The notes beneath the pieces were generated by a model. The model had not been told where the DNA came from. It worked only from the letters and a program-made list of their open reading frames with translations, and made no database searches. A DNA stretch of 64,000 bases, from positions 5,748,501 to 5,812,500 of the forward strand of contig NZ_CP078138.1 in the NCBI RefSeq assembly GCF_019212185.1, written 5' to 3'. Shown here in pieces: positions 1 through 64,000 of the stretch. This stretch comes from Pseudomonas fluorescens. GTDB taxonomy: Bacteria; Pseudomonadota; Gammaproteobacteria; Pseudomonadales; Pseudomonadaceae. The stretch's first letter is position 1. Each line of letters opens with the position of its first letter. The position numbers and the translations under genes are program-made.

Positions 1-1276
1 CGGGCTGCGCCTGGCTCTTGACCCGCTCAATGATGCCTTCCAGCGAGTCACTGACAATCGACGGCACCGTGCACAGGGCTGCGGTCGCCGCCAAGTCCCA
101 GCCGAGGTTGGCTGGCGCGTACCAGATCACCTGATCGGCATCGACCACACTTTCCGGCAGGCCGTCACGGTGCGCGCCGAGCTTCATCGAGTTGGAGCGC
201 GGCTCAATGATCGCGATCAGCGGCGCATCGCCAATGCGCTTGCGCAGGCCATCGAGGGTGGTGGCAATCGCTGTCGGGTGGTGGGCAAAGTCGTCGTAGA
301 TGGTGATCCCGTTGACCTGGGCCACCACTTCCATGCGCCGTTTCACACTCTTAAATGCGCTCAGGGCAGCGATCCCCATGCTCGGGACCACGCCCACGTG
401 TCGCGCTGCCGCCAAGGTCGCCAAGGCGTTGGCCACATTGTGCTGGCCGGTCATGTCCCACTCCACCACGCCCTGGGCGACGCCCTCGAACATGACTTCG
501 AAGCGCGAGCCGTCCTCGCTGAGCAGCTTGACCTGCCACTGGCCGCCGGCGCCGGTGGTTTGCACCGGGGTCCAGCAACCCATTTCGATGACCCGCTGCA
601 GCGCCGGTTCGGTGGTCGGATGAATCACCAGGCCTTCACTCGGGATGGTGCGCACCAAGTGATGGAATTGCCGCTCGATGGCCGGCAAATCGGGGAAGAT
701 GTCCGCGTGATCGAACTCAAGGTTATTGAGAATCGCGGTGCGCGGACGGTAATGGACGAACTTCGAGCGCTTGTCGAAGAACGCGCTGTCATATTCATCG
801 GCTTCGATGACGAAGAACGGTGTGTCACCCAGGCGGGCCGACACCGAGAAATTCTGTGGCACGCCACCGATCAGGAAGCCCGGGCTCATGCCGGCGTGTT
901 CCAGGACCCAGGCCAGCATGCTGCTGGTAGTGGTTTTCCCGTGGGTACCCGCCACCGCCAGCACCCAGCGGCCTTGCAGCACGTGGTCAGCCAGCCATTG
1001 TGGACCGGAAACATAGGGCAGGCCCTTGTTCAGGACGTATTCGACGGCCGGGTTGCCACGGGACATGGCGTTGCCGATCACCACCAGGTCCGGGGCCGGA
1101 TCGAGCTGGGCCGGGTCGTAGCCTTGCGTCAGCTCAATGCCCTGCGCTTGCAGTTGAGTACTCATCGGCGGATAGACGTTGGCGTCGGAACCGGTCACGC
1201 GATGGCCCAGCTCTTTGGCCAGAACCGCCATCGAGCCCATGAAAGTGCCGCAGATACCCAGGATATGAATGTGCAT
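1..1276 (-). CDS. mpl: UDP-N-acetylmuramate:tripeptide ligase Mpl (3' end cut by window)
   Basis: Cytoplasmic peptidoglycan-recycling ligase that joins UDP-MurNAc to the recovered tripeptide L-Ala-gamma-D-Glu-meso-DAP. The minus-strand frame opens with MHIHILGICGTFMG, a Mur-ligase Rossmann-like start, followed by the ATP-binding loop GTHGKTTTSS, the central EADEYDSAFFDKRSKF stretch, and later TIYDDFAHHPTAI, all typical of Mpl. About 425 codons are visible of a family length near 450, so only the C-terminus is missing beyond base 1. The ATG at 1276 is the only sensible start, because the first residues already form the nucleotide-binding beta strand. It lies downstream of the regulator gene on the same strand, separated by about 90 bases. 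Identification is secure. Confidence 0.95.
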   Translation of the reverse strand, partial: MHIHILGICGTFMGSMAVLAKELGHRVTGSDANVYPPMSTQLQAQGIELTQGYDPAQLDPAPDLVVIGNAMSRGNPAVEYVLNKGLPYVSGPQWLADHVLQGRWVLAVAGTHGKTTTSSMLAWVLEHAGMSPGFLIGGVPQNFSVSARLGDTPFFVIEADEYDSAFFDKRSKFVHYRPRTAILNNLEFDHADIFPDLPAIERQFHHLVRTIPSEGLVIHPTTEPALQRVIEMGCWTPVQTTGAGGQWQVKLLSEDGSRFEVMFEGVAQGVVEWDMTGQHNVANALATLAAARHVGVVPSMGIAALSAFKSVKRRMEVVAQVNGITIYDDFAHHPTAIATTLDGLRKRIGDAPLIAIIEPRSNSMKLGAHRDGLPESVVDADQVIWYAPANLGWDLAATAALCTVPSIVSDSLEGIIERVKSQAQP

Positions 1277-1364
1277 AGTCAACCTCGTAAAACATCGAGG
1301 CAGGTTAGCGTAGGGTGGGGAAATTCGCACCCTTTAGCTGAGCGGACGCGGCGTGTCCGAGCAA

Positions 1365-3275
1365 CTAGCGGGCGATCGCGTGTTTGCGCAGCTTGCGATA
1401 GAGGGTATTGCGGCTGATGCCCAGTTGCTCGGCGGTATGGGTCATGTGCCAGCGCTGCTGCTCAAGGGCATTGAGCAGGGCCAGGCGCTCGGCGTCATCC
1501 AGCGGAAAATCGGTCAATGGCGGCGCACTGCTCATCTGCGGCCGCGACTGGCGAATCATCGCCGGCAGGTCATCCAGGCCGATGCTGCCATCCTCACACA
1601 AGGCGGCCAGGGTGCGCAGAACATTGCGCAACTGCCGCACGTTTCCCGGCCAGGCAAACGCCAGCAAGGCCTGCCGCGCCGGTTCGGCAATCTGTACCGC
1701 CTCGTCGCCGGCTTCCTCTGACAGGAGAAAATCCAGCAGCTGCGATTTGTCGCTGCGTTCGCGTAGTGCCGGCAAGGCCACTTCCAGACCATTGAGCCGG
1801 TAGTACAGATCCTCGCGGAAACCGCCATCCTGCACACGATCAAGCAGATTACGGTGGGTGGCGCTGATGATTCGCACGTTGACCGCCTGCGGTTCGCCGC
1901 CAATGGGCACCACCAGCCGATCCTCGAGCACCCGCAGCAGGCGGGTTTGCAGGGCCAGCGGCATGTCGCCAATCTCGTCGAGGAACAAGGTGCCGCCATC
2001 GGCCTGTTGCAACTTGCCGCGCATGCCTTCCTTGCGTGCCCCGGTAAAACTGCCGCCGCGATAACCAAACAGCTCGCTTTCGATCAGACTTTCCGGGATC
2101 GCCGCGCAATTGAGTGCGACGAATGCCTTGTCCGCGCGCTGGCTGGCCTGATGCACCGCCTTGGCGAACGCCTCCTTGCCGGAGCCGGTTTCGCCATTGA
2201 TCAACAGCGGCACATCACGCTCGAACACCCGCAGCGCTTTACGGAAGTCCGCCTGCAGCCCTTCGTCACCCAGGCAAATGCCGGCCAGGGGTGGCCGCTC
2301 CTCGATTTTCCGCGCAGGCACCAGCGGCACCGGCACACTGCGCGCCTGGCCGCGCAGTACGGCAAACAATCCGCGCCCGTCGCGGGTCCGCAGCGGCCAA
2401 CTGGCGCTGGCGTTAACGCTGGCGCGGGACAGCAGTTCGTCCAGCGAACAGTCGAAAAAGTTATCCACCGGCTTGCCCACCAGACCGCCACGAATGTGCC
2501 CCAACAGGTTCAACGCACTCTGATTGACCGCACTGATCCGCCCTTCGCCGTCGAACGCCAGCAAGCCTTCACTGAACAACCCCACCGATTCCGCCTGCAG
2601 GTGGAAGCGCAACAGCCACTGATTTTCGAAATGTCGCAGGAAATAGCAGCTCTCGATCATTTTCGCCGAGAGGTTGACCAGCGCCATGGTGTGGAACTGG
2701 CTTTGCCGGGAAACGTCGTGGCGCGCCGATGAGACGTCGAGCACCGCCAGCAATTCGCCATGGGGATCGAACACCGGACTGGCGGAACAGGTCAGGCCGG
2801 TGTGCCGGCCGCGAAAGTGTTCATCCTGATGAATGGTCAGGGCCTGGCGTTCCACCAGGCACGTACCGATGCCGTTGGTACCTTCGCAGGCCTCGCTCCA
2901 GTCGGCGCCCAACCACAGCCCCGCACGTTCGAAAATGCGCCGCTCGGTGGGCGCGGTGACACAGTTGAGAATCACCCCGCGAGCATCGGTCAGCAGCACC
3001 GCATGGCCGGCACCGGACAATTGCTGATGCAGGCTGGTCATTTCGCCGCCAGCGATGTGCAGCACCTGTTGCAGGCGCTCGCGACTCTCCAGCACACGGC
3101 CGTGTTCCAGCACCGTAGGGGCCATGTTCAACGCCGGATCGAGATGGTAATCCTCAAGGCAGCGCAGCCAGGAACGGGCGATCGACGGATCACTGCCCGG
3201 CCCCTGCAATTGGTGTTTGCCCTGAGTAACGGTCAACACCTGCTGGGCATGGCGACTCAAATGGTTGTTGTGCAT
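1365..3275 (-). CDS. eatR: Sigma54-dependent enhancer-binding regulator (AcoR/EatR type)
   Basis: Transcriptional activator of the divergent ethanolamine/aldehyde locus. The 636-residue protein has an N-terminal GAF-like sensory region (CEGTNGIGTCLVE), a PAS-like segment (FDGEGRISAVNQSALNLLG), a central AAA+ domain with Walker A GETGSGKEAFAKA, the sigma54-contacting ESELFGYRGGSFTGA (the GAFTGA loop reads GSFTGA here), Walker B GGTLFLDEIGDM, and a C-terminal Fis-type helix-turn-helix (HTAEQLGISRNTLYRKLRKH). This is the AcoR architecture. By position, divergent to aldehyde dehydrogenase and eutBC, it corresponds to P. aeruginosa PA4021/EatR, the known RpoN partner for ethanolamine use; that symbol is assigned from context. 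The serine in GSFTGA is a modest departure from the canonical alanine. Confidence 0.85.
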   Translation of the reverse strand: MHNNHLSRHAQQVLTVTQGKHQLQGPGSDPSIARSWLRCLEDYHLDPALNMAPTVLEHGRVLESRERLQQVLHIAGGEMTSLHQQLSGAGHAVLLTDARGVILNCVTAPTERRIFERAGLWLGADWSEACEGTNGIGTCLVERQALTIHQDEHFRGRHTGLTCSASPVFDPHGELLAVLDVSSARHDVSRQSQFHTMALVNLSAKMIESCYFLRHFENQWLLRFHLQAESVGLFSEGLLAFDGEGRISAVNQSALNLLGHIRGGLVGKPVDNFFDCSLDELLSRASVNASASWPLRTRDGRGLFAVLRGQARSVPVPLVPARKIEERPPLAGICLGDEGLQADFRKALRVFERDVPLLINGETGSGKEAFAKAVHQASQRADKAFVALNCAAIPESLIESELFGYRGGSFTGARKEGMRGKLQQADGGTLFLDEIGDMPLALQTRLLRVLEDRLVVPIGGEPQAVNVRIISATHRNLLDRVQDGGFREDLYYRLNGLEVALPALRERSDKSQLLDFLLSEEAGDEAVQIAEPARQALLAFAWPGNVRQLRNVLRTLAALCEDGSIGLDDLPAMIRQSRPQMSSAPPLTDFPLDDAERLALLNALEQQRWHMTHTAEQLGISRNTLYRKLRKHAIAR

Positions 3276-3389
3276 TTCTTATTCTGCTCCAGGGGGTGCG
3301 GCGAACCTGGCCTGTGGACGCCCAGCATCCCCCAGCCATCGGCGCATTGCAATGGCGACGAGACCGGCCGGTCACACTGTGTGCCATAA

Positions 3390-3420
3390 GCGGTACAAAG
3401 TGTCACACCCGCTGTACCGC
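3390..3420. promoter_or_regulatory. Candidate enhancer (UAS) palindrome for the sigma54 regulator
   Basis: Perfect 8-base inverted arms, GCGGTACA at 3390-3397 and TGTACCGC at 3413-3420, flank a 15-base spacer that includes TGTCACA; a second TGTCACA follows at 3424-3430. It lies about 75-105 bases upstream of the sigma54 promoter and between the divergent regulator and dehydrogenase genes, which is where an enhancer-binding protein would sit. The assignment to EatR is inference from position. Confidence 0.45.
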
Positions 3421-3492
3421 ATCTGTCACAAGCCTCACCGAATCCATTGAGAAAAACCTGCCAACCCCTTGATTTACAAGACCTGGACGGCA

Positions 3493-3509
3493 CTGGCCCG
3501 ACCTTTGCT
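3493..3509 (+). promoter_or_regulatory. Sigma54 (-24/-12) promoter of the ethanolamine operon
   Basis: CTGGCCCGACCTTTGCT fits the RpoN consensus YTGGCACGRNNNTTGCW at all but one defined position, with GG (3495-3496) and GC (3507-3508) exactly 10 bases apart. It is followed by about 70 bases of leader before the dehydrogenase start. The neighbouring sigma54-dependent activator makes this a well-supported promoter. Confidence 0.8.
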
Positions 3510-3576
3510 CTAGGCTTGTACAAGCGCTTACCGCGCGTACTCCCTTATAAGCACAAAAGCCAAGGAGACACTCATC

Positions 3577-5097
3577 ATGCGTTACGCTCACCCCGGTACC
3601 GAAGGTGCAATCGTTTCGTTCAAGAGCAAATACGGTAACTACATCGGTGGCGAATTTGTCGCGCCGGTCAAAGGTCAGTACTTCACCAACACCTCGCCGG
3701 TGAACGGCCAACCGATTGCCGAGTTCCCCCGCTCCACGGCTGAAGACATCGAAAAAGCCCTGGACGCTGCCCACGCAGCCGCCGATGCCTGGGGCAGCAC
3801 TTCTGTCCAGGCGCGCTCGCTGATCCTGCTGAAAATCGCTGATCGTATCGAACAGAATCTGGAAACCCTGGCAATCACCGAAAGCTGGGACAACGGCAAG
3901 GCCGTGCGCGAAACCCTGAACGCCGACATTCCGCTGGCCGCCGACCATTTCCGCTACTTCGCCGGCTGCCTGCGCGCGCAGGAAGGCAGTGCCGCGGAAA
4001 TCGACGGCAACACCGTGGCCTATCACATTCACGAACCGCTGGGCGTTGTCGGGCAGATCATCCCGTGGAACTTCCCGATCCTGATGGCCGCCTGGAAGCT
4101 CGCACCAGCCCTGGCCGCCGGTAACTGCGTGGTACTCAAACCGGCCGAGCAAACTCCGCTGGGCATCACCGTACTGATGGAGCTGATTGGCGACCTGCTG
4201 CCGCCGGGCGTGCTGAACGTGGTGCAAGGGTTCGGCCGCGAAGCCGGTGAAGCCCTGGCCACCAGCAAGCGTATTGCCAAAATTGCCTTTACCGGCTCGA
4301 CTCCGGTGGGCTCGCACATCATGAAGTGCGCAGCGGAAAACATCATTCCGTCCACTGTGGAGCTGGGCGGCAAATCGCCGAACATCTTCTTCGAAGACAT
4401 CATGAAGGCCGAGCCGAGCTTCATCGAGAAAGCCGCTGAAGGCCTGGTGCTGGCGTTCTTCAACCAGGGCGAAGTCTGCACCTGCCCGTCCCGTGCGCTG
4501 GTACAGGAATCGATCTACGACGAATTCATGCAAGTGGTGATGAAGAAAGTCCTGCAGATCAAACGCGGCGACCCGCTGGACACCGACACCATGGTCGGCG
4601 CCCAGGCCTCGGAGCAGCAATTCGACAAGATCCTTTCGTACCTGGAAATCGCCAAGGGCGAAGGCGCGGAGCTGCTGACCGGCGGCAAGGTGGAAAAACT
4701 CGAAGGCAACCTGGCGAGCGGATACTACATCCAGCCAACGCTGCTCAAGGGCACCAACAAAATGCGCGTGTTCCAGGAAGAAATCTTTGGCCCGGTGGTC
4801 AGCATCACCACCTTCAAGGACGAAGCCGAAGCCCTGGCCATCGCCAACGACACCGAGTTCGGCCTTGGCGCCGGCCTCTGGACCCGCGACATCAACCGCG
4901 CTTACCGCATGGGCCGCGCGATCAAGGCTGGTCGCGTCTGGACCAACTGCTACCACCTGTACCCGGCGCACGCCGCATTCGGTGGCTACAAGAAGTCCGG
5001 CGTCGGCCGCGAAACCCACAAAATGATGCTCGACCACTACCAGCAAACCAAAAACCTGCTGGTGAGCTACGACATCAACCCACTGGGCTTCTTCTGA
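3577..5097 (+). CDS. exaC: NAD-dependent aldehyde dehydrogenase (acetaldehyde, ExaC/AldB type)
   Basis: Oxidises acetaldehyde, the product of ethanolamine ammonia-lyase, to acetate. The 506-residue length is standard for class ExaC/AldB enzymes. The catalytic general base is Glu262 in VELGGKSPN and the nucleophile is Cys301 in [12 protein letters not shown]; the cofactor motif [11 protein letters not shown] is present. The start is supported by AAGGAG nine bases upstream. It is the first gene behind the sigma54 promoter and precedes eutH, eutB and eutC, so it probably completes ethanolamine breakdown. P. aeruginosa carries two such enzymes, so the symbol exaC describes the family rather than strict orthology. 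Confidence 0.9.
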
Positions 5098-5102
5098 TTG
5101 AC

Positions 5103-5130
5103 CCTCCCGGCGACTTCGGTCGCCGGGAGG
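5103..5130 (+). other. Strong intergenic hairpin with UUCG loop
   Basis: Perfect 12-base arms CCTCCCGGCGAC and GTCGCCGGGAGG close a TTCG tetraloop just after the dehydrogenase stop. There is no T run, so it is more likely an mRNA 3'-end stabiliser or partial attenuator between the dehydrogenase and eutH than a full intrinsic terminator. Confidence 0.6.
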
Positions 5131-5283
5131 CGCTTCGCTGTCCGCGTCACCGCTTATTTTTGCATCGACTTCGCCGTTCACCCGCGGCGGATGCCTTGTT
5201 GCAAGCGCATTTCCCCGATTCATGCAGCGCTCGCCCCGGGCCTCAGGCTGCGCTGAAAAACAACAATAAGAAGGAACTATGCA

Positions 5284-6564
5284 ATGGATCAGATCGGCAA
5301 CTACGTGCTCTATCTCATTATGTTCTGTGCCGTACTCGGCGCCTTCGCCGCGATTTACAACAGCGATGAAGGGCTGGGTAAAGAATTCATGGAGGGCATC
5401 CATGCCACGGGCCACATCTTTGTCCCGGCGGCCGGCATCATGGCCTCCATCCCCTACCTGACCGTGGTCATCGAAAAAGCCTTCGGCCCATTCTTCAGCG
5501 CCCTGGGCGCCGACCCGGCGCTGGCGGCGACCATGATCATCGCCTCAGACATGGGCGGCTACCACCTGGCCTCGGCCCTGGCAGCCAGCAAAGAAGCGCT
5601 GGTGATGGCGCTGATTACCGGCTTCATGGGCGGTGCAACCATCGTCTTCTCAATTCCCATGGGCCTGGCGATGCTCGACAAGCGCGACCATAAATACATG
5701 GCCCTGGGCATCATGTCGGGAATCCTGACCATCCCACTGGGCGTGCTGATCGCCAGCGTGATCCTCGCGTTCAGCAATCCGTTGGTCCGCGAACTGGTCT
5801 CGACCAACGGCGAGGCCACCTATCAACTGGCACTCGGCCTGGGCAGCATCTTCGCCAACCTGCTGCCGATCCTGATCTTCGTTGTCGCCCTGGCCCTCGG
5901 CCTGCGCTTCCTGCCCGACCTGATGATTAAGGGTTTCATCGTCTTTGGTCGAACCCTCGATGCCGCGATCAAGTTGGTCCTGGTGTTCTCCATCGTCGAA
6001 TACTTCACCGGCGTGTTCACCCTGGTCTTTGGCGCCTGGGGTTTCCACCCGATCATCGCCGATGCCGAGGATCAGACCCGCGCCCTGGAAACCGCTGGCT
6101 ACATCGGCATCATGCTGGCCGGCGCATTCCCGATGGTCTACCTGCTGCGCAAATACCTCGGTAAACCGCTGGAAAGCCTGGGTGGCAAGATTGGCCTGAG
6201 CGCCGTCGGCAGCGCCGGCATGCTGGCGACCATTGCCAACATCCTCGCAATGTTCCGCCTGGTGCGCTTCATGCCGCCCAAGGACAAGGTGATCAACATT
6301 GCCTTTGGCGTGTGCGCGGCGTTCCTGCTCGGCGACCACCTGTCGTTTACCGCCAACTTCCAACCGACCATCATCCTGCCAGTGCTGATTGGCAAGATAA
6401 GTGCAGGTTTCATCGCCGTCGGTCTGGCGTATTGGCTGTCTGTGCCCAAGGCCCTGCAACTGGAAGCTGAAGACCGTGCCGCCGGAATCATTGCCGAAGG
6501 CGAGTACCTGGGCCTGCCGGTGCCGGAAACCATCGCCCCGAACGGCGTCAAGGCCACGGTTTGA
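5284..6564 (+). CDS. eutH: EutH-type ethanolamine permease
   Basis: Inner-membrane protein of 426 residues with about ten to eleven hydrophobic helices. It starts MDQIGNYVLYLIMFCAVLGAF and contains the EutH-characteristic segments DMGGYHLASALAASKE and FAFGVCAAFLLGDH-like text (read here as INIAFGVCAAFLLGDHLSF). It would import ethanolamine for the lyase encoded just downstream. The start has AAGGA eight bases upstream. In P. aeruginosa the equivalent position carries an amino-acid/APC-type permease (PA4023), so use of EutH here is a different solution to uptake. No microcompartment shell genes are present. Confidence 0.88.
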   Translation: MDQIGNYVLYLIMFCAVLGAFAAIYNSDEGLGKEFMEGIHATGHIFVPAAGIMASIPYLTVVIEKAFGPFFSALGADPALAATMIIASDMGGYHLASALAASKEALVMALITGFMGGATIVFSIPMGLAMLDKRDHKYMALGIMSGILTIPLGVLIASVILAFSNPLVRELVSTNGEATYQLALGLGSIFANLLPILIFVVALALGLRFLPDLMIKGFIVFGRTLDAAIKLVLVFSIVEYFTGVFTLVFGAWGFHPIIADAEDQTRALETAGYIGIMLAGAFPMVYLLRKYLGKPLESLGGKIGLSAVGSAGMLATIANILAMFRLVRFMPPKDKVINIAFGVCAAFLLGDHLSFTANFQPTIILPVLIGKISAGFIAVGLAYWLSVPKALQLEAEDRAAGIIAEGEYLGLPVPETIAPNGVKATV

Positions 6565-6661
6565 GTGCGCTGCATTGAAGTGCGCAAGCTGCACCAGGCG
6601 TGGCATGCTGGATCGACCGCAGCCCCGCCCAGCGCACTTTCCAATTTGAACGGAGACTGAG

Positions 6662-8056
6662 ATGGCAAGTTTTTCCCATAGCGTCGGCGCCCAGACGTAC
6701 CGCTTCGACGACCTCAAGGACGTCATGGCCAAGGCCAGCCCGGCGCGCTCCGGAGACTTCCTGGCCGGTGTTGCCGCCCACAACGATGGCGAACGGGTCG
6801 CGGCGCAAATGGCCCTGGCCGACATCCCGCTCAAGCACTTCCTGCAGGAAGCGCTGATTCCCTACGAAAGCGATGAAGTCACCCGGCTGATCATCGACAC
6901 CCACGATGCCCAGGCTTTTACCACCGTCAGTCACCTCACCGTCGGCGGTTTCCGCGATTGGCTACTCAGCGACGCGGCCGATGAACACAGCCTGCGCGCG
7001 CTGGCGCCAGGCCTGACTCCGGAAATGGCCGCCGCCGTGTCGAAGATCATGCGCGTGCAGGATCTGGTGCTGGTCGCGCAGAAGATCCGCGTGGTCACCC
7101 GCTTCCGCGGCACCCTCGGCTTGCGCGGCCGCCTGTCGACTCGTCTGCAGCCTAACCACCCCACCGACGAACCGGCGGGCATCGCCGCGAGCATCCTCGA
7201 TGGCCTGCTCTACGGTAACGGCGACGCGATGATTGGCATCAACCCAGCCACCGACAGCATCGCCTCGATCTGCGCCATGCTGGAAATGCTCGATGCCGTG
7301 ATCCAACGCTACGAAATTCCGACTCAGGCCTGCGTGCTGACCCACGTCACCACTTCAATCGAAGCGATCAACCGTGGCGTGCCGCTGGACCTGGTGTTCC
7401 AGTCGATCGCCGGCACCGAAGCAGCGAATGCCAGTTTCGGCATCAGCCTCAGCGTGTTGCAGGAGGGCTATGACGCCGGCTTGAGCCTCAACCGTGGCAC
7501 CCTCGGGCAGAACCTGATGTATTTCGAGACCGGCCAAGGCAGCGCCCTGTCGGCTAACGCCCATTTCGGCCTCGACCAGCAAACCTGTGAAACCCGCGCC
7601 TACGCGGTGGCGCGCCACTTCAAACCGTTCCTGGTCAATACCGTGGTGGGCTTCATCGGTCCGGAGTACCTGTACAACGGCAAACAGATCATCCGCGCCG
7701 GCCTCGAGGATCACTTTTGCGGCAAGTTGCTCGGTGTGCCAATGGGTTGCGACATCTGCTACACCAACCACGCCGAAGCCGACCAGGACGACATGGACAC
7801 CCTGCTGACCCTGCTGGGTGTGGCCGGGATCAACTTCATCATGGGCATTCCCGGCTCCGACGACATCATGCTCAACTACCAGACCACCTCATTCCACGAT
7901 GCCCTCTACGCGCGCCAGACCCTGGGCCTGAAACCGGCGCCGGAGTTCGAGGCGTGGCTGGCGAAGATGGGCATTTTCACTCAGGGTGACGGCAAAGTTC
8001 GTTTTGGCGACAACCTGCCGCCGGCCTTCCGCCATGCCTTGGCGCAACTGCGATGA
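6662..8056 (+). CDS. eutB: Ethanolamine ammonia-lyase heavy chain
   Basis: Large catalytic subunit of the adenosylcobalamin-dependent lyase that converts ethanolamine to acetaldehyde and ammonia. It has 464 residues, the usual length. Family text is recognisable, for example [60 protein letters not shown] and [24 protein letters not shown] lies six bases before the ATG. Its stop overlaps the eutC start by four bases, so the two subunits are translationally coupled. Activity requires adenosylcobalamin, which fits the cobalamin receptor and binding-protein genes elsewhere in the window. Confidence 0.96.
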
Positions 8057-8892
8057 GCGATCTGATGATGGATAAATCGGCAATCGATACGCAAAACCCC
8101 TGGCTGGATCTGCGCCGCCTGACGCCGGCACGAATCGCCCTCGGACGCAGCGGCACCAGTATGCCGACCAACGCCCAACTGGATTTCCAGTACGCCCATG
8201 CCCAGGCCCGGGATGCCGTGCACCTGCCGTTCGATCATGCCGGGCTGAGCCGCCAGTTGACCGAAGCCGGGCGCGACAGCCTGTTGCTGCACAGTGCCGC
8301 CGCAGACCGCGACAGCTACCTGCAACGCCCGGACCTTGGCCGCAAGTTGAGCGACGACTCGGCGCAAAAGCTGCGTGACTATGCGCTGGCACATCCCGGT
8401 GGCGTCGACTTGGCAGTGGTGGTAGCCGACGGGCTGTCGGCGCTGGCCGTGCATCGCCATACCTTGCCATTTTTGGCGCGCATGGAAGAACAAACCCAGG
8501 CCGAAGGCTGGTCGTTGTCGCCGGTCATCCTGGTGGAACAGGGTCGGGTCGCCGTCGCCGATGAAATCGGTGAGTTGCTGGGAGCCAAAATGGTGGTGAT
8601 CCTGATCGGCGAGCGTCCCGGCCTGAGTTCGCCTGACAGCCTCGGCCTGTATTTCACCTACAACCCCAAGGTCGGCCTGACGGATGCGTACCGCAATTGC
8701 ATTTCCAACGTGCGCCTGGAGGGTTTGAGTTACGGCATGGCGGCACATCGCTTGCTGTATCTGATGCGCGAAGCCTGTCGCCGCCAGCTGTCCGGGGTAA
8801 ACCTGAAAGATGAGGCCCAGGTGCAGACCATCGAGTCAGAAAACGACTCAGGGCAGCACGCCAATTTCCTACTCAATCACCCACAAGACTGA
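8053..8892 (+). CDS. eutC: Ethanolamine ammonia-lyase light chain
   Basis: Small subunit of ethanolamine ammonia-lyase, which contributes to adenosylcobalamin binding. The 279-residue protein shows family text such as [19 protein letters not shown] near the N-terminus, [31 protein letters not shown], and [15 protein letters not shown] with [19 protein letters not shown] at the C-terminal side. It overlaps eutB by four bases and is the last gene of the operon; about 130 bases without a clear terminator follow. Confidence 0.95.
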
Positions 8893-9020
8893 GCCGAATC
8901 CGCATTGCGTTTTGCCGCAGCTTTGAGGCAGAGTCGACGAACGGCTGCCCGTGCGATGACACGATTGTCGTCAAATCCAATGGAAACTGCCGTCATAACT
9001 ACTTGAAGTTGAGGCCTCGC

Positions 9021-9482
9021 ATGCGGATTATTCAAGCAACTCTCGAGCACCTGGACCTGCTGACGCCTCTGTTCGTCAAGTACCGCGAGTTTTACGGCTC
9101 GCTGCCCTACCCTGACTCCTCCCGCGCGTTTCTGGAAAAGCGCCTGCGACGCAAGGAATCGGTGATCTACCTGGCCTTTCCGGATGATGATGACGGCCGA
9201 TTGCTGGGTTTTTGCCAGCTCTACCCGAGCTTTTCCTCGCTATCCCTCAAGCGGGTTTGGATCCTCAACGATATCTACGTGGCCGAAGACGCACGCCGCC
9301 AACTGGTGGCCGACAACCTGATGCGCACCGCAAAGAAAATGGCCAAGGAAACCCAAGCGGTACGCATGCGAGTTTCGACCGACAGCGCCAACCTGGTGGC
9401 GCAGAAAACCTACGAGTCCATTGGCTTTCGCGAAGACACCGAGTTCAAGAACTACATCTTGCCGATAAGTGACGAATTATAA
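9021..9482 (+). CDS. GNAT-family N-acetyltransferase
   Basis: A 153-residue protein of the GNAT fold. It begins MRIIQATLEHLDLLTPLF; the beta-4/beta-5 region reads LKRVWILNDIYVAEDARRQL followed by the acetyl-CoA-binding stretch and a C-terminal YESIGFREDTEFKNYIL. The ATG at 9021 has TTGAGG upstream and is preferred to the in-frame TTG at 9003. The substrate is not predictable from sequence. In P. aeruginosa an acetyltransferase gene also follows eutC, so synteny supports a real gene. Confidence 0.85.
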   Translation: MRIIQATLEHLDLLTPLFVKYREFYGSLPYPDSSRAFLEKRLRRKESVIYLAFPDDDDGRLLGFCQLYPSFSSLSLKRVWILNDIYVAEDARRQLVADNLMRTAKKMAKETQAVRMRVSTDSANLVAQKTYESIGFREDTEFKNYILPISDEL

Positions 9483-9500
9483 CTGCCGCCGTTGGCTCAA

Positions 9501-9521
9501 CTGGGACGCACAGCGTCCCAG
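9501..9521 (+). other. Intergenic hairpin after the acetyltransferase gene
   Basis: Perfect 9-base arms CTGGGACGC and GCGTCCCAG around a 3-base loop, 18 bases after the acetyltransferase stop. No T run follows, so it could act as a Rho-independent-like end only weakly. The rest of the 9483-9743 gap holds a TATAAT at 9634-9639 that may serve dedA, without a clear -35 element. Confidence 0.4.
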
Positions 9522-9743
9522 CGACCTGAATACGGGCTGTATCAGGCGCATTCAGCTTCGGCGTTGATGCATTTACCGGTCGCCTCCGAAATCCTTCGCT
9601 ACAAAACCCACACGCTTTTCACCTTCGTGTCCGTATAATTCCGAGCTCTATGGGCCGTAAGAATTCGTCCACAGCCCTGTAGCTCTCCTCTCTATTTATT
9701 CCGCACAGGCTTGCCGAGTCGAGCCATCACACAGGTGCCCTCC

Positions 9744-10400
9744 ATGGATTTCAACCCGCTCGACCTTATCCTGCATCTCGACGTCTATCTCGATTTGCTG
9801 GTAACCAACTACGGGCCATGGATCTACGCCATTCTGTTTCTGGTGATCTTTTGCGAAACCGGTCTGGTGGTAATGCCCTTCCTGCCCGGCGATTCCCTGC
9901 TGTTTATCGCGGGTGCCGTCGCGGCCGGTGGCGGCATGGACCCGGTGCTGCTGGGCGGCTTGCTGATGCTGGCGGCAATTCTGGGTGACAGCACCAACTA
10001 TGTGATAGGTCGAACAGCCGGGGAAAAACTCTTCAGCAACCCGAACTCGAAAATTTTCCGTCGCGACTACCTGCAACAAACCCACGATTTCTATGACAAG
10101 CATGGCGGCAAGACGGTGACGCTGGCGCGCTTCCTGCCGATCATCCGCACCTTCGCGCCGTTCGTGGCCGGTGTCGCGAAGATGCCTTACCCGCGCTTCT
10201 TCGGCTTCAGTGTGTTCGGCACCATCCTCTGGGTCGGCGGCCTGGTCACCCTGGGCTACTTCTTCGGTAACGTACCCTTTATCAAAAAGAACCTGTCGCT
10301 GCTGGTGGTCGGAATTATCCTGCTGTCCCTGGTGCCGATGATCATCGGTGTAATTCGCAGCCGCCTCGGCAGCTCCAGCTCCAAAGCCCATCCGCGCTGA
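9744..10400 (+). CDS. DedA-family inner-membrane protein
   Basis: A 218-residue DedA/VTT-domain membrane protein, proposed from the family to act in lipid transport or proton-dependent membrane homeostasis. Characteristic features are FCETGLVVMPFLPGDSLLF, ILGDSTNYVIGRTAG, and the conserved arginine-containing FLPIIRTFAPFVAGVAKM, with several transmembrane helices. I take the ATG at 9744 (MDFNPLDLIL) rather than an upstream TTG at 9711. The mtfA gene starts six bases after its stop, so the two are probably cotranscribed. Confidence 0.88.
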   Translation: MDFNPLDLILHLDVYLDLLVTNYGPWIYAILFLVIFCETGLVVMPFLPGDSLLFIAGAVAAGGGMDPVLLGGLLMLAAILGDSTNYVIGRTAGEKLFSNPNSKIFRRDYLQQTHDFYDKHGGKTVTLARFLPIIRTFAPFVAGVAKMPYPRFFGFSVFGTILWVGGLVTLGYFFGNVPFIKKNLSLLVVGIILLSLVPMIIGVIRSRLGSSSSKAHPR

Positions 10401-10406
10401 AGCACC

Positions 10407-11219
10407 ATGGGACTGCTGACCAGTTGGCGGCGCCAGCGCATTTTGGCCAAGCATCCGGTTGCCGATGAAACCTGGCAGCGGGTGCGCCAGCACTTGAGCT
10501 TTCTCGACGGCCTGGACGATGACGAAGACCGCTGGCTGCGTGAGTCTGCGGTGCTTTTTCTGCAGGACAAGTACCTGACCTGCCTGCACGGCGTCGAGCT
10601 GCATCAGGAACAACGCCTGTTGCTCGCGGCGCAGGCCCAACTGCCACTGCTGCATCTGGGGGACTTGAACTGGTATCAGGGCTTCCACGAGATCGTCCTC
10701 TACCCTGACGACTTCCTCAGCCCGCAGCGTCATCGCGACGCCAGCGGTGTCGAGCACGAGTGGGATGGTGAGCACAGCGGCGAAGCCTGGCAACAAGGGC
10801 CGGTTATTCTGGCGTGGCCAGGCGTCATGGCCAGTGGCGGCTGGGAGGGCTACAACCTGGTGATCCACGAACTGGCGCATAAACTCGACATGCTCAACGG
10901 CGACGCGAACGGCCTGCCGCCCCTGCACAGCGACATGCGGGTCAGTGAGTGGGCGCAGGTCATGCAGCACGCCTACGACGATCTCAACCGTCAGCTCGAC
11001 CACAACCCCGACGCCGAGACGCCAATCGACCCGTACGCGGCGGAAAATCCGGCAGAGTTCTTCGCCGTCATCAGCGAATACTTCTTCAGCGCCCCGGACC
11101 TGCTGCACAGCGCCTATCCACAGGTCTACCAGCAACTGCAACTGTTCTACCGCCAGGACCCACTGGCCAGACTCGAGCGCCTGCAGGCCGAGCATTCGGC
11201 CTATCGCAGCCACGACTAA
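10407..11219 (+). CDS. mtfA: MtfA-family zinc metallopeptidase (M90)
   Basis: A 270-residue cytosolic zinc peptidase. The zinc site is VIHELAHKLD, giving His154, Glu155 and His158; a conserved acidic region NPAEFFAVISEYFF follows and would supply the third ligand. The start MGLLTSWRRQRILAKHPV is typical of MtfA. In E. coli MtfA binds the Mlc repressor and has aminopeptidase activity; whether an Mlc partner exists here cannot be seen. Closely coupled to the upstream dedA gene. Confidence 0.88.
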   Translation: MGLLTSWRRQRILAKHPVADETWQRVRQHLSFLDGLDDDEDRWLRESAVLFLQDKYLTCLHGVELHQEQRLLLAAQAQLPLLHLGDLNWYQGFHEIVLYPDDFLSPQRHRDASGVEHEWDGEHSGEAWQQGPVILAWPGVMASGGWEGYNLVIHELAHKLDMLNGDANGLPPLHSDMRVSEWAQVMQHAYDDLNRQLDHNPDAETPIDPYAAENPAEFFAVISEYFFSAPDLLHSAYPQVYQQLQLFYRQDPLARLERLQAEHSAYRSHD

Positions 11220-11264
11220 GGTCTACACGACTTCTGATACGTAGCACCGGCGCGGGAATATGCC

Positions 11265-11270
11265 TATAAT
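11265..11270 (+). promoter_or_regulatory. Probable -10 element of the ppa promoter
   Basis: A perfect TATAAT lies 62 bases upstream of the ppa start in the mtfA-ppa gap. The matching -35 region is weak, so only the -10 box is annotated. Confidence 0.5.
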
Positions 11271-11331
11271 CGCCGCCACTTTTTGGTCAATCCGGCCAAG
11301 TCATTTGGCCACTAACGGGGGGCAACGCCCA

Positions 11332-11859
11332 ATGAGCTACAGCAAGATTCCGGCTGGCAAAGACCTGCCGAACGACATCTACGTCGCGATCGAGATTCCG
11401 GCCAACCACGCGCCGATCAAATACGAAATCGACAAAGACAGCGATTGCCTGTTCGTTGACCGTTTCATGGCCACCCCTATGTTCTACCCGGCCAACTACG
11501 GTTTCATCCCGAACACCCTGGCAGACGACGGTGATCCCCTCGACGTGCTGGTTGTGACTCCGTACCCGGTAGCTCCAGGCTCGGTCATCCGCGCACGTCC
11601 GGTCGGTATCCTGAACATGACCGACGACGGCGGCGGCGATGCCAAAGTTATCGCAGTACCACACGACAAACTGTCGCAGTTGTATGTCGATGTGAAGGAA
11701 TACACCGATCTGCCAGCCCTGCTGCTGGAACAGATCAAACACTTCTTCGAGAACTACAAAGATCTCGAAAAAGGCAAGTGGGTGAAGATCGATGGTTGGG
11801 GCGACGCAGAAGCTGCCCGCGCCGAAATCATGAAATCGGTTGCTGCCTACAAAGGCTGA
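11332..11859 (+). CDS. ppa: Soluble inorganic pyrophosphatase
   Basis: Cytoplasmic family I pyrophosphatase, hydrolysing the PPi released by biosynthetic reactions. The 175-residue length is exact for bacterial hexameric enzymes. The signature [10 protein letters not shown] carries the metal-binding aspartates, and the N-terminal [20 protein letters not shown] and [13 protein letters not shown] stretches are diagnostic. The ATG at 11332 follows a purine-rich GGGGGGCAACGCCCA leader. An intrinsic terminator follows at 11895. Confidence 0.97.
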
Positions 11860-11894
11860 GACGGCACTGACCCAAGGTCACTGACGGCTTGAAT

Positions 11895-11921
11895 AAACCC
11901 CGGACTTCCGGGGTTTTTTAT
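11895..11921 (+). terminator. Rho-independent terminator after ppa
   Basis: AAACCCCGGA / TCCGGGGTTT stem around a short loop, followed directly by a T run, 36 bases after the ppa stop. Confidence 0.9.
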
Positions 11922-11944
11922 TCCCATTAAACAGCTCGCAGACA

Positions 11945-12057
11945 TTAACTAACAAAACTATACAAAGTGTTTATTCGAGTTTAGTTAACGCGCACCATAT
12001 CGCACTGAGGAGCAGAATATTCCTGCATAAATTACTCAAGTTGTTTATTCAAACTTG
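11945..12057. promoter_or_regulatory. Inverted repeats in the S24 regulator promoter region (putative operators)
   Basis: This AT-rich gap ahead of the S24 regulator holds two related sites. The first has TTAACTAA (11945-11952) and TTAGTTAA (11981-11988), exact inverse complements; the second has CAAGTT (12037-12042) and AACTTG (12052-12057), also exact. Both contain the direct repeat TGTTTATTC (11969 and 12042). Such paired dyads are the usual arrangement for an autoregulating CI/LexA-like repressor. No experimental operator for this family member is known to me. Confidence 0.5.
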
Positions 12058-12084
12058 TAAGTTCACTCCGTAAAATCCGCACTC

Positions 12085-12825
12085 ATGAAAAAACACAAAT
12101 GCGGCCCACGCTTCAAAGCACTCCTCAAGGAGGTGAAAATCACCCCGTCGGAGTTCGCATCTTTCTGCAACGTCGAGCCCCAGCACGTCAATAACTGGTA
12201 CATCCGCGGCGTACCCTACCCACGCCTGGAAGAAATTGCCCGCCTCCTGAGCGTCAACAGCCAGTGGCTACTCAACGGCGAGGGACCCAAGTATCCCAGC
12301 GCAGGGCAACCCAGCGAACCCAGCGCCGCGCCATGCCAACTTTCACCTGTCCATGGCCCTTACGGCGGCTCGCTCGACCTGGAAATTCCGCTGTACAAAG
12401 AACTTCCCAAGGAACCCGGTGCCAGTGCCACCCACGTCGTCAAAATTCCCGGCGAAGTGGTGCGCCTGCCACGGCACTATCTGGAAAGCCTGGAAGTCGA
12501 GCCCGCGAAGGCCATCTGCGTGACCATGGTTGGCGACAGCATGTCGGAAAAAATCGAAGACGGCTCGACCCTGGCCATCGACCGCGGCCTGACCCAGGTC
12601 ATCGACGGGCATATCTACGCCATCAAGCACGACGGCATGTTGCGCATCAAATACCTGCACCGCCTCCCGGGCGGCGCCTTGCGCCTGCGCAGCCACAACA
12701 GCCACGCCTATCCGGACGAGCTCTTCAGCGCCGCTCAGATCGAATCCCAGAAAATCGAAGTACTGGGCTGGGTGTTCTGGTGGTCAACCCTCAATAAACA
12801 AAGGCCACCGGTCCCCTTCGGTTGA
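12085..12825 (+). CDS. LexA/CI-like regulator: N-terminal helix-turn-helix plus S24 peptidase domain
   Basis: A 246-residue DNA-binding repressor of the PrtR/CI type. Residues 1-75 form an XRE-like region (FASFCNVEPQHVNNWYIRGV); a proline-rich linker follows; the C-terminal half is an S24 domain with the catalytic serine in MVGDSMSEKIEDGS and the general-base lysine in the LRIKYLHRL strand. Family members self-cleave on RecA-ssDNA contact and so link a regulon to DNA damage. The usual Ala-Gly or Cys-Gly cleavage pair is not obvious; the best linker candidate is GPYGGS. No phage or pyocin genes adjoin it, so it is either a stand-alone chromosomal regulator or controls a distant locus. Its own promoter region carries dyads. 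Confidence 0.85.
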   Translation: MKKHKCGPRFKALLKEVKITPSEFASFCNVEPQHVNNWYIRGVPYPRLEEIARLLSVNSQWLLNGEGPKYPSAGQPSEPSAAPCQLSPVHGPYGGSLDLEIPLYKELPKEPGASATHVVKIPGEVVRLPRHYLESLEVEPAKAICVTMVGDSMSEKIEDGSTLAIDRGLTQVIDGHIYAIKHDGMLRIKYLHRLPGGALRLRSHNSHAYPDELFSAAQIESQKIEVLGWVFWWSTLNKQRPPVPFG

Positions 12826-13040
12826 TCCGGCAATGCCTCGCAATACACATCGCGCTGGGAATTTCCCAAAAAAATCAGTATGCTGCGCCGCACATTTGCA
12901 TCGACCCGCCTAGCGCCGGTCCGATCGCACCGACAAGGCAGAAGACTTTCTCGCCACGTCCCGCAGCCGGACGCAAGATCCGGATGTACGTTTTGAAGGC
13001 TGGTACGGTTTACCAAAAATAAACCAAGCCAGTCCCCGAG
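12826..13040. other. Intergenic stretch ending in a terminator; possible small RNA or leader peptide
   Basis: The 358-base gap between the S24 gene and xseB has no convincing long gene. A 12-codon frame, ATG at 12985 to TAA at 13020 (MYVLKAGTVYQK), sits just before a good terminator at 13041-13066. The terminator is more than 200 bases past the S24 stop, which leaves room for a separately transcribed short RNA. No promoter is clear. Confidence 0.3.
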
Positions 13041-13066
13041 AAGCCGGCCACAAGCCGGCTTTTTAA
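13041..13066 (+). terminator. Rho-independent terminator
   Basis: Perfect arms AAGCCGGC (13041-13048) and GCCGGCTT (13054-13061) with a 5-base loop, running into TTTTT. It ends transcripts coming from the S24 gene or the small intergenic frame before xseB. Confidence 0.85.
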
Positions 13067-13183
13067 TATCTGCTGCGCAGCAGCCTTCCCACATCACCGC
13101 CCTCCCGTACAAGCACCGACGTTTGCCCCACACCCCCCTATCTGCTAGTGTCGCGCCGGTTTAACGTCACCGGGATAGCCGCC

Positions 13184-13426
13184 ATGGCCCGCAAAAAAGC
13201 TGCACTGGATTTCGAACAATCCCTCGCCGACCTGCAAACGCTGGTTGAACGCCTGGAGAACGGCGAACTGTCGTTGGAAGACTCGCTGACGGCCTTCGAG
13301 CAAGGCATTGGCCTGACCCGTGACTGCCAAGCGGCATTGGCCCAGGCAGAGCAGAAGGTCCAGGTGCTGCTGGAGCGTGATGGCGAATTGTCCGAGGCGC
13401 CGTTCGACGCGGAACAGCCGGAATGA
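13184..13426 (+). CDS. xseB: Exodeoxyribonuclease VII small subunit
   Basis: An 80-residue helical subunit that associates with XseA to form the single-strand-specific exonuclease VII. The text [41 protein letters not shown] is the family signature when read in pieces: [24 protein letters not shown] and FEQGIGLTR. The ATG at 13184 is chosen because the family starts there; an upstream GTG at 13148 would only add non-conserved residues. It overlaps ispA by four bases, the same xseB-ispA-dxs order seen across gamma-proteobacteria. Confidence 0.95.
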
Positions 13427-14310
13427 TCGCGATGTATTCGGCCGACAGCCAGGCGCGAGTCAACGCAGCGCTGGAAAAACTGTTCATCGCCCCGAGCCCT
13501 GAACTCGCCCGTCTTTACGAAGCCATGCGCTACAGCGTGATGAATGGCGGCAAGCGCGTGCGCCCGTTGCTCGCCTACGCGGCGTGCGAAGCGCTGGGTG
13601 GCCAGGCCGAGCAGGCCAATGGCGCGGCTTGCGCGGTGGAGTTGATCCACGCTTATTCGCTGGTCCACGATGACCTGCCCGCAATGGACGATGACGATCT
13701 GCGTCGCGGCCAGCCGACTACCCACAAGAAATTTGACGAAGCCTGCGCCATTCTCGCTGGTGATGGCCTGCAGAGCCTGGCTTTCAGCGCCCTGCTCGAT
13801 CCGCAGTTGAACTGCGCTGACGCCGAGGTGCGCCTGCAGATGGTCAGCGCCCTCGCGCTGGCGGCGGGCCCTGCCGGAATGGTCGGTGGCCAGGCCATCG
13901 ATCTCGGTTCGGTCGGCCTCAAGCTGGATCAGCAAGCCCTCGAATACATGCACCGGCACAAGACCGGCGCGCTGATCGAAGCCAGCGTCAAGCTCGGCGC
14001 CCTGGCCAGCGGTTGCGCGGAAAATGCCGAATTGCAGTCGCTGCAGACCTACGCCCAGGCAATCGGTCTGGCGTTCCAGGTGCAAGACGACATTCTCGAC
14101 GTCGAAAGTGACACCCAGACCCTGGGCAAGCGCCAGGGTGCCGACATTGCCCGGGACAAGCCGACCTACCCGGCCCTGCTCGGTCTTGACGCCGCCAAGG
14201 CCTACGCCCTGGAACTGCGTGACCAGGCGCTGCACGCACTGCGACCGTTTGCCGCGTCGGCCGAGCCGCTGCGTGAACTCGCGCGTTATATCGTCGAACG
14301 GCGTAGCTGA
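13423..14310 (+). CDS. ispA: Farnesyl diphosphate synthase
   Basis: Condenses IPP with DMAPP and GPP to give C15 farnesyl diphosphate, precursor of ubiquinone, undecaprenyl phosphate and related lipids. The 295-residue protein has the first aspartate-rich motif [10 protein letters not shown] and the second DDILD, the substrate-binding GGKRVRP near the N-terminus and [17 protein letters not shown] in the C-terminal half. It is coupled to xseB by an ATGA overlap and precedes dxs, which makes the C5 precursors it consumes. Confidence 0.96.
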
Positions 14311-14409
14311 TCTGGCGCCCGCTGCCCGGCAACTTCCGCGCTCTGCGTGGGCAGCGTGCGCTGCATCAGGTAAACTGCCGCATCTTTTATACCTATAACG
14401 ATTCGCCTG

Positions 14410-16308
14410 ATGCCCACGACGTTTCATGAGATTCCCCGCAAACGCCCGACCACGCCCCTGCTCGACCGCGCCAACACGCCGGACGGCCTGCGCCGGTTAG
14501 GCGAAGCCGAGCTGGAAACCCTGGCTGATGAGTTGCGCCTGGAATTGCTCTACACGGTCGGCCAGACCGGTGGGCATTTCGGTGCCGGCCTGGGCGTCAT
14601 CGAGCTGACTATCGCGCTGCATTACGTCTTCGACACGCCGGACGACCGGCTGGTGTGGGACGTCGGTCATCAGGCCTATCCACACAAGATCCTCACCGGT
14701 CGACGCGAGCGCATGGGCACCCTGCGCCAGAAAGACGGCATTGCCGCCTTCCCGCGTCGCTCCGAGAGCGAGTACGACACCTTTGGCGTCGGCCACTCCA
14801 GCACCTCGATCAGTGCCGCGCTGGGCATGGCCATTGCCGCCCGCCTGCAGAACAGTGATCGCAAGGCGATTGCGGTGATCGGTGATGGCGCGCTGACGGC
14901 GGGCATGGCCTTCGAGGCGCTGAACCATGCGCCGGAAGTCGATGCCAATATGCTGGTGATCCTCAACGATAACGACATGTCGATCTCGCGCAATGTCGGC
15001 GGTCTGTCGAACTATCTGGCCAAGATCCTCTCCAGCCGCACTTACGCCAGCATGCGCGAGGGCAGCAAGAAGGTGCTGTCGCGCCTGCCTGGCGCCTGGG
15101 AAATTGCCCGCCGCACTGAAGAGTACGCCAAGGGCATGCTGGTTCCCGGCACCCTGTTCGAGGAGCTGGGCTGGAACTATATCGGCCCGATCGACGGCCA
15201 CGACCTGCCGACCCTGATCGCCACCCTGCGCAACATGCGAGACCTCAAGGGCCCGCAGTTCCTGCATGTGGTCACCAAGAAAGGCAAAGGTTTCGCCCCG
15301 GCGGAAGTAGATCCGATCGGCTATCACGCCATCACCAAGCTCGAACCGCTGGACGCCCCTGCCACCGCGCCGAAAAAGGTCGGCGGGCCGAAGTATTCCG
15401 GCGTGTTTGGTCAGTGGCTGTGCGACATGGCGGCCGCCGACCCTCGCCTGGTGGGCATCACCCCGGCGATGAAGGAAGGCTCCGATCTGGTGGCCTTCAG
15501 CGAGCGCTATCCACAGCGCTACTTCGATGTGGCGATTGCCGAGCAGCACGCGGTGACCCTCGCCGCTGGCATGGCCTGCGAAGGCGCCAAGCCGGTCGTA
15601 GCGATTTACTCGACGTTCCTGCAACGCGGCTACGACCAACTGGTTCATGACGTCGCAGTGCAAAATCTCGATGTGCTGTTCGCCATCGACCGTGCCGGTC
15701 TGGTGGGCGAAGACGGCCCGACCCATGCTGGCAGTTTCGACCTGTCATTCCTGCGCTGCATCCCGGGCATGCTGGTGATGACCCCGAGCGACGAGAACGA
15801 ACTGCGCAAGATGCTCACCACTGGCCACCTGTACAACGGTCCGGCGGCGGTGCGCTATCCGCGCGGCAATGGTCCGAACGCGACCATCGAACAAGACCTG
15901 GAACCGATCGAAATCGGCAAGGGCGTGGTGCGTCGCCAGGGCAGCAAGGTCGCCCTGCTGGTGTTTGGCGTGCAACTGGCTGAAGCCTTGAAAGTGGCCG
16001 AAACGCTGGATGCCACCGTAGTCGACATGCGCTTCGTCAAACCTCTGGATGAACAGTTGGTACGCGAGATTGCTGGCAGCCATGAGTTGCTGGTGAGCAT
16101 CGAGGAAAACGCAATCATGGGCGGCGCCGGCGGTGCGGTCAGCGAATTCCTGGCGCGGGAAAACATCCTCAAGTCGGTGCTCCACCTCGGCCTGCCGGAC
16201 AGCTACGTCGAGCACGCCAAGCCCGCGCAAATGCTCGCCGAATGCGGGCTGGACGAAGCCGGGATCGAAGCGACAGTGCGCCAGCGCCTGCAACTGCTGA
16301 ACCTTTAA
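14410..16308 (+). CDS. dxs: 1-deoxy-D-xylulose-5-phosphate synthase
   Basis: Thiamine-diphosphate-dependent first enzyme of the MEP isoprenoid pathway, condensing pyruvate and glyceraldehyde 3-phosphate. The 632-residue length is standard. Visible motifs are the N-terminal [17 protein letters not shown], the ThDP-binding [17 protein letters not shown] with NDNDMSIS, the pyrimidine-domain [18 protein letters not shown], and the C-terminal VRYPRGNG and [15 protein letters not shown]. About 100 bases separate it from ispA, so it may have its own promoter as well. Confidence 0.97.
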
Positions 16309-16328
16309 ATCTCTGGATACATGCCCCC

Positions 16329-16420
16329 CTGTGGGAGCGAGCCTGCTCGCGATGGCGGACTGTCAGTCGACTCTACAGTCGACTGATACACCGTCATCGC
16401 GAGCAGGCTCGCTCCCACAG
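16329..16420. repeat. REP doublet (REPIN)
   Basis: CTGTGGGAGCGAGCCTGCTC plus CGCGATG at 16329-16354 is repeated as its reverse complement at 16395-16420, the standard fluorescens-group REP unit GAGCGAGCCTGCTCGC in head-to-head pairing. The spacer contains a second exact palindrome, TCAGTCGACT / AGTCGACTGA. Such REPINs are non-autonomous and are mobilised by RAYT proteins in these bacteria; none is encoded in this window. Confidence 0.92.
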
Positions 16421-16458
16421 TTGATTTGTGTGTGCCACGAAATATCACCGGACCATCA

Positions 16459-18342
16459 ATGAAGCTCTACCCCCTCGCCCTGACGCTGACGCTGCTGCCG
16501 TCCGCGCCGCTACTGGCCGACACCCTCGACCGCGAACAAGCCCTGAAACTGCCGGACGTGCTGATCAGCGCCAATCGCCAGGTCGAAGCGCGCAACGACA
16601 GCAGCGCAGCCAACACCGTGTTCACCCGCGACGACATCGACCGCCTGCAGCCCACCAGCGTGGTTGATCTGCTGAGCCGCGTGCCGGGCGTACAAGTGGC
16701 GCAAGCCGGTGGCCGTGGCAGTTTGCCGGGGGTGTACATTCGCGGCACCAAGGCCGCGCAAAGCCTGGTACTGGTGGACGGCCAGCGCATCGGCAACTCG
16801 ACCTCGGGGGACAGCAACCTGCAGCACCTGAATATCCAGCAGATCGAGCGCGTGGAAGTGTTGCGTGGCTCGCGCTCGGTGATCTACGGCAGCGATGCAA
16901 TTGGCGGAGTGATCCAGATCTTCACCCGACGCAGCGCCGAAGCAGGCCTGCAGCCACGCCTGCAAATGGCTCTTGGCAGCAATCAGACCTGGGAGCGCAG
17001 CCTGGGATTGTCTGGTGGCGACCAGAACACCCGCTTCAACCTCGGAGCCAGCCTCGACGAAACCGCCGGGATCAATCGCACACACGAGTCGTACCCCAGC
17101 GATGGCGATCACGACGCCTACCGCAACCAGGCCCTGAGCCTGAGTCTGAGTCACAGCTTCAATGACGACATCGAAGCCGGCCTGAATATTCTGGATAACC
17201 GCGGCAAGAGTGAGTTCGACAACCCGTTCGGACGCTATGACGAAAACACTGATAGCAGCTTCCAGCAAAAACCCTATAGCGATTTCACCGTCAGCAGTGT
17301 CAGCAGCTACGTCGACGCACGCCTGAACGATACCTGGCAATCCCGGGTGGAAATCGGCCACAGCGAAAACCGCGAGGAAACTTTCGACAAGCTCAGTGAC
17401 GAAGACTCGGTGTTCAACACCTACCGCGACTCGCTGAACTGGCAAAACGACTTGCAACTCAATGCGCAACACAGCTTGATTCTCGGCGGTGACTGGTACG
17501 AGGACCGGATCAACAGCAGCACCTCGTTCGACGAAGACAGCCGCTGGAACCGCGCCGCCTTCGTTCAGCATCGCTTCCGCGCCGAGCACTTTTCCACCGA
17601 ATTGGGCCTGCGCCACGACGACAACCAGCAGTTCGGCAGCCAGAATAGCTGGAGCGGCACCCTGACCCTGCCGGTGAATGCCGACAACGACATGTTGCTG
17701 ACCTACAGCGAAGGGTTCCGTGCACCGACTTTCAGCGACTTGTACTACCCGGGTTACAGCAATCCCGACCTGAAACCTGAGACTTCGAAGAGCTACGAAC
17801 TGCAATGGCGCAGCCAGTTGAGCGAAACCAGCCGACTGGAAGCCTCGGTGTACCGCACCGACCTTAAAGACGCGATTATCTCCCGCAACTATTCCCCTCC
17901 AGAAAATATCGCCTCCGCCCGAATCTACGGCTTCGAAGCAGCGCTCAAGCAGGAGCTGTTCGGCTGGCAGAGCAACCTTGGGGTTTCGATCATCGACCCA
18001 CAGGACCGCGACACCGGCCACACCCTGGCGCGCCGCGCTCGGCGCACCCTCAATCTGGATCTGGACCGACAGTACGACCGCCTAGGCCTCGGCGCGACCT
18101 GGCAAGCGGTCAGCAGCAGCTATGACGATGAGAATAATCAGCAGCCATTGGGTGGATATGGCCTGCTGGGCCTGCGCAGCAGTTGGGCGGTGAACCGTGA
18201 AGTGAGCCTGCAGATGAAGGTCGATAACCTGCTGGATAAGTCCTACAGCCGGGCGTTGTACAGCTACCAGGGCAATCAGTATGGCTATCGCGAGGAAGGA
18301 CGGGCGTTGATGTTTGGGGTGACGTGGACGCCGGAGCTCTGA
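16459..18342 (+). CDS. btuB: TonB-dependent cobalamin receptor (BtuB type)
   Basis: Outer-membrane beta-barrel importer of 627 residues. It has a signal peptide (MKLYPLALTLTLLPSAPLLA), a TonB-box-like LPDVLISANRQ, the plug motifs VDLLSRVPGVQV and YIRGTKAAQSLVLVDGQRIG, then VEVLRGSRSVIYGSDAIGGV, and ends with LMFGVTWTPEL, a terminal-strand pattern. The closest family is vitamin B12 receptors. A BtuF-like periplasmic protein gene converges on it and adenosylcobalamin-dependent eutBC lies upstream, which supports the role. No cobalamin riboswitch can be recognised in the 150-base leader, which is mostly the REPIN. Another small chelate is possible as substrate. Confidence 0.82.
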   Translation: MKLYPLALTLTLLPSAPLLADTLDREQALKLPDVLISANRQVEARNDSSAANTVFTRDDIDRLQPTSVVDLLSRVPGVQVAQAGGRGSLPGVYIRGTKAAQSLVLVDGQRIGNSTSGDSNLQHLNIQQIERVEVLRGSRSVIYGSDAIGGVIQIFTRRSAEAGLQPRLQMALGSNQTWERSLGLSGGDQNTRFNLGASLDETAGINRTHESYPSDGDHDAYRNQALSLSLSHSFNDDIEAGLNILDNRGKSEFDNPFGRYDENTDSSFQQKPYSDFTVSSVSSYVDARLNDTWQSRVEIGHSENREETFDKLSDEDSVFNTYRDSLNWQNDLQLNAQHSLILGGDWYEDRINSSTSFDEDSRWNRAAFVQHRFRAEHFSTELGLRHDDNQQFGSQNSWSGTLTLPVNADNDMLLTYSEGFRAPTFSDLYYPGYSNPDLKPETSKSYELQWRSQLSETSRLEASVYRTDLKDAIISRNYSPPENIASARIYGFEAALKQELFGWQSNLGVSIIDPQDRDTGHTLARRARRTLNLDLDRQYDRLGLGATWQAVSSSYDDENNQQPLGGYGLLGLRSSWAVNREVSLQMKVDNLLDKSYSRALYSYQGNQYGYREEGRALMFGVTWTPEL

Positions 18343-18370
18343 TCCGGAATTGATGTTGTCTGGGCCGACC

Positions 18371-19168
18371 TCATCGCCCGGGGGCGAGCAACCGGCATAG
18401 CTTGGCGGTTGCCTCGATCATCTGCCCGCTCGGGCGCTCCAGGCCTTTATCCGTCACCACCAGCAATTGCCCACGCTCTACCGCCTTCACCTGCGGCCAG
18501 GCTTTCCAGGCATCAAGCTGCGCTTGGGCGGCGGCAAGAATCACCTCCGGATTTCTTGCCAGCACCGCTTCGACGCTGACCTGGGGTGCCGGCAGCTGTA
18601 GGTCGGCGAAGATATTACGCGCACCACACACCTGCAGCGCGTCGCTGATGATCTGCTTACCGCCCACGGTGTACAGCGGCTGGTCCCAGACCTGATAGAA
18701 CACTCGCAGTGGCTCGCTGCGCCGGTAACGCTGGCGCAAGTCAGAAAGGCGCTGGCGCAGGTTTGCCGCTAAAACCTGGCCACGCTCAGGCCGACCCAAC
18801 TGCTCGGCAATGGCTTCAATCTGGATGATGAGCTGTTCGAGGCTGTGGGGTTCGGCGACGAAGGTGGGGATCCCCAGTCGACTCAGTTGCTCGCGTTGCG
18901 CCGGACCGACACTGCCCGGCCAGAGTAGCAACAGATCGGGTTTGAGGCTGAGCAGGCGCTCCATGTCCAGTTGCCCGTAGCGACCGACCGATGGCACGTC
19001 CTTCAACGCCGCAGGCCGTTCACCTGCGTCGAGCACGCCGACCAGCAGATCCGCACCGTTCAGTTCAACGACGATTTCCGAGAGTGACGGCGCCAGGCTG
19101 ACCACCCGCTCCACTGCTGCCGCCGAGCCACTGATGGCCAGCACAACAACCGCCAGCCAGCGGCCCAT
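18371..19168 (-). CDS. btuF: BtuF-like periplasmic cobalamin-binding protein
   Basis: A 265-residue class III periplasmic binding protein with an N-terminal signal ([18 protein letters not shown]). The mature start VERVVSLAPSLSEIVVELNG and the central KPDLLLLWPGSVGPAQ are typical of BtuF-like proteins that deliver corrinoids to an ABC importer. The ATG at 19168 overlaps the preceding gene's TGA by one base; a TTG one codon earlier is less likely. No BtuCD permease genes adjoin it. The convergent TonB receptor supports a cobalamin or related chelate role; heme or siderophore binding cannot be excluded. Confidence 0.8.
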   Translation of the reverse strand: MGRWLAVVVLAISGSAAAVERVVSLAPSLSEIVVELNGADLLVGVLDAGERPAALKDVPSVGRYGQLDMERLLSLKPDLLLLWPGSVGPAQREQLSRLGIPTFVAEPHSLEQLIIQIEAIAEQLGRPERGQVLAANLRQRLSDLRQRYRRSEPLRVFYQVWDQPLYTVGGKQIISDALQVCGARNIFADLQLPAPQVSVEAVLARNPEVILAAAQAQLDAWKAWPQVKAVERGQLLVVTDKGLERPSGQMIEATAKLCRLLAPGR

Positions 19169-19587
19169 CAACCGAGTTGACGCGGGATACGGTAGAGGTA
19201 GAACAACACCGCTGTGGACAACCCGAGCAGGGTCAGCGGCACGCCCTCGAGGCCAACGAACACCGCCAGGGCAGCGATCCAGGCCGGCAGCGAGGCCGCC
19301 AGCAGGGCCTTGCGCCGCGTCGCCGCGAGGGCGATCCAGGCAGTTGGCTCTTCAGGGGTGTCGAGGGCTTTATGGGTGCTGATCAGGCCATGCTTGTAGC
19401 CGCCGAAGAATTTCAGGCTGACAAACATTGAAGCCATGCCGGCGATAAAAAACGGCATCGCCAGCACCGGTGTAACCGCCTCGCCATCACCGAACAGCGC
19501 ATTGATCACCAGCAGCGGCAACAAGGCCAGCGCCAGATATTGCCACCAGTTGACGGACAGCCGCCGCCGAACCTGACCCCGGGTCAC
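19168..19587 (-). CDS. Conserved small inner-membrane protein of unknown function
   Basis: A 139-residue protein with about four hydrophobic helices ([67 protein letters not shown]). The GTG start overlaps the ribA stop as GTGA, and its own stop overlaps the btuF start, so the three are one transcription unit. I do not recognise a named family. The same small gene lies between ribA and the btuF-like gene in P. aeruginosa, so it is conserved. Confidence 0.7.
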
Positions 19588-20201
19588 GCCCGGTCAGCCT
19601 CGCCCTGATGTTCATTGCCCATCATATGGTCGAGCTTGCTGGCTTTGGTCGCCAGGTACAGTTTGTTGTGCGGGTTATGGCCGGTGTGCAGCGGCACGCG
19701 CTCGGCGACCACGATGCCCATGTCGGTCAGGGCTTTGACCTTGCGCGGGTTGTTGGTCATCAAGCGCAGGGATTTCACCCCCAGGTGCTCGAGCATCGGC
19801 AGGCACATCGCGTAGTCACGCTGGTCAGCGGCGAAGCCCAGGCGCTCGTTGGCTTCAACGGTATCGGCACCACCATCCTGCAGCTCATAGGCGCGGATCT
19901 TGTTCAGCAGGCCAATGCCACGGCCTTCCTGACGCAGGTACAGCAACACGCCGCGACCTTCGCGGGCAATGGCCTGCAAGGCGGCTTCCAGTTGCGAACC
20001 GCAGTCGCAGCGCTGGCTGAACAAGGCATCGCCGGTCAGACATTCGGAATGCAACCGGCCAAGAACCGGCGCACCATCGGCCACATCACCCAAGCTCAAT
20101 ACAACGTGCTCGCGGCCAGTGGACTCATCGAGGAAGCCATGCATGGTGAATTGCGCAAATGGCGTTGGCAGCTTGGAAGCGGCAACAAAAACGACAGGCA
20201 C
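19584..20201 (-). CDS. ribA: GTP cyclohydrolase II
   Basis: First enzyme of riboflavin biosynthesis, opening the imidazole ring of GTP. It has 205 residues, the typical monofunctional length. The zinc site is complete ([18 protein letters not shown]), followed by the catalytic region [16 protein letters not shown] and [12 protein letters not shown]. It is separate from the main rib block at 23-27 kb, where ribBA carries a GTP cyclohydrolase-like domain that has lost these cysteines, so this gene is expected to supply all the cyclohydrolase II activity. Confidence 0.96.
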
Positions 20202-20310
20202 CGGTGTGCTCCTGATCTAGATTCTGGTAATTCGCAGAGGCGGCATTGTAACAGCAGGTCGCAATAGACGCTTAGGCTGAATTATTTGTCATAACTATCA
20301 AATAGTTTGA

Positions 20311-21057
20311 TTACTCGACGGCGGGCTTGGCACTTCCTTCAAACGGATAAGGCTCCTGCCAGCGTTCGAAAATCGGCTTCAGCTTGCCGCTGCTGACCAG
20401 CAATGCCATGCGCCGGTCGTACAATGCCATCAGCGAGCGGGCCTGCGGCGTGTCGGCGAAGCCCAGGTACAACGGCAGTTCCGCAACGTGAGTAGAACGA
20501 TACGGCTTCACGTCCTTGGCCTCCCGAACCACCGCGTCGACCTCAGTCTGTGCATCGATATAGAAGTCCGCGCGCCCCTGCTTGAGCATTCCCAGAATCC
20601 CCTGGCGCCGCTCGATCTGGGTGAAGTTTTTTATGTCCGGCAGGTATTTGTCGTATCGATAGCCGCGCACCCAGGCCAATCGGTACTTGCCCAGCGTTGC
20701 CAGAGTGGGTGTCGGCGTGCCGGCCAGACCGAGAGCATAAATATGATCGGAATCGAAGTTCCACTTGGGATACAGCACGCCTTCGACTTCGTCCCGGTAG
20801 GAGCCCACCATGGCGTCCACTTCCTTGAGCTGCACCAGGCCAATGGAACGGGTATAGGGCACCGTGCTGATCTTCAGTTTGACTCCGGCCGGCTCGAACA
20901 CTTCTCGCAGAATGTCCCAGGCCATGCCGTGCCCGTCAGCGGCGGTATAATCTTCCCAGTCCTCGCTCGCCAGTTGGATGACGGCGGGCACTTCCGCCGC
21001 CCGGACGACAGAGCAGAACAGCGCAAACAGAACAATCCAGCACCCGCGCCTCACCAT
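20311..21057 (-). CDS. Periplasmic amino-acid-type solute-binding protein
   Basis: A 248-residue protein with signal peptide (CWIVLFALFCSVVRA) and SBP_bac_3 features: VIQLASEDWEDYTAADGHGMAWDI near the mature start (read in pieces), LVQLKEVDAMVGSYRDE and the C-terminal SSGKLKPIFERWQEP. Such stand-alone proteins often lack a cognate ABC transporter, and none is encoded here. GAGGGG lies seven bases before the ATG. The ligand is unknown. Confidence 0.75.
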   Translation of the reverse strand: MVRRGCWIVLFALFCSVVRAAEVPAVIQLASEDWEDYTAADGHGMAWDILREVFEPAGVKLKISTVPYTRSIGLVQLKEVDAMVGSYRDEVEGVLYPKWNFDSDHIYALGLAGTPTPTLATLGKYRLAWVRGYRYDKYLPDIKNFTQIERRQGILGMLKQGRADFYIDAQTEVDAVVREAKDVKPYRSTHVAELPLYLGFADTPQARSLMALYDRRMALLVSSGKLKPIFERWQEPYPFEGSAKPAVE

Positions 21058-21080
21058 TCCCTAGCCCCTCGAATCATCCC

Positions 21081-21584
21081 TTAGGTGAAATACCAGACCA
21101 GCCCCTGCATGCCCAACCAGGCGAACACCCCAGCCAGTACGTCGTCGAGCATGATCCCGACGCCGCCGTGTACATGCCGATCGATCCAGCGGATCGGCCA
21201 AGGTTTGAGGATGTCAAAAAAGCGGAACATCAGGAACCCCGCCAGCAACCAGTACCAACCTTCCGGCACCAGCCACAGGGTGATCCACATCCCGACCATT
21301 TCGTCCCAGACGATGCCTTCGTGGTCGTGCACACGCAAATCGTCAGCCACCTTGCCGCACAGCCAGAAGCCGAACAGCATGGTGATGCCGAGCATCAGCC
21401 AGTAACCCCAGTCGGGTAACATCTGCCACAAAGGGATGAAGGGTAACGCAACCAGCGAACCCCAGGTGCCAGGCGCTTTGGGCAAAGTACCCGAGCCGAA
21501 GCCGAACGCCAGGAAATGCCAGGGATTACGCCACACCGACGGCGGCACAAACTCGGCCGGGACCTGTTTGGGATGATCTGTCAC
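21081..21584 (-). CDS. pgpA: Phosphatidylglycerophosphatase A
   Basis: Inner-membrane phosphatase that converts phosphatidylglycerol phosphate to phosphatidylglycerol. The 167-residue protein shows the PgpA text FGFGSGTLPKAPGTWGSL, IVWDEMVGMWITL with acidic residues of the active site, and FRFFDILKPWPIRWID. The GTG start overlaps the thiL stop by four bases (GTGA). thiL-pgpA adjacency is widely conserved. Confidence 0.95.
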   Translation of the reverse strand: MTDHPKQVPAEFVPPSVWRNPWHFLAFGFGSGTLPKAPGTWGSLVALPFIPLWQMLPDWGYWLMLGITMLFGFWLCGKVADDLRVHDHEGIVWDEMVGMWITLWLVPEGWYWLLAGFLMFRFFDILKPWPIRWIDRHVHGGVGIMLDDVLAGVFAWLGMQGLVWYFT

Positions 21585-22546
21585 GGTGTCTCCTGAAAGT
21601 GTTGGTAGCCGCGGATCTGCGGGGTGATGTCCTGCCCGCTCGCGTCAACCAGGGTCACGCCCTGCCCGGCCATGACCCGACCGACCACATGGACCGGCCA
21701 GCCCTCGGTCAGCAGTGCCGACAGATGCTCCTCTGGCAAGGTAAATGCCAGCACGTAGTCGTCGCCACCACTGACGGCGGCAACGCGGGCCGCATTCTCG
21801 CCGAGAAAACCCACCAGCGCCTCGGACAACGGCAGTTTGTGATTTTCGATCAGCAAGCCGACAGCCGAAGCCTTGGCGATATGCCCGCAATCGGCCAGCA
21901 AGCCGTCGGATATATCCAACGCCGAACTGGCTTTGCCCCGCAGCGCCTGGCCCAAGGCCAATTGCGGCTGGGGCGACCAATAATGCGCCAGTAACGGCTC
22001 GGCAACGGCGGCAAGCGCCGTTCGCTGCCCCAATACCAGCGGCAAGGCACCGGCGGCGTTGCCCAGATCGCCGCCGACGCACAACAGATCGCCGACCTGC
22101 GCACCGCTGCGGGTCAGGGCCTGGCCGGCCGGCACCCGGCCGAACACGGTCATGGTCAGGCTCAGCGGGCCACGGGTGGTATCGCCGCCCACCAGCCGCA
22201 CACCACAGCCTTGGGCCATGCTGTTCAAGCCACGGGCATAGGCCTGCAGCCAATCGGCGGTCACCGTCGGCAAGGTCAGGGCAAGGGTAAAGGCAACAGG
22301 GGTGGCGCCCATGGCAGCCAGGTCGCTAACCGCCACGGCCAGCGAGCGCTGGCCGAGCAGGAACGGGTCGCAGGGATCGGCGAAATGCACACCGGCCACC
22401 AGGGTGTCGGTAGAGATCGCCAGTTGCTCCCCGGCAGGCAGCGCGAGCAAGGCGCAGTCGTCGCCAATCCCCAGTGCAACGCCATCGCCCGCCTGCGCAC
22501 AAGGCGCAGCGGCGAAGTAGTTGCGGATCAGCTCAAACTCGCCCAT
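21581..22546 (-). CDS. thiL: Thiamine-monophosphate kinase
   Basis: Phosphorylates thiamine monophosphate to the active cofactor thiamine diphosphate, which Dxs also needs. From the ATG at 22546 it has 321 residues starting MGEFELIRNYFA, the family start. The motifs IGDDCALL, STDTLVAGVHF, RSLAVAVSDLAAMGATP and LDISDGLLADCGHIA bind ATP and substrate. A TTG seven codons upstream, abutting the nusB stop, is not preferred. Part of the nusB-thiL-pgpA unit. Confidence 0.95.
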   Translation of the reverse strand: MGEFELIRNYFAAAPCAQAGDGVALGIGDDCALLALPAGEQLAISTDTLVAGVHFADPCDPFLLGQRSLAVAVSDLAAMGATPVAFTLALTLPTVTADWLQAYARGLNSMAQGCGVRLVGGDTTRGPLSLTMTVFGRVPAGQALTRSGAQVGDLLCVGGDLGNAAGALPLVLGQRTALAAVAEPLLAHYWSPQPQLALGQALRGKASSALDISDGLLADCGHIAKASAVGLLIENHKLPLSEALVGFLGENAARVAAVSGGDDYVLAFTLPEEHLSALLTEGWPVHVVGRVMAGQGVTLVDASGQDITPQIRGYQHFQETP

Positions 22547-22567
22547 AGGCACATGTTCAAGCGCCAA

Positions 22568-23068
22568 TCAGCGCTTGAACGCCTTCACTTCAGCTTCACG
22601 CAGGCGCGGCGCCAGCTTGTCGAGTACACCGTTGACGAACTTGTGGCCGTCGGTGGAGCCGAATACTTTTGCCAGCTCGATACCTTCGTTGATCACCACG
22701 CGATACGGCACGTCAACGCGCTTGAGCAGTTCCCAGGTGGACAGGCGCAATACCGCCAGTTCAACCGGGTCCAGCTCTTCGATGGTCAAGTCCAGGCAAG
22801 GCTTGAGCGCGGTGTCGATTTCGGTCTTGCTCGCCGGAACCCCGTGGAGGATTTCGCGGAAGTAAGCGCCGTCAACATCGCTGAAATCGTTATCGACCCG
22901 GAATTGCGCTTCGATCTCGTTCAGCGAAGCCTTGGCCATGTGCCATTGATACAGGGCCTGAGTCGCGAGCTGACGAGCTTCGCGACGCTTGGCGCTTTTC
23001 GATGGCTTGCCGGCATCCGCAGGTTTCGGATCGCGCGGGTTGAAACGATCGCTTTCGTCGCTAATCAC
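22568..23068 (-). CDS. nusB: Transcription antitermination factor NusB
   Basis: Binds boxA RNA with NusE to promote rRNA antitermination. The 166-residue protein has the NusB text [15 protein letters not shown] and [32 protein letters not shown] (read in pieces), ending [15 protein letters not shown]. It starts with GTG overlapping the ribH stop (GTGA). An unusually charged N-terminal extension ([18 protein letters not shown]) precedes the conserved core, as is common in pseudomonads. Confidence 0.96.
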
Positions 23069-23541
23069 TTGGCCTCCAACTGCGCCAGCAGGCTGACCAT
23101 TTCCAGAGCGGACAGGGCAGCTTCGGCACCTTTGTTACCGGCCTTGGTGCCGGAGCGCTCGATGGCTTGCTCGATGGAATCAACGGTCAGGACGCCAAAG
23201 GCAACCGGTACGCCGAACTCCATGGACACCTGGGCCAAGCCCTTGGTGCATTCGCCAGCCACGTATTCGAAGTGCGGAGTACCGCCACGAATGACCGCGC
23301 CCAGGGCGATGATTGCCGCGAACTCGCCTTTCTGGGCGACTTTCTGCGCAACCAGCGGGATTTCGAAGGCGCCAGGCGCGCGGATGATGGTGATGTCGCT
23401 TTCGCTCACGCCATGGCGAACCAGGGCATCAACAGCACCGCTGACCAGGCTTTCAACCACGAAGCTGTTGAAACGGCCCACTACCAGAGCGTAGCGGCCT
23501 TTAGGGGCGATGAAGGTACCTTCGATGGTCTTCAGGGTCAT
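23065..23541 (-). CDS. ribH: 6,7-dimethyl-8-ribityllumazine synthase
   Basis: Penultimate enzyme of riboflavin synthesis, condensing the pyrimidine intermediate with dihydroxybutanone phosphate; forms icosahedral or decameric shells in the family. The 158-residue protein contains [19 protein letters not shown], the loop [19 protein letters not shown] text ([15 protein letters not shown] here), and [19 protein letters not shown]. It overlaps nusB by four bases. Confidence 0.96.
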
Positions 23542-23632
23542 TCGATAGATCTCTTAAAGAGCCGGGACGCGTCTTCTACGCGCCCCTCAGTGATATTTGA
23601 ACCGCGAACAAGGGGGTAAAAACTACCGGCCT

Positions 23633-24724
23633 TTATTCGGAGGGCACGTATTCTACAACTTCCAGATCGAAACCGGATATCGCATTAAATTTCATCGGTG
23701 CCGACATCAGGCGCATTTTGCGCACACCGAGGTCGCGCAGGATCTGCGAACCGGCACCGACGATGCTGTAGGTGGTCGGTTTTTTCGGCGCTGCCTGCTC
23801 ACCGGTTTCACGGATATGTGCCAGCAGCACGTCGCCATCGAGCGGGTGTCCGAGCAACAGCACCACACCGCTGCCGGCCTCGGCAACCGCAGCCATCGCG
23901 GCGCGCAGGCTCCAGCGACCCGGTTGCTTGACCATCAGCAGGTCGCGCAGCGGGTCCATGTTGTGCACCCGGACCAGGGTCGGTTCTTCGGCGCAGACAG
24001 TGCCCAGGGTCAGTGCCATATGCACGTCGCCTTCCACCGAATCACGATAGGTCACCAGGTTGAATTGGCCCAGTTCGCTGTCCAGCGGCTGCTCGGCGAT
24101 CCGCTGAACGGTACGTTCGTGGATCATCCGGTAGTGAATCAGGTCGGCAATGGTGCCGATCTTGATGTTGTGTTCAGCAGCGAAGGCTTCGAGCTCAGCA
24201 CGGCGGGACATGGTGCCGTCGTCGTTCATCACTTCGCAGATCACCCCGCTCGGCTCGAAACCGGCCATACGCGCCAGGTCGCAAGCGGCTTCGGTGTGTC
24301 CGGCACGTGCCAGGGTACCGCCGGCCTGGGCCATCAGCGGGAAGATGTGGCCCGGGCTAACGATGTCGTCGGCCTTGGCATCACGGGCGGCGGCAGCCTG
24401 TACGGTGCGCGCACGGTCGGCGGCGGAAATGCCGGTGGTGACGCCGGTAGCCGCTTCAATCGACACGGTGAACTTGGTGCCGAAGCCCGAGCCATTGCGT
24501 GGCGCCATCAATGGCAACTTGAGCAACTCGCAGCGCTCGCGGCTCATCGGCATGCAGATCAGGCCACGGGCGTGCTTGGCCATAAAGTTGATGTGCTCGG
24601 GCTGGCAGCACTCGGCGGCCATGATCAGATCGCCTTCGTTCTCGCGGTCTTCGTCATCCATGAGGATGACCATCTTGCCTTGGCGGATGTCTTCAACCAG
24701 TTCTTCGATGCTATTGAGCGCCAC
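23633..24724 (-). CDS. ribBA: 3,4-dihydroxy-2-butanone 4-phosphate synthase with degenerate GTP cyclohydrolase II domain
   Basis: The N-terminal 200 residues are a complete DHBP synthase making the four-carbon unit for lumazine: MVILMDDEDRENEGDLIMAA, RGLICMPMS and TGVTTGISAADRA-type text, PGHIFPLMAQAGGTLARAGHTEAACDL. The C-terminal 160 residues align with GTP cyclohydrolase II in order but lack the zinc cysteines: where RibA has ECLTGDxFxSxRCDC this protein reads VHNMDPLRDLLMV. That half is therefore probably catalytically dead, a known pattern in Pseudomonas. GTG start with GGGGG nearby. An active ribA lies at 19584. Confidence 0.92.
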   Translation of the reverse strand: MALNSIEELVEDIRQGKMVILMDDEDRENEGDLIMAAECCQPEHINFMAKHARGLICMPMSRERCELLKLPLMAPRNGSGFGTKFTVSIEAATGVTTGISAADRARTVQAAAARDAKADDIVSPGHIFPLMAQAGGTLARAGHTEAACDLARMAGFEPSGVICEVMNDDGTMSRRAELEAFAAEHNIKIGTIADLIHYRMIHERTVQRIAEQPLDSELGQFNLVTYRDSVEGDVHMALTLGTVCAEEPTLVRVHNMDPLRDLLMVKQPGRWSLRAAMAAVAEAGSGVVLLLGHPLDGDVLLAHIRETGEQAAPKKPTTYSIVGAGSQILRDLGVRKMRLMSAPMKFNAISGFDLEVVEYVPSE

Positions 24725-24754
24725 AAGGCACCCCCTTTAATTCGAAATTTGAGC

Positions 24755-25417
24755 TCAGGATTTGAGGTAGCCGTTGGCGGCCAGAAAGCTTTCGGTGATG
24801 TTGCTGGCAGCCGGCTCTGCGGCCTTGTCGCCCAGCAGCAGGCGCTCCAGATAACGGGCCAGCAGGTCCACTTCGAGGTTCACCCGGCGACCTGGCTGGT
24901 ACGAAGCCATGATGGTTTCGCTCAGGGTGTGCGGAATGATCGTCAGCAGAAACTCGGCGCCGTCCACGGCGTTCACGGTCAGGCTGGTGCCGTCGACGGT
25001 GATCGAACCCTTGTGGGCGATGTACTTGGCCAGCTCCTTCGGCGCACGGATGCGGAATTCCACGGCGCGGGCGTTTTCGGTGCGGGCAACCACTTCGCCG
25101 ACACCGTCGACGTGACCGCTGACCAGGTGACCACCCAGGCGAGTGGTCGGGGTCAGGGCTTTTTCCAGGTTGACCGGGCTGCCGCTTTTAAGATCATTCA
25201 TCGCGGTGCAATCCAGGGTCTCGCGGCTGACATCCGCCGCAAAACCGTTGCCTGGCAATTCAACTGCGGTCAGGCAGACGCCGTTCACCGCGATGCTGTC
25301 GCCCAGCTTGACGTCGCTCAGATCGAGCTTGCCGGTTTCTACGTGTACCCGCACATCTCCGCCTTTTGGGGTCAATGCACGAATACTGCCGATGGATTCG
25401 ATGATGCCGGTAAACAT
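24755..25417 (-). CDS. ribE: Riboflavin synthase alpha chain
   Basis: Dismutates two lumazines to riboflavin. The 220-residue protein has the expected two-fold repeat: MFTGIIESIG with SIAVNGVCLTAVEL in the first half, and HLVSGHVDGVGEV, then SITVDGTSLTVNAVDG in the second, plus NLEVDLLARYLERLL near the end. GAGGAG precedes the ATG. Called ribC in some annotations. Confidence 0.95.
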   Translation of the reverse strand: MFTGIIESIGSIRALTPKGGDVRVHVETGKLDLSDVKLGDSIAVNGVCLTAVELPGNGFAADVSRETLDCTAMNDLKSGSPVNLEKALTPTTRLGGHLVSGHVDGVGEVVARTENARAVEFRIRAPKELAKYIAHKGSITVDGTSLTVNAVDGAEFLLTIIPHTLSETIMASYQPGRRVNLEVDLLARYLERLLLGDKAAEPAASNITESFLAANGYLKS

Positions 25418-25461
25418 GGAGTCCTCCTCGAGAACAAAACCTTCTTGGCCGCAGCCGGGAA

Positions 25462-26595
25462 TTATACGCTGGCTGATGGCACAGGAATGGCAGTGACCCG
25501 CCAGTCATCGCCAACCGCACGAATTTCAGTGATTTTCAGCGCCGGGGCATCCTTCATTTGCGCCAGGGGCCAGTCCAGCAGAGGTCGCGCGGACGATCCG
25601 AGGAACTTGCCGGCCATGAAGATCTGGTACTCGTCCACCAGGCCCTGCTGGGCAAAAGCGCCGGCCAGGCGTGGGCCGGCTTCCACCAGTACCTCGTTGA
25701 CCCCGCGAGCGGCCAACTCGACCAGCAGTTGTCGCAGGTCTACCTGACCCTCAGCGCCGGGCACGATCAGACACTCCGGGCCGTTGGCGTATTGCTCTTC
25801 GACGGCGACGCAGGTCGCGACCAAGGCCGGCCCGGCCTTGAAGAAGGCGGCCTCCAGCGGCACCCGCAGGCGTCCGTCGATCAACACCCGCAGCGGCGGT
25901 CGGCTCAGCGCCAGGGCGGTCTGCTCGGCGTCCAGCCCCAGCTCGGCGGCGCGCACGGTCAGGCGTGCGTCATCCGCCAGCACCGTGTCGGCACCGGTCA
26001 GCACTACGCTGGCCTGGGCGCGCAGACGCTGCACCGCAGAACGGGCATCCGGGCCGGTGATCCATTGGCTTTCGCCGCTGGCCATCGCCGTACGGCCATC
26101 CAGGCTCATCGCCAGCTTGACCCGCACGAACGGCATGCCGTGCTCCATGCGCTTGAGGAACCCTTGATTGAGCAGACGCGCCTCGTTTTCCAGCACGCCA
26201 CTGTCAGTGGCAATGCCAGCCTGTTGCAGACGCTGCAAACCGCGTCCGGCGACTTCCGGGTTGGGGTCCTGCATCGCCGCCACCACCCGCGCCAGCCCGG
26301 CATTGACCAGGGCATCGGCGCAGGGCGGCGTGCGCCCATGATGGCTGCACGGCTCAAGCGTCACATAGGCCGTAGCCCCGCGCGCCAGCTCGCCTGCCGC
26401 GCGCAAGGCGTGGACTTCGGCATGCGGCTCGCCCGCGCGCTCATGCCAGCCTTCGCCGACAATTTGCCCGTCGCGCACGATCACGCAACCGACGCGCGGA
26501 TTGGGATGGGTGCTGTAGTGGCCCTTGCGCGCCAGCTCCACGGCGCGCGCCATGTAATGGGCGTCGAGGATGGCCTGCTCTGGAGAAGTGGTCAT
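25462..26595 (-). CDS. ribD: Bifunctional riboflavin deaminase/reductase RibD
   Basis: Catalyses deamination and side-chain reduction of the pyrimidine intermediate. Residues 1-145 are the deaminase with the zinc motif [12 protein letters not shown] and [18 protein letters not shown]; the C-terminal half is the NADPH reductase with [20 protein letters not shown] and [16 protein letters not shown]. The 377-residue length is normal. The ATG overlaps the nrdR stop (ATGA), so it is cotranscribed with nrdR as in many bacteria. Confidence 0.96.
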
Positions 26596-27056
26596 GGCTT
26601 GATCGGCTCACGGGCCAGGCGATCGATTTCTTCACGGAACTCGTTGAGGTCCTGGAAGCGGCGATACACCGAGGCGAAACGAATGTAGGCGACTTCATCG
26701 AGCTTCTGCAGCTCGGCCATCACCAGCTCACCGACCACCAGTGACTTGACCTCGCGCTCACCGGTGGCGCGCAGCTTGTGCTTGATCTGCGCCAGCGAGG
26801 ATTCCAGGCGTTCGACACTCACCGGACGTTTTTCCAGGGCGCGCTGCATCCCGGCGCGGAGTTTTTCTTCGTCGAACGGCTGACGGCTGCCGTCGGTTTT
26901 GATCAGGCGCGGCAACACCAGTTCGGCCGTCTCGAACGTCGTGAAACGTTCGCCGCAGGCCAGGCATTCACGCCGGCGGCGCACCTGATCGCCCTCGGCG
27001 ACCAGTCGCGAGTCGATGACCTTGGTGTCGTTGGCACCGCAGAAGGGACAGTGCAT
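26592..27056 (-). CDS. nrdR: Transcriptional repressor NrdR
   Basis: ATP/dATP-sensing zinc-ribbon and ATP-cone repressor of ribonucleotide reductase genes. From the ATG at 27056 it has 154 residues: [17 protein letters not shown] and [16 protein letters not shown] supply the four zinc cysteines, and [24 protein letters not shown] ATP-cone text follows. Upstream in-frame starts would add non-conserved residues ahead of the invariant MHCPFC start. Confidence 0.96.
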
Positions 27057-27184
27057 GGTGGCAGGCAACAAAAAAAGGGAGGGCCATGGTAGCGCATCCC
27101 GGTGGCAAGACAAGCCATAGGCTTTGCGGTATACAGACGGGCTATAGTGCCTGAACCATGGATTTGATCTCGCTGGAGCCGTAA

Positions 27185-27649
27185 ATGCCGCTACGACCGC
27201 TCGTTTTACTCAGTTTCGCCGGCCTGTTGGTCGCCTGCAGCAGCGATGCGCCCAAGCCCGCCGAACCGACGCCCGGCCCGGCCCCGCAGATGGCCCAGAA
27301 AAAAGCCCAGGAGTCCGCGGCCCTTGGTCCGCTTCCCGCCTATCAACGTGAGTTGACCGGCTCCCTGCAGGGCGTACCGCAAGGCGCCGAAGTGGAACTG
27401 GCGCTGCTGGTGATCGACGAACGTTCGCGCCCGCAACAACTGTTGGCCAGCGCCAACCTGATCGGCAACAACCAGACTTTGCCGTTTCACCTGCGCTTCA
27501 ACCCTGAAGCCTTTCCCGCCGGTGCCCGCGTTGAATTGCGCGGCCGCGCCAGCCAGTCCGGGCAATTGATTTTGCACCTGCCGGCGCAGCGAATTTTCCA
27601 GCCGACCACCCAGGCCCTGGGTCAACTGCAATTCGTCAAAGCACCATGA
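27185..27649 (+). CDS. YbaY-family lipoprotein
   Basis: A 154-residue predicted lipoprotein. The signal [15 protein letters not shown] has a lipobox ending at Cys19; residue +2 is Ser, predicting outer-membrane sorting. A Pro/Gln-rich linker precedes a beta-rich YbaY-like domain ([23 protein letters not shown]... [12 protein letters not shown]). The stop overlaps the next gene's ATG (ATGA), so the two are cotranscribed. Function of the family is unknown. Confidence 0.8.
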
Positions 27650-28302
27650 ATGCACCGTTAGACCTGCAGCAGGCCCTCGGCGACCTGCTCGGCGACGCAC
27701 AACTGGTGCCTAGCCCATTGCCGGGCACCGAGCTGAAGTTGTGGCTGATCGATGGCGACAACATGGACCGCGCTTTCAGCCCGGAAGAAACCCGGCGCAT
27801 CCTTCACGAGCCGCCGTACTGGAGTTTTTGCTGGGCCAGCGGCCTGGCGCTGGCCCGTTACCTGGCCGAGCAGCCGCAGTGGGTCGTCGGTAAACGAGTG
27901 CTGGATTTCGGCGCTGGGTCCGGCGTCGCCGGGATTGCCGCGGTGAAGGCCGGCGCGCTCGAAGTGGTGGCCTGTGACCTGGATCCGCTGGCGATTGCCG
28001 CCTGCCGGGCCAACGCCGAATTGAATGGTGTCGAGCTGAACTACTCGGTGGACTTTTTCGCCGAGGCCGACCGCTTTGACCTGATCCTGGTGGCTGACGT
28101 GCTTTATGACCGCGCCAACCTGCCGTTGCTCGACCAGTTCCTCAGTCGCGGCCGCGAAGCGCTGGTGGCGGACTCCCGGGTGCGCGATTTCCGTCACCCG
28201 CTGTACCAGCGCCTGCAGATCCTCGAAGCCATGACCTTGCCAGACCTGGCCGAACCCCACGAGTTTCGTCATGTCAGCCTGTACCACGCCCGCCGGACAT
28301 GA
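27646..28302 (+). CDS. Class I SAM-dependent protein methyltransferase (ETFB lysine-methyltransferase-like)
   Basis: A 218-residue methyltransferase. The SAM-binding motif I is VLDFGAGSGVAGIAAVKAGA, followed by ACDLDPLAIAACRANAELN and FDLILVADVLYD. The segment EPPYWSFCWASGLALARYL is characteristic of the METTL20/PrmA-like protein methyltransferases, and the family member best known to methylate electron-transfer flavoprotein has this pattern. The actual target here is unproven. Confidence 0.8.
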   Translation: MNAPLDLQQALGDLLGDAQLVPSPLPGTELKLWLIDGDNMDRAFSPEETRRILHEPPYWSFCWASGLALARYLAEQPQWVVGKRVLDFGAGSGVAGIAAVKAGALEVVACDLDPLAIAACRANAELNGVELNYSVDFFAEADRFDLILVADVLYDRANLPLLDQFLSRGREALVADSRVRDFRHPLYQRLQILEAMTLPDLAEPHEFRHVSLYHARRT

Positions 28303-28365
28303 GGCTTTCGGCCATACCCCGGCACGCCGTATAGTTGTTCCATTCACGTTTTTTCGAGATGCCCC

Positions 28366-29238
28366 ATGAGTCAGGACACGCCGTATATCTTCGATGCCAC
28401 TACTGCTGATTTCGACCAGTCGGTGATCGAGAGTTCATTTCACAAGCCGGTGCTGGTGGATTTCTGGGCCGAGTGGTGTGCGCCATGCAAGGCGCTGATG
28501 CCGATGCTGCAAGGCATCGCCGAGAGCTACCAGGGCGAACTGCTGCTGGCCAAGGTCAATTGCGATATCGAGCAGGACATTGTCGCCCGCTTCGGCATTC
28601 GCAGCCTGCCGACCGTGGTGCTGTTTAAGGACGGGCAACCGGTGGACGGCTTCGCCGGCGCCCAGCCCGAGTCCGCCGTGCGCGCGCTGCTTGAGCCCCA
28701 TGTGCAGATGCCACCACCGCCAACCGCCGATCCCTTCACACAAGCCCAGTTGCTGTTTGACGAGAGCCGTTTTGCCGAGGCCGAGGCTGCGCTCAAGGTA
28801 CTGTTGGGCGAAGACAACACCCATGCTGGCGCGCTGATTCTGTACGCCCGTTGCCTGATCGAGCGCGGTGAGCTGAGCGAAGCCCAGGCCGTGCTGGATG
28901 CGGTCAAGAGTGATGAACACAAGGCGGCGCTGGCCGCTGCCAAGGCGCAGATCCAGTTCCTCGGCCAGGCCGCCAATCTGCCGGATGTCGCCGAACTGAA
29001 ATCGCGTCTGGCGCAGAATCCGCAGGACGACGAAGCGGTCTATCAACTGGCGATCCAGCAGTTGGCCCGCCAGCAATACGACCCGGCGCTGGACTCGCTG
29101 CTCAAGCTGTTCATCCGCAACCGCAGCTACAGCGAAGGCCTGCCGCACAAGACCTTGCTGCAGGTGTTCGAACTGCTGGGTAACGATCACCCGCTGGTCA
29201 CCACTTACCGCCGCAAGCTGTTCGCCGCGTTGTACTAA
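28366..29238 (+). CDS. cnoX: Thioredoxin-TPR protein (CnoX/YbbN type)
   Basis: A 290-residue protein with an N-terminal thioredoxin domain (FWAEWCAPCKALMPML, cis-proline region RSLPTVVLF) and a C-terminal TPR-like half (FDESRFAEAEAALKVLLGED, AVYQLAIQQLARQQYDPALDSL). E. coli CnoX is a chaperedoxin that protects proteins during hypochlorous stress and hands them to GroEL. Here the WCAPC pair is intact, unlike E. coli CnoX, so redox activity is plausible. Confidence 0.85.
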   Translation: MSQDTPYIFDATTADFDQSVIESSFHKPVLVDFWAEWCAPCKALMPMLQGIAESYQGELLLAKVNCDIEQDIVARFGIRSLPTVVLFKDGQPVDGFAGAQPESAVRALLEPHVQMPPPPTADPFTQAQLLFDESRFAEAEAALKVLLGEDNTHAGALILYARCLIERGELSEAQAVLDAVKSDEHKAALAAAKAQIQFLGQAANLPDVAELKSRLAQNPQDDEAVYQLAIQQLARQQYDPALDSLLKLFIRNRSYSEGLPHKTLLQVFELLGNDHPLVTTYRRKLFAALY

Positions 29239-29243
29239 GACGC

Positions 29244-29603
29244 CTACTCGGGCGTGATCCAGCGATAGAGCGGCGTATCGGCGCCGCTCAGCACCTTGAC
29301 GTCGGCACAGTGGCGCAAGCGCACCAGCAAGCGCTTGCCGGCCGACGGGCTGCCGGTCACGCCCTCCAGTTGCTCCAGCAAGTCCGGCCCGCTCAGTTCG
29401 CCGGCCTTGCGCAACAACTCCCGGGCAAGCTGCCATTGCCGATCATCCTGACTCGCCGGTTTGACGACCGTGGCTGCGGCAGGCGCTTCGCCATCGACGC
29501 GGCTGACCTGTAGCTGCGCGCCCAGTTTTGCCCAATCACCATCATCGAGTTCCAGGGTCAAATCCACCGGCCAGTCGCCGATGCTTCCACGTATGCGCAA
29601 CAT
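29244..29603 (-). CDS. Conserved hypothetical protein
   Basis: A 119-residue protein converging on cnoX. It starts MLRIRGSIGDWPVDLTLEL with AGGGGA upstream and ends in LRHCADVKVLSGADTPLYRWITPE. No known motif, signal peptide or membrane segment is visible. An equivalent gene lies at this place in P. aeruginosa. I do not recognise the family. Confidence 0.65.
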   Translation of the reverse strand: MLRIRGSIGDWPVDLTLELDDGDWAKLGAQLQVSRVDGEAPAAATVVKPASQDDRQWQLARELLRKAGELSGPDLLEQLEGVTGSPSAGKRLLVRLRHCADVKVLSGADTPLYRWITPE

Positions 29604-29684
29604 TGGGGTTCCCCTCAGGTTTGTACTGAACATGCTCCCATGCGTCTTGCGCAACGCCAAGCTTGAGTTCAAACTGCCGGACCA

Positions 29685-29706
29685 AGTGTTATAAGATTAC
29701 ATAACA
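29685..29706 (+). promoter_or_regulatory. Zur-box-like operator
   Basis: AGTGTTATAAGATTACATA matches the gamma-proteobacterial Zur pattern AATGTTATANTATAACATT at 14 of 18 defined positions, and the wider segment has TGTTAT (29687-29692) mirrored by ATAACA (29701-29706). It lies 32 bases before a His-rich secreted protein gene whose P. aeruginosa counterpart is zinc-regulated. Repression by Zur-Zn under zinc sufficiency is inferred. Confidence 0.7.
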
Positions 29707-29737
29707 TAATTGTTAATTGACGACTCGGAGTGTTGCC

Positions 29738-30334
29738 ATGCGCCGCCTGCTTCTCGCTTTGCCGTTTGCCCTGCTGCCACTGGCTATCGCCCAGGCCGCT
29801 GAAACCCACGATCACGAACACGGCAGCCTCGGTGCTCACGAGCATGGGGTCGGGCGCCTGAACGCCGCACTCGACGGCCAGACCCTGGAACTGGAACTGG
29901 AAAGCCCGGCGATGAATCTGGTGGGCTTCGAACATGCCGCCAGCACCCCGGCCGACAAGGCCAAGGTCGCCGCGGTCCGCGCGCAACTGGAACAACCCCT
30001 GACGCTGTTCGGCTTGCCCAAGGCGGCCAATTGCGTACTCAGCGAGCAGGAGTTGGAGAGCCCGTTGTTCGGTGACAAACCCGAGGACCATGTGGCCCAC
30101 GATCACGCAGACGAAGCCAAGGACGCCGACGCCCACGAGCATCACCACGACCACAGCGAGATCCACGCCCACTACCAGTTCACCTGCACCCAACCGGATG
30201 CGCTGAAGACCCTGGACCTGGCGCCGCTGTTCAAGACCTTCCCCGCCACGCAAAAAATTCAGCTACAACTGATTGGCCCGAACGGCCAGAAAGGCCTTGA
30301 GGTCACGCCCCAGTCAGGCACTCTGAGCTTCTGA
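29738..30334 (+). CDS. Histidine-rich periplasmic zinc protein (ZrgA/DUF2796 family)
   Basis: A 198-residue secreted protein with signal peptide (LLLALPFALLPLAIAQA) and two His-rich clusters: ETHDHEHGSLGAHEHGVG at the mature N-terminus and HVAHDHADEAK with HEHHHDHSEIHAHYQF in the middle. This matches the DUF2796/ZrgA family, tied to zinc uptake in Vibrio and equivalent to PA4063 of P. aeruginosa. ATG at 29738 has CGGAG upstream. Probable zinc binder feeding the following ABC-like system; direct transport is not shown by sequence. Confidence 0.85.
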   Translation: MRRLLLALPFALLPLAIAQAAETHDHEHGSLGAHEHGVGRLNAALDGQTLELELESPAMNLVGFEHAASTPADKAKVAAVRAQLEQPLTLFGLPKAANCVLSEQELESPLFGDKPEDHVAHDHADEAKDADAHEHHHDHSEIHAHYQFTCTQPDALKTLDLAPLFKTFPATQKIQLQLIGPNGQKGLEVTPQSGTLSF

Positions 30335-30363
30335 ATCATCCTTCCCCAGCCGACCGGTTTCCC

Positions 30364-31074
30364 ATGACCCAAGCACTTATCGAACTGACTGACCTGGGCT
30401 TCAACTGGCCCGGTCATCCGACGCTGCTGGATATCCCGGCGTTTCGCCTGGAGCCCGGCGAAACCTTGTTCCTGAAAGGCCCCAGTGGCAGTGGCAAGAC
30501 CACTCTGCTGGGCCTGCTCGGCGGGGTGCAGAAAGCCAATCGTGGCAGCATCCGCTTGCTCGGCCAGGAGCTGAGTGACCTTTCAGCAGGCGCCCGCGAT
30601 CGCTTTCGGGTCGATCACACCGGCTACATTTTCCAGCAGTTCAATCTGCTGCCGTTTCTTTCCGTCCGCGAGAACGTCGAACTGCCCTGCCATTTCTCGG
30701 CGCTGCGTACTCGCCGGGCGATCCAGCGTCACGGCAGTGTCGATGCCGCCGCCGCGACCCTGCTCGCGCACCTCGGGCTCAAGGATCCCGGCATCCTCGC
30801 CCGACGCGCCGACTCACTGTCGATTGGCCAACAACAACGGGTCGCCGCCGCCCGCGCCCTGATCGGGCAACCGGAACTGGTGATCGCCGACGAGCCGACC
30901 TCGGCTCTCGATTACGACGCCCGCGAAGCGTTTATTCGCCTGCTGTTCGCCGAATGCCGCGAGGCCGGTTCCAGCCTGTTGTTTGTCAGTCATGACCAGA
31001 GCCTGGCGCCGCTGTTCGATCGTCACCTGTCGCTGGCCGAACTCAATCGCGCCGCCACGCCCGCAGAGGTCTAA
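30364..31074 (+). CDS. ABC transporter ATP-binding protein (LolD/MacB type, zinc locus)
   Basis: A 236-residue ATPase with Walker A GPSGSGKTTLLGLL, Q-loop region YIFQQFNLLPFLSVRENV, signature LSIGQQQRVAAARAL (LSxGQ with Ile), Walker B LVIADEPTSALD and switch His in LFVSHD. It pairs with the FtsX-like permease beginning two bases after its stop. By gene order it is the counterpart of PA4064. Confidence 0.9.
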   Translation: MTQALIELTDLGFNWPGHPTLLDIPAFRLEPGETLFLKGPSGSGKTTLLGLLGGVQKANRGSIRLLGQELSDLSAGARDRFRVDHTGYIFQQFNLLPFLSVRENVELPCHFSALRTRRAIQRHGSVDAAAATLLAHLGLKDPGILARRADSLSIGQQQRVAAARALIGQPELVIADEPTSALDYDAREAFIRLLFAECREAGSSLLFVSHDQSLAPLFDRHLSLAELNRAATPAEV

Positions 31075-31075
31075 G

Positions 31076-32341
31076 ATGTATTTGCTCCGTCTAGCCATGG
31101 CCAGCCTGGCTAATCGCCGTTTTACCGCCCTGCTCACCGCCCTCGCCATCGCCCTGTCAGTGTGCCTGTTGCTGGCTGTGGAACGGGTACGCACCGAAGC
31201 CCGCGCCAGTTTCGCCAGCACCATCAGTGGCACCGACCTGATCGTCGGCGCGCGCTCGGGTTCGGTGAATCTGCTGCTGTACTCGGTGTTTCGTATCGGC
31301 AATGCCACCAACAACATTCGCTGGGACAGCTTCGAGCACTTTGCCAACAATCCGAAAGTGAAATGGGCGATCCCGATTTCCCTCGGCGACTCCCATCGCG
31401 GCTACCGGGTGATGGGCACCACCGACGCTTATTTCCAGCACTACCAGTACGGTCGTCAGCAACACCTGCAACTGGAAAGCGGTCGAGCCTTCGCCAGCGA
31501 TCCGTTCGAGGTGGTGCTGGGTGCCGAAGTGGCTGACGCCCTGCATTACAAGCTCGGCGACAAACTGGTGCTAGCCCACGGCGTGGCGGTGATCAGCCTG
31601 GTCAAGCACGACGACAAACCCTTCACTGTGGTCGGCATCCTCAAACGCACCGGGACCCCGGTCGACCGCACGTTGCATATCAGCCTCGGCGGCATGGAGG
31701 CGATCCATATCGACTGGCACAACGGTGCTCCTGCCCGGGGTGACGGCCGGGTCAGTGCCGACCAGGCGCGCAACATGGACCTCACGCCGCAAGCCATTAC
31801 TGCATTCATGCTCGGTCTCAACAGCAAGATCGCGACCTTTTCGCTGCAGCGCGAGATCAACGAATTCCGTGGCGAACCGATGCTGGCGATTCTCCCGGGG
31901 GTGGCCCTGCAGGAGCTCTGGAGCCTGATGGGCACCGCCGAAAAAGCCCTGTTTGTGGTCTCGCTGTTCGTGGTGCTAACCGGCCTGATCGGCATGCTCA
32001 CGGCGATCCTCACCAGTCTCAACGAACGGCGGCGGGAAATGGCGATCCTGCGTTCGGTCGGTGCCAGGCCCTGGCATATCGCCACGCTGCTGGTGCTGGA
32101 AGCCTTTGCCCTGGCGTTGTCCGGAGTGATCGCCGGTCTCGCCCTGCTCTACCTGGGTATTGCCCTGGCGCAAGGTTACGTGCAGTCCAACTACGGATTA
32201 TTTCTGCCGCTGTCGTGGCCCAGCGAGTATGAATGGACGCTGCTCGGTGGCATCCTGCTGGCCGCGCTGCTGATGGGCAGCGTGCCCGCCTGGCGCGCCT
32301 ACCGGCAGTCGCTGGCCGATGGTCTGTCGATCCGTTTATGA
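31076..32341 (+). CDS. FtsX/MacB-type ABC permease (zinc locus)
   Basis: A 421-residue membrane protein with one N-terminal helix (LTALAIALSVCLLLAV), a large periplasmic domain, and three C-terminal helices (VVSLFVVLTGLIGMLTAIL, LEAFALALSGVIAGLALLYLG, LLGGILLAALLMGSVPAW), the FtsX layout. SLNERRREMAILRSVGARP is the typical coupling region. Such transporters usually move lipoproteins or perform mechanotransmission rather than ion import, so its exact place in zinc homeostasis is open. Counterpart of PA4065. Confidence 0.88.
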   Translation: MYLLRLAMASLANRRFTALLTALAIALSVCLLLAVERVRTEARASFASTISGTDLIVGARSGSVNLLLYSVFRIGNATNNIRWDSFEHFANNPKVKWAIPISLGDSHRGYRVMGTTDAYFQHYQYGRQQHLQLESGRAFASDPFEVVLGAEVADALHYKLGDKLVLAHGVAVISLVKHDDKPFTVVGILKRTGTPVDRTLHISLGGMEAIHIDWHNGAPARGDGRVSADQARNMDLTPQAITAFMLGLNSKIATFSLQREINEFRGEPMLAILPGVALQELWSLMGTAEKALFVVSLFVVLTGLIGMLTAILTSLNERRREMAILRSVGARPWHIATLLVLEAFALALSGVIAGLALLYLGIALAQGYVQSNYGLFLPLSWPSEYEWTLLGGILLAALLMGSVPAWRAYRQSLADGLSIRL

Positions 32342-32871
32342 GGATGTTGAAAATGCCCCGCGCCCTCCTGGCGTTGTTGATGCTGGTCGCTCTGCCACTG
32401 TGGGCGGCCGAACCCCGGGACCTGACCTGGTCGGAAATGATCCCGCCGGATGCTCCCACCGAAGTGCCGAACATGAAGCCGCTGCACGACCTGTCGCAGA
32501 TGAGTGACGCGCTGGCGGCCGAGTCGGCACCGGCGGCCAAGCAGGACTTGCCCAATGCGCCGGTGGTGCAGAGCCTCGACGGCCAGGCCATCCGCCTGCC
32601 CGGCTACATCGTGCCGCTGGAGGTCAACGAAGAGGGCCGCACCACCGAGTTTTTGCTGGTGCCGTATTTCGGCGCCTGCATCCACGTGCCGCCACCACCG
32701 TCGAACCAGATCGTCCATGTACGCAGTGAACTCGGAGTCAAGCTCGAGGAGTTGTATCAGCCGTACTGGATCGAGGGCGCACTGCAGGTCAAGGCCTCCA
32801 CCAGCGAACTGGCAGATGCTGGCTACCAGATGGATGCGCAAAAGATCTACGTGTATGAGTTGCCGCAATAG
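32338..32871 (+). CDS. DUF3299 periplasmic protein
   Basis: A 177-residue secreted protein. Its ATG overlaps the permease TGA (ATGA). After the signal peptide (LLALLMLVALPLWA) comes AEPRDLTWSEMIPP and the family core RLPGYIVPLEVNEEG, FLLVPYFGACIHVPPPPSNQ, with a Cys-His pair that might bind metal. The gene closes the four-gene zinc-type operon (counterpart of PA4066). Function unknown. Confidence 0.82.
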   Translation: MRMLKMPRALLALLMLVALPLWAAEPRDLTWSEMIPPDAPTEVPNMKPLHDLSQMSDALAAESAPAAKQDLPNAPVVQSLDGQAIRLPGYIVPLEVNEEGRTTEFLLVPYFGACIHVPPPPSNQIVHVRSELGVKLEELYQPYWIEGALQVKASTSELADAGYQMDAQKIYVYELPQ

Positions 32872-32983
32872 CGCAATAGACGATCTTGATAGCCATCAAG
32901 GTTTTCTTTGAGCTGTGTCAATTCGCCATCGGCGGGGCTTCATAAAATGGGACATAAATTTTGAATTGTTCCCTGGAGCCCCC

Positions 32984-33682
32984 ATGCACAAGTCTTTGCT
33001 CAGCGCTTCCCTCATTGCACTCGCGCTTGCAGTCCCGTCCGTCCAGGCCCACGAAGCCGGCGACATTATCGTTCGGGCCGGTGCCATCACCGTCAATCCG
33101 GATGCTGACAGCTCCAGCGTAAAGGTCGATCGCGGCCCGCTGGCAGGTGCCGACCTGGGCGGCAAGGCGACCATGAGCAGTGACACTCAGTTGGGTCTGA
33201 ACTTTGCGTACATGATCACCAACAATCTTGCGGTCGAGTTGCTCGCAGCGACCCCGTTCGAGCACGACGTGAAACTCAAGAACACCGCACTGGCTCCGGC
33301 CAACGGCAAGCTCGGTACCCTCAAGCACCTGCCGCCGACCCTGAGCCTGGTGTACTACCCACTGGATCACAAATCGGTGTTCCAACCCTATGTCGGTGCA
33401 GGCATCAACTACACCTACATCTACGACGAACACGTCGGCAGCCAGGCCAGCGCCGCTGGTTTCGACAACTTCAGCGCGAAGAACTCCTGGGGGATGGCTT
33501 GGCAGGTCGGCGCCGACTACATGCTGACCGACAACATCATGATCAACGGCCAGATCCGCTACATCGACATCGACACCACCGCCTATGTCGACAACAACAG
33601 CGTCGCACCCGGCACTCGGGCCAAGGTTGACGTCGACGTTGATCCGTTTGTCTACATGATCGGCCTGGGCTACAAGTTCTAA
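32984..33682 (+). CDS. oprG: Outer-membrane protein OprG (OmpW family)
   Basis: A 232-residue eight-stranded outer-membrane barrel with signal peptide (LLSASLIALALAVPSVQA) and mature start HEAGDIIVRAGAITVNPD. The family text LGLNFAYMITNNLAVELLAATPF, LPPTLSLVYYPL and the terminal FVYMIGLGYKF ending in Phe are present. OmpW-type channels pass small hydrophobic molecules. CCTGGAG lies before the ATG at 32984. Same position as oprG (PA4067) in P. aeruginosa. Confidence 0.92.
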   Translation: MHKSLLSASLIALALAVPSVQAHEAGDIIVRAGAITVNPDADSSSVKVDRGPLAGADLGGKATMSSDTQLGLNFAYMITNNLAVELLAATPFEHDVKLKNTALAPANGKLGTLKHLPPTLSLVYYPLDHKSVFQPYVGAGINYTYIYDEHVGSQASAAGFDNFSAKNSWGMAWQVGADYMLTDNIMINGQIRYIDIDTTAYVDNNSVAPGTRAKVDVDVDPFVYMIGLGYKF

Positions 33683-33700
33683 GTCGCATCCGCAAAAAAC

Positions 33701-33727
33701 AAAGGCGCCTCGAAAGGCGCCTTTTTT
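33701..33727. terminator. Bidirectional-looking terminator between oprG and the epimerase gene
   Basis: AAAGGCGCC (33701-33709) pairs perfectly with GGCGCCTTT (33716-33724), followed by further T on the plus strand and preceded by A-rich sequence, so it can serve the convergent genes on both sides. Confidence 0.9.
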
Positions 33728-33743
33728 CATGCTCGGGAAATGC

Positions 33744-34673
33744 TCAACGCCCCAGTAACCGGGCGAGACCGGCGCGCAGCGGAGTTTGCTCGGGCAGTGT
33801 GAAGCGCTGCAGCAGGCGCTGATTGTTGGCCCGTGAATGACGGATATCGCCAGAACGTGCCGGACCGTAGGTAATCGGTGGCAACTCACCGACCACTTCC
33901 TTCAAGGCCTCAAGCATTTGTTTCAGGCTGGTGGCCTGGTTCCAGCCGACGTTGACCGCGCCCACTTCCAGCGTCGGCGCTTCGATGGCTTGCACCAGCA
34001 GGTCGACCAGATCTTCGACGTAGAGAAAATCCCGGGTCTGCTCGCCATCGCCGAATACGGTGATCGGCAGGCCCTTGACCGCGCGCTCGCTGAAAATGCT
34101 GATCACCCCGGAATACGGCGATGACGGATCCTGGCGTGGGCCGAAGATGTTGAAGAAGCGGAAAATCGCCGGCTCCAGACCATGCTGGCGGCGGTAGAAA
34201 TCCAGGTAATACTCGCCCGCCAGTTTGTCCGAGGCGTAGGGTGTCAGCGGCGCCTTGGCGGTCTCTTCATCAATCGACTCGCCTTCGCCATTGTTGCCAT
34301 AGATCGCCGCGCTCGAGGCGAACAGCACGCGCTTGACCCCAGCCTGGCGCATCGCTTCGCAGACATTCAGGGTACCGATGAAGTTGCTCTGGTGGGTGCG
34401 CACCGGGTCTTCCACCGACGCTTGCACCGAGGCCACGGCCGCCAGGTGCGCCACCGCGCTGCAGCCTTGCATCACCCGCGCCACCAGCGCGGCATCGGCG
34501 ACGTCGCCTTCGATCAGTTCGATCAGCGGGTTATCCAGAGGCAGGTTGCCCGGCTTGCCGGTCGACAGGTCGTCGAGGATGCGAACCGAATGCCCTTTGG
34601 CCAGCAGGCCATCAGCGAGGTGCGAGCCGATGAAACCAGCACCGCCGGTGATTAATACAGGGCCTTTAGCCAT
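33744..34673 (-). CDS. NAD-dependent sugar-nucleotide epimerase/dehydratase
   Basis: A 309-residue extended SDR enzyme. The NAD-binding loop is ITGGAGFIGSHLADGLL; the catalytic Ser/Tyr/Lys are in FASSAAIYGNNGEG and TPYASDKLAGEYYLDFY; FNIFGPRQDPSSPYSGVIS is the substrate-side motif of UDP-glucose/UDP-GlcNAc 4-epimerases. The ATG at 34673 is chosen because the glycine-rich loop begins at residue 9. It follows the SDR reductase gene with an 8-base overlap. Counterpart of PA4068. Confidence 0.88.
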   Translation of the reverse strand: MAKGPVLITGGAGFIGSHLADGLLAKGHSVRILDDLSTGKPGNLPLDNPLIELIEGDVADAALVARVMQGCSAVAHLAAVASVQASVEDPVRTHQSNFIGTLNVCEAMRQAGVKRVLFASSAAIYGNNGEGESIDEETAKAPLTPYASDKLAGEYYLDFYRRQHGLEPAIFRFFNIFGPRQDPSSPYSGVISIFSERAVKGLPITVFGDGEQTRDFLYVEDLVDLLVQAIEAPTLEVGAVNVGWNQATSLKQMLEALKEVVGELPPITYGPARSGDIRHSRANNQRLLQRFTLPEQTPLRAGLARLLGR

Positions 34674-35550
34674 GACGATAAAACCTATCCAGTAAGCCCG
34701 GGAGCGCGGCACGCCAGGCGCGCGGCTTGATCCCGAAAGTGTGCAGAATTTTCTTGCAGGCCAGCACCGCATGTTGCGGCTCTTCGGCGGCATCCGGACG
34801 CGCGGCATGGGCCTGGGCGGTCGGCGCCTCAATGGCCAGCGGGTGCAGGTTGCGGGCCTCGGTGAGAATCGCCTGGCCCAGCGCCAGCGCCGTGGTCGCC
34901 TCATGCCCGGCGTAGTGGTAAGTGCCCCACAGCGGCGCGGCGCAATCGAGTTGTTTGAGCACCGAAATGATCACTCGCGCAGCGTCATCCACCGGGGTCG
35001 GGTTGCCTCGACGGTCATCGGCCAGCAGCAGCTCTCCGGGCTCTTCGGCACGCGCCAGGAAGCGTCCCAGGGAGCCCTCGGCACTGTCGTCGAGCAACCA
35101 ACCAAAACGCAGCATCACGTGTTGTGGACAGGTCGCACGCACGCTTTGCTCGATGCGCCACAACGCTTGGCCGCGCAGGCCCAGAGGCACCGGTTCATCT
35201 TTTTCGCTGTACGCGGTTGCCCGCGAGCCATCGAACACGCGATAGCTGGAAGGCTGGATCAGCACAATGTTGTGGTGCTGGCATAGTTCGGCCAGGCGTT
35301 CCACCGCGCGTTCTTGCCCGGCCAGGCGTGCCTCGGGCACTTGCTCGGCCTGGAACCAGTCGAAGTAGTAGGCGAGATTGATCAACGCGTCCGGACGCGT
35401 GTCGTCGAGCAGTTGCGTGAGGCTCGCGGCGTCCCAGCCGTCTTGCGGGGGACGGGGGGCGAGGAAACCGATGTCTTCCTCCGCACCGAGGCGAATCAGC
35501 GCCTGCCCAAGGGCATTTCCGCCACCCAGTAACATAAGGCGCATTCGCAT
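34666..35550 (-). CDS. RmlD-like SDR sugar-nucleotide reductase family protein
   Basis: A 294-residue protein beginning MRMRLMLLGGGNALGQALIRLG, an atypical nucleotide-binding loop (GGGNALG). NLAYYFDWFQAEQVPEARLAGQ, LIQPSSYRVFDGSRATAYSEKD and the later LRFGWLLDD are reminiscent of dTDP-4-dehydrorhamnose reductases. The canonical YxxxK is not clean, so catalysis is uncertain. Cotranscribed with the following epimerase (8-base overlap). Counterpart of PA4069. Confidence 0.72.
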   Translation of the reverse strand: MRMRLMLLGGGNALGQALIRLGAEEDIGFLAPRPPQDGWDAASLTQLLDDTRPDALINLAYYFDWFQAEQVPEARLAGQERAVERLAELCQHHNIVLIQPSSYRVFDGSRATAYSEKDEPVPLGLRGQALWRIEQSVRATCPQHVMLRFGWLLDDSAEGSLGRFLARAEEPGELLLADDRRGNPTPVDDAARVIISVLKQLDCAAPLWGTYHYAGHEATTALALGQAILTEARNLHPLAIEAPTAQAHAARPDAAEEPQHAVLACKKILHTFGIKPRAWRAALPGLLDRFYRHG

Positions 35551-35763
35551 AGAGTCAGCAGGCCCAGTCTGTTGGAAACGATGAGTGTAGCGACAGCGCC
35601 CACAGGCTATGCCGCTGAGAGATGCCAGAATCGTGACATTTTGCGGGTTTAATACGCAACCGTCACCCGCAAAGTATAGAACGCGCGGGTAACGGCCCAA
35701 GTCACGGCAGTTATAAGGCCCTGCCACTTGCAACTTGGCGCGGGCGGTCGCATAACTTGACCC

Positions 35764-38700
35764 ATGAATCTCCCCGCAGCCACGCCGCCCGTGCTCGACG
35801 GTTTTCATCCTGCCGTCAGCGCTTGGTTCACCCGCACGTTCCCTTCGGTCACCGCCGCCCAGGCGCGCGCCTGGCCGTTGATTCGCCAGCGCCGCTCGAC
35901 GCTGATCGCCGCGCCCACCGGCTCCGGAAAAACCCTCACCGCGTTTCTCGCGGTGATCGACGATCTGGTCCGCCAAGGCCTGGCGCTGGGCGGCGAGCTG
36001 CCCGACGCCACGCTAGTGGTCTACGTCTCGCCCCTCAAGGCGCTGTCCAACGACATCCAGATCAACCTGCAAAATCCGCTGGCCGGCATCAGTGAACAGT
36101 TGCTCTCCCAGGGCTATCCCGAGTTGCGCATCAGCACGGCGGTGCGCACTGGCGATACGCCGCAGAAAGACCGTTCGGCGATGCGCAAAAGCGCGCCGCA
36201 CATTCTGGTGACCACCCCGGAATCGTTGTACGTGCTGCTCGGCTCCGACTCCGGCCGGCGCATGCTCGCCAGTACGCGGACGGTGATCGTCGACGAAATC
36301 CACGCCATCGCCGCGAGCAAGCGCGGCAGCCATCTAGCCCTGAGCCTGGAGCGCTTGCAGGCGCTGTGCGACGAGCCGTTGATGCGCATCGGCCTGTCTG
36401 CCACGCAAAAGCCCATTGAAGCGGTATCGCGGTTTCTGGTGGGCGCCGGCCGTCCCTGCGAGATTGTCGACATAGGCCACGCTCGCCCCCGGGACCTCGC
36501 CATCGAAGTGCCTCCGGTGCCGTTGTCGGCGGTGATGGCCAATGACGTCTGGGGACTGGTCTACGATCGCATCGCCGTACTCGCCCGCGAACACCGCACC
36601 ACGCTGATTTTCGTCAACACCCGACGCCTGGCCGAGCGCTTGAGCCGGCACCTCAGCGAGCGTTTGGGCAAGGATGCCGTTGCGGCGCACCATGGCAGCC
36701 TGGCCAAGGAGTTTCGCCTGGACGCCGAACAGCGGCTCAAGCGCGGCGAGTTGCAGGTGTTGATCGCCACCGCATCGCTGGAACTGGGAATCGACATTGG
36801 TGATGTCGACCTGGTCTGCCAGATTGCCTCACCGCGCTCGATTGCCGGCTTCCTGCAGCGGGTCGGGCGCTCCGGGCACCAGGTTGGCGGCACGCCCAAG
36901 GGTCGATTGTTCGCCACCACCCGTGACGACCTGATCGAGTGCGCCGCGCTGCTTGATTGCGTACGTCGCGGCGAACTCGACAACCTGCTGATTCCCGTGG
37001 CGCCGCTGGATGTCCTCGCCCAACAAATCATCGCCGAGGTCAGTTGTCAGGAATGGCAAGAGCAGGCGCTGCTCGCCGTCCTGCGGCGCGCTTCACCCTA
37101 TGCCGCACTGGATGAGGACCACTATCAGGCCCTGCTGAAGATGCTTGCCGAGGGCTACAACGGCCGTCAGGGTATTCGCAGCGCCTACCTGCATCGCGAT
37201 GCCGTCAGCGGCAATCTGCGTGGCCGGCGCGGTGCCAGGCTGACGGCGGTGACCAGTGGCGGGACCATCCCCGACAATGCCGACTACGCCGTGCTGCTGG
37301 AACCTCAAGGGCTGAACATTGGCAGCGTCAACGAAGATTTCGCCGTGGAAAGCATCGCCGGCGACGTGTTTCAGTTGGGCAATACGTCTTACCGAATCCT
37401 GCGGGTCGAAACCGGCAAGGTCCGAGTCGAAGACGCCCAGGGCCAGCCGCCGACCATTCCCTTCTGGCTCGGAGAAGCGCCGGGGCGCAGCGCCGAGTTG
37501 TCGTTCGCCGTGGCACGCCTGCATGGACAGCTCGACGAACTGCTGGGCGCCAGCCCTGGTGATTGGCAACCGAGCCTGGACTGGCTGACCGACACCCTCG
37601 GCCTGGACCTGGCGAGCGCTGAGCAGATCGTTGAATACCTGGCCCCGGCGCGCCTGACGTTGGGTGCCCTGCCGTCTCAGGACACGCTGCTGATGGAACG
37701 CTTTTTCGACGAGTCCGGCGGCACCCAATTGATCATCCACACGCCTTTCGGCAGTCGTATCAACCGCGCCTGGGGCCTGGCACTGCGCAAGCGTTTCTGC
37801 CGCACCTTTAACTTCGAGTTACAGGCCGCCGCCAGCGAAGACGCGATCGTGTTGTCGTTGTCCACCAGCCACAGCTTCGAGCTCGACGAGATCTGGCGTT
37901 ACCTGCACAGCAACAGCGCCGAGCAGGTGTTGATCCAGGCGTTGCTGGATGCGCCGCTGTTCGGTGTGCGCTGGCGCTGGAATGCCGGTGTAGCCTTGGC
38001 GCTGCCGCGCTACAGCGGCGGGCGCAAGGTGCCGCCGCAAATCCAGCGGATGAAAAGTGAAGACCTGATCGCCAGCGTGTTCCCCGACCAGATCGCCTGC
38101 CTGGAAAACCTCGCCGGCGAACGGGAAATTCCCGAGCACCCACTGGTCGAGCAAACCCTCGACGACTGCTTGCACGAAGCAATGGATTGCGAGGGCTGGC
38201 TCAAACTTCTAAGACGTATGGAACAGGGTGAGCTGCGCCTGATCAGTCGCGACTTGCCGGCGCCTTCGCCGCTGGCGGCGGAGATCCTCAGCGCCCGCCC
38301 CTACACCTTCCTTGACGACGCGCCGCTGGAAGAACGGCGCACCCAGGCGGTGCTTAACCGCCGCTGGAGCGACCCACAATCCACCGATGACCTCGGTGCC
38401 CTCGACCCGCAAGCCATCGAGGTGGTCCGCGAAGAAGCCTGGCCGCAACCGACCCGCGTCGATGAAATGCACGAGGCGCTGATGAGCCTCGGCGCCATCT
38501 GCGATGCCGAGGCGGCGCTGGACGAGCGCTGGTCAGGATGGCTGCAACAACTCGCCGAATCGGGCCGCGCCAGCCGCGTGCAGATCGCTGCGGACCACGG
38601 TCTGTGGCTGGCGCTGGAACGGCTTACCTGCCTGCAGGCAATCTATCCCCAGGCGCCCCTGCAACCACCTCTTATCGCTCTGCCGGGGTTTGACGAAAAC

Positions 38701-40104
38701 TGGGACAGCGACGAGGCCTGTGTCGAGTTGATCCGCGCCCGCCTCAGCGGCTTTGGCCCGCTGGAGGTCAGTGCGATCGGCGACCCGCTTGGCCTGCCCA
38801 CCACGCGGGTCGAACACACCTTGGCGCAATTGGAGCGTGAGGGCTACGTGCTGCGCGGACGCTTCAGCCCAGGCGCCACCACGGATCAATGGTGCGAGCG
38901 GCATTTGCTGGCACGCATTCACCGTTACACCGTGAAGCGCCTGCGCCGGGAAATCGAGCCGGTGGCCTTGCAGGACTTCATGCGTTTTCTCTTCGACTGG
39001 CAGCACCTGACCCCGACCACCCAAGGTCAGGGCAGCGCCATATTGCCGGTGATCGTCGCGCAATTCGAAGGCTACCCGGCGGCGGCCTCGGCCTGGGACA
39101 GCGACCTGCTGCCCGCGCGACTCAAGGGTTATTCATCCGCCTGGCTGGATGACCTGTGCCGCAGCGGCAAACTGGTCTGGACTCGCTTGAGTGCCCGCCA
39201 CAAAGCCGCCAGCGTGGCCCTGCGCAGCACGCCGATCCTGCTGTTGCCGCGCGCCCAGGTGCCGCTCTGGAGCAGCCTGACTGAGCAAGCGCAAGTCAGC
39301 GAGCTGTCGCCGAAGACGCAAAAGGTTCATCAGGCCCTGAGCCAGCACGGCGCACTGTTTTTTGATGAACTGCTGCATGAGGCCCATCTGCTGCGCAGCG
39401 AGCTGGAGATCGCCTTGCAGGAGTTGGTCGGCGCCGGGTTGGTCAATGCCGACAGCTTCGCCGGCCTGCGCGCGCTGATCACCCCGGCGAGCAAACGCCA
39501 GACGCGTAGTGCCCGTCGCGGGCGCGGGGCGCTGATTGGCGGGATGGACGATGCCGGGCGTTGGGCGTTGTTGCGCCGCAACAGAACACCGGCACCTGAT
39601 GCTTCGCCAACGCGTCAACCCAGCGTACCCGCCGACACCCTCGAACACATCGCCATGACCCTGTTGCGGCGCTACGGCGTGGTGTTCTGGCGCTTGCTGG
39701 AACGCGAGGCGGAATGGCTGCCGAGCTGGCGTGAATTGCTGCGCACCTTTCATCGCCTGGAGGCCCGTGGCGAGATTCGTGGCGGGCGTTTTGTCAGCGG
39801 CCTGGCCGGCGAGCAATTCGCCCTGCCGGAAGCGATTCCCTTGCTGCGCGAAGTGCGACGTCGGCCCCACGATGGTAGCCTGGTGAGTGTCTGTGGCGTC
39901 GATCCGCTGAACCTGGTCGGCACCGTGCTTCCGGGCCAGAAAGTCCCTGCCCTGGCAAGCAATCGCCTGGTGTACCGCGATGGCTTGCCGGCCGCGGCGG
40001 AGATTGCCGGAGTGCAGCATGTCTGGCTGCAACTGGAACAGCCGCAGAGCCTCGAACTACAGCGCACATTGACCCAATACCGCGTCATCCACGCGGCCGA
40101 CTAA
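35764..40104 (+). CDS. lhr: Large Lhr-type ATP-dependent helicase
   Basis: A 1446-residue superfamily 2 helicase acting on DNA, with repair roles in the family. Motif I is APTGSGKT (Lys56), motif II DEIH (Asp177-His180), motif III LSATQ, motif IV/V IFVNTRRLAERLSRHL and ATASLELGIDIGDVDLV, motif VI QRVGRSGHQ. After the Lhr core with its winged helix there is a long C-terminal region (to 1446) as in full-length bacterial Lhr. Monocistronic by position, with about 200 bases of non-coding DNA upstream. Confidence 0.93.
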   Translation: MNLPAATPPVLDGFHPAVSAWFTRTFPSVTAAQARAWPLIRQRRSTLIAAPTGSGKTLTAFLAVIDDLVRQGLALGGELPDATLVVYVSPLKALSNDIQINLQNPLAGISEQLLSQGYPELRISTAVRTGDTPQKDRSAMRKSAPHILVTTPESLYVLLGSDSGRRMLASTRTVIVDEIHAIAASKRGSHLALSLERLQALCDEPLMRIGLSATQKPIEAVSRFLVGAGRPCEIVDIGHARPRDLAIEVPPVPLSAVMANDVWGLVYDRIAVLAREHRTTLIFVNTRRLAERLSRHLSERLGKDAVAAHHGSLAKEFRLDAEQRLKRGELQVLIATASLELGIDIGDVDLVCQIASPRSIAGFLQRVGRSGHQVGGTPKGRLFATTRDDLIECAALLDCVRRGELDNLLIPVAPLDVLAQQIIAEVSCQEWQEQALLAVLRRASPYAALDEDHYQALLKMLAEGYNGRQGIRSAYLHRDAVSGNLRGRRGARLTAVTSGGTIPDNADYAVLLEPQGLNIGSVNEDFAVESIAGDVFQLGNTSYRILRVETGKVRVEDAQGQPPTIPFWLGEAPGRSAELSFAVARLHGQLDELLGASPGDWQPSLDWLTDTLGLDLASAEQIVEYLAPARLTLGALPSQDTLLMERFFDESGGTQLIIHTPFGSRINRAWGLALRKRFCRTFNFELQAAASEDAIVLSLSTSHSFELDEIWRYLHSNSAEQVLIQALLDAPLFGVRWRWNAGVALALPRYSGGRKVPPQIQRMKSEDLIASVFPDQIACLENLAGEREIPEHPLVEQTLDDCLHEAMDCEGWLKLLRRMEQGELRLISRDLPAPSPLAAEILSARPYTFLDDAPLEERRTQAVLNRRWSDPQSTDDLGALDPQAIEVVREEAWPQPTRVDEMHEALMSLGAICDAEAALDERWSGWLQQLAESGRASRVQIAADHGLWLALERLTCLQAIYPQAPLQPPLIALPGFDENWDSDEACVELIRARLSGFGPLEVSAIGDPLGLPTTRVEHTLAQLEREGYVLRGRFSPGATTDQWCERHLLARIHRYTVKRLRREIEPVALQDFMRFLFDWQHLTPTTQGQGSAILPVIVAQFEGYPAAASAWDSDLLPARLKGYSSAWLDDLCRSGKLVWTRLSARHKAASVALRSTPILLLPRAQVPLWSSLTEQAQVSELSPKTQKVHQALSQHGALFFDELLHEAHLLRSELEIALQELVGAGLVNADSFAGLRALITPASKRQTRSARRGRGALIGGMDDAGRWALLRRNRTPAPDASPTRQPSVPADTLEHIAMTLLRRYGVVFWRLLEREAEWLPSWRELLRTFHRLEARGEIRGGRFVSGLAGEQFALPEAIPLLREVRRRPHDGSLVSVCGVDPLNLVGTVLPGQKVPALASNRLVYRDGLPAAAEIAGVQHVWLQLEQPQSLELQRTLTQYRVIHAAD

Positions 40105-40117
40105 GCCGTCGGGCAGC

Positions 40118-42259
40118 TTAGGTGTGCAGCGGCGATTTCGGCATCACCAGCACTGAATCGTCCTTACTGCCGTCGTCCTGCTGCGCAACGTCCTCGGGTT
40201 TGTCCGCATGCCGCTCATGCATCAGCACCTGCTGTGGATAAGTCTGCGCGAAATGCACCCACGGGCTGTTATCCACAAGCTTCTTCAGGCACAGGTTGAA
40301 GGCGCGATTGACTGCGTACTGACCACCGGACACGGTGCGGAACTGCGCCGTCAGCACCACGCCGTTGAGGTCCATTTTGTCGACCCCGAACACCTCCAGC
40401 GGACCTTGCAGGTTGTACTTGAGGAACGGGTCGTCGCTGATCGAGCGCCCCGCTTCGCGGATCAACGCGATGGCTTTGTCGACGTCGGTGTCGTAGGTGA
40501 ATTGCACCGAGAAGAACGCAAAGGCGAACTGCCGGGACTGGTTGGTGACCGCCTTGATCTGGCCGAACGGCACCGAATGCACAAAACCCTTGCCGTCACG
40601 CAGGCGCAGGGTGCGGATGGTCAGCCCCTCGACCGTGCCGGCATGTCCCGAATCGAGCACCACCCAGTCGCCAATCGACAGAGTGTCTTCGATGATGATG
40701 AACAGTCCGGTGATCACGTCCTGAACCAACTGCTGCGAACCGAAGCCGATTGCCAGGCCGACCACCCCGGCACCGGCAAGGAACGGCGCGACGTTGATCC
40801 CCAGGTTGGCCATGGTGGTAATCGCACAGATCACCACCAGAATGATTTTGATCGCGTTACGCAGCAGCGGCAGGATGGTCTTGATCCGGGTGCTGGGCTG
40901 GCGCGCATTGCGCTTGCTGATCTGCGGTTTGAGGGCTTCGCGGATGGCGGTATCGAGCACCACCCAGACCATCCAGGTCACCAGGAAAATCAGGCCGATG
41001 CGGCTCAGCGAATCGCTGATGGCACGACCAATGGCGTTGCTGACCGCGAATTCGAACAGCGAAACGCCCCAGATCCGCCCGAGGACATCGATAAACACCA
41101 CCGCCATGACGATCCGCAACAAGGCATGGGACAGGCTCAGGAAGCGCTCCTTGTAGGCTCCGCCGCGCTGCACCGCCAGCGCCCCTGGGGACTTGAACAG
41201 GTGCTGGAGCATGGTGCTGATAAACACCGTGGCAATCAGCAGGATGGTGGTGAACAACGCACAGCGCAGGACTTTCTGATTGTCATCGCCGATACCGATC
41301 AGGTTAATCAGCGACACCAGCACCATCAACAGAATCGGCCAGTACCAGACCCCGGAAAATATCCGCAGGGTTTCGCGCAACGCCGGCTGACTGCGTCGTT
41401 GGGCCAATGGCAGGATACGGATCAACTGTCCGACCGGGCGACGCAAGCGAATCACCAGCAGACCAAAGATGATCGACGCCGACATGCCGGTGAACACCGC
41501 AATACTGTCGGTGAGGTTGTCGCCCAAGCGGTTGGCGATCTGCGGGCTGGTCAACGCATCGCTCAGGGCCACCAGGAAGCCCATCGCGAACAACGGGCGT
41601 GGACAATTCTGGCGGATGATCTGCACTGCGCGGCGCTTGTGCCCGACGTTGAACAGCACCACCAGCGACAGCAATAACGAGGCCGCGAAAATCCCGGCGC
41701 TGGTGGCGTAAGCCAGGCTCAGTGCCAGCGCCCGACCGGCGGACGGTTGCAGGAAATGGCTGCAATACAGGGTCACCGGTAAGCTGATAAACGCCGGCAA
41801 ACTGTAGGGCAGCACGTAGCCCAACAGGCCCTGGGCACGCTCACGATTGCGCAACCATCGCGACTGAGCGCAACGCCGCGCAAACAGGCCACCGAGCACC
41901 CAGAGTGCGGCGAACACCGCACACCAAGCCGCACTCAGCAGGGCAAAGTCACGGGCCACGCTCCAGCTGGAACGCGGCGATGGCTGATTGACCAGTTGGT
42001 CTACCTCATCCGCCGCGCGATCCGCACGCTCGCGCCAGGCCTCGACCAGGTGCTCGTTGATGTCGAGTTTTTCCTGGACGTCATCGATGCTCGAACTGAT
42101 CGCCCCGAGCAGCCCGCCCTGCACCAGAGGCTCGGCTTTTTCCGCAGCGGCGGGATCCTTGCCGGTCACGGCGGCCACCCCGGGCAAGGCGGCGAGCGAT
42201 TGAGTGCTGCCGATACCCAGGAGTATCGCCAGGCCTATCGAGGCTTTGAACTGAGACAA
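40118..42259 (-). CDS. MscS-family mechanosensitive channel (YbiO/MscM-like)
   Basis: A large MscS-family protein of about 713 residues with signal/first helix (IGLAILLGIGSTQSLA), a periplasmic helical region, several membrane helices, and the MscS core near residue 500: MANLGINVAPFLAGAGVVGLAIGFGSQQLVQDVITG (pore helix and following, read in pieces), then IEDTLSIGDWVVLDSGHAGTVEGL of the beta domain. Size fits E. coli YbiO. The start is uncertain: the TTG at 42259 has AGGAG nine bases upstream; another TTG ten codons earlier lacks one. Convergent with lhr. Confidence 0.85.
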   Translation of the reverse strand: MSQFKASIGLAILLGIGSTQSLAALPGVAAVTGKDPAAAEKAEPLVQGGLLGAISSSIDDVQEKLDINEHLVEAWRERADRAADEVDQLVNQPSPRSSWSVARDFALLSAAWCAVFAALWVLGGLFARRCAQSRWLRNRERAQGLLGYVLPYSLPAFISLPVTLYCSHFLQPSAGRALALSLAYATSAGIFAASLLLSLVVLFNVGHKRRAVQIIRQNCPRPLFAMGFLVALSDALTSPQIANRLGDNLTDSIAVFTGMSASIIFGLLVIRLRRPVGQLIRILPLAQRRSQPALRETLRIFSGVWYWPILLMVLVSLINLIGIGDDNQKVLRCALFTTILLIATVFISTMLQHLFKSPGALAVQRGGAYKERFLSLSHALLRIVMAVVFIDVLGRIWGVSLFEFAVSNAIGRAISDSLSRIGLIFLVTWMVWVVLDTAIREALKPQISKRNARQPSTRIKTILPLLRNAIKIILVVICAITTMANLGINVAPFLAGAGVVGLAIGFGSQQLVQDVITGLFIIIEDTLSIGDWVVLDSGHAGTVEGLTIRTLRLRDGKGFVHSVPFGQIKAVTNQSRQFAFAFFSVQFTYDTDVDKAIALIREAGRSISDDPFLKYNLQGPLEVFGVDKMDLNGVVLTAQFRTVSGGQYAVNRAFNLCLKKLVDNSPWVHFAQTYPQQVLMHERHADKPEDVAQQDDGSKDDSVLVMPKSPLHT

Positions 42260-42447
42260 GGCGCGTCGCTCCTGTTTCAACGATGACAATGGCTAAAGAA
42301 GATCGCAGCCTTTACCCACAAGTTCCAGCGTGAATTTCTCACACCCCCCTAAGCCTGCCGCCGGTAATGCCAGCGAAACTTTCCGCCTTGCCTGACAGTC
42401 ATCCACTCACAGAGGGGTAGCCCGAGACTAGCAGGCGGGGAGGATCC

Positions 42448-43257
42448 ATGGCGGTGTTTGACAGCAACGGCGAGCAAGCCGGCGCGCCCGAAACGGCGCA
42501 CGAATGCAGCGCCGCGATTCGTCGTTTTACCGTGCTGACGGTCAATACCCACAAGGGGTTTGCCGCGCTGAACCGACGTTTCATTCTTCCGGAATTGCGC
42601 GAAGCGGTGCGCAGCGTGTCCGCCGACCTGGTGTTTTTGCAAGAGGTCCACGGCACCCACGAACACCATCCCCAGCGCTATAGCAATTGGCCGAGCATCC
42701 CGCAATACGAGTTCCTCGCCGACAGCCTCTGGCCGCAGTTCGCCTATGGCCGCAACGCGGTGTATCCCGCCGGCGATCACGGCAATGCGCTGCTGTCGAA
42801 ATTCCAGATCATTCGCCACGACAATCAGGATGTCAGTATTGACGGCCACGAGAGTCGTGGCTTGTTGCACTGCGTGTTGCGCCTGCCGGGCAGCGAGCAA
42901 CCGCTGCATGCGATTTGCGTGCACCTGGGTCTGCGCCAGGCCCATCGCGACCAACAACTGGCATTGCTGCTGCAGCGCCTCGACGAGCTGCCGGAAGACG
43001 CCAGGGTGATTGTCGCCGGCGACTTCAATGACTGGCGCCAACGCGCCGATGGCGTGCTCAAGCCCTGGGGCTTGCGCGAGGTATTTGGCGAGCATCACGG
43101 CCAGCCCGCGCGCAGTTTTCCGGCTCGCCTGCCGTTGCTGCGCCTGGACCGCATCTACGTGCGCAATCTCACCGCCCAACGCCCTAAAGTGCTGGCCTCG
43201 CGTCCGTGGTCGCACCTTTCCGACCATGTCCCGCTGTCCGTGGAGATCGAACTATGA
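42448..43257 (+). CDS. Endonuclease/exonuclease/phosphatase-family protein (YbhP-like)
   Basis: A 269-residue EEP-fold protein: [19 protein letters not shown] (metal-binding Glu), [28 protein letters not shown] and the C-terminal [12 protein letters not shown]is. GGAGG lies before the ATG. It is coupled by ATGA overlap to clsB and then to a YbhN-like gene, the same trio as E. coli ybhP-clsB-ybhN, which suggests a phospholipid-related hydrolase rather than DNA repair. Confidence 0.88.
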
Positions 43258-44561
43258 GCAGCGCACCGCTGGAAAAAAACCGCTTCGAGCCAGCGGCCCC
43301 CAGCGCCGAGACACCGGCCATCGAGCGCGCCCTGAGCGACCTCGACTATGGCTGGCACGGCAACAATCGCGTCGAGTTGCTGGAGAACGGCGAAGCCTAC
43401 TTCCCCAGGGTGTTCGAGGCCATGCGCCAGGCCAGAAGCGAAATCCTGCTGGAGACCTTCATTCTGTTCGACGACAAGGTCGGCAATGAGCTGCAGCAGA
43501 TTTTGATCGAGGCGGCGCAGCGCGGGGTGCGTGTCACGGTGAGTCTCGATGGATTTGGCTGTGGTGAGCTGCCCCAGGCATTTCTCCTGGCGATGTGCGA
43601 TGCCGACGTGCACCTGCAAATGTTCGATCCGGCGCCGCGACGCCTGGGTATCCGCACCAACTGGTTCCGCCGCCTGCATCGCAAGATCGTGGTCGTAGAC
43701 GGTGCCACTGCGTTTATCGGCGGTATCAACTTCAGCGCCGACCACCTGGCCGATTTCGGACCGGAAGCCAAACAGGATTATGCCGTTCAGGTCGAGGGCC
43801 CGGCGGTGGTCGACATTCATCATTTCGCCTTGCTGCAAAGTGGCCGTCACTCCCGGGCGCGATATGGCTGGCTGCGCCGCAAGCGCCGACGCACGGAGCT
43901 GGCGCTCAACGATCACGATGGCCAGGTGCGGCTGGTTTATCGCGATAACAACGAGCATCCGCGCGACATCGAAGACGTTTATCTGCAGGTGCTGCGCAGC
44001 GCTCAACGCCGAGTGATCATTGCCAATGCCTATTTCTTCCCCGGCTACCGCCTGCTGCGCGAAATCCGCAATGCAGCGCGGCGTGGCGTCGACGTGCGGC
44101 TGATTCTCCAGGGCCAACCGGACATGCTGGTGGCCAAGCTCGCGGCCCGCCTGACCTACGACTACCTGCAGCAATCCGGGGTGAAGATCTACGAGTACTG
44201 CGACCGCCCGCTGCACGGCAAGGTCGCGCTGGTGGATGAGGACTGGAGCACAGTCGGCTCAAGTAATCTCGACCCGCTGAGCCTGTCGCTGAATCTTGAA
44301 GCCAACGTGTTGATCCGCGACCGGGCCTTCAATCGCGAGTTGTTCGAGCGCCTCGATGAGCTGAGCAATCACCACTGCAAAGTCATGCCCGCCCCCGAAT
44401 CGCCCCGTGGTTTGCTGTGGCGCATGACCATCGGCTTCCTGGCGTTCCACTGCCTGCGCCATTTCCCTGCCTGGGCTGGCGGTTTGCCCGCGCACAAACC
44501 CCGCCTGCAACCCTTAAAGCCCATGCCGCAGGTGCCTGATGACATCCATGAATCGCTCTGA
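43254..44561 (+). CDS. clsB: Cardiolipin synthase B
   Basis: A 435-residue phospholipase-D-superfamily enzyme making cardiolipin from phosphatidylglycerol and another phospholipid. Both HKD motifs are visible: [20 protein letters not shown] and [20 protein letters not shown]. No N-terminal membrane helices, as for ClsB. Starts four bases inside the upstream gene's end and overlaps the downstream gene by 23 bases, so all three are translationally linked. Confidence 0.9.
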
Positions 44562-45522
44562 ATCGCAGGCTGCAGCCCATCCACCGTCACGTTGGGCACG
44601 CCTGAAAAAACCGCTGACAGCGCTGTTCTTCCTGGTGCTGATCGTGCTCTTCACGATGCTCGCCCGGCGCATCGACTGGAACGAAGTCTTCGACACCCTC
44701 GGCGACTTCAAGGTGCGCACGCTGATCATCGCCTCGGCCATTACGCTGCTGAGTTTTCTGACTTACGCCTGCTTCGATCTGATTGGCCGCACCTACATCC
44801 GTCAGGACCTGACCTGGCGGCAGATCCTTCCAGTCGGGGTCATCAGCTATGCCTTCAACCTGAATCTCAGCGCCTGGGTTGGCGGCATCGCCATGCGCTA
44901 CCGCTTGTATTCCCGGCTCGGTGTCAGCAAGGGCAACATTGCCAAGATCCTTGGCCTGAGTCTGGCCACCAATTGGTTTGGCTACATGCTAGTGGCCGGG
45001 GCAATTTTCAGCAGCGGCCTGGTGCATATGCCACCGGGCTGGAAACTCAGCAGCACCGCGCTGCAAAGCGTGGGCGTGCTGTTGCTGCTGCTCAGTGCCG
45101 GGTATCTGACGGCCTGCCGCTTTTCTAGTCGACGCGAATGGGCCATCCGTGGCGTGGAAATCAACCTGCCATCGCTGCGCATGGCTATATTGCAACTGGC
45201 CCTGGGCGCGCTGAACTGGTCGTTGATGGCGGCAGTGATTTTTACCCTGCTTCCCAGCAAACTCGATTACCCATTGGTGCTCGGGGTGTTGCTGATCAGC
45301 GCCATCGCCGGCGTCATTACCCATATTCCGGCGGGTCTCGGTGTGCTCGAGGCGGTGTTCGTCGCGCTGCTACAGCACCAGGCATCACGCGGTAGCCTGA
45401 TCGCGGGGTTGCTGGCGTATCGGGCGATCTACTTTCTGTTGCCGCTGTTGATCACCGTGGTCATGTATCTGGTGGTGGAAGCCAAGGCCAAGGCGCTGCG
45501 GATCGAAAAGAAACCGTCCTGA
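44539..45522 (+). CDS. YbhN/UPF0104-family membrane protein
   Basis: A 327-residue integral membrane protein with about eight helices (ALFFLVLIVLFTMLARRIDW at the N-terminus). It belongs to the LPG-synthase-transmembrane-like (UPF0104) family, with SAWVGGIAMRYRLYSRLGVS and THIPAGLGVLEAVFVALL as markers. Family members include MprF flippase domains. Third gene of the ybhP-clsB-ybhN-like cluster; likely acts on lipids in the inner membrane. Start overlaps clsB; a second ATG three codons later is possible. Confidence 0.85.
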   Translation: MTSMNRSESQAAAHPPSRWARLKKPLTALFFLVLIVLFTMLARRIDWNEVFDTLGDFKVRTLIIASAITLLSFLTYACFDLIGRTYIRQDLTWRQILPVGVISYAFNLNLSAWVGGIAMRYRLYSRLGVSKGNIAKILGLSLATNWFGYMLVAGAIFSSGLVHMPPGWKLSSTALQSVGVLLLLLSAGYLTACRFSSRREWAIRGVEINLPSLRMAILQLALGALNWSLMAAVIFTLLPSKLDYPLVLGVLLISAIAGVITHIPAGLGVLEAVFVALLQHQASRGSLIAGLLAYRAIYFLLPLLITVVMYLVVEAKAKALRIEKKPS

Positions 45523-45523
45523 C

Positions 45524-46273
45524 TCACAGAATCCGCAGCCGCTCGCCGACCACCATTTCGGTCACCCAGTCGACCAGGATCGAGGTGTAGGCCTGTTGCG
45601 CCACCGGATCGCTCAAGGCGTGATCGGCGCCGTCGATGATGCGGTGAGTCAGCGAGTGCGTCTGCTGGCACGCCGCGCGGTAGCTCATGATGGTGGCGTG
45701 GGGTACAAAGCTGTCGGTCTCCGACTCCACCAGCAAGACATCACCGGTGAACTGTGAACAGGCATGCAGCGCCCGATTGCTGTCGGCACGCACCAGCGTA
45801 CTGCGGTAATCCAGCAGGTCCTGTTTGTCGAGGTCGCGCTTGGGGGTGTGCCATTGCTCGTCGCGATACAGGGCCGGCACGCGCATCGCCAGCCAGCGTA
45901 CTGGGCGCAACGTGGTGAGGATGGCCGCCAGGTAACCGCCATAGCTGGTCCCCACTACGGCAACCGCAGACGTATCGATCGCCGGGTGCGCGAGCAAGCG
46001 GTCGTAGGCCGCCAGCAAGTCCTTGAGATTGTCTTCGCGGGTGACCCGCGCCAGCGGAATCCCGATGTCGCCGGTGTGCCCGCGCAAGTCGAAGGTCAGG
46101 CACACGCAGCCCAGCCCGGCGATACCCTTGGCGCGCTCCAGGTCCCGTTCCTGACTCCCGCCCCAACCGTGCACGAACAACACGCCCGGCACCTTGGACT
46201 TTGGGCTGAGGAAGGTCGCGCTCATCTGTTCATCGTCGATGTCGATTTGAATGCTTTCGCTTCTAGCCGTCAT
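45524..46273 (-). CDS. Alpha/beta hydrolase
   Basis: A 249-residue hydrolase. The nucleophile elbow is VVGTSYGGYLAA (Ser), preceded by the oxyanion loop VLFVHGWGGSQERD; the acid is probably in LLVESETDSFVPH and the His in DGADHALSD. Dienelactone-hydrolase/acyl-peptidase-like. It starts 11 bases inside the end of the DUF3182 gene, so the two are cotranscribed. Substrate unknown. Confidence 0.82.
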   Translation of the reverse strand: MTARSESIQIDIDDEQMSATFLSPKSKVPGVLFVHGWGGSQERDLERAKGIAGLGCVCLTFDLRGHTGDIGIPLARVTREDNLKDLLAAYDRLLAHPAIDTSAVAVVGTSYGGYLAAILTTLRPVRWLAMRVPALYRDEQWHTPKRDLDKQDLLDYRSTLVRADSNRALHACSQFTGDVLLVESETDSFVPHATIMSYRAACQQTHSLTHRIIDGADHALSDPVAQQAYTSILVDWVTEMVVGERLRIL

Positions 46274-47372
46274 AAGAGTTGACCGTTACGTATTTGAGAA
46301 GAAATTCACTGTTTTCCGCCGGGCCGCGATACACCTCTATCGCACCGGCCGGCAACGGTGAATCGAGATAGGTTTCCACCGAGGACACGCGAATCACCTT
46401 CAGCCGGGGGTCGTTGACGAAACATTGCAACGCGGCCACTTCAGCGCTGCTGGCGCCACCCATGCGCCAGGACTGTTCAAGCACTCCACTGCAGCGTTGG
46501 CCCTGGGCATCCAGGCCCTGAGCGATGTCGTAATTGCGCCGCGAGGCGTAGAAACCGGGGTATGCCTCGTCCGCGGCGGCGTCAAACACTTGCGCCTGCT
46601 CGATGGCCAGGCGCAAGTCTTCAGGCAGATCCAGGCCGAGCAAGTCGTCGTAGTAGCCCCGCACCACCAACAGATCCGAACCGCCGTAGACCTGCTCGCC
46701 CTGCCCGTCTTCGGTCAGGTATTGCTGCCCGCAGTAACTGAGCACGGTGTCGCCGAAAAAGCTCTGGCCGACGCTGTGGGTGATGACCTTCTTCAGGTCC
46801 TGTTCCAGCACCACGCCGCTGGTGAACTGTTCGGCAATCTCGGGGCGCATGAGCAGTTGCCGGAAGGCATCGAGGTTACGAATCACCTCCTGGCCACGCC
46901 CGGCACAGGCGTGAATCGGTTTGAGACGAATCGGCCCCCGCTCCAGTAATTGCTCGGCAGCAGGCAGGGCATCGTCCAGAGAGAACACACTGATCCCCTC
47001 CAAAACCACTTTGCGCACCCGTTCGGCGAACAGCGGCGCCCAGCCCTGGGGGGCGATCGCATCGCGGTTCAGCAAACCATGGGTGATCGCTTTGGTGCAG
47101 ATAAAGTCATGATCGACGTAGCCGCCCCATATGTCCTCCGGGCCGCTGACGCCTAGCTGCCGCGCCGCGGTGCCACCTACCAGAGTCTGAGTCGGTAGCA
47201 GATACAGATCGCTGCCGCCGTGCAGTGCCGGGTCGTAACTGCCCGCAAAGGGCAAGTCGAGGATCTGCGCCAGCCAATGGGCCAGCTTCCGGTTAGTCTC
47301 TACCTCATGGAGAGGCGCCTGGGGTCGGATCGAATGGGCAACTACGCGTTTGTTGCGGTTTTTCGGGGTCAT
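46263..47372 (-). CDS. DUF3182 protein (ATP-grasp-like)
   Basis: A 369-residue cytoplasmic protein. Starting at 47372 it reads MTPKNRNKRVVAHSIRPQAP with GGGGGAC upstream. The middle has KPIHACAGRGQEVIRNLDAF and VVLEQDLKKVITHSVGQ, reminiscent of ATP-grasp enzymes, which is how DUF3182 is usually described. Coupled to a hydrolase gene. The reaction is not known; amide or thioester ligation would be the generic guess. Confidence 0.7.
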   Translation of the reverse strand: MTPKNRNKRVVAHSIRPQAPLHEVETNRKLAHWLAQILDLPFAGSYDPALHGGSDLYLLPTQTLVGGTAARQLGVSGPEDIWGGYVDHDFICTKAITHGLLNRDAIAPQGWAPLFAERVRKVVLEGISVFSLDDALPAAEQLLERGPIRLKPIHACAGRGQEVIRNLDAFRQLLMRPEIAEQFTSGVVLEQDLKKVITHSVGQSFFGDTVLSYCGQQYLTEDGQGEQVYGGSDLLVVRGYYDDLLGLDLPEDLRLAIEQAQVFDAAADEAYPGFYASRRNYDIAQGLDAQGQRCSGVLEQSWRMGGASSAEVAALQCFVNDPRLKVIRVSSVETYLDSPLPAGAIEVYRGPAENSEFLLKYVTVNSYDG

Positions 47373-47548
47373 GCGTCCCCCTTCGCCTGCGCTCGATGGA
47401 TATAGCTTTGGGAATTGCAGGGATCGGGCCAACACCTCAATGCGTCTGGGGCTAGTACCAGGTAGGCACTACGGCGTTCGGTGCTGGCTCAACGCCTGCC
47501 TTATTCTGCACGACTCTCCTCGACTTTCCTGCGTTTTGCACGATGGCA

Positions 47549-48541
47549 CTAACGCGCCACTGCCGCAGGCGACACGCCGAATCGGTTGCGGTAATCGCTG
47601 GGGGCCAACCCGGTGATCTTCTTGAAGGTGGCACGGAACGCCCCCGGATCGGCATAGCCGACATTCCAGGCGATGTGATCGATGGTGCTGTTGGTGAACT
47701 CGAGCATTTCCCGGGCTTTGCCAACCCGCAGGTGCTGACAGTACTGGGTCGGTTTCAGTCCGGTGGCGGCACGAAAACGCCGCAGGAAGGTGCGCTCCTC
47801 CAAACCCGCCTGTTCGGCCATGGCCGTCAATGAAACCTCCACCGCGCCATTGGCTTGCAGCCAGTGCTGGACCCTGAGAATCGCCCCGTCGCCATGACCG
47901 AGAATGGGCGCAAAGTTGCTGCCGCACTGGCTCGCACTGTCGCTGTGCTCGACCACCAGGAAGCGCGCGGTGCCAGTCGCGACGGTAGGGCCCAGGAGCC
48001 GGTCGACCAAGCGCAAGCCCAGCTCCGACCAGGCCATCAGGCCGGCAGTGGTAATCAGGTCGCCATCATCGACGATAGGCTTCTCGGCATTTAGCCGAAC
48101 CCTGGGATAACGCTGGGCGAATTGTTTGGCCGAGGTCCAGTGGGTGGTGGCACTGCGTCCGTCAAGCAGACCGCTTTCCGCCAGCAGGATCGAACCCACG
48201 CACACCCCGCCCAAGGTCGCGCCGCTGGCGTGTTGCTGGCGTAACCAGTGGATCAGCGCCGGAGATGCCTGGCCCTCGGAAAAACCAGCGATCGACGGCG
48301 GAATCAACAGCGCCATCAACCCGCCATCTGGCCCGGGAGCACTGTCGAAGACACGTTGGGGGGCGTGGGCAGCGTCCGCCTGCCAATGACTGACGCGCAG
48401 CACCGGCAATTGCGCGCTCAGGTATTCGGCGGCAATGCGATTGGCCACGCCGAACAAGTCAGTCAAGCCATGGACCGCGGCCATTTGCGCGCCGGGATAG
48501 ATCAGCACGCACATCTCGACGACTGCGCGTTCTGCGCCCAT
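47549..48541 (-). CDS. GlxA-type AraC-family regulator
   Basis: A 330-residue regulator with an N-terminal DJ-1/PfpI-like domain (CVLIYPGAQMAAVHGLTDLFG, GGVCVGSILLAESGLLDGRSATTHW) and a C-terminal AraC double helix-turn-helix (LEERTFLRRFRAATG, IDHIAWNVGYADPGAFRATFKKITG). It is divergent from a cysteine hydrolase gene 95 bases away, which it most likely controls. The ligand is unknown. The 176-base gap downstream, to the DUF3182 gene, shows nothing notable. Confidence 0.88.
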   Translation of the reverse strand: MGAERAVVEMCVLIYPGAQMAAVHGLTDLFGVANRIAAEYLSAQLPVLRVSHWQADAAHAPQRVFDSAPGPDGGLMALLIPPSIAGFSEGQASPALIHWLRQQHASGATLGGVCVGSILLAESGLLDGRSATTHWTSAKQFAQRYPRVRLNAEKPIVDDGDLITTAGLMAWSELGLRLVDRLLGPTVATGTARFLVVEHSDSASQCGSNFAPILGHGDGAILRVQHWLQANGAVEVSLTAMAEQAGLEERTFLRRFRAATGLKPTQYCQHLRVGKAREMLEFTNSTIDHIAWNVGYADPGAFRATFKKITGLAPSDYRNRFGVSPAAVAR

Positions 48542-48636
48542 TGTCAGTTTTCCCCTTGTTATTGTCGGTGCGGCCAATTCTCGTTGCGCATGGCAGCCTC
48601 GATACTGAGCCCACACACACTGCAGAGGAAACACCC

Positions 48637-49185
48637 ATGGCCAAGCAAGCGCTCATCGTAGTCGATATCCAGAACGACTACTTCCCCCAAGGCAAATGGC
48701 CACTGGTGGGTGCCGACGCCGCCGCTGACAACGCCGCCCGCCTGATCCAGGCGTTCCGCGAAGCAGGGGATTCAGTGGTGCATATCCGCCACGAATTCAC
48801 CTCCGAGGAGGCGCCGTTTTTTACCCCGAACTCCGACGGCGCCAAGCTGCACCCGAAAGTGCTCAACCGTGACAACGAACCGGTGGTGCTCAAACATTTC
48901 GTCAACTCGTTCCGCGAAACCGAGCTGAAATCGATCCTCGACGAACAGGACATCAAGGAACTGGTGGTCGTGGGCAGCATGAGCCACATGTGCGTCGACG
49001 GCATCACCCGCGCAGCCGCGGATTTCGGCTACAGCGTCACCGTGATCCACGACGCCTGCGCCACCCGTGACCTGGAGTTCAATGGCGTCGCGGTGCCGGC
49101 GGCGCAAGTGCATGCAGCGTTCATGGCGTCCTTGGCGTTTGCTTATGCCAGCGTGGTGTCGGCTGATGAGTTTCTCGCTGTCTGA
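48637..49185 (+). CDS. Isochorismatase-family cysteine hydrolase
   Basis: A 182-residue amidohydrolase of the nicotinamidase/isochorismatase family. The catalytic triad is Asp10 (LIVVDIQNDYF), Lys86 (VVLKHFVNSF) and Cys119 (SMSHMCVDGITRAA). CAGAGGAAA precedes the ATG. Divergent GlxA-type regulators often accompany such hydrolases. The substrate is not determined; N-carbamoyl or amide compounds are plausible. Confidence 0.88.
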   Translation: MAKQALIVVDIQNDYFPQGKWPLVGADAAADNAARLIQAFREAGDSVVHIRHEFTSEEAPFFTPNSDGAKLHPKVLNRDNEPVVLKHFVNSFRETELKSILDEQDIKELVVVGSMSHMCVDGITRAAADFGYSVTVIHDACATRDLEFNGVAVPAAQVHAAFMASLAFAYASVVSADEFLAV

Positions 49186-49214
49186 GTCCGCAAATCCATT
49201 TTCCCAGGCATAAA

Positions 49215-49247
49215 AAAACCCGCACTTCATACCGAAGTGCGGGTTTT
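49215..49247 (+). terminator. Rho-independent terminator after the cysteine hydrolase
   Basis: AAAACCCGCACTTC (49215-49228) and GAAGTGCGGGTTTT (49234-49247) form a perfect 14-base stem with a 5-base loop and a T-run. It also marks the end of the core-like region. Confidence 0.93.
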
Positions 49248-49249
49248 GC

Positions 49250-49665
49250 TTTATCAGCTTGCCGCTTGCAGCTCGAAACTTACCGCTGCTTCATATGCGT
49301 TATTAATACCATGCATATGAAAAATGGCCATTTGAGCCAATAAAATCTAGCGAATCTAAGAAAAATGTAAAAAAAATCGTAAACTTAATCGCATATTGAT
49401 TCGTTGAACTTTACGAAAAAGGCGGCGTGATGAGTCATCGAGTCAGCAGATGGGGTTGCTCAGTCAAAAAAATAGAGAGAACTTTTACAAAGGCAAAGCT
49501 AAAAATCTTATGCATTATCCAACTTCACCGTAAGCATTGAGGAGGTGCATGTCGATGTTCTGGCATGGGAGGAAGAGCGACCCAACGCGGTCAAAGGCGC
49601 ATGAGATCTGGATTCGATGCCGCAAGAAGTACAGATCGCCATAACGGTTCCCCCAAGAAACGGAT
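49250..49665. other. AT-rich gene-free stretch at the start of the accessory region
   Basis: About 415 bases without a credible gene on either strand and clearly poorer in GC than the preceding 49 kb. It lies just downstream (in reading direction) of the ParS-type antitoxin gene, where a RES toxin would be expected, but no frame long enough is left. No att-like duplication or tRNA was recognised. Confidence 0.5.
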
Positions 49666-50139
49666 TTATTGATAAAGACCAAGGGCAATCCGATCTAGGT
49701 AGTCCTCGACTATCTGAAAGCCTACAGGGTTATCGATAACATCCAGGGGCAGGTCACCTTCCAAATACTTGCAAGGGCGCCCCAGCCATTCATCGGCGAG
49801 CTTCTGAGTGCCAAATACCATAATGGCGTGTTCAAGAACCTTGGCGTACTGGAATGCTAAAGCGCTTTGCTGAGAATTGAGCTGAGCGGGTTGATTGGTA
49901 CTGCCTTGGCGTCGGATAGTTCTTACAGACTTGCCGACAATACGGCTCATGATCGTCTGCTTCGAGTACAAACCCAAGATCGAGAGCATATCCTGCACGT
50001 CTTTTAAGGCGAACCCTTTAATAGTGAGCCTGTAGATCATGATATCGCTGAGCTGGTCGGCATCGGCACGGAACAGGTATTCGGTTGGCTTACGTCTGAC
50101 GGGTGCAGTTTTGACGGTACGGGCTTCGGTGGTAACCAT
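49666..50139 (-). CDS. Xre/MbcA/ParS-type antitoxin (orphan)
   Basis: A 157-residue protein. The N-terminal half is a divergent Xre-like helix-turn-helix (DMLSILGLYSKQTIMSRIVG) and the C-terminal half the MbcA/ParS toxin-binding domain (AKVLEHAIMVFGTQKLADEWLGRP, PLDVIDNPVGFQIVEDYLDRI). Members are cotranscribed with RES-domain toxins that degrade NAD+. The gene has a strong GGAGG and a TATACT-containing palindromic region (50171 onward) that could be its autoregulated promoter. No toxin gene lies on either side, so the antitoxin is an orphan here. Confidence 0.72.
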   Translation of the reverse strand: MVTTEARTVKTAPVRRKPTEYLFRADADQLSDIMIYRLTIKGFALKDVQDMLSILGLYSKQTIMSRIVGKSVRTIRRQGSTNQPAQLNSQQSALAFQYAKVLEHAIMVFGTQKLADEWLGRPCKYLEGDLPLDVIDNPVGFQIVEDYLDRIALGLYQ

Positions 50140-50350
50140 GGTCGTTCCTCCTTGCGCGATGTTTGACGTTAGTATACCGACAAATGTCGCGCTGGAAGGC
50201 CTGTGTTCATAGACGTCTGCTCGAATGCTCGGTCCTGGGAAGCGCTATATCTGCTTAATGCGAATTGACTTAGAAGTCTCGCGCCTCGCAAATCACGGTC
50301 AATAGAATCAAGCGGCGCTCACTGATACTTCTGCCACTAGAGGCGCGATC

Positions 50351-50435
50351 AGCCTTCCGACACCGCCAGAAATCGGCCCTAAGCTGCCGGTGGCGACAGG
50401 CAGAAATCGGCCATTTCCGGTCAGTCGTGAAGGCT
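50351..50435. repeat. Intergenic hairpin repeat (copy A)
   Basis: Imperfect inverted repeat bounded by AGCCTT (50351-50356) and AAGGCT (50430-50435), with the inner core GGTGGCGACAGGCAGAAATC then GGCC (50389-50412). Related cores occur at 53117 and 57072. The rest of the 50140-50640 gap shows no gene. Confidence 0.6.
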
Positions 50436-50640
50436 AACCATCGATCCATGCTGCCCATCTTTACGCTGGCCAGCGTCCGCTTTTGCGTAAGCCAAAAAAA
50501 GCCTTGAGAGGGGCGGCTTTCTTTGCAAGCGGTGGTTGAGAGACCTTGGCTTGCGCTTCCAGCTGGATACAGTCACTGGAGATAATCATACTCGCGCCAG
50601 ACAAAAATGATGACATCGGCTCGTAGAGCAAAGGGAAAGC

Positions 50641-51468
50641 ATGAGCAAAGTAACCAAGAAATCAGTCATTGGTGTTTCTATCGCCATGGCCGTCTCCATC
50701 TCAGCCATCGTTGCTGGACTTCATTTTCAGAAACAAAACCGATACGCCTACAACGCCGCTGTGGTCGAGAAGCTTACGACCTTGCCGTTTGAGACCAAAG
50801 CACTCACTGAAGAGCAAAAGTCCAAGGCGCTAGATGTCAACCAGGTCAAAAACCGCGCTTTGGTAACTGCCGGCCTCGCTCAGAACTATGACTTACCCGA
50901 ATTCACACGGGAATATGTGCTTCTGCACAATGAAAACAAGGACAGTCCAAAAGATGAGTTCGAAGCACGTCGACGCTCATCAGAAGGCAGGTCTGCTGGC
51001 GAAGAGGCCTTCAGGAAATACCGGGCTGAGTTTGGAAAAACCGCGCCTCGATTCCTCACTGCGAGCGCAGTCATCACACTAGGCCGCTATGACTTCAAGG
51101 CCCAGGCTTTCAATGTGAGAACACCGCAAGGTCGTGGAGGGCCCTTCCCGGCTGCATTTTTCCGGAATATCAGCGATCCAGGCCTGGTGCGTGGGGCTGG
51201 CTCCAGCAGTTTTGAGCGAACAGTCTCCGCAACAAGAGCCTATCAAGTCTCCCTACGCATGTGGGCTGTTCGTGAAAGCGTGGCAAAGGACATCGACACC
51301 GAACGCTTCGCAGTCTATGCAAAAAGCTATTTTGATACGTTGTTCTCTACGTCAACGGGAAAGGGGTTGATGCTTTACTGCGTCCAGGTCGATTTGTTTG
51401 CAGATCCTGAAATGACAATCCCCCTCGGTTCCCAAGGCTGCAACAGCTTCAACGTCACAAGGCTCTAA
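50641..51468 (+). CDS. Membrane-anchored protein of unknown function
   Basis: A 275-residue protein with one N-terminal hydrophobic helix (VIGVSIAMAVSISAIVAGLHF), then an extracytoplasmic domain with charged middle (EFEARRRSSEGRSAGEEAFRKYRAEFGK) and a beta-rich C-terminal half (AVITLGRYDFKAQAFNVRTP, LMLYCVQVDLFADPEMTIP). The ATG follows AAGGGAAAGC. Two cysteines near the C-terminus (YCVQ, GCNSF) could form a disulfide. I do not recognise the family. Single gene in the accessory region. Confidence 0.6.
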   Translation: MSKVTKKSVIGVSIAMAVSISAIVAGLHFQKQNRYAYNAAVVEKLTTLPFETKALTEEQKSKALDVNQVKNRALVTAGLAQNYDLPEFTREYVLLHNENKDSPKDEFEARRRSSEGRSAGEEAFRKYRAEFGKTAPRFLTASAVITLGRYDFKAQAFNVRTPQGRGGPFPAAFFRNISDPGLVRGAGSSSFERTVSATRAYQVSLRMWAVRESVAKDIDTERFAVYAKSYFDTLFSTSTGKGLMLYCVQVDLFADPEMTIPLGSQGCNSFNVTRL

Positions 51469-51749
51469 TTTTCCAACGTATCCAAATCTCAATCATATTG
51501 GTCAAAATAGCAGGAGGGTGCAATGAACCCCCTTGCCGGCTGCATGAGCAACTTATGGCGGAGAGAGCACAATTACGCAGTCTCGTTCGCTGACCTTGAC
51601 TCGGCGTCTCAGTCGGACAGCATCGGCTGCGGGATCGAATCAATGTGGCATAAATTCCTTAACTGTTCGCTGCGTGAATATCTGCCGGTTACGACCGGCC
51701 GGTATGGGTCGGACAGCGACGGTCTGGCATCGACCGTCGCAGTGGGTGG
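51469..51749. other. Gene-free stretch before the recombinase
   Basis: 281 bases with no convincing gene; includes the GC-rich palindromic text CCGGTTACGACCGGCCGG near 51689. Nothing further is supported. Confidence 0.4.
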
Positions 51750-52370
51750 TCAGACTTCGGTCTGTTCCGCCAATTCCAGGGCGTCATCGACCTCGATTCC
51801 CAGGTATCTGACGGTGCTTTCAAGCTTCGTATGACCGAGCAGGAGTTGGATAGCTCTCAGGTTCTTCGTCCTGCGATAGATCAGTGATGCCTTGGTTCGC
51901 CGTAGCGTGTGGGTACCGTACATAGTTGGGTCAAGGCCAATGGCTGTCACCCAGGCTTTGACTATTCGAGCGTATTGCCTGGTGGAGAGATGATCTGAGT
52001 CGTGCAACCGGGTCGGAAACAAGAAGTCCTCACTGCGGAGTTGGGCCTGATGCATCCAAGCCTCCAGAACCGTTCGGGTTTGCTCAGTGATTTCAAATTG
52101 CACTGAGTGCTGAGTTTTCTGCTGCATCACCATGGCCCGTGACGACACATGTTCCCCATGGGCTATGTCTCGTACTCGCAGCTTGGTTAAGTCGCAGGCA
52201 CGCAGTTTGCTGTCGATGGCTAGGTTGAAGAGAGCCAGATCCCGTGTCTTCTCCGCAAGCTGGAGCCTGACCCGGATGGCCCAAATATCTCTGACTCGGA
52301 GCGGGGTTTTCTGCCCGACAAGCTTTCCCTTGTTCCAAGGCTGATGGCTGCATGTAGCAATAGTGTTCAT
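51750..52370 (-). CDS. Catalytic-domain-only tyrosine recombinase (copy 1)
   Basis: A 206-residue integrase consisting mainly of the catalytic domain: the first arginine in DSKLRACDLTKLRV, the HxxR box in YGTHTLRRTKASLIYR, and LLGHTKLESTVRYLGIE with the nucleophilic tyrosine. It lacks the usual N-terminal core-binding domain; the short N-terminus is MNTIATCSHQPWNKGKLVGQ. Complete motifs suggest an active enzyme of a small integrase family common in Pseudomonas accessory DNA. A second copy starts at 63942 in opposite orientation, and the 40 bases before each ATG are nearly identical. Substrate sites are not known. Confidence 0.85.
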   Translation of the reverse strand: MNTIATCSHQPWNKGKLVGQKTPLRVRDIWAIRVRLQLAEKTRDLALFNLAIDSKLRACDLTKLRVRDIAHGEHVSSRAMVMQQKTQHSVQFEITEQTRTVLEAWMHQAQLRSEDFLFPTRLHDSDHLSTRQYARIVKAWVTAIGLDPTMYGTHTLRRTKASLIYRRTKNLRAIQLLLGHTKLESTVRYLGIEVDDALELAEQTEV

Positions 52371-52528
52371 GGTTTGTCCTCCACGTTGAGGGAGGACAAG
52401 GATGGATCAGTCACACAGCGTGGGGGGCGCTATCCGACCCGAAGCCGCCCTTCGTGAAGGGCGGAGATCGGCCAAAAGCAAACCTGTAGGAATCATCCAA
52501 TACGGCGTCAAGAAGTTTCAGTGAAGGA

Positions 52529-52927
52529 TCAGCCGCAGACTTCGCGCAAAGGAATTCTTCCCTTTAGTTCAAGCCAATAAGCCCCCTTAAAAAGTACGAT
52601 ATCTCCACTCGTGAAGACTTCATTTCTATTAAAAGTCTGAACGGCGCGTGGTGCCGCACCGCTGTCAACCGCTTGGCACATGATCAGATAACAAGCAGCG
52701 CCCGCTTGAACCAACTTCACATGACGCAAGCGCTCATCAGCCCCTAGGTCATGAGAAGGTGGGGTTTCTTCAGAAATCCAGATGAATCGTTTCTCTTCAA
52801 TTTTCTGCGTTCCATCCTGCCAGACACGCATAAAAACAGTTCCGTCTGACGCCCTGACACTTCCCCACGACCAGCGCACGTTGTTAAGTGGAGCACCAAG
52901 TTTTTCGAACATTTCGGCTTGACTCAT
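52529..52927 (-). CDS. Protein of unknown function next to the RT locus
   Basis: A 132-residue soluble protein, MSQAEMFEKLGAPLNNVRWSWG at the start, ending LELKGRIPLREVCG. The second ATG (52927) is preferred because AAGGA lies eight bases upstream. The pattern RWSWGSVRASDGTVFMRVWQD recalls the N-terminal part of certain HNH-endonuclease-associated proteins, but no nuclease motif is present, so this is only a recollection of similarity. It is divergent from the reverse transcriptase genes. Confidence 0.55.
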   Translation of the reverse strand: MSQAEMFEKLGAPLNNVRWSWGSVRASDGTVFMRVWQDGTQKIEEKRFIWISEETPPSHDLGADERLRHVKLVQAGAACYLIMCQAVDSGAAPRAVQTFNRNEVFTSGDIVLFKGAYWLELKGRIPLREVCG

Positions 52928-53116
52928 TTTCAGCATCCTTAGAATTCACGATCAGAGTGCACAACAGCCGTTCGCGCGTCCTAACATTTTAAAAACTCAA
53001 AAAATTTCCGAATTGGATTGCATCATCTTGTTCGCTAGTACCTTGAATAGCTGAGAGGAGTCGGCTTCTGCCGTCCCGAATTTTAGCTTTCGGCGCAGAA
53101 CCCCCCCCAAATATGA

Positions 53117-53147
53117 CGGTGGCGACGGGCAGAGATCGGCCCAAAGC
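53117..53147. repeat. Intergenic repeat core (copy B, half element)
   Basis: CGGTGGCGACGGGCAGAGAT followed by CGGCCCAAAGC repeats the core of the hairpin at 50351-50435 with few changes; the mirrored half is missing. The rest of the 52937-53363 gap is gene-free and must contain the RT promoter, which I cannot place with confidence. Confidence 0.55.
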
Positions 53148-53363
53148 GCCCCCATCGGATGACTTGAAAGTCAGAAGACTCTTCAACCAATTGCGGATTC
53201 GTTGGAGATTTTGCATTGGGAGGGTGTGCAGCTGAAACGAGCATTGCCCAGCCAAATCTGTCTTTAGACCGGTACCGCGACTCGCAAATCGGGTACAGTC
53301 CCATAGTGAGCATATCGAAATAGCTACTTAACAAGAATAAATTATGGAAGGGTCATATTGTCT

Positions 53364-54710
53364 ATGGATCAGTCTTTCTCAATAAAGAATCTTAATGATC
53401 TGCTCAAAGGTGATAGAGAGAAGGGTGGAGATCTTGAAGAACGGTATATTCCTGCTGCCTTCGATATAAGAGTAAAACTCTACGAATTGAACAAACTTAG
53501 ATCATTTTCGAAGTACCGATTCCGCACTGGGAAAATTACGCCAGCGCTCTATGAGAAGCGTATATCACGCCTGGCGCTGGTTATAGACAAGCGCAAAATG
53601 CAGCACGGCCGCTTAATTGATCTTGAGCTTGAGAGAGTCTCTAAGATAATTAGTGGAAAAGAATTCAGAATAAATGTAGCTCTACTACCAGCTCTCGTTG
53701 GCGGGAAAAAAGTTTACGGAGTCGGGAATAGTTTAGATCAAGTTCTCGCGATTAGATTTGTTCAGAGAACACTGAAGGTTCTTTATGAGATCCGCATGCC
53801 GTCACGCGATATACTAGTTAGTCAAATAAAGTCATTGGCTTTAGATGGCGTACCGAAATACATAATAAGGTCGGACGTCGAGTCGTTTTATGAGTCTGTC
53901 AGACACAAGGAATTGCTTGATGGAATTCACCAGGCCCCGGAGCTATCGGTACTGATTAAAAGAATTTTAACGAGACTAATGAAAGATTATGTCGTCGTTT
54001 CTGGGGACGAAAACGGATTGCCCCGCGGCATAGGAATAAGTGCATACCTATCTGAGATATATCTGTCGAGTATTGACGCTGAAATTAGACGGCAAGATGA
54101 TTTATTTTATTACGCCAGATATGTTGATGACATGGTTCTTATGTACGCCCCTCAGCGAAAGGAACTCGCAGCGAAATATTTAGAGACTCTCAGTGAAATA
54201 CTTCGTGGAAAGGGGCTAAAATTTAACGATAAAACGAAAACCATTGATTTGCTCGATGAGTTCAAAGGTAAATTTGATTACCTTGGATATACATTTGACG
54301 TATCTAGTAGCTCTTCCGGTGTGCAACTGAGTCAAAGAAAAATTAATAAATATAGATCGCGCATCGATAAGGCTTTCTCAGATTACAACTCAAAGTTCAC
54401 ATTCATTCCGGAGAAGTCTGAAGAGGAATTGATACTCAGGTGTCTTTTTTTAACCGGTAATATGCGCTTGTTTAATAGGAAAAGCAACGCCTTCATCGGT
54501 GTCTACTTTAGTAACAAATATATAACTGATGCCAGCCAGCTTTCCGGGCTAGATCACTATTTTCGCAACAAACTAAAAAGCGTAGCTAGTCCATCATTGG
54601 TTAGAAAGCTCTCGAAACTATCTTTTGAAAAAGGTTTCAAGGAAAAATTATTTAGAAACTTTGATTCCAAGGAGCTTTCAGAGCTTTCGCGAGGTTGGAA
54701 GCATGTCTAG
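53364..54710 (+). CDS. drt3a: Defence-associated reverse transcriptase, Drt3a-like
   Basis: First RT of a two-RT locus that fits DRT type 3. About 448 residues. RT motifs in order: motif A IIRSDVESFYESV (Asp171), motif B GLPRGIGISAYLSEIYL, motif C YYARYVDDMVLMY (Tyr253-Asp256), motif D-like KGLKFNDKTKTIDLL, motif E-like FDYLGYTFD. So the polymerase centre is intact. The start is uncertain: ATG at 53364, or TTG at 53358 with better-spaced AAGGG. The gene is AT-rich relative to the host, indicating transfer. It overlaps the next RT gene by 8 bases. Placement in DRT3 rests on the pair arrangement and downstream RNA candidate; other UG-class RT assignments are possible. Confidence 0.8.
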   Translation: MDQSFSIKNLNDLLKGDREKGGDLEERYIPAAFDIRVKLYELNKLRSFSKYRFRTGKITPALYEKRISRLALVIDKRKMQHGRLIDLELERVSKIISGKEFRINVALLPALVGGKKVYGVGNSLDQVLAIRFVQRTLKVLYEIRMPSRDILVSQIKSLALDGVPKYIIRSDVESFYESVRHKELLDGIHQAPELSVLIKRILTRLMKDYVVVSGDENGLPRGIGISAYLSEIYLSSIDAEIRRQDDLFYYARYVDDMVLMYAPQRKELAAKYLETLSEILRGKGLKFNDKTKTIDLLDEFKGKFDYLGYTFDVSSSSSGVQLSQRKINKYRSRIDKAFSDYNSKFTFIPEKSEEELILRCLFLTGNMRLFNRKSNAFIGVYFSNKYITDASQLSGLDHYFRNKLKSVASPSLVRKLSKLSFEKGFKEKLFRNFDSKELSELSRGWKHV

Positions 54711-56751
54711 AAAAAAAGCATTATCTATAAATTTTCCTGTAGAGCGGGTGGTGTTGTCTGATGTGCTTCCATATGAAGTTCCGATAGTCTTTTCGAATAG
54801 GTACTTTTATAGATTCCTATGTGAGCACGATGTTAAATTTAACGGAAATAGAATTTCATGGAGGTATCGCGATGACGTGCTGGACCATCTTGTAAAAATG
54901 GCTTTAGGTGTTCAGTCAACTAAGGTTGTTAAACATATTGCCGACAATGACAGATCTGTATCCTTAATTGACCTAGACAAATCAGACCTTGTTCATACCG
55001 TTCCTTTCGTCTTCTCGACTACGCATAAACAGGATCAGTTGCGCCAGTTGTCGCTAATGCATCCTAAGGGTCAGTTACTGGTGGTAGACTTCTACGACCA
55101 ATTTAAAGATCTGATGATATATTACACTGGTCGAAGTGAATTCAGTCTGCGATCACCAAGACGAGTTGCTGGGTGCACTTATATTGACTTTCGCTCGCAA
55201 ATTGAGCGACAGGATAAATCTGATACTTTGGTAGAAGTAGATGGCGAAAACTATGAGAACTTGAAGTCTTTTTTCGTATATGAGCGCTTCAGTAATGTTT
55301 TCAAGTTTTACGAGTCGAGAGAACATCTCCTAAGCGAACGTGATTTCCGAAATCTTACGAAATTCGACGTTTCAGGATGTTTTGATAGCATATATACTCA
55401 CTCGTTAGCATGGGCGATATACGGAAAAGATTTTGCCAAGCAGAATCTTAAAACTATATTAGGGTCATTTGCGGGCAAATTTGACTCATTGATGCAAAGG
55501 TTGAACCATAACGAAACTAACGGAATACTAATCGGCCCTGAGGTTTCAAGAATTTTTGCTGAAATAATCCTCCAGGCAGTTGATATTGATATTGCAGGTA
55601 AATTGCTTGAAAAGGGATATGTACATAACACGGATTTCAAAATTTATCGCTACGTAGATGATTACTTTGTCTTCTATAATAGTGACGAAGTTTGCCATCA
55701 AATAAAAATGACACTTCAGGAAAGCTTAAAGCTATATAAGCTATCATTGAACAAGGGAAAGGAGGAAACTCTAGGTCGCCCTATAATCACGCCGATATCT
55801 ATCGCAAAAAAGCGTATCTCAGATCTTTTTGATCGTGCACTAGTCTATGAAATCGCTTCAGAAGTGAAGGATGGAGAAACCTTGCCACGGGGGCAAATTT
55901 ATATTGGCAGATCTTCGCTTATAACGGACTTTAAGTCCATTCTTGCAACCTCTGGCGTTAACTACGGCGAAATTCTCAATTACTCCCTTTCAGTCGTCGA
56001 ACGCAAAATAGGCTCTTTGATTGATTCTTATAAAAAAATAGAGAAAGTCAGCGGTACCGATAAGAGTTTTTCAAAGTCAATGGAAGCTCTTCTAGGTTTT
56101 GTGTTTTTTATCTATGCGGTATCGCCAAAAGTCAACACAACCATTAAGCTTTGTCGAATATGTCAGCGCGTTCTTTCTTTCTATAAGGTAGAGCCCATAG
56201 GGTTAAGCTATGAGGCATTGATCTCGCAAGTGATATACGAAAGATGCCGAAGTGTTATGGATCATAATTCAGATGGCAAAAGTGCGAAAATTGAGGTTAT
56301 GTATCTTCTGGTTTTAATGCGCCAACTTGGTAAAAACTACCGTATAGATGAAAAAGTGCTTGGCTATAGCTTCGGCTTTGAACTTTTAGATGGTCATTAT
56401 CAAGCGAAATCTAGTCTGAATTATTTCTCCATAGTGACTCTTCTTTTTTATATAGAGAACAAATCTCGTTATTCATTACTAAGAAGCGCTTTGGAAAAAC
56501 ATATACTGGAGAGATTCAGGCTGAAGCAGGACTCGTTGGTCGGTGACTCTGAAATGATTCATTTAGCGTTAGATCTTACCGCATGCCCCTTCGTGAGTAA
56601 CGAGACCAAGATCAGGATTTTACAGTTATACGGCTTGCCTGCAAACTACCTGCTGAGAATTCAAAAGTATAGCGAGTATTGGTTCACCAAATGGGGAGAA
56701 TTCGATTTTTCTAAAGAGCTAGACGCTAAGGTTAGTCAGGAAGTATATTGA
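54703..56751 (+). CDS. drt3b: Defence-associated reverse transcriptase, Drt3b-like
   Basis: Second RT, 682 residues from the ATG at 54703, which overlaps the drt3a stop (ATGTCTAG). RT motifs: A LTKFDVSGCFDSIYTHSLAW (Asp222), B TNGILIGPEVSRIFAEIIL, C IYRYVDDYFVFYN (Tyr317-Asp320), D YKLSLNKGKEETL. The roughly 300-residue C-terminal part beyond the palm is mostly helical with no known nuclease motif. An upstream TTG at 54625 would intrude deep into drt3a and is rejected. AT-rich like its partner. Known DRT3 systems pair two dissimilar RTs with a ncRNA and protect against phage; function here is inferred from that similarity. Confidence 0.8.
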   Translation: MSRKKALSINFPVERVVLSDVLPYEVPIVFSNRYFYRFLCEHDVKFNGNRISWRYRDDVLDHLVKMALGVQSTKVVKHIADNDRSVSLIDLDKSDLVHTVPFVFSTTHKQDQLRQLSLMHPKGQLLVVDFYDQFKDLMIYYTGRSEFSLRSPRRVAGCTYIDFRSQIERQDKSDTLVEVDGENYENLKSFFVYERFSNVFKFYESREHLLSERDFRNLTKFDVSGCFDSIYTHSLAWAIYGKDFAKQNLKTILGSFAGKFDSLMQRLNHNETNGILIGPEVSRIFAEIILQAVDIDIAGKLLEKGYVHNTDFKIYRYVDDYFVFYNSDEVCHQIKMTLQESLKLYKLSLNKGKEETLGRPIITPISIAKKRISDLFDRALVYEIASEVKDGETLPRGQIYIGRSSLITDFKSILATSGVNYGEILNYSLSVVERKIGSLIDSYKKIEKVSGTDKSFSKSMEALLGFVFFIYAVSPKVNTTIKLCRICQRVLSFYKVEPIGLSYEALISQVIYERCRSVMDHNSDGKSAKIEVMYLLVLMRQLGKNYRIDEKVLGYSFGFELLDGHYQAKSSLNYFSIVTLLFYIENKSRYSLLRSALEKHILERFRLKQDSLVGDSEMIHLALDLTACPFVSNETKIRILQLYGLPANYLLRIQKYSEYWFTKWGEFDFSKELDAKVSQEVY

Positions 56752-56970
56752 GCAGGATGCATCACGCACATAGAAGACCGTTTGCGGTCGCACACACCAG
56801 CATCATGGCCCGGTTGTTCTATGCACGAAAACCTTGCCTCGTTGAATCCTCGTGAGTTCTGCGGTCTTGACTCCTTCACTTTCCTCATAGCTTTAGGCCT
56901 ACCAGGGGAGTGAAGGAAGCTCGATTACTTCTGCATTTCAATGCGCTATGGATCGCTGCATAGCTTTATA
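56752..56970 (+). ncRNA. Candidate DRT3 non-coding RNA with CACACAC tract
   Basis: The stretch right after drt3b has no gene but clear structure. CATAGAA (56769-56775) can pair with TTCTATG (56817-56823), enclosing the hairpin GACCG-TTTG-CGGTC (56776-56789) and an unpaired CACACAC at 56791-56797. A second long hairpin pairs TCCTTCACT (56872-56880) with AGTGAAGGA (56909-56917), and GCTATG/CATAGC (56945-56964) may end the RNA. The tract fits what I recall of DRT3, whose RNA carries an AC-repeat template for GT-repeat synthesis. Ends are approximate; expression is not shown. Confidence 0.55.
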
Positions 56971-57040
56971 ACGCTTTGAATATTTAGATAAAAGTCCTCT
57001 GTAGCATAATTCTAATCGCCAGTTACGCGTCGCCCGCAGT

Positions 57041-57118
57041 CATGCCGAATGGCTGCATTTGGCCGTTTGCTGCCCGTTGCGATAGGCAGCGACCGGCCAA
57101 AAGCAGTCATTTGGCATG
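57041..57118. repeat. Intergenic hairpin repeat (copy C)
   Basis: About 37-base imperfect inverted arms, from CATGCCGAATGGCTGC at 57041 to GCAGTCATTTGGCATG ending at 57118. The right arm includes ATAGGCAGCGACCGGCC, related to the cores of copies A and B. It could also act as a terminator for the minus-strand gene that ends at 57167. Confidence 0.65.
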
Positions 57119-57166
57119 AGCCAGAATCTTGCTATTGACCGGCTTTCGGCCGCTAGCGAGCCAGCA

Positions 57167-58633
57167 TCATTTGACTTTCTTGATGACCGGCGGCTTCCAA
57201 CTACCATCGAGGATGGCCTGCTCACCCCAATACGCTCGGATGTACAAAGAGATGTTCTCTTTTGGCGAAGGCAGCCAGTTGGTTTCCTTGTCCTTGCCCG
57301 GCGATGTTGGTCCCACGTACAGCGTCAGCGAACCATCGGCATTGTGCTTCAGATCCTTGTTCTTGGTGCCCAGGGAGTAACGCTTGAGCGGGTTGTCGCT
57401 AAACAAGTGATGCTGGTTGTAGAGCGTCAGTGACCAGAAGCCCTGAACCGGTGGCTCTTGCCCTTTGGCGAAGGTGACTTCATAGCCATGACTACCATTG
57501 AGTTGAGCACCGGCCCCATCAAGATCACTGTAAAAATATTGAGTTTCATTGGGTCGGTTGTCGAACATGTTCGACTTGGCCGTGCCGGTGCGATTGTAAT
57601 AGTCCACACCCCACTGGGCGTTGTTGGCGGATCGGTTCCAGCCATTGCCGGCCGGACGACCGTTATATTTCCACTGGAAGAACGGTTTGATCACCTCCTG
57701 CTCAGCTTGCTTGGCTACCTCAACGATTGCTTGCTTGATGGCAGGGTCCTTGGCTGCGGCATCCATCAACTGCCGAAATTGAGCGTAGAGTGATTCTTCA
57801 CCGGGTAGCGGTGGAACCATTTTCAGTATTTGCGGGAACTCATCAAAGAACTTCTCGGGGATCACCCATTTGGTTTCACCGGCACTGGCAGAGGATGCAT
57901 TCGGATTAGGGATGATGGGCGATTGCTTCCAGTCAACGGTTTTCATTTTCCCGTCAAAATCGCTGAGGGGGTAAAAGACAATCTGGTTGAGACTCTCCTG
58001 AATAGCCTTGCGATCTTCGGGCGTGCTGTCCATGAACACCCGTGGTATGACGTTGGCCAACGCCGTGGGACTGCGGATGATGCCTTCGACGCCTTCAGGT
58101 TTCTCACCCTTCCAATTGGGCCCGACCAATAGATAAAACCCGGGTTTGGTTTTGTAAGGCTTACCCACTTCGCCAAACTGGTCGGTACGCTGGTCGTACA
58201 GGGCATAGACCCAGAAGCGATCACCGAAATCCGGCACCTGCGCAATGACCGGTTGCTCGTCCAGCGAGAAAAAGCCCAAGCCATAGGTCACATCCTGGTT
58301 TGGACAAGTGACGAAGGTCTCTGACGGCAGAATGTAATCATGCAACATCGAGACGTGGCCGAAGGGTGCCACCGGTAGAATCCCACCCAGCAGACCTGGC
58401 TTGGGCGCCTTGGTGATGGTCTGACTGCGGTTGAGCATGTTCACCATTGGCCAACCCCACACATATGCCATACGCGCAATGGTCTTGGCGTACTCGATGT
58501 GCATGGTCACATCGCTTGTCGGCTGCGTAAGGCTCGCAGGACTGACTTGAGCTTGCTCCTCAGCGTGGAGCGAAGGCGCACAGAAGGCCAGAACGGCCAT
58601 GGCTGATGTAAGGGTTTTTAAAGCGTGTGTCAT
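57167..58633 (-). CDS. Secreted DUF1254/DUF1214 protein (long form 1)
   Basis: A 488-residue predicted periplasmic protein with signal peptide ([17 protein letters not shown]). The DUF1254 half has the family motif NxDxxY in [18 protein letters not shown]; the DUF1214 half has [16 protein letters not shown] and [27 protein letters not shown] supports the ATG at 58633 over one nine codons upstream. It has a paralogue at 62176 and shares with it a promoter module. The family's biochemical function is unknown to me. Divergent from the short paralogue at 58983. Confidence 0.8.
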
Positions 58634-58747
58634 CGTCGACTTCCTCGCATGGTTTGACATCTGCGGCGTAGAGTCGAATTGATGGGCTGGTGTGAAAGTC
58701 TTGTGTAGCGGACACCCAGCATCCGTGCTCCCCGACCGACGCCTAGG

Positions 58748-58775
58748 AGTCTAGATGGCAGGTGTCATATGGCAA
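58748..58775 (-). promoter_or_regulatory. Promoter of DUF1254 gene 1 (duplicated module)
   Basis: On the minus strand TTGCCA (58770-58775) and TAGACT (58748-58753) are 16 bases apart. The same pair and flanking text (CATCCGTGCTCCCC, AGGAGTCTAGATG, CATATG) recur before the paralogue at 62176. Confidence 0.55.
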
Positions 58776-58982
58776 GAATGGCTTCTGGTCGATAGTTGGA
58801 CAGTTTCAGAACTGCCCGTTTAGCTTTCGGCATGCCCCGCATCATCTCTTTTCTCGACTACGCTTCGGGCTGGAGGTTAATCGTACTTTCCTTCACGCGA
58901 TCTCGATTACCTGGTCGACACTCTCGTCAGGTTCGCAACTACTTCTTAATTGCAGTCGATGGGAAATAAAGGAATAGAACCA

Positions 58983-59996
58983 ATGATAAGCATGAGAAAG
59001 ATTTTGCTCTGTATTACCCTCTTGGGAACAGCCACTGCACACGCCGGACAGCAGGTGACGCCTGACAACTACGCCCGCGCCGAAGTGGACGAATCCTATA
59101 AAAATATCGTCAAAGATGTGGGGTCGAACGCCTTTCGCCACGATAGGGCGGTTATGCCCTTGGACAAGCAGCCTGCGGTCACCATGAACCGTGACACGGT
59201 GTATTCATTTGGTGTGTTTTACGTGCCCGAGGGCACAACCATCACCTTACCGAAATCAGCTGACAATCGTTATCAGTCGGCGATGATCATGCAGAACGAC
59301 GACTTCACCGATCAGGTTTTTTATGCGCCGGGGACTTTCGAGATCAAGTCGAAAACCGAGTTTGCGGCGGTGGTCATGCGTACGCAGATCAATCCTAACG
59401 ATCCTGGCGACACCCAAAACGTCAAAACACTTCAGGATGGCATCAAGGTCAATTGGCCAAAAGGCACGGTGCCCAAGGAATACAAAATCGTCGACTGGGA
59501 CGAAGCCAGCCGTATGAAACTGCGTTCCGAGTATCAAAAAGAAGCCGCCAAGTTGACGAATTTCAACGACACCTCAGGCGCTCGTGGGGTCATCAAGCCG
59601 GAAATGCTTCGACTCAGTGCGTCAGTTGCACTTGGGCTTTTGCCGGCGAAAGATGCCGTGTACCTCTACCGTGATTACGGTTTGAGTGGCGACAAATGCT
59701 ACAAAGCGACCTATGCCAAACCCGAGATTCTGGAGGGCGGGTTCTTTTCCTTCACGATGTATGGGGCCGATAAATACCTGAAAAGCGAAGACTCCAACCT
59801 GAACAATCGCGCCATGCACTTCAATGAAGACGGCACCTTCACCGTGCACTACGGCCCGAAAGAGAAGTGCGGGCAGGTTGCGAATTGGCTGCCTACACCG
59901 GGCGATAACTGGTACCTCGGCATGCGCATCTATCGCCCTGGCGAAGGTGTTATCAGCGGCAAATACACCATACCGGAACCAACTGCCGTCAATTAG
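58983..59996 (+). CDS. Secreted DUF1254/DUF1214 protein (short form 1)
   Basis: A 337-residue periplasmic protein with signal peptide (ILLCITLLGTATAHA). DUF1254-type core PLDKQPAVTMNRDTVYSFGV, then the DUF1214-type C-terminus FFSFTMYGADKYLKSEDSN, FTVHYGPKEKCGQVANWLPT and WYLGMRIYRPGEGV. AAGGA lies nine bases before the ATG at 58983. Closest in the window to the protein at 60926 (compare ELDKQPAVLMNRDTLYSFA). Function unknown. Confidence 0.8.
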   Translation: MISMRKILLCITLLGTATAHAGQQVTPDNYARAEVDESYKNIVKDVGSNAFRHDRAVMPLDKQPAVTMNRDTVYSFGVFYVPEGTTITLPKSADNRYQSAMIMQNDDFTDQVFYAPGTFEIKSKTEFAAVVMRTQINPNDPGDTQNVKTLQDGIKVNWPKGTVPKEYKIVDWDEASRMKLRSEYQKEAAKLTNFNDTSGARGVIKPEMLRLSASVALGLLPAKDAVYLYRDYGLSGDKCYKATYAKPEILEGGFFSFTMYGADKYLKSEDSNLNNRAMHFNEDGTFTVHYGPKEKCGQVANWLPTPGDNWYLGMRIYRPGEGVISGKYTIPEPTAVN

Positions 59997-60080
59997 GCGG
60001 TTCACTTCAGCGCTGAGATTCTGCAAACCCTTAAACAAGCTTTGGCCAGCGGGCGGGACACCAGCTGGCCAAAGTGTTTT

Positions 60081-60902
60081 TCAGCGTGGGAATAGCATGG
60101 TGATGGCGAAACGAAAACCCCAACCTTGTGGACCATCGTCAGGGCTGTCGAGCCAATAGCGCGGCCCCGCTTGCACTGTCAGTGGCTGGCCGCCAATTTT
60201 CAGCAATTGAGTCACCGTCAGGTTGACCGGCACCGACCATTCGCGTGATTGCCAGTTGTAAGTTGATTCAGTGTTCACCCCCCACGTGGTCAACGTGCTG
60301 GTGGTATAGGAGAGGAAGGGTTGCAGGAAGGTCTGGTTGACCTTGTCCTTGTCATCCGGCGGACTGCCGTCCAAGCCCCAGATATGATTGGCCAGAATAC
60401 CGTGCGTCCAGCCGTTTTCCTGCTTCAAGGCAACGGCGGTCGGACCAATCCCCCACTGTTCGTTACCGAGTAACTCGTCGCTGCCGGTGGGAATCAAAAT
60501 CGCCGGGCCCACTCCGAGTATCCATCCACTGTCAGTGGGCTGTTTGGGCGAAAAGAAAAAACTCTGGGTGATGTCGCCGACACCGGATTTGTCCGCCGCG
60601 CCATTGGCTGCCAAACCGTGCTGGTCGATGACCGGCAGGATGGTACGGGAGATAAGATTCCAGTCATCATTTAATGAAAACGGCAGCACCGGTTGAATAT
60701 TGGTGACGCTGTGCATGCCGTCACCGGTCGGGCCTATCTTCTGATCCCAGTTGTACTGCACCGGCAGGCTGTACATGGCCGCGACCGGATTAAGCGCTTT
60801 CTTGGCCAGCTCTGCCGAGTCCTCTGCCTGAGCCCCCGGCATGAACCCCAGGATTGCGACGAGCGTCGCCCCCATACTCCAACATGGTTTATCCATCCCC
60901 AT
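60081..60902 (-). CDS. Outer-membrane-type beta-barrel protein (MetA/phenol-degradation-like family)
   Basis: A 273-residue secreted protein with signal peptide (GATLVAILGFMPGAQA). The text LPVQYNWDQKIGPTGDGMHS, ILGVGPAILIPTGSDELLGN, YTTSTLTTWGVNTESTYNWQ and final AITMLFPR suggests a beta-barrel of the 'MetA-pathway of phenol degradation' family (PF13557-like). Good AGGGGC before the ATG. Follows the DUF1254 gene at 60926 by 23 bases, so they form an operon. Likely an outer-membrane channel, ligand unknown. Confidence 0.7.
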   Translation of the reverse strand: MGMDKPCWSMGATLVAILGFMPGAQAEDSAELAKKALNPVAAMYSLPVQYNWDQKIGPTGDGMHSVTNIQPVLPFSLNDDWNLISRTILPVIDQHGLAANGAADKSGVGDITQSFFFSPKQPTDSGWILGVGPAILIPTGSDELLGNEQWGIGPTAVALKQENGWTHGILANHIWGLDGSPPDDKDKVNQTFLQPFLSYTTSTLTTWGVNTESTYNWQSREWSVPVNLTVTQLLKIGGQPLTVQAGPRYWLDSPDDGPQGWGFRFAITMLFPR

Positions 60903-60925
60903 ACTTCGCCCCTATTGGTCAATGA

Positions 60926-62032
60926 TCACTGGCTGACAGGCTTTGGCTCCGGCAGTTTGTACTCGTTGTTCTGAACCGACTTGTCGGGCATATAGACCCG
61001 GAACGCGAGTGTCCAATTGTCCGTGGGTGCGGTCAGCAAGTTCGCTGCATCCTTGCCGCAGCTTTGCGGGCTGCCAAAGTGCAGGGTGAAGGTCTTGCCA
61101 TCCTTGTTGGGCACGATCTCGTGGTTCGAAAGGCTGGAGCCCTCCTCTGTGTGCAGGTAAAGATCATTCCCGTAAATCGTCATCGAATAGAACCCCAACT
61201 GCGGGTTGGCCATGCCAGGCACGGGGTAATTCGCGGTGTAGCAGGTGTCTTTCTTGACCTTGTACGACTTGAACGAATACCAGGCATGCTGGTCGGGCAA
61301 TAGCCCGGTCGCCACGGCCACACCGACGTTGATGTCATCCTGCGGGATCGAGCCGCGAGCCCCCATGGTTTTGCTCACGCCACGGGTGTCGGCGACTTTC
61401 ACGTAGTGCGCTTTCACCTGCTTCAGTTGCTCCTGGTTCCAGTCAATGGCCTTGAACGCTTTGGGTGTGTAACCCGCAGGGAAGCTGACCTTGTACTGAT
61501 CCTGGATGGCATTGGCCTTCGCCACGTCGGCTGGATCATTCGGGTTCACCTGAGTACGGATATTGACCACAACAAAATTGGTGACTGTTTTCGGGTCGAT
61601 GGTGTATTCACCCTCGCCGTAGTAGACGTTGTCGGTAACGTGGTCGTGCTGCATGACGTGCACGGAGGTGTAACGGCCATCGCCCTTGGGCACATGGATG
61701 GTGGCGCCGTGAGACGCATCGATGATGGCGAAGGAATACAGCGTATCGCGATTCATCAGCACGGCTGGCTGCTTGTCGAGTTCCATGGGTTTGCGGTGGT
61801 TATAGAACTTGTTGGTCGCGCCGAGCTTCACCTCATTCTGCATGGACTCATCTAGCGTGGCGAAAGCGAAATTTTCTGGGGTAACAGCAACGTTCTTTTC
61901 GTTGACCAGCGTCGACTCCAATTTTCGGGCTGCATCCAAGGTAAGGAGGGGTGTTTTATCCTCGGCCTGTGCAGCATGGATACTCGTTGCCAATAGACTC
62001 AACAGGACAGTAGTGGGTGCCAGTAACTTCAT
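60926..62032 (-). CDS. Secreted DUF1254/DUF1214 protein (short form 2)
   Basis: A 368-residue periplasmic protein; signal peptide LLAPTTVLLSLLATSIHAAQ. Core ELDKQPAVLMNRDTLYSFA with the NxDxxY motif, then LGFYSMTIYGNDLYLHTEEG and FTLHFGSPQSCGKDAANLL. AGGAG eight bases ahead supports the ATG at 62032. A cysteine pair CYTANYP and SCGKD matches the spacing in the protein at 58983, so the short forms share a likely disulfide or metal site. Cotranscribed with the barrel gene after it. Confidence 0.8.
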   Translation of the reverse strand: MKLLAPTTVLLSLLATSIHAAQAEDKTPLLTLDAARKLESTLVNEKNVAVTPENFAFATLDESMQNEVKLGATNKFYNHRKPMELDKQPAVLMNRDTLYSFAIIDASHGATIHVPKGDGRYTSVHVMQHDHVTDNVYYGEGEYTIDPKTVTNFVVVNIRTQVNPNDPADVAKANAIQDQYKVSFPAGYTPKAFKAIDWNQEQLKQVKAHYVKVADTRGVSKTMGARGSIPQDDINVGVAVATGLLPDQHAWYSFKSYKVKKDTCYTANYPVPGMANPQLGFYSMTIYGNDLYLHTEEGSSLSNHEIVPNKDGKTFTLHFGSPQSCGKDAANLLTAPTDNWTLAFRVYMPDKSVQNNEYKLPEPKPVSQ

Positions 62033-62175
62033 CGCAATCGCTCCTTGCAAAAATTAAAGTACAGCTTGTCAGTGATTCAGCAGTGCCTCCGGTTGATGGG
62101 AGGTCTGATGCCATTCGGCAGAAGCGGTCATCCGACACGCCGCTGCCACCATCGATGGGCCCGATTTTTTGTTCA

Positions 62176-63681
62176 TTACTTCACTTTGACGACATCGTCA
62201 GGCTTCCAAGTTTGGTCGTAGAACGCGTCTTCCGCGCCATACAGGCGCAAGGCGACCAAGAAATTGCGACCGGGGATGGTCTGGATGAACGCGGAGTCCG
62301 CGACATCAGCAGGTTTGTCCGGCCCGAACCAGATTTCGATGGAACCGTCCGACTGCTTGGGAATGTCGTAATAACCGTTGGTGGAGGGCATCAGTTGCTT
62401 GGTCTGCGGCATGGTGCCGTCGGTGATGTTGTACGCCGTAACAGCCCAGAACAACGCTGCCGGAGCATTCGGCGGCAGACGCAGCTTGTAGGTGCCGCCA
62501 CCTTCGAGATATTTCCCGTCCTTGTCGCGAGCGGTGAACGGATACTTGGAACCGGCGCCAGTGGTGTGCATCACCATTGCCGGTGCCGATGAATAGGCAA
62601 ACTGGAAGAAGTTAGCGCGCTGACTCACGTCCAGGTAACTTTCTTGCATCCACTCCGCCGTGCCACCCGCCCAGGTGTTCTCGTACTGGCGATCCGCATA
62701 GTAGAGATTACGTTTGTCCTCGCGCCCCAACTGGCGGTTAGCCAGGATCATTCGAGGCGCCATCTCGACCGCCTTCTTCAGCAGGGCCTGTTGCTGCTCG
62801 GTGGGTTTGAACGGCTCACCCTTGATGATTCCGATGGACGCCAGCACCCCGCGCAGTTCCGGGTCAATTGCCTCTACCGGTTCGTAGTCGACAAACGCCT
62901 TCAACTTGGTCCAATACTCATTGTCCGTTGGATACATCATATTCAACGCCTTGCCACTGGCGTCAGGGAACTCCATGGGCTTGACGTCCTTCTCCGTCGC
63001 CCACAGTGGGTAGACTCGCGTAGTTTCCGCAGAATTAACCGCCGGCGCCGGGTCAGGCTTGCCGTCGCCCTTGGCCATCACGGTGCGGAAGAACAAGAAC
63101 ACGTTATAAGTACGCGACTTGACAACGAAATAGCTGGCCGGCACCGGCCCGGTGTAGTCCGGTGGCAAAATCAGATACAGGCCGCCTCGCGCGCGGTCTG
63201 GCCCCACGGCACCGACATCGGTGAGCGTACGCTGAAAGAAGTCGGTGAACATGCCGATGACGTTAGGTGGCGCCTTGACTACCAGCGGCCCGGTTTTCTT
63301 CAGATCCAGATAGCTCATGGAATAGATCACGTCCGCATTGGGCGTCGGCACCATGGCGCGTGAATCCATACGCTGCTTCCAGATTGGCAGCACGTTGTAG
63401 CCGCTTCCGAACGCTTTCTCCGATCCGTCACGCAAGCCAATGACATTGAGTGCCGGCAGCATGGTCATGTAGGCGTGAATCGCGCGCTGGTAGTACAACT
63501 CGTCACGCAGGGACTCGGCCTCCTTCGGATCGAGCCAGTTGCCATTATTGAGCTGTTTGAGCAGTGGAGAAGCAGGTGCCTGTTCCTCCGCACTGATCAT
63601 CGGGGTGAAGCACAGCGCGACGACCAGCGTCGAGGCGGTCAACATCATTGTGACTGAAAGCTTTTTTAACGCGTGAGTCAT
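62176..63681 (-). CDS. Secreted DUF1254/DUF1214 protein (long form 2)
   Basis: A 501-residue periplasmic protein with signal peptide (MMLTASTLVVALCFTPMISA). DUF1254 half: YQRAIHAYMTMLPALNV, MVPTPNADVIYSMSYLDL; DUF1214 half: AALFWAVTAYNITDGTMPQ, IEIWFGPDKPADVADSAFIQ and NFLVALRLYGAEDAFYDQTW. AAGGA eight bases upstream. Very like other DUF1254 proteins of 450-500 residues. Paralogue of the gene at 57167, sharing its promoter module; leads the operon that continues into 60926 and 60081. Confidence 0.82.
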   Translation of the reverse strand: MTHALKKLSVTMMLTASTLVVALCFTPMISAEEQAPASPLLKQLNNGNWLDPKEAESLRDELYYQRAIHAYMTMLPALNVIGLRDGSEKAFGSGYNVLPIWKQRMDSRAMVPTPNADVIYSMSYLDLKKTGPLVVKAPPNVIGMFTDFFQRTLTDVGAVGPDRARGGLYLILPPDYTGPVPASYFVVKSRTYNVFLFFRTVMAKGDGKPDPAPAVNSAETTRVYPLWATEKDVKPMEFPDASGKALNMMYPTDNEYWTKLKAFVDYEPVEAIDPELRGVLASIGIIKGEPFKPTEQQQALLKKAVEMAPRMILANRQLGREDKRNLYYADRQYENTWAGGTAEWMQESYLDVSQRANFFQFAYSSAPAMVMHTTGAGSKYPFTARDKDGKYLEGGGTYKLRLPPNAPAALFWAVTAYNITDGTMPQTKQLMPSTNGYYDIPKQSDGSIEIWFGPDKPADVADSAFIQTIPGRNFLVALRLYGAEDAFYDQTWKPDDVVKVK

Positions 63682-63787
63682 CTTCGATGTCCTTGCATGG
63701 AAGCGTTTTCAATCGAAGCGTCGGATTGCTGCGGGGCCCTCTAGAGGCTTTGCTTCAGCATCCGTGCTCCCCATTTATGTGTTCAGG

Positions 63788-63815
63788 AGTCTAGATGCTG
63801 AGTGCCATATGACAA
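63788..63815 (-). promoter_or_regulatory. Promoter of DUF1254 gene 2 (duplicated module)
   Basis: On the minus strand TTGTCA (63810-63815) and TAGACT (63788-63793) are 16 bases apart, a good sigma70 pair. Shares its surroundings with the site at 58748-58775. Confidence 0.6.
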
Positions 63816-63941
63816 GGAAGGTCGATTGGAACGTCCGCTAAGGGTCGATTTATGCCTTTGCAGGCAGCTATGCGGCTGATAGCCACCACCAGCCATTGCG
63901 ACCGATCCACCCTTGTCTTCCCTTAACGTGGAGGACGAGCC

Positions 63942-64000
63942 ATGAACACTGCTGCTAGATACCGCCATCAGCCTTGGAACAAGGGAAAGCTTGTCGGTCA
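63942..64000 (+). CDS. Tyrosine recombinase (copy 2), cut by window end
   Basis: The last 59 bases encode MNTAARYRHQPWNKGKLVG, nearly identical to the N-terminus of the recombinase at 51750-52370. The 40 bases before the ATG match too (for example AACGTGGAGGAC in both). Same family, opposite orientation to copy 1; only the start is visible. Confidence 0.75.
   Translation, partial: MNTAARYRHQPWNKGKLVG

Follow-up and report, generated by a model that had tools for sequence, protein, structure and literature searches.

Two overlapping reverse transcriptase (RT) genes on a Pseudomonas fluorescens chromosome raise the questions of which RT system they form, what RNA serves them and how they came to lie where they do. 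We addressed these within a window of 64,000 nt (assembly GCF_019212185.1, contig NZ_CP078138.1, positions 5,748,501-5,812,500, forward strand), to which all coordinates below refer. The locus is very probably a complete DRT3 anti-phage system of a deep lineage, here termed W, carried on a genomic island, comprising Drt3a (UG3 type), Drt3b (UG8 type) and a cis-encoded non-coding RNA (ncRNA) and working by the mechanism proposed below. DRT3 is known from published work as the system in which an RNA templates one strand of a DNA duplex and amino-acid side chains of a protein template the second (PMC13174585).

The two reverse transcriptases and their family

The protein-coding part of the locus is organized as follows:

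53333-56943, plus strand: conserved DRT3 cassette (drt3a, drt3b and ncRNA), delimited by its alignment to Pseudomonas sp. MYb185 (L013), where nucleotide identity is 80%
53364-54710, plus strand: drt3a, UG3-type RT by profile matches, 448 aa from an ATG (alternative start TTG at 53358), YVDD at residues 253-256
54703-56751, plus strand: drt3b, UG8-type RT by profile matches and alignment to E. coli DRT3b (EcoDRT3b), 682 aa, YVDD at residues 317-320

As the preliminary description had it, the two open reading frames overlap (by 8 nt), are both intact and each retain the YVDD active site, which the alignments also show. They are AT-rich as well, with a GC fraction of 0.39-0.44 per kb across 53-57 kb; the chromosome to their left has about 0.6. 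Profile searches placed the two proteins in different RT families, which bears out the claim that they are unlike: Drt3a matched the NCBIfam equivalog NF041747 over its full length with 338 bits (cut-off 200) and Drt3b likewise matched NF041748 with 690.9 bits (cut-off 350), PADLOC concurring (2.9e-106 for Drt3a). These were the best matches in the search that the preliminary description had proposed as a check, ahead of any group II intron or retron RT. In DRT3, Drt3b also has an alpha-solenoid domain and forms a hexamer, traits that the window protein, matched by its profile from end to end, may share.

Roles for the gating, catalytic and priming residues of Drt3b have been described for the E. 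coli protein (PMC13174585; PDB: 26cz), which is present as L099 in our alignment of relatives. E25, R114 and R283 of the window protein align with its gates E22, R71 and R241, D222 and F227 with D182 and F187, YVDD with YVDD, and the last residue, Y682, with the primer Y666. Examination of 107 of the 121 Drt3b sequences (14 incomplete or distant ones were left out) revealed that R283 and the C-terminal tyrosine are present in all 107, as is an acidic residue at position 25 (aspartate in 4 of them), with R114 found in 106. EcoDRT3 resembles the window in its drt3a-drt3b-ncRNA order with an ACACAC downstream of drt3b, and in the YVDD of both RTs, the glutamate and arginine gates and the C-terminal priming tyrosine; it differs in that its Drt3b lacks about 40 residues found in the window protein between the E gate and R71, and its Drt3a is about 58 residues shorter ahead of YVDD. 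The assignment to DRT3 made in the preliminary description is strongly supported by the equivalog profiles, the gate and primer residues and the downstream ACACAC RNA; the function would follow by comparison with the characterized system.

The RNA downstream of drt3b and the end of the gene

To the 3' side of drt3b the following elements were delineated, the ends of the RNA being predicted and the covariance-model match covering 56751-56864:

56755-56923, plus strand: predicted DRT3 ncRNA of the lineage-W type
56756-56760, plus strand: 5' arm of P1, GAUGC, pairing with 56800-56804
56762-56766, plus strand: 5' strand of a pseudoknot-type helix, UCACG, pairing with the P4 loop at 56851-56855 (CGUGA)
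56776-56789, plus strand: P2 hairpin GACCG-UUUG-CGGUC, immediately 5' of the template, a candidate template boundary element
56792-56797, plus strand: ACACAC, predicted Drt3a template for poly(dTdG), a role published for EcoDRT3
56800-56804, plus strand: 3' arm of P1, GCAUC
56808-56837, plus strand: P3 stem-loop with a bulged G and, in the window, the loop UAUGCAC
56839-56864, plus strand: P4 stem-loop, whose loop holds the 3' strand of the pseudoknot-type helix
56872-56917, plus strand: P5 14-bp hairpin (56872-56885/56904-56917), possibly the 3' end of the RNA

An ACACAC occurs within 450 nt of the drt3b stop in 105 of 107 loci and a CACACA in the other two; by comparison shuffled sequences gave a mean of 8.4 loci (maximum 17 in 200 shuffles), and 52 of 1588 control windows contained the motif. 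In EcoDRT3 this sequence is the Drt3a template (PMC13174585). The preliminary description had merely asserted a structured non-coding stretch, and the comparative data indicate that a structured ncRNA is indeed present: 92.1% of alignment cells in its helices are paired, against 70.0% after shuffling and 36.8-42.9% after sliding, and RNAalifold unaided recovers the cores of P1-P4, with two-sided changes in 21 of 30 pairs. The single-sequence fold of the window RNA is unremarkable (z = -0.77) and lends the claim no backing. The window RNA has two mismatches in the P3 stem, one in the P4 stem, and five rather than six pairs in the pseudoknot-type helix; P5 is confined to the subclade of the window among the 14 sequences folded. 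In the 73-sequence alignment 92.4% of the cells of the pseudoknot-type helix, which is absent from the covariance model, pair, and its covariation reaches 0.679, compared with 0.299 after shuffling and no more than 0.175 after sliding. In the large alignment it fails the shuffle control for the count of pairs with two-sided changes (433 of 500 shuffles reach it), because most of its pairs vary anyway.

Using a covariance model, R1, built from the window ncRNA and 14 relatives, we recovered 73 sites in 100 sources. Of these sites, 71 lie no more than 5 nt from the drt3b stop. The 6.34-Mb genome of the window itself has a single site. Of the complete loci kept from a fetch ranked by similarity to the window, 88 of 107 belong to lineage W and 19 to a distinct lineage, E; R1 matches 71 of the 88 in lineage W, all of which have a complete Drt3b, missing 17, and none of the 19 in lineage E. 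In six of the 17 missed loci (L032, L050, L060, L068, L080 and L093) the template is spaced at 24-32 nt and no hairpin of more than 3 bp lies just 5' of it; hence P2 is not universal in lineage W.

The last codons of drt3b also bear an unusual pattern, TNGACG-N18-TATAYT, represented in the window by two hexamers:

56720-56725, plus strand: -35-like TAGACG, codons L673-D674-A675
56744-56749, plus strand: -10-like TATATT, over V681, Y682 (the priming tyrosine) and the first base of the stop codon

Among 177 conserved positions in 49 non-redundant genes, D674 (GAC, 0.93) and V681 (GTA, 0.85) are the two most codon-fixed, the next four-fold position standing at 0.52. The site has a mean promoter score of 8.88, against at most 8.20 across 200 synonymous recodings. 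The -35-like hexamer varies freely at its second position and mostly ends in G where the consensus has A, and a plain promoter scan did not rise above chance (observed 10; chance mean 8.3, sd 2.7). The codon constraint points to putative promoter activity at the end of drt3b.

Proposed mechanism and its alternatives

What the window copy itself displays are its genes and their residues, the covariation in the RNA, the constraint on codons and the island; its products, priming, trigger and outcome would follow those published for EcoDRT3, studied with the E. coli proteins (PMC13174585). The ncRNA would be transcribed from its own promoter within the final 11 codons of drt3b, counting the stop, and would fold so as to hold ACACAC between the P2 boundary hairpin and the closing helix P1, the pseudoknot-type helix connecting the P1 loop with the P4 loop. 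Drt3a would repeatedly copy ACACAC into poly(dTdG), and Drt3b, primed by its own Tyr682, would add alternating dC and dA, with E25 and R283 taking the place of a template. The two strands would anneal into double-stranded DNA, tolerated as long as RecBCD degrades it; a phage that blocks RecBCD would thereby allow this DNA to arrest the cell.

Two alternatives concern the RNA. It is unlikely, in our estimate, that the ncRNA lacks its own promoter and arises by processing from the 3' end of the operon mRNA, with the fixed GAC and GTA codons forming an RNA-level element such as a processing or protein-binding site. The RNA does begin at the stop codon and the window promoter matches at just 9 of 12 positions; yet the two codon-fixed positions have the spacing of sigma-70 -35 and -10 elements (18-nt spacer), their sequences being TNGACG and TATAYT, and D674 and V681 alone of the last 16 codons fall among the ten most codon-fixed of the 177. 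Doubtful, but to be taken seriously, is the proposal that the P1-loop/P4-loop helix is a kissing contact between ncRNA copies and not an intramolecular pseudoknot: DRT3 has been described as a 6:6:6 complex whose RNAs run along the central axis (review PMC13314766), and covariation reads the same for pairing in cis and in trans. Against this, the two strands lie about 85 nt apart within one small RNA, and, according to PMC12632851, a template-boundary stem-loop or pseudoknot is broadly conserved in telomerase RNA.

The remaining alternatives question the locus as a whole. Its AT-rich composition and its position in an island, between recombinase fragments, would suit a decayed, functionless DRT3 copy, but both frames are intact, all catalytic, gate and priming residues are present and the RNA preserves compensatory changes, so that decay is highly improbable. 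That the genes belong to a group II intron, a retron or a diversity-generating element has a negligible chance of being right. There are weak matches to group II intron RTs (group_II_RT_mat, 79.5 and 37.7 bits) and, for Drt3a, to retron RTs (38.8 bits; none listed for Drt3b), but these lie far under the cut-offs of 300 and 235 respectively, Rfam at gathering thresholds has no match in the window, and the Drt3a and Drt3b matches are full-length. A tRNA scan likewise found none.

Returning to the DRT3 reading, we lean towards the view that two deep lineages arrive at the same TG/CA duplex through RNAs of different build, lineage W using a telomerase-like layout (closing helix, 5' boundary hairpin, template and pseudoknot) and a promoter in the last drt3b codons, where the -10 element and the priming tyrosine would share bases. 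The likeness is one of analogy only: DRT10 ncRNA and telomerase RNA, as described in PMC12632851, also place a short template beside a boundary stem-loop and yield a tandem-repeat product. This lineage, with its second RNA architecture (a template near the 5' end and a pseudoknot-type helix that covaries) and promoter-like element, appears to be new. It allows comparison with another RNA that performs the same templating task, its covariance model makes such systems findable, and it yields testable predictions on the coupling between template boundaries, transcription of the ncRNA and the priming residue.

Lineages, distribution and the island

The two lineages differ in where the template lies. 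It is at least 100 nt past the drt3b stop by the criterion used for lineage E, and in EcoDRT3, a member of E, it lies at 128 nt and is followed by a terminator-like hairpin, whereas in the window it lies at 40 nt and is followed by P3-P5; beyond template position, the RNAs of the two lineages were compared only through R1. The two solved structures that we found for DRT3 group with lineage E: the Drt3a and Drt3b chains of PDB 9z6y/9z6z belong to the same two-protein family as the window but score 456.6 bits to the relative L102 against 223.8 to the window protein.

A Pseudomonas copy does not extend the host range, as had been suggested, since Drt3b is already above cut-off in 8 of 298 same-genus genomes, the window genome counted, and in three named Pseudomonas records (L013, L077 and L084); nor is a 682-residue second RT notable, this being an ordinary size within lineage W. 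R1 has no match at the other seven same-genus loci; in the six inspected for template position (all but L125) the template lies 132-182 nt past the stop, the lineage-E layout. It likewise has no site in 368 other genomes of the class, its sensitivity having been gauged on the fetched loci, as neither of these genome sets held an independent lineage-W locus; one other class genome (G505) has a Drt3b above cut-off, with the template at 144 nt. A scan of genome contigs recovered 469 stretches encoding a relative, the 80 listed coming, by their titles, from Pseudomonadota, Bacteroidota and other groups. Viral contigs gave no match to a single protein and 30 to an alignment, several of these being merely distant RTs.

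The cassette lies inside a 22.4-kb chromosomal island with its own integrase module. The inverted recombinases of the preliminary description correspond to two inverted copies of a repeat of about 710 nt (86% identity), one at 51706-52415 and the other, mostly past the window end, at 63897-64605, each containing a short tyrosine-recombinase ORF (206 and 252 aa; Pfam Phage_integrase):

51750-52370, minus strand: tyrosine recombinase ORF of 206 aa in the left inverted-repeat arm, Pfam Phage_integrase

The mobility proposed there is supported, though less by these recombinase fragments taken by themselves than by the island, its integrase module and the corresponding site in a relative, from which the island is missing. 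A search for direct repeats flanking the island gave only chance-level matches of 10-14 nt, and we name no att site. The 37-nt intergenic repeats were considered as a cassette boundary and rejected; an exact pattern derived from two of them occurs only twice in the genome.

A close relative, the DRT3 of Pseudomonas sp. MYb185, has a Drt3b of 88% identity, and the alignable cassette includes the ncRNA and P5; the island outside the cassette has no reported match there. Six enterobacterial lineage-W loci (L002, L008, L016, L017, L018 and L020) share the ncRNA architecture at about 50% Drt3b identity. A relative of a 135-aa island protein is encoded upstream of drt3a in five of these six (not in L020), and one of a 677-aa island protein in four (L002, L008, L016 and L017). 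In the enterobacterial loci this module immediately precedes drt3a; in the window genome it is found about 9 kb downstream of the cassette.

Identity of the two-RT locus and its conserved residues

The locus comprises two intact reverse transcriptase (RT) genes that overlap by 8 nt:

53364-54710, + strand: drt3a, 448 aa, intact
54703-56751, + strand: drt3b, 682 aa, intact

The preliminary description compared this pair to DRT3, and the equivalog models bear this out, with scores of 338 bits for Drt3a (cut-off 200) and 690.9 bits for Drt3b (cut-off 350); PADLOC gave both proteins the same names. A group II intron or retron RT was rejected, as both of these models score far under their own cut-offs. 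We conclude that this is a genuine DRT3 system, of a kind already known and already present in the genus. The proposed extension of host range by a Pseudomonas copy does not hold, since 8 of 298 same-genus genomes have Drt3b above cut-off, including the window genome with its single copy.

The passages of PMC13174585 drawn on here and below assign to EcoDRT3b the dA and dC gates E22 and R241, the stacking residue R71, the nucleotide- and metal-binding residues D182, F187 and YVDD, and the primer Y666. Alignment of the window Drt3b to PDB 26cz, using a 108-residue SUMO-fusion offset deduced from the numbering, identified the respective counterparts of E22, R71 and R241 as E25, R114 and R283, and those of D182, F187 and YVDD as D222, F227 and YVDD 317-320. 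The match to 26cz (1470.6 bits, up to chain residue 774, or 666 without the fusion) identifies the E. coli locus L099 as the one that codes for EcoDRT3b, whose last tyrosine aligns with window Y682.

We then collected 121 Drt3b sequences (the window, 10 annotated, 80 genome and 30 viral loci), of which 14 were removed before counting as incomplete or distant. A FastTree phylogeny of the remaining 107 revealed two lineages with support 1.000: 19 members grouping with EcoDRT3b (lineage E) and 88 with the window (lineage W). The first gate position is glutamate in 103/107 and aspartate in four, R114 is conserved in 106/107, and R283 and Y682 in all 107. The four aspartate-bearing loci (L006, L102, L104 and L108) all belong to lineage E; L011 has asparagine at the R114 position.

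The distance from the E gate to the R71 position is 48-58 residues in lineage E (71 in L104) versus 62-104 in lineage W, that from the Drt3a start to YVDD ~183-197 versus ~240-265 (truncated and odd-start proteins set aside), and that from the drt3b stop to the template 101-261 versus 24-84 nt. Both solved DRT3 structures that we found are on the lineage-E side, and the lineage-E layout is seen in six of the seven other same-genus Drt3b genomes, these six being those examined. What appears to be new is the lineage, with a second, well-supported RNA architecture and a promoter-like ncRNA element in the end of drt3b, both predicted from sequence comparisons.

Template and helices of the lineage-W ncRNA

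In published DRT3 the ncRNA lies downstream of drt3b, and its 5'-ACACAC-3' loop is copied into poly(dTdG) by Drt3a (PMC13174585). The corresponding elements of the window are:

56792-56797, + strand: ACACAC, predicted template, 40 nt past the drt3b stop
56872-56917, + strand: P5, 14-bp hairpin, found in the window subclade

ACACAC occurs within 450 nt of the stop in 105/107 loci, as against a mean of 8.4 and a maximum of 17 in 200 dinucleotide shuffles, and 52/1588 control windows taken from these loci. Only L069 (Schmidhempelia) and L072 (Gilliamella) depart from this pattern; they have a lineage-W Drt3b, a template shortened to CACACA at +77 past drt3b, and an RNA missed by the covariance model described below.

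Folding the single window sequence gave nothing unusual. Unguided RNAalifold on a MAFFT alignment of 19 sequences recovered the cores of helices P1-P4, with two-sided changes in 21 of 30 predicted pairs. We completed the helices by eye and likewise added a helix joining the loop that follows the P1 5' arm to the P4 loop (56762-56766 with 56851-56855). Across all 35 pairs 92.1% of cells are paired versus 70.0% shuffled and 36.8-42.9% slid, with covariation of 0.688 versus 0.251; the added helix alone is 94.4% paired, with covariation of 0.549 (shuffled 0.151, slid 0.114 or less). P5 is absent in six more distant loci that we folded, and the nucleotide match to the DRT3 locus of Pseudomonas sp. 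MYb185 stops at 56943, shortly past P5.

A covariance model (R1), built from 15 of the 19 aligned sequences with the added helix left out, was searched against the window and 99 loci (1.09 Mb, both strands, E up to 0.1). It gave 73 matches, all on the + strand, 71 of which begin -3 to +5 nt from the first base past the drt3b stop; the other two (L071 and L004) begin at +35 and +40. There were none in the other 21 related loci or in 19 same-genus loci (7 with Drt3b, 12 with other RTs), and the window's own genome has one, at 99 bits. No match came up in 368 further genomes of the class under stricter filters (no more than 10 candidates per genome scored among those listed), a search that tests specificity only, because just one other genome there has Drt3b above cut-off, with the lineage-E layout.

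In the 73-sequence alignment 92.4% of added-helix cells are paired, a pairing not favoured by the model because R1 was built without this helix; covariation is 0.679 (shuffled 0.299, slid 0.175 or less). Run-length pairing exceeds that under loop swapping (mean 7.0 versus a maximum of 5.5 in 500), and the count of pairs with two-sided changes is not above the shuffle control. From the pairing, covariation and loop-swap results we conclude that the added helix is real as a base-paired element, whose sequence would be compatible with either a pseudoknot within one RNA or pairing between separate RNA copies. The word pseudoknot is absent from the main text of PMC13174585.

R1 matches 71/88 lineage-W and 0/19 lineage-E loci, with two further matches in loci with an incomplete drt3b, L088 and L003; in the latter (CP083496.1, an E. 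coli plasmid) drt3b is annotated as two separate ORFs, and the ncRNA score equals the one for the intact copy L002. Among the 17 lineage-W loci missed by R1, six (L032, L050, L060, L068, L080 and L093) place the template 24-32 nt past the stop with no adjoining hairpin above 3 bp, suggesting that they may lack the boundary element or use another in its place; three other short-spaced ones (L075, L083 and L092) keep a 4-bp hairpin. The published covariance model was derived from EcoDRT3 and close relatives, with 32 unique hits according to the methods and 41 systems according to a legend of PMC13174585. A literature search, mostly by title, recognised no description of the lineage-W RNA, though Deng et al. 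2026 may contain one.

A promoter-like element and the predicted mechanism

From 77 genes with a template 20-60 nt past the stop and a C-terminal tyrosine we retained 49 with less than 80% identity. The last valine codon is GTA in 41/48 versus 425/1867 elsewhere in the genes, and the Asp674 codon GAC in 38/41 versus 610/1839. Their codon uniformities (D674 0.93, V681 0.85) are the top two of 177 conserved positions, and among the 27 four-fold-type ones V681 is followed by a position at 0.52. Both codons fall inside a sigma-70-like pair, TNGACG and TATAYT, 18 nt apart, with the -10-like element spanning the priming-tyrosine codon and running one base into the stop codon. The observed site score is 8.88 versus a maximum of 8.20 for the means of 200 synonymous recoding sets. 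Speaking against a promoter, the window matches at 9/12 positions and a plain promoter scan of the region was not above chance. GTATAY plus stop ends 0/19 lineage-E genes. The drt3b end appears to carry a promoter-like element for the ncRNA, with a predicted start ~4-6 nt past the stop, just before P1.

The anatomy of the window copy is shown by the comparisons above, and by analogy with EcoDRT3 Drt3a would most likely copy ACACAC over and over, with P2 as the candidate 5' template boundary, comparable to stem-loop 5 of DRT10 as presented in part of PMC12632851. Drt3b would make poly(dCdA) starting from Y682 under the gates E25 and R283, and the poly(dTdG) and poly(dCdA) strands would anneal. 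RecBCD would normally clear this duplex, and phage inhibition of RecBCD would lead to its build-up and to cell arrest; for EcoDRT3 both the removal and the build-up are published, the arrest step being putative (PMC13174585).

Genomic island and neighboring genes

GC content is 0.39-0.44 in the DRT3 region versus ~0.6 in the chromosome on its left, and 3 kb of the chromosomal part of the window is 87% identical to the L077-bearing genome of Pseudomonas bananamidigenes. Inverted repeats of ~710 nt (86% identical), which are tyrosine recombinase copies, flank an 11.5-kb segment containing DRT3 and a DUF1254/DUF1214 cluster (57167-63681):

57167-58660, 58950-59996, 60926-62050 and 62176-63681: four DUF1254/DUF1214 proteins (Pfam)
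60081-60902: 273-aa protein inside the cluster, no Pfam match
49158 to ssb (11530-12039 of L012, the same genome beyond the window end): integration hotspot, empty in one relative (G010)

L012 codes for a 135-aa ORF, and for 677-, 508- and 426-aa ORFs adjoining ssb; Pfam recovered an integrase in the 426-aa ORF, a sub-threshold match in the 508-aa ORF and none in the 135- and 677-aa ORFs. Relatives of the 677-aa protein (~40% identity) directly precede drt3a in the enterobacterial lineage-W loci L002, L003, L008, L016 and L017, as do those of the 135-aa protein (~45%) in these and L018; annotated records name them integrase and hypothetical protein, respectively.

Searching both island flanks in 12 same-genus relatives showed them close together on one contig in four, at ~140 bp (G010), 4.7 kb (G002), 8.8 kb (G005) and 4.8 kb (G011), with 22.4 kb in the window genome; for the remaining eight, the top hits fell on different contigs or far apart. 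These spacings indicate an integration hotspot next to ssb, with the DRT3 locus carried as cargo on the island that occupies it here. A search for att repeats at the island found none, and the island ORFs 52529-52936 (- strand) and 50641-51468 (+ strand) had no Pfam or PADLOC match. Five related 37-nt repeats lie around the locus (50349, 50383, 52444, 53112 and 57069), and the exact pattern derived from two of them occurs twice in the genome.
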